The position numbers and the translations under genes were made by a program. Below the pieces are notes generated by a model, which was not told the origin of the DNA, did no database searches, and was given only the letters and a program-made list of their open reading frames with translations. This document shows positions 1 through 9,068 of a stretch of DNA of 9,068 nucleotides, piece after piece. Positions within the stretch are counted from its first letter, which is position 1. Every line of letters begins with the position of its first letter. The stretch spans positions 1-9,068 of the forward strand of contig CAMLKW010000185.1 in NCBI GenBank assembly GCA_946480605.1. Reading direction: 5' to 3'. The stretch is from an uncultured Roseateles sp. (GTDB lineage: Bacteria; Pseudomonadota; Gammaproteobacteria; Burkholderiales; Burkholderiaceae).

Positions 1-1686
1 ATGAGCTACCAGCTCGCCGACGGCTGGACCGACGTGAAGTTCGTGCGCCCGGCGCATGGCCTCGTCGCGCTTCATGGTGCGGACATCGTGCCCGTCCAGG
101 CCCTGGGCCTGACGGCCGGCCGAGCGACGCAAGGCCATCGTTTCGAGGCCGCGCAGGCCACGATCAGCGTCGACACCGCCGACAGCTATGCCACGCAGCT
201 GCGCGAGCAAGGCGCCGTCATCGCCAGCTTCGCCGAACGCCGCGCCGAGATCGCGCGCCAGCTGAAGGGCAATGCCGAGGCGCTGAGCCTGACACCGATC
301 GACGACGACGCACTGCTGGACGAAGTGACGGCCCTCGTCGAGCGCCCCAACGTGTTGACCTGCGCGTTCGAGGCCGAGTTCCTCGCGGTGCCGCAGGAGT
401 GCCTCATCCTGACGATGAAGGCCAACCAGAAGTACTTCCCGCTGCTGGATTCGAATGGCAAGCTGACGCGCCATTTCCTGGTCGTCAGCAACATCGCCCC
501 CGCCGACGCCAGCGCCGTCGTGCAAGGCAACGAGCGCGTCGTGCGCCCGCGCCTGGCGGACGCCAAGTTCTTCTTCGACCAGGACCGCAAGAAGAAGCTC
601 GAAGACCGCGTGCCGGGCCTGGCCAAGGTCGTCTACCACGGCAAGCTGGGCAGCCAGGGCGAGCGCGCCGAGCGCGTGCAGGCGATTGCGCATGCCATCG
701 TCAACCAGCTCAGCATGGCCACGCTGCCGTACACGGTCGAGGCCGACGACGAGTTCAAGGTGCTCGACAGCAAGGTCAAGCAGGCCGCGCTGCTGGCCAA
801 ATGCGACCTGCTGACCGACATGGTCGGCGAGTTCCCCGAGCTGCAGGGCATCATGGGCGGCTACTACGCCCGCCACGAGGGCCTGCGCGACGGCGTCGCC
901 ATCGCCATCGAGGACCACTACAAGCCCCGCTTCGCCGGCGACGCACTGCCGCGCAACCACACCGGCACCGTCGTGGCGCTGGCCGACAAGCTGGAGACGC
1001 TGGTGGGCCTGTTCGGCATCGGCCAGCTGCCGACCGGCGACAAGGACCCGTTCGCGCTGCGCCGCCACGCGCTGGGCGTCATCCGCATCCTCGTCGAGAA
1101 GAACCTGCCGCTGGAGCTGCCCGCGCTGATCGATGCCGCCGTGCCGGCCTTCGGCGAGCTGATCGCGAACCCGCGCGAGGCGTTGCTGAGCTTCTTTGCC
1201 GACCGCCTGGCCGTGAGCCTGCGCGACCAGGGCTACAGCGCCCAGGAAGTCGACGCCGTGCTGGCGCTCAACCCCACGCGCCTGGGCGATGTGCCCAAGC
1301 GCCTGCTGGCCGTGCGCGCTTTCGCGGCCTTGGCTGAGGCCGCCTCGCTGGCCGCCGCCAACAAGCGCGTCGGCAACATCCTGAAGAAGATCGACGGCGA
1401 ACTGCCCACCGAGGTGAAGTCCGATCTGCTGAGAGAACCCGCTGAGCAAGCCCTGGCACATCAACTTGCCTTCGTGGCGCCTGACGCTGACCGCTTGTTC
1501 GAGCAGCACGACTACACCGGCTCGCTGAAGACCCTGGCCGCGCTGAAAGGCCCGGTCGACGCGTTCTTCGACGATGTGATGGTCAACGCCGAAGACCCGG
1601 CCCTGCGCGCCAACCGCCTCGCGCTGCTGGGCCGTCTGCACGCCGCCATGAACCGCGTCGCCGACCTGTCGCGCCTGGCCAGCTGA
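1..1686 (+). CDS. glyS: Glycine--tRNA ligase beta subunit, 5'-truncated by the window edge
   Basis: This is the beta subunit of the bacterial alpha2beta2 glycyl-tRNA synthetase, which charges tRNA-Gly in the cytoplasm; the beta chain mainly handles tRNA recognition. The 561 visible residues begin inside the protein. The opening stretch with FVRPAHGLVALHG corresponds to roughly residue 140 of full-length GlyS, which is about 690-700 residues, so the ATG at position 1 is an internal Met and the true start lies upstream. The middle part (about residues 250-360) resembles the HD-like region, with KCDLLTDMVGEFPELQG followed by ALADKLETLVGLFGIGQLP and GDKDPFALRR. The C-terminal part (about 380-561) is the DALR-type anticodon-binding domain, with NRVGNILKK and a final helical segment RANRLALLGRLHAAMNRVAD. 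A gmhB-like gene follows after 11 bp. No frameshift or internal stop is seen. glyQ is expected just upstream of the window. Confidence 0.97.
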   Translation: MSYQLADGWTDVKFVRPAHGLVALHGADIVPVQALGLTAGRATQGHRFEAAQATISVDTADSYATQLREQGAVIASFAERRAEIARQLKGNAEALSLTPIDDDALLDEVTALVERPNVLTCAFEAEFLAVPQECLILTMKANQKYFPLLDSNGKLTRHFLVVSNIAPADASAVVQGNERVVRPRLADAKFFFDQDRKKKLEDRVPGLAKVVYHGKLGSQGERAERVQAIAHAIVNQLSMATLPYTVEADDEFKVLDSKVKQAALLAKCDLLTDMVGEFPELQGIMGGYYARHEGLRDGVAIAIEDHYKPRFAGDALPRNHTGTVVALADKLETLVGLFGIGQLPTGDKDPFALRRHALGVIRILVEKNLPLELPALIDAAVPAFGELIANPREALLSFFADRLAVSLRDQGYSAQEVDAVLALNPTRLGDVPKRLLAVRAFAALAEAASLAAANKRVGNILKKIDGELPTEVKSDLLREPAEQALAHQLAFVAPDADRLFEQHDYTGSLKTLAALKGPVDAFFDDVMVNAEDPALRANRLALLGRLHAAMNRVADLSRLAS

Positions 1687-1697
1687 GCACCTGACCG

Positions 1698-2342
1698 ATG
1701 CCGCGCAACGAGCCCGTGCACATGAAGCTGGTCATCCTCGGCCGGGATGGCACGCTCAACCGCTACCGCGACGACCACGTCAAGGCCCCCGAGGAGCTGG
1801 ACCCGCTGCCGGGCGCGATGGAGGCCGTCGCGCGGCTGAACCACGCCGGCTGGCATACGGTGCTGGCGACCAACCAGGCCGGCATCGGCCGCGGCCTGCT
1901 GGACATGGCGTCGCTGAACGCCGTGCACCTGCGGCTGAACCAGTTGCTGGCCGAGAAGGGCGGGCGGCTGGACGCCGCCTTCTTCTGCCCGCACACGCCG
2001 GAGGAAGGCTGCGACTGCCGCAAGCCGCTGCCCGGCCTCATCAAGCAGATCGGCGAGCGCTTCGATGTCGAGCTGCCCGAGGTCCACATGGTCGGCGCGT
2101 CGCTGACCGACCTGCTGACCGCCAAGGCCGCGGGCTGCATCCCCCACCTGGTGCTGACCGGCCCGCTGGGTTATCTCGAAGCCGGCCAACTGGCCGAGCT
2201 GCTGGTGGCCGTGCCGCATGCGCGCGTGCACGATGACCTGGCATCCTGTGCCGAAGCCATCGTCCAGGAGGAGCGTCGCCGTGTCGCCGAGCAGCGCGGC
2301 CAGACCCTGGCACCCGATACCCAGGCCGGAGACCTGTTCTGA
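1698..2342 (+). CDS. GmhB-like HAD-IIIA family protein with degenerate active site (probable pseudoenzyme)
   Basis: The fold is that of D-glycero-beta-D-manno-heptose-1,7-bisphosphate 7-phosphatase (GmhB), an enzyme of LPS heptose synthesis. Residues below count from ATG 1698. HAD motif I reads LVILGRDGTLN: the nucleophilic first Asp of DxD is Gly15 (codon ggc, 1740-1742), while the acid/base Asp17 remains. Motif II Thr58 (ATNQAGIGRG), the zinc-binding Cys97-x-His99 and Cys105-x-Cys107, and motif III Lys109 are intact. Motif IV, normally VGD, reads VGA (Ala134, 2097-2099), removing a magnesium ligand. Loss of two catalytic Asp residues with the fold and zinc site retained suggests no phosphatase activity, hence no gene symbol. 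The start is uncertain: ATG 1722 gives the family-typical N-terminus MKLVIL, ATG 1698 adds eight residues, and neither has a clear ribosome binding site. The gene lies 11 bp after glyS and overlaps the plsC start by 1 bp (TGATG), suggesting translational coupling. Confidence 0.9.
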   Translation: MPRNEPVHMKLVILGRDGTLNRYRDDHVKAPEELDPLPGAMEAVARLNHAGWHTVLATNQAGIGRGLLDMASLNAVHLRLNQLLAEKGGRLDAAFFCPHTPEEGCDCRKPLPGLIKQIGERFDVELPEVHMVGASLTDLLTAKAAGCIPHLVLTGPLGYLEAGQLAELLVAVPHARVHDDLASCAEAIVQEERRRVAEQRGQTLAPDTQAGDLF

Positions 2343-3136
2343 TGTCCACGTTGTTGAGCGCCATCCGCTCGCTGATCTTTGTCCTCGTCCTGATCGTGAC
2401 GGTGATCCCCTGGGCGATGGGCGTGCTGCTGCTGTCCATCTTCCGCCGCGGCGACCCGGTGTACTGGGCCTGCGCCGGCTGGCTCAAGGTCGCCATCTGG
2501 AGCGCGCGCTGGATCTGCGGCATCCGCTGGCGCATCACTGGGGCTGAGAACCTGCCGCCCGCCGAGGACCGCCGCGCCGGCGTCGTGCTGCTGTCCAAGC
2601 ACCAGAGTACCTGGGAGACCTTCGCCTACCCCGCGCTGCTGAGCCATCCGCTGGCCTACGTGTTCAAGCGCGAACTGCTGTACGTGCCCTTCTTCGGCTG
2701 GGCAATGGCGCGCATGGACATGATCCACATCGACCGCGGCCGCCGCACCGAGGCCTGGAACAAGGTGCTGAAGCAGGGCAAGCGCCTGGGCGCGCAGGGC
2801 AACTGGGTCATCATGTTCCCGGAAGGCACGCGCATCGCGCGCGGCGAGGTCGGCGACTACAAGACCGGCGGCACCCGCCTGGCCATCGAGGCCGGCCTGC
2901 CCGTCGTGCCCATCGCCGCGACGGCCGCACGCTGCTGGCCGCGCAAGAGCTTTCTGCTGAAACCGGGCGTCGTGGACATTTCCATCGGCAAGCAGATCCG
3001 CCCCGAAGGCCGCGAGCCGGGCGATCTGATGCGCGAAGTGAAGGACTGGATCGAGAGCGAGATGCGCCGCCTCGACCCGGAGGCCTACACCAACCCTTCG
3101 CCCGCCGGCGTCGCCGGCACCGCCAACCAGCACTGA
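2342..3136 (+). CDS. plsC: 1-acyl-sn-glycerol-3-phosphate acyltransferase family protein (PlsC-like)
   Basis: This 264-residue membrane-associated acyltransferase probably transfers an acyl chain to lysophosphatidic acid to form phosphatidic acid in phospholipid synthesis. An N-terminal hydrophobic segment (about residues 9-33, LIFVLVLIVTVIPWAMGVLL) would anchor it in the inner membrane. The catalytic block I reads KHQSTWETF with His87; the acidic residue of the HX4D motif is Glu92. Block II is FKRELLYVPFFGW and block III is FPEGTR (159-164). VPIA follows as the usual block IV. GGAG at 2328-2331 lies 10 bases before the ATG, and the start overlaps the stop of the preceding gene (TGATG). The next gene begins 5 bp after the stop. 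PlsC paralogues are common in this order and some acylate other lysophospholipids or lipids, so the exact substrate is inferred from family only. Confidence 0.93.
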   Translation: MSTLLSAIRSLIFVLVLIVTVIPWAMGVLLLSIFRRGDPVYWACAGWLKVAIWSARWICGIRWRITGAENLPPAEDRRAGVVLLSKHQSTWETFAYPALLSHPLAYVFKRELLYVPFFGWAMARMDMIHIDRGRRTEAWNKVLKQGKRLGAQGNWVIMFPEGTRIARGEVGDYKTGGTRLAIEAGLPVVPIAATAARCWPRKSFLLKPGVVDISIGKQIRPEGREPGDLMREVKDWIESEMRRLDPEAYTNPSPAGVAGTANQH

Positions 3137-3141
3137 AACCC

Positions 3142-3951
3142 ATGCCGCCCAAGCGCCCGGCACCGCTCCTGCACGACAGCCAGCTGTCGCTGTTCGACGT
3201 GGCGCCGGAGATCACGCCCGCCGAGCCCGGCGCACCGCGCTCGCGCCGCGAGCTGTGGCTGGGCCAGCACCGCGTGGGCTACGAACTGAAGCGCGCACGC
3301 CGCCGCTCCATCGGCTTCGTCGTCGGCCCGCAGGGCTTGCGCGTCAGCGCGCCACGCTGGGTGCCCATCGCCGAGATCGAGCGCGCGCTGCATCACAAGG
3401 GCGACTGGATATTGCGCAAGCTGGTCGAGCAGCGCGAGCGCCAGCAGCGCATCCAGGCCTCACGCATCGAGTGGCTGGACGGCGGTCGCGTGCCCTATCT
3501 GGGCGAGGCGTTGACGCTGGTGCTGGCGCCCGCCGAGCGCGAAGTCGTGTGGGACGGCGCCGCGCGCGAGCTGCGCCTGCCGCTGCCCGGTGGTGCGTCG
3601 GCCGAGCAGGTGCGCGACCTGGCGCAGTCCTGGCTGCAGGCGCGCGCGAAAGAGGACTTCCTGCCGCGCTGCCGGCATTTCGCCGACCAGCTCGGCGTGG
3701 CGATGAAGTCGCTGCGCCTGTCATCCGCCCAGACCCGCTGGGGCAGCGCCAGCGCGGACGGCTCCATCCGCCTGAACTGGCGGCTCATCCATTTCGCGCC
3801 GGCCATCATCGATTACGTCGTCGCCCATGAACTCGCCCACCTGCGCGAGATGAACCACAGCCCCGCGTTCTGGGACACCGTGCGCTCCGTGCTGCCCGAC
3901 TTCGAGCGCTCGCGCGACGCGCTGCGCGAAGAGTCCATCGTGGCGCAGTGA
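3142..3951 (+). CDS. YgjP/SprT-like zinc metalloprotease (M48-type) with N-terminal QLSLF motif
   Basis: This 269-residue protein belongs to the YgjP-like (DUF45) metallopeptidases. The zinc site is HELAH with His229, Glu230 and His233, and a third ligand at His239 (EMNHSPAFW). That spacing and the preceding RWGSASADGSIRLNW segment are hallmarks of the family. The region from about residue 30 to 130 forms the usual N-terminal part (RRSIGFVVGPQGLRVSAPRW). Before it is a Pro-rich, probably disordered tail of about 30 residues containing SQLSLFDV. QLSLF (residues 14-18) matches the bacterial beta-clamp-binding consensus QL[S/D]LF. YgjP substrates are poorly known; related zincin families (Spartan/SprT, Wss1) cut DNA-protein crosslinks, so a replication-linked role is an inference. 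The ATG lies 5 bp after the plsC stop with no clear ribosome binding site, so translation is probably coupled. It is the last gene before the terminator at 4086. Confidence 0.9.
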   Translation: MPPKRPAPLLHDSQLSLFDVAPEITPAEPGAPRSRRELWLGQHRVGYELKRARRRSIGFVVGPQGLRVSAPRWVPIAEIERALHHKGDWILRKLVEQRERQQRIQASRIEWLDGGRVPYLGEALTLVLAPAEREVVWDGAARELRLPLPGGASAEQVRDLAQSWLQARAKEDFLPRCRHFADQLGVAMKSLRLSSAQTRWGSASADGSIRLNWRLIHFAPAIIDYVVAHELAHLREMNHSPAFWDTVRSVLPDFERSRDALREESIVAQ

Positions 3952-4085
3952 GCCGCGTGTGAATATTCCCGCGCCCGCATGGCCGCGGCGCGCTCACGTT
4001 CAGCAACACTTCGGCCCAACGCTGTCATCACAGGTGCCCAGGCCGGTCCAGCCGGTGGGAGCAGAGGCACCGGGCTGAGCCGAAC
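3952..4085 (+). other. Gene-free 3' stretch between the metalloprotease gene and its terminator
   Basis: About 134 bp with no convincing reading frame. It contains GGTGCC (4033-4038), able to pair with GGCACC (4066-4071), and an inner CCGG/CCGG pair (4043-4046 with 4052-4055), so a branched or nested hairpin is possible. A shorter GC hairpin may form near 3970-3991. It matches no riboswitch or small RNA that I recognise. It is most simply a long 3' untranslated region. Confidence 0.4.
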
Positions 4086-4124
4086 CGCCGCCGCACGATC
4101 CCCATCGTCGGCGGCGTTTCTTTT
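4086..4124 (+). terminator. Rho-independent terminator closing the glyS-to-metalloprotease unit
   Basis: A GC-rich stem is formed by CGCCGCCG (4086-4093) plus ACGAT (4095-4099), pairing with ATCGT (4104-4108) plus CGGCGGCG (4109-4116). There is one bulged C (4094) and a CCCC loop (4100-4103). The 13-bp stem is followed directly by TTTCTTTT (4117-4124), so it acts on the + strand. There is no T tract on the other strand. Confidence 0.9.
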
Positions 4125-4147
4125 GGCACCAGGATGATGCGTGCCGG

Positions 4148-5110
4148 GTGCACAATCGTTCGGCAGTGCCTCAGCTCCCCCGATCCCGCGCCACGGCGTC
4201 GCCCCTCACCTCAGCAGGCCGCGTAACGCGCCGCCTCATCGTGCAGGCGCCGCTGCTGGCCGTGGCGGGTGCGCAGGCGGCGCCGCCGCTGAAGGTGGTC
4301 TACCCGGCCCCGGAGTCCCCGCAGGACCACCGCTCGCTGGACCTGGTCGCGCTGCTGCGGGCGGCGCTGCAACGCACCGAGGCCAGCCATGGCCCTTTCG
4401 AGCTGGCGCCGGCACAGACCGCCGCCAGCGAGGATCGCCAGTTGCTCAGCATGGAACAGGGCCGGCTGCCCAACGTGGTCTGGGCCTCCTCCACCCCGGA
4501 GCGCGAGCAGCGCCTGCGGGCCATACGCATCCCGCTGCGCAAGGGCCTGCTGGGTTTTCGCATCGCGCTGATCCACCGCGACCGCCAGGCCCAGTTCCGC
4601 CGCATCCGCACGGTGGCCGACCTGCGCGCCTACGCGCTGGGGCAGGGGCCCAACTGGCCCGAGGCGCAGATGTACCGGCGACTGGGCTTCCAGGTGCAGA
4701 CGGGCAACTACGAGGCCTTGTTCCGCATGCTGGTCAGCGGTCGCTTCGACCTCTTCCCGCGCGGCGTCAACGAGGTCTTCGGCGAACTCGCCGCCCGCCA
4801 GGCCGACCTGCCCGAGCTGGCCATCGAGGAATCGCTGCTGATCCACTATCCCCTGCCCTACTACTTCTTCGTCAGCCGCGACAACGCGGGCCTGGCGCGC
4901 CGCATCGAGCAAGGCCTGCGGGCCATGCTGCAGGACGGCAGCTTCGACGCCCATTTCTGGCACCACCACGGCGAGGCGCTGCGCCAGGCCCGCCTGGGCG
5001 AGCGGCGCGTGCTGCGGCTGGACAACCCGCTGCTGCCGCCCGACACGCCGCTGCGCGACGGCCGGCTCTGGTTCGACCCGAAGGCGGCTCAGCCCGCCCG
5101 GAAGCGGTAG
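4148..5110 (+). CDS. Orphan periplasmic solute-binding-like protein (PBP2 fold), start uncertain
   Basis: The product looks like a type II periplasmic binding protein of the amino-acid-binding (SBP_bac_3) sort. Numbering from GTG 4148, residues 28-46 (RRLIVQAPLLAVAGAQA) form a signal peptide with likely cleavage after AQA near residue 46. The mature part has the first lobe opening LKVVYPAPES, the hinge region IRTVADLRAYALGQGPNWPE, and the C-terminal YYFFVSRDNAGLARRIEQGL with DGSFDAHFWHHH. The TRR before the hydrophobic stretch is weakly Tat-like. GTG 4148, GTG 4166 and GTG 4241 are all possible starts and none has a good ribosome binding site. A -10-like CACAAT at 4151-4156 would exclude GTG 4148 if real. 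No permease or ATPase gene is adjacent, so the protein may serve sensing or a distant transporter. The gene follows a terminator, so it has its own promoter, and its last 22 bp overlap the opposite-strand hydrolase gene. Confidence 0.8.
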   Translation: MHNRSAVPQLPRSRATASPLTSAGRVTRRLIVQAPLLAVAGAQAAPPLKVVYPAPESPQDHRSLDLVALLRAALQRTEASHGPFELAPAQTAASEDRQLLSMEQGRLPNVVWASSTPEREQRLRAIRIPLRKGLLGFRIALIHRDRQAQFRRIRTVADLRAYALGQGPNWPEAQMYRRLGFQVQTGNYEALFRMLVSGRFDLFPRGVNEVFGELAARQADLPELAIEESLLIHYPLPYYFFVSRDNAGLARRIEQGLRAMLQDGSFDAHFWHHHGEALRQARLGERRVLRLDNPLLPPDTPLRDGRLWFDPKAAQPARKR

Positions 5111-6147
5111 ACGCCGTCGGCGCCCAGCTCGCGCTGCAGTTCGCCCTTCAGCCACAGCGCGTGCAGGTGGGCGATGGCCTCGCCCATCGCGAACGTGGTC
5201 TGGTGCAGGTCCAGCTTGCGCTTGAACAGCACCGTCAGCAATCCGGCCGCATGGGTGGGTTCCGCGCGGCAGGCCGCCATCACCTCGGCCAGGCGCTCGT
5301 CGTGGTGCTCGCGCAATTGGGCTATGCGCTGATGCAGGCCCGTGAACGGCTTGCCATGCGAGGGCAACACCAGCGCATCGGCCGGCAGCTCCAGGTAGCG
5401 CCGCAGTGACTGCAGGTACAGCGTCAGCGGATCGGCCTCGGGCTCCACGTCGACGACCGACACGTTGGTGGAGATGCGCGGCAGCACCATGTCGCCGGAG
5501 ATCAACAGCTTCGCCTCCTCGCAGAACAGGCTGATGTGCTCGGGCGCATGGCCATAGCCGGCGATGCAGCGCCAGGTGCGGCCGCCGATCTGCACCTCGG
5601 TGCCATCCATCAGCCGGCGGTAGCTGGCCGGCACGGCCGGCACCATCTTCGGGTAGTAGTCGGCACGGGCGCGGATCTTGTCCAGCGAGTCCGGGTCGCT
5701 CAGCCCGTGGCTGCCGAAGAAGGCCGCGGCCGACGCGCCGCCCATGCCCACCGTGGAGCCGCTGGCCAGCCGCGCCAGGTTGAAGTCGGTCGCGCTCATC
5801 CACAGGCGACAGTTCCACTTCTCGGTCAGCCAGTGCGCCAGGCCCAGGTGGTCGGGGTGGAAATGCGTGGCCATGACGCGCAGCACCGGCAGACCGTCCA
5901 GTCGCTCGGCAAAAACCGTCTCCCAGTTCGCCCGCGTGTCGTCGCTGGTGATGCCGCAATCCACGATGGTCCAGCCCTCGCGGCCGTCGATGCGGTCGCG
6001 AAGCAGCCACAGGTTGATGTGGTCCAGCGCAAACGGCAGGCCCATGCGCACCCAGCGCAGGCCGGGCGCGAGGTCCAGCGCCTCGCCGGGCTGGGGCAGG
6101 GTTTCGCCCAGGGGGTAGTGGAGTTCGGATTCGCGTGGATTGCCCAT
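5089..6147 (-). CDS. Metallo-beta-lactamase-fold hydrolase with C-terminal winged-helix-like region
   Basis: This 352-residue cytoplasmic hydrolase has the full MBL metal site: THFHPDH (His95, His97, Asp99, His100), GYGHAPEH (His200), SGDM (Asp219) and PSHGKPF (His264). These provide the ligands for two metal ions, as in glyoxalase II and RNase Z-type proteins. Residues from about 275 to 352 form a helical tail (LHQTTFAMGEAIAHLHALWL, then VYRFRAG) like the winged-helix domain of LACTB2-type proteins. The segment 130-175 is an insertion between metal motifs and may shape the substrate pocket. There is no signal peptide. The substrate is unknown; a thioester or small ester is plausible because its divergent neighbour is a LiuR-like regulator of acyl-CoA metabolism. 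A palindromic operator lies only 13 bp before its ATG, so repression by that regulator is likely. No strong ribosome binding site is seen. Its 3' end overlaps the solute-binding gene by 22 bp. Confidence 0.92.
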   Translation of the reverse strand: MGNPRESELHYPLGETLPQPGEALDLAPGLRWVRMGLPFALDHINLWLLRDRIDGREGWTIVDCGITSDDTRANWETVFAERLDGLPVLRVMATHFHPDHLGLAHWLTEKWNCRLWMSATDFNLARLASGSTVGMGGASAAAFFGSHGLSDPDSLDKIRARADYYPKMVPAVPASYRRLMDGTEVQIGGRTWRCIAGYGHAPEHISLFCEEAKLLISGDMVLPRISTNVSVVDVEPEADPLTLYLQSLRRYLELPADALVLPSHGKPFTGLHQRIAQLREHHDERLAEVMAACRAEPTHAAGLLTVLFKRKLDLHQTTFAMGEAIAHLHALWLKGELQRELGADGVYRFRAG

Positions 6148-6160
6148 GGCCGCTCTAGAC

Positions 6161-6174
6161 TGACGTTTACGTCA
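6161..6174. promoter_or_regulatory. Perfect palindrome, probable operator of the MerR/LiuR-like regulator
   Basis: TGACGT-TT-ACGTCA is a perfect inverted repeat with 6-bp arms and a 2-bp spacer. It lies in the 40-bp gap between the divergent hydrolase and MerR-family genes, 13 bp from each ATG. ACGT-centred half-sites of this kind are known for LiuR-type MerR regulators. MerR proteins normally bind between -35 and -10 of a promoter with a long spacer, which fits the tight placement, but I cannot assign clear promoter boxes here. Confidence 0.7.
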
Positions 6175-6187
6175 ATTGAGTGTAGCC

Positions 6188-6601
6188 ATGCCCCCCCGCC
6201 GATCTGTCACCGCCGCGACCGAAGCGCCGCAGCCGACCTTCACGATCACGGAACTCGCCGCCGAGTTCGACATCACGCCCCGCGCCATCCGCTTCTACGA
6301 GGAGGCTGGCCTGCTGGAGCCCGGCCGAAAGGGTCGCAACCGCGTCTACACGCCGCGCGACCGCACGCGGCTGAAGCTGACGCTGCGCGGCAAGCGCCTG
6401 GGCCTGGCGCTGCAGGAGATCAAGCAACTGGTGGACATGTACGACAGCCAGGCCAGCGCCGCGCCGCAGCTGCGCGCCTTCCTGGGCATGCTGGCCCAGC
6501 ACCGCGAGCAGCTGGAGCAGCAGCGCGACGACATCGAGGTCACGCTGGCCGAGATCCAGCAGCACGAGAAGCGCTGCCGCGCACTGCTGGCCAAGGCCTG
6601 A
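6188..6601 (+). CDS. MerR family transcriptional regulator, LiuR-like
   Basis: This 137-residue DNA-binding regulator opens with a short flexible tail, then the MerR winged helix-turn-helix from about residue 18 (FTITELAAEFDITPRAIRFY, EEAGLLEPGRKGRNRVY). PRDRTRLKLTLRGKRLGLAL follows, ending in a dimerising coiled coil (HREQLEQQRDDIEVTLAEI). The RLKLTLRGKRLG segment is characteristic of LiuR-type regulators of branched-chain amino acid and fatty acid breakdown. There is no metal-sensing Cys cluster, only one Cys near the C-terminus, so metal or thiol sensing is unlikely and an acyl-CoA ligand is inferred. I chose ATG 6188 over TTG 6176 because the TTG sits beside the operator and adds nothing conserved. 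No Shine-Dalgarno is visible, so the transcript may be nearly leaderless. The gene is divergent from the MBL hydrolase and probably regulates it and itself through the palindrome at 6161-6174. No liu catabolic gene is in the window. Confidence 0.92.
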   Translation: MPPRRSVTAATEAPQPTFTITELAAEFDITPRAIRFYEEAGLLEPGRKGRNRVYTPRDRTRLKLTLRGKRLGLALQEIKQLVDMYDSQASAAPQLRAFLGMLAQHREQLEQQRDDIEVTLAEIQQHEKRCRALLAKA

Positions 6602-6718
6602 ATCCGCTCGACGGAAGTGTTTGATACTGCACGACCTGCGGGGCAAACCCTCGCCTTGGGGGATTGCCGGCCTGATTAGAGTGCGGCCTCCCCGCCCGCC
6701 CAAGAACAAGCTTTCAGC

Positions 6719-6722
6719 GGAG
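6719..6722 (+). promoter_or_regulatory. Ribosome binding site that fixes a GTG start
   Basis: GGAG lies five bases before GTG 6728. No in-frame ATG lies nearby, and the signal peptide follows at once, so this supports GTG as the real start of the TonB-domain gene. Confidence 0.7.
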
Positions 6723-6727
6723 TCGTT

Positions 6728-7486
6728 GTGAACACACCCGGAGTACGCCCGCCGCAGGCGCTGACCCTGACCGCCCTGGCGGTCGCACTGACGGCCCTGC
6801 TGACGCCCCCCCTCGCCAGCGCCCAGACCGATGCCGCCAAGCCCAACGCCGGCCTGGAGCGGGCGCAGAAGGCTGCCGACGCCGTCTTCCACTGGATCAA
6901 GCTGAACGGCGAGAAGGGCGCCAACCGCCAGAACCCGCCGCCCGCACCGCCGCCGCCCCCCGCGCCCGCGCCGGCCGCGCGCAAGGCGGTGGCCGCAGCA
7001 CCCCGCCCCGCGCCCACGCCTGCCCCGCAGCCAGCACCGGCCGCGATCGCCGCAGTCGCGGCGCCGGTGCCCGCGCCGCCGCCCGAGCCGGTGGTCGCCG
7101 TCAACGCCGAGCCCGAACCCGCGCCGGTGCTGCTGGCCGCTGCCGCGCCCTCGCCCACGCCGACCGCTCCCTTGGCCGCCGCGGCGCGTGCCGTGGAGCC
7201 GCCGCCCCCGCCACCCGAGCCGGCCGAAGTACCGCTGAAGCTGCTGGTCAAGGTGGAGCCGACCATCCCGCGCCAGCTGGCGCAGCAGAACTTCCGCAAT
7301 GGGTTTGCCCAGGTGCAGTTCACCGTCGCGCCCGATGGCTCGGTGAGCCGCGCCAGCGTCATCAAGGCCAGCCACACCCGCCTGGGCATTGCCGCAGTCG
7401 ATGCGGTCAAGCAATGGCGCTTCGCGCCGCTGCCGCTGGCGCGCGACGCTGCGGTCGAGGTGGCATTCAGCAACGTGGACGAATGA
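6728..7486 (+). CDS. Secreted TonB C-terminal-domain protein with Pro/Ala-rich linker
   Basis: The 252-residue product has four parts. Residues 1-32 are a signal peptide with a hydrophobic core (ALTLTALAVALTALL) and a clear signal peptidase I site, ASA before Gln33. Residues 33-69 form a short charged segment containing RAQKAADAVFHWIKLNGEK, probably an amphipathic helix. Residues 70-168 are a Pro/Ala-rich linker of periplasm-spanning type. Residues 169-252 are a TonB C-terminal domain, with PTIPRQLAQQNFRNGFAQVQ, then PDGSVSRASVIKAS and VDAVKQWRFAPL. Canonical TonB keeps its N-terminal helix as a membrane anchor contacting ExbB/ExbD; here the helix looks cleavable and no exbBD gene is near, so ordinary energy transduction is doubtful. 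It may act as a free periplasmic scaffold or envelope-binding protein. If the signal is not cleaved, an atypical TonB remains possible. Start is GTG with a good ribosome binding site. Its stop lies 4 bp from the 3' end of the lysR gene on the other strand. Confidence 0.88.
   Translation: MNTPGVRPPQALTLTALAVALTALLTPPLASAQTDAAKPNAGLERAQKAADAVFHWIKLNGEKGANRQNPPPAPPPPPAPAPAARKAVAAAPRPAPTPAPQPAPAAIAAVAAPVPAPPPEPVVAVNAEPEPAPVLLAAAAPSPTPTAPLAAAARAVEPPPPPPEPAEVPLKLLVKVEPTIPRQLAQQNFRNGFAQVQFTVAPDGSVSRASVIKASHTRLGIAAVDAVKQWRFAPLPLARDAAVEVAFSNVDE
6935..7231 (+). repeat. Low-complexity Pro/Ala-coding tract
   Basis: Codons 70-168 of the TonB-domain gene encode runs of Pro and Ala with a few Glu, Arg and Val. 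The DNA is almost all CCG/GCC/CCC-type codons and includes imperfect short tandem copies. Such tracts vary in length between strains by slippage and are prone to sequencing error. Confidence 0.7.
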
Positions 7487-7490
7487 GGCG

Positions 7491-8405
7491 CTAAGCCGGC
7501 GGCGCCGGGCAGGTCTCCAGCAGCGCGGACATCGCCTCCAGGAACACCCGCGTGCGCAGCGGCATCAGCCGCCGCTCCGGGAACACCGCCCAGCAGACCG
7601 AGCCGGGCAGCTCCCAGTCCGGCAGCAGCCGCTGCAGACGCCCCAGCTCCAGCGAATGGCGCACCAGCAGGCGGTCCACGCCGGCAATGCCCACACCGTT
7701 CAGCGCCATCTGCGCCAGCAGGCTGGGCGAGTTGGCCACCGTGCGCTGCGCGGGCTGCGCCAGGTAGGGCTCGGCGCCATCGCGCTGCAGCCGCCAGGGC
7801 ACGGGCTCGCCGGTACGCGTCAGCAGCAACAACCCGTGCATGGCGTCCAGCGCCTGCGGCAGCAGCGGCTCGCCCACGCGCGCCAGGTAGTCGGGCGACG
7901 CGTACAGGCCCCAGTGCGTCGTCGCCAGCCGGCGCGCGGCCAGCTGGCTGTCTTCGTCCAGCGCACCCATGCGGATGGCCAGGTCGAAGCCTTCGCCGAT
8001 GAGATCCACGCGGCGCGGCGTCAGGTCCAGCTCCAGTTGCACCTCGGGGTAGTCCAGCGCGAACTGCGCCAGCATGCCGGCCGCCACCCGCTCGGCGAAG
8101 TCCGACGGCATGCTGACGCGCAGCCGCCCGCTGGGCTTGCGCTGCCGGTGCAGCGCCAGCGCCAAGGCGCCATCCACCTCAGCCGCGACGACGCGCGCAT
8201 GCTCCAGCACGCCGGCGCCGAAATCCGTCAGCGCCAGCTTGCGGGTGGAGCGCAGCAGCAGCTTCTCGCCCAGCCGCGTCTCCAGCGCCGCGATGCGCCG
8301 CGACACCGTGCTCTTGGGCCAGTGCACCCGTTCGGCGGCGCGGCTGAAGCTGCCGGCTTCCATGACACGGGCAAACAGCAGCAAATCGTCGGCATCTGAT
8401 TCCAT
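7491..8405 (-). CDS. LysR family transcriptional regulator, probable regulator of azoR
   Basis: The 304-residue product is a full-length LysR-type regulator. Residues 1-62 form the winged helix-turn-helix (DDLLLFARVMEAGSFSRAAE, then WPKSTVSRRIAALETRLGEK and LLLRSTRKLALTDFG). A linker helix runs to about residue 88, and the effector-binding domain with the periplasmic-binding-protein fold starts near RPSGRLRV-type sequence (KPSGRLRVSMPSDFAERVA) and continues to residue 295. The sequence style is that of the DmlR/AaeR-like subgroup, which often sits next to an oxidoreductase gene it controls. Here it is divergent from azoR with a 115-bp gap containing a perfect inverted repeat 8 bp before its own ATG, so autoregulation and control of azoR are likely. 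The inducer is unknown, perhaps a quinone or aromatic compound by analogy. No frameshift is seen. Confidence 0.95.
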   Translation of the reverse strand: MESDADDLLLFARVMEAGSFSRAAERVHWPKSTVSRRIAALETRLGEKLLLRSTRKLALTDFGAGVLEHARVVAAEVDGALALALHRQRKPSGRLRVSMPSDFAERVAAGMLAQFALDYPEVQLELDLTPRRVDLIGEGFDLAIRMGALDEDSQLAARRLATTHWGLYASPDYLARVGEPLLPQALDAMHGLLLLTRTGEPVPWRLQRDGAEPYLAQPAQRTVANSPSLLAQMALNGVGIAGVDRLLVRHSLELGRLQRLLPDWELPGSVCWAVFPERRLMPLRTRVFLEAMSALLETCPAPPA

Positions 8406-8413
8406 GGCGCCCT

Positions 8414-8429
8414 CATTGATCCATCAATG
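8414..8429. promoter_or_regulatory. Perfect inverted repeat, likely LysR operator
   Basis: CATTGAT-CC-ATCAATG has 7-bp perfect arms and a 2-bp spacer. Its AT content stands out against the GC-rich surroundings. It lies 8 bp before the lysR ATG and about 50 bp before the proposed azoR promoter, where a LysR recognition site is expected. Confidence 0.65.
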
Positions 8430-8432
8430 GAA

Positions 8433-8480
8433 CAATCTTATGCAATCTAGCGACTTCCGATGCTGAGACAGCAATCCTAG
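8433..8480 (+). repeat. CAATC-type direct repeats in the lysR-azoR gap
   Basis: CAATCT occurs at 8433-8438 and 8443-8448, exactly 10 bp apart, about one helical turn. GCAATCTAG (8442-8450) recurs with one extra C as GCAATCCTAG (8471-8480), 29 bp on, about three turns. The phasing suggests extra regulator contacts or a duplicated promoter element. Confidence 0.45.
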
Positions 8481-8483
8481 AGT
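8455..8483 (+). promoter_or_regulatory. Candidate azoR promoter
   Basis: A -35-like TTCCGA (8455-8460) and a -10-like TAGAGT (8478-8483) are separated by 17 bp. Transcription would start near 8490, giving a leader of about 30 bases before ATG 8521. Both boxes are imperfect, as usual for activator-dependent promoters. Confidence 0.4.
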
Positions 8484-8520
8484 TCATCCCATCGCAACCG
8501 ACCTCTCACCGGAGTCCCAG

Positions 8521-9068
8521 ATGAACATCCTGCAGATCAACGCCAGCGCCCGCCGTGCCACCGATGCCGAAGGCTCTGTCTCCACCCGCCTGGCCAGCGA
8601 ACTGACCGCCGGCCTGCGCAACGCCAACGCCGGTGCAAGCGTCACCGTGCGCGACCTGACGCTGACACCCCAGCCCGTGCTGGACGAGACCGCCCTGGGC
8701 GCCCTGTTCACGCCGGCCGAGCAGCGCACGCCCGAGCAGGCCGCCCGCGTCGCGCTGGACGATGCGCTGATCGCCGAGCTGCAGGCCGCAGACGCCATCG
8801 TCATCGGCGTGCCGATGTACAACTTCAACGTGACGGCCCAGTTCAAGAACTGGATCGATGCGGTGGCCCGCGCCGGCGTCACCTTCAAGTACACCGAGAA
8901 GGGTCCCGTGGGCCTGGTGACCGGCAAGAAGGTCTACATCGTCACCAGCCGCGGCGGCATCCACCGCGACCAGCCCAGCGACCAGATGACGCCCTATCTG
9001 CGCACCGTGCTGGCCTTCCTGGGCATGACGGACGTCGAGTTCGTCTACGCTGAGGGCATGGCCTTCGC
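8521..9068 (+). CDS. azoR: FMN-dependent NADH-azoreductase, 3'-truncated by the window edge
   Basis: AzoR is a cytoplasmic flavodoxin-fold enzyme that reduces quinones and azo compounds with NAD(P)H, usually as a homodimer; its likely natural role is protection against thiol-reactive quinones. The visible 182 residues start [11 protein letters not shown], the first beta strand and FMN phosphate loop, though the loop reads [17 protein letters not shown] rather than the more common SSPR form. The FMN-binding PMYNF (98-102) with [17 protein letters not shown] and the SRGG loop (143-146) are typical. About 20 residues are missing at the 3' end, judged from the family length of about 200. ATG 8521 is preceded by GGAG at 8511-8514 with a six-base spacer, a good start. 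It is divergent from a LysR-type regulator with an inverted repeat between them, so induction through that regulator is expected. Confidence 0.95.

Follow-up and report, generated by a model that had tools for sequence, protein, structure and literature searches.

Why a bacterial zinc protease should carry, close to its N-terminus, a peptide that reads like a binding motif for the replication sliding clamp is the question raised by this locus. The window, a 9,068-nucleotide stretch of Roseateles DNA, contains an open reading frame at 3142..3951 on the forward strand (ATG start, TGA stop; 269 amino acids plus stop) in which a sequence-only reading had picked out QLSLF at residues 14-18 (3181..3195, +) and an HExxH zinc site, HELAH, at residues 229-233 (3826..3840, +). 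Both are read directly in the sequence. The product belongs to the YgjP-like family PF01863, the sole Pfam family matched at E <= 0.001 (E 4.4e-56 over residues 56-263), at 190.6 bits against a curated cut-off of 26. Of the initial label of a SprT/YgjP-like protease, the YgjP-like half is thereby borne out; SprT was a loose term, as no SprT-like Pfam profile matched at E <= 0.001. Close relatives are labelled 'SprT family zinc-dependent metalloprotease' by NCBI, and searches of the protein against NCBIfam and of PADLOC both returned zero matches. The closest protein match is from Roseateles asaccharophilus (95% identity, full length) and the closest genome locus is that of Roseateles caseinilyticus (92% identity).

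The gene lies behind a plsC-like acyltransferase gene (2342..3136, +; PF01553, E 6.3e-24), which ends 5 nt before it, and a gmhB-like phosphatase gene (1698..2342, +; NF006506, E 3.5e-56, above its cut-off). Because gmhB and plsC share a base and only the 5-nt gap precedes the protease gene, the three probably form one operon. Further upstream is glyS, cut by the window edge, giving the order glyS-gmhB-plsC-protease. The arrangement recurs in 72 of 80 related loci, where gmhB and plsC both precede the protease gene in the same orientation; six others have gmhB without a recognised plsC, and the remaining two have no upstream DNA. No repair genes were seen near the protease, either among its neighbours in the window or in the 80 related loci. 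A promoter scan of 1600-4250 found no promoter-like site, and its one terminator-like site, within plsC, is at chance level. Downstream, a 320-residue reading frame (4148-5110, +) resembles a periplasmic binding protein by eye and matches nothing in Pfam at E <= 0.01, and the one at 6728-7486 (+) combines a TonB C-terminal domain (E 2.4e-09) with a long Ala/Pro-rich spacer. The rest are ordinary genes, for a metallo-beta-lactamase-fold protein (5089-6147, -), a MerR regulator (6176-6601, +), a LysR regulator (7491-8405, -) and a flavodoxin-fold reductase (8521-9066, +).

We modelled the protein with AlphaFold2 and counted conservation using 45 aligned sequences, namely the window protein and 44 of the 120 proteins listed as its best matches. 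The model has pLDDT of at least 90 for 189 of 269 residues and below 50 for residues 1-32 (3142..3237, +), a predicted disordered tail that comprises the motif and the start of a linker. Burial of QLSLF, which would have counted against the proposal, is thus not predicted. Behind the tail, residues 34-158 (3241..3615, +) form an N-terminal folded domain, with a mean pLDDT of 91.2 when modelled alone; searched on its own against the PDB, this domain gave no match at E <= 0.001, which does not prove a new fold. It contains a basic, largely conserved strand, KRARRRSIGF.

The peptidase domain follows at approximately residues 162-269 (3625..3948, +). Its fold match is to the minigluzincins, compact zincins like proabylysin and selecase, and two zymogen structures, 4jiu and 4jix (by title), are among its nearest solved relatives. 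Spartan and Wss1 match this catalytic domain more weakly, without surpassing the M48 protease BepA of E. coli, which scores 8.1-8.3, level with Spartan. H229, E230, H233 and H239 are invariant across the 45 aligned homologues, the last of them (3856-3858, +) being the likely third zinc ligand. With its zinc site intact, the protein is likely to be proteolytically active.

We asked how often the motif recurs in orthologues and how often chance would supply it. A profile search for PF01863 in a family sample, 70 genomes from the GTDB family of the related locus L001, matched all 70, of which 67 had a scoreable orthologue, one that reached 225 bits with our own profile and was preceded by an open frame of 20 or more amino acids; the other three were left out of the counts. 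QL[SD]LF occurs in 19 of the 67 tails, against a mean of 0.004 and a maximum of 1 in 500 shuffles of the same tails, so that the pattern named in the earlier reading is commoner than chance would make it. The published consensus for the beta-clamp is reported as Q-phi-x-[L/M]-[F/L] or Q-phi-x-[L/M]-x-[F/L], where phi is Leu, Ile, Val or Ala (PMC13254535). In the form Q[LIVA]x[LM](x)[FL] it is present in 37/67 tails (1000 shuffles: mean 2.25, maximum 7), versus 9/67 for the longer folded domains (~221 aa) of the same proteins. It is also found in 56 of 78 named loci (shuffles: mean 2.38, maximum 8; L014 and L046, without upstream DNA, were dropped from the 80) and in 116 of the 120 best protein matches listed, both sets being biased to close relatives. 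The widest motif pattern matched 60/67 tails over a shuffle background of 16.2/67 and was set aside as evidence.

Sorted by patterns made after inspection of the data, 58 of the 67 orthologues keep some form of the motif. Pentapeptides account for 24 tails (QLSLF, QLALF, QMTLF, QLELF, QLGLF and QLSLW among them) and hexapeptides, mostly followed by Phe, for 30 (QLTLDL, QFTLDL, QLALDF, QLDLPL, QFVLPL and others), of which five are doubtful in that Ser, Gln or Arg replaces the hydrophobic second residue; four tails have lost the Gln and retain LDLF. By the same post-hoc patterns nine orthologues are without a clear form, some of them with little or no tail. Burkholderia loci of the named set read Q[LM]DLPLF, Massilia loci QLELF in 12 of 13 and QPDLF in the remaining one, one Limnohabitans and five further relatives QLVLDF, two Alcaligenaceae QLPLF and an Aquabacterium QLQLW. 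Such exchanges are of the kind that the clamp consensus permits. As a control from the same organisms we examined Hda, an AAA+ replication regulator and known clamp ligand that is not a protease; in the six of eight genomes whose Hda our search pattern recovered, the N-termini read QLTLDL, QLILDI (twice), QLVLDV, QLLLDF and QIPLAL.

Position and codon changes set the motif apart from what follows it. In the 58 orthologues whose form was recognised, the motif starts 2-20 residues (median 7) past the nearest upstream start codon, taken as ATG (or GTG/TTG), a choice that makes these distances lower bounds, and the linker behind it spans 19-91 residues (median 51). In the wider family the linker is 19.5% Ala and 19.4% Pro; the N-terminal tail had been described as Pro-rich and disordered, and the predicted disorder holds while the Pro-rich character belongs mainly to the linker after the motif. 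For codon comparison we used 11 close orthologues (the window protein, L001-L009 and L279), picked by an RPAPLL stretch and hence independently of the motif. All 37 pairwise differences in their motif codons are synonymous (0 nonsynonymous), in keeping with the expectation that close homologues would conserve the motif, and pN/pS is 0.446 in the linker, 0.196 in the folded part and 0.201 in residues 1-13. Since residues 5-12 are also conserved within the genus, constraint extends beyond the pentapeptide, and the proposal that the motif is kept while the flanking tail varies applies to the linker but not to the residues just upstream. In a separate comparison of five groups pN/pS was 0-0.16 for the motif, 0.42-0.70 for the linker and 0.11-0.51 for the folded part; as only motif-bearing sequences were used, these values speak for synonymous drift within retained motifs and say nothing of the frequency of retention. 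Judged from the shuffles and from the codons of the 11 orthologues, the motif is selectively retained while the linker turns over. At the sequence level the segment thus has what a beta-clamp ligand would be expected to have, a consensus motif in a predicted disordered segment that is selectively, though not universally, kept. No hook was found at the other end of the protein, where 73 C-terminal extensions, each 10 or more amino acids long, were searched with Q[LM].[LM][FL] and Q[LM].L.[LF].

The protein family is far more widespread than the hook. PF01863 was found in 110 of 120 genomes sampled across the order and in 10 of 14 control genomes, and the published consensus occurs in 12 of 68 scoreable order-sample orthologues (shuffles: mean 0.87, maximum 5). 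To place motif forms, and for that use only, we built a FastTree tree of 338 rows, 137 of them positive by a loose pattern, with at least 36 changes. QLDLF, QFDLF, QLELF, QLTLF, QLELPLF, QLELPF and QFLLPF recur in order-sample loci that lie apart from most family-sample rows. Six order-sample orthologues (L189, L196, L220, L221, L224 and L226) have in common a short N-terminal stretch, DLFPV or DLFPA, that lacks the Gln, and adjoin L195 and L223, bearers of QLDLF and QFDLF, in the tree order; this stretch is perhaps a reduced clamp motif.

Beyond the order we examined two sets, neither of them random: 58 best-scoring class and phylum loci, and 40 further phylum loci mostly chosen for long reading frames. 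An N-terminal consensus match occurs in one of the 58 (QIRMNL in L102, probably by chance) and in none of the 40. One of the 40 (L360) has a C-terminal QAIMF, which we take as chance because four similar loci read QAIVF. These counts (1/58 and 0/40) rule out the hook as a trait of all PF01863 proteins; by its sequence distribution it is chiefly a feature of the GTDB family that includes Roseateles, with a scattering of forms in the rest of the order, rather than of PF01863 at large. Because some members of the family lack the hook, the protease can evidently work without it.

Two other kinds of relative are of interest here. The genomes of L016, L001 and L044 each contain one more PF01863 match, of lower score (38.8-46.6 bits; L086, L087 and L088, respectively), whose products are of another type that opens with a [YL]xxYPxxL-like stretch. 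This type resembles E. coli YgjP itself, and the window protein is for that reason probably not the orthologue of E. coli YgjP. The 58 class and phylum loci (L089-L147 minus L144), in turn, share the family and the zinc protease body with the window protein but, unlike it, are all but tailless and lack the clamp motif (a match in 1/58 loci). Of 149 reading frames flanking them, 81, from 56 of the 58 loci, were scanned. Frames that resemble type I restriction R-subunits are frequent there, 21/81 frames matching T1R_D3-like and 9/81 T1RH-like_C, and Hsp33 (14/81) marks a different setting. A predicted M48 metallopeptidase is reported within an hsdMSR-darTG type I restriction island (PMC12255303). 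The restriction-gene neighbours hint, suggestively only, that the wider PF01863 family handles DNA-bound protein.

The best explanation of these data, drawn from sequence comparison, is that of a clamp-tethered protease, attached to the sliding clamp of replication, a reading to which we assign a probability of about three in four. It draws on the excess of the motif over shuffled tails and over the folded domains, on motif codons that leave the amino acids unchanged beside a faster-changing linker, on the presence of the same kind of hexapeptide at the Hda N-termini recovered from 6 of 8 genomes of the same order, and on forms that fit the published consensus (PMC13254535) within a segment predicted to be disordered. 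We also count in its favour that QLSLF, as the motif of PolC, has a reported affinity for Bacillus subtilis DnaN (Kd 3.8 uM) that is exceeded by its affinity for E. coli DnaN (PMC12309361). Against it stand the nine of 67 orthologues without a clear form, the five irregular hexapeptides among 30 and the four tails without Gln, the low count in the order sample (12/68), the conservation of residues 5-12 beyond the pentapeptide, the absence of repair genes nearby, and the report that SPRTN itself can be recruited to the fork without its PIP box (PMC7782752). A chance match, which might be suspected of a single pentapeptide in a single protein and more so given that the widest pattern matches 16.2/67 shuffled tails on average, has next to no probability: the strict form (19/67 versus 0.004), the consensus (37/67 versus 2.25) and the zero nonsynonymous changes in the motif codons rule it out.

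Many members have hydrophobic residues before the motif (for example MRRLLQLTLDLF and MLKRLANLLQDNKQLSLF), as would suit an amphipathic anchor, or a site at which something else docks, a membrane or an adaptor for instance, but many others are without the hydrophobic stretch (for example MQPAATVTAQLSLF and MARATEPTQLSLF) and the kept Gln and Leu-Phe fit the clamp consensus specifically, making this improbable. That the motif is an autoinhibitory plug, a zymogen segment in the protease's own cleft, is a thought encouraged by the zymogen structures 4jiu and 4jix; we give it very little weight, as the model (pLDDT < 50 for residues 1-32) does not show the motif docked against the folded part, the linker runs to 19-91 residues and the motif follows the clamp consensus. 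A different kind of alternative accepts the tether, and shares all of its motif evidence, but gives the protease another task, the turnover of clamp partners (Hda or translesion polymerases, for example) or of the clamp itself rather than the removal of stuck or crosslinked proteins. The housekeeping-type operon, with no sign of repair neighbours, would suit such a task; the resemblance of the fold to a class that includes crosslink proteases, and the hypothetical nature of the substrates required, make it rather unlikely.

Returning to the clamp-tethered protease, we infer from the sequence evidence that the peptide near its N-terminal tip binds DnaN, which we consider highly probable, and that the hydrophobic pocket of the clamp would be the place of docking. 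The disordered Ala/Pro-rich linker would then give the folded body and the protease domain reach around the clamp, and the tether would hold the protease at forks or at clamps left on newly copied DNA. There it would most plausibly cleave other clamp-bound proteins or, in the manner of Spartan, proteins that have not come off the DNA. As for substrates, action on DNA-bound or crosslinked protein, and with it a part in crosslink repair, is a tentative suggestion. Equally tentative is the broader proposal that a DNA-protein-crosslink protease coupled to replication arose separately in the Burkholderiales, chiefly in the GTDB family that includes Roseateles, as a clamp-hooked YgjP-like minigluzincin that is convergent with PCNA-tethered Spartan but made from a different peptidase family.

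By title and abstract we found no report of a bacterial zinc protease, YgjP-like or other, with a clamp-binding motif, in a search that left subscription journals mostly outside, and no paper centred on YgjP, a little-studied protease, among the literature that mentions it. As far as these searches show, a clamp-hooked YgjP-like protease is previously undescribed. The beta-clamp interactome has been called incompletely defined (PMC13254535), and the window protease is an added candidate for it. For one branch of PF01863, the conserved hook is a concrete lead to a workplace, the replication clamp, and whether some bacteria, like animals, have a replication-coupled protease becomes a directly testable question.

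Compared with known systems, the window protein is a PF01863 member that fits the minigluzincin fold. The minigluzincins proabylysin, jannalysin and selecase, and also Wss1, Spartan and GCNA, differ from it in that it adds an N-terminal domain and a clamp hook. The eukaryotic FAM111A is a serine protease of a fold class unrelated to the zinc protease here. It resembles the window protein in another respect, as a PCNA-binding protease that has a clamp motif and is reported to protect forks (PMC7782752). Hda and other short-motif beta-clamp ligands have an N-terminal QLxLDL-type motif, as do relatives of the window protein. The RipA toxin is reported to act on DnaN, with the metalloprotease likeness residing in its antitoxin (PMC12795458).

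The animal crosslink protease SPRTN (Spartan/DVC1) sits in another Pfam family and has a ubiquitin-binding domain, of which the window protein, with PF01863 as its sole Pfam match, shows no sign. Its PIP box is placed in the C-terminal part (PMC7782752), whereas the hook of the window protein precedes the protease (residues 14-18 versus ~162-269). The reversed placement of the hook and the lack of a SprT-like Pfam match leave membership of the SprT-like family unsupported. Since the SPRTN PIP box is reported to be dispensable, while rescue of Topo-1cc phenotypes by FAM111A is reported to require its PIP box as well as its protease domain (PMC7782752), a conserved clamp motif may not explain all targeting. 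Although the peptidase fold is minigluzincin-like, the parallel with Spartan drawn in the sequence-only reading is reduced to analogy by Spartan and Wss1 scores no better than that of BepA, the N-terminal hook and the glyS-gmhB-plsC context; by that analogy, the window protein may act like a Spartan-type clamp-tethered protease.
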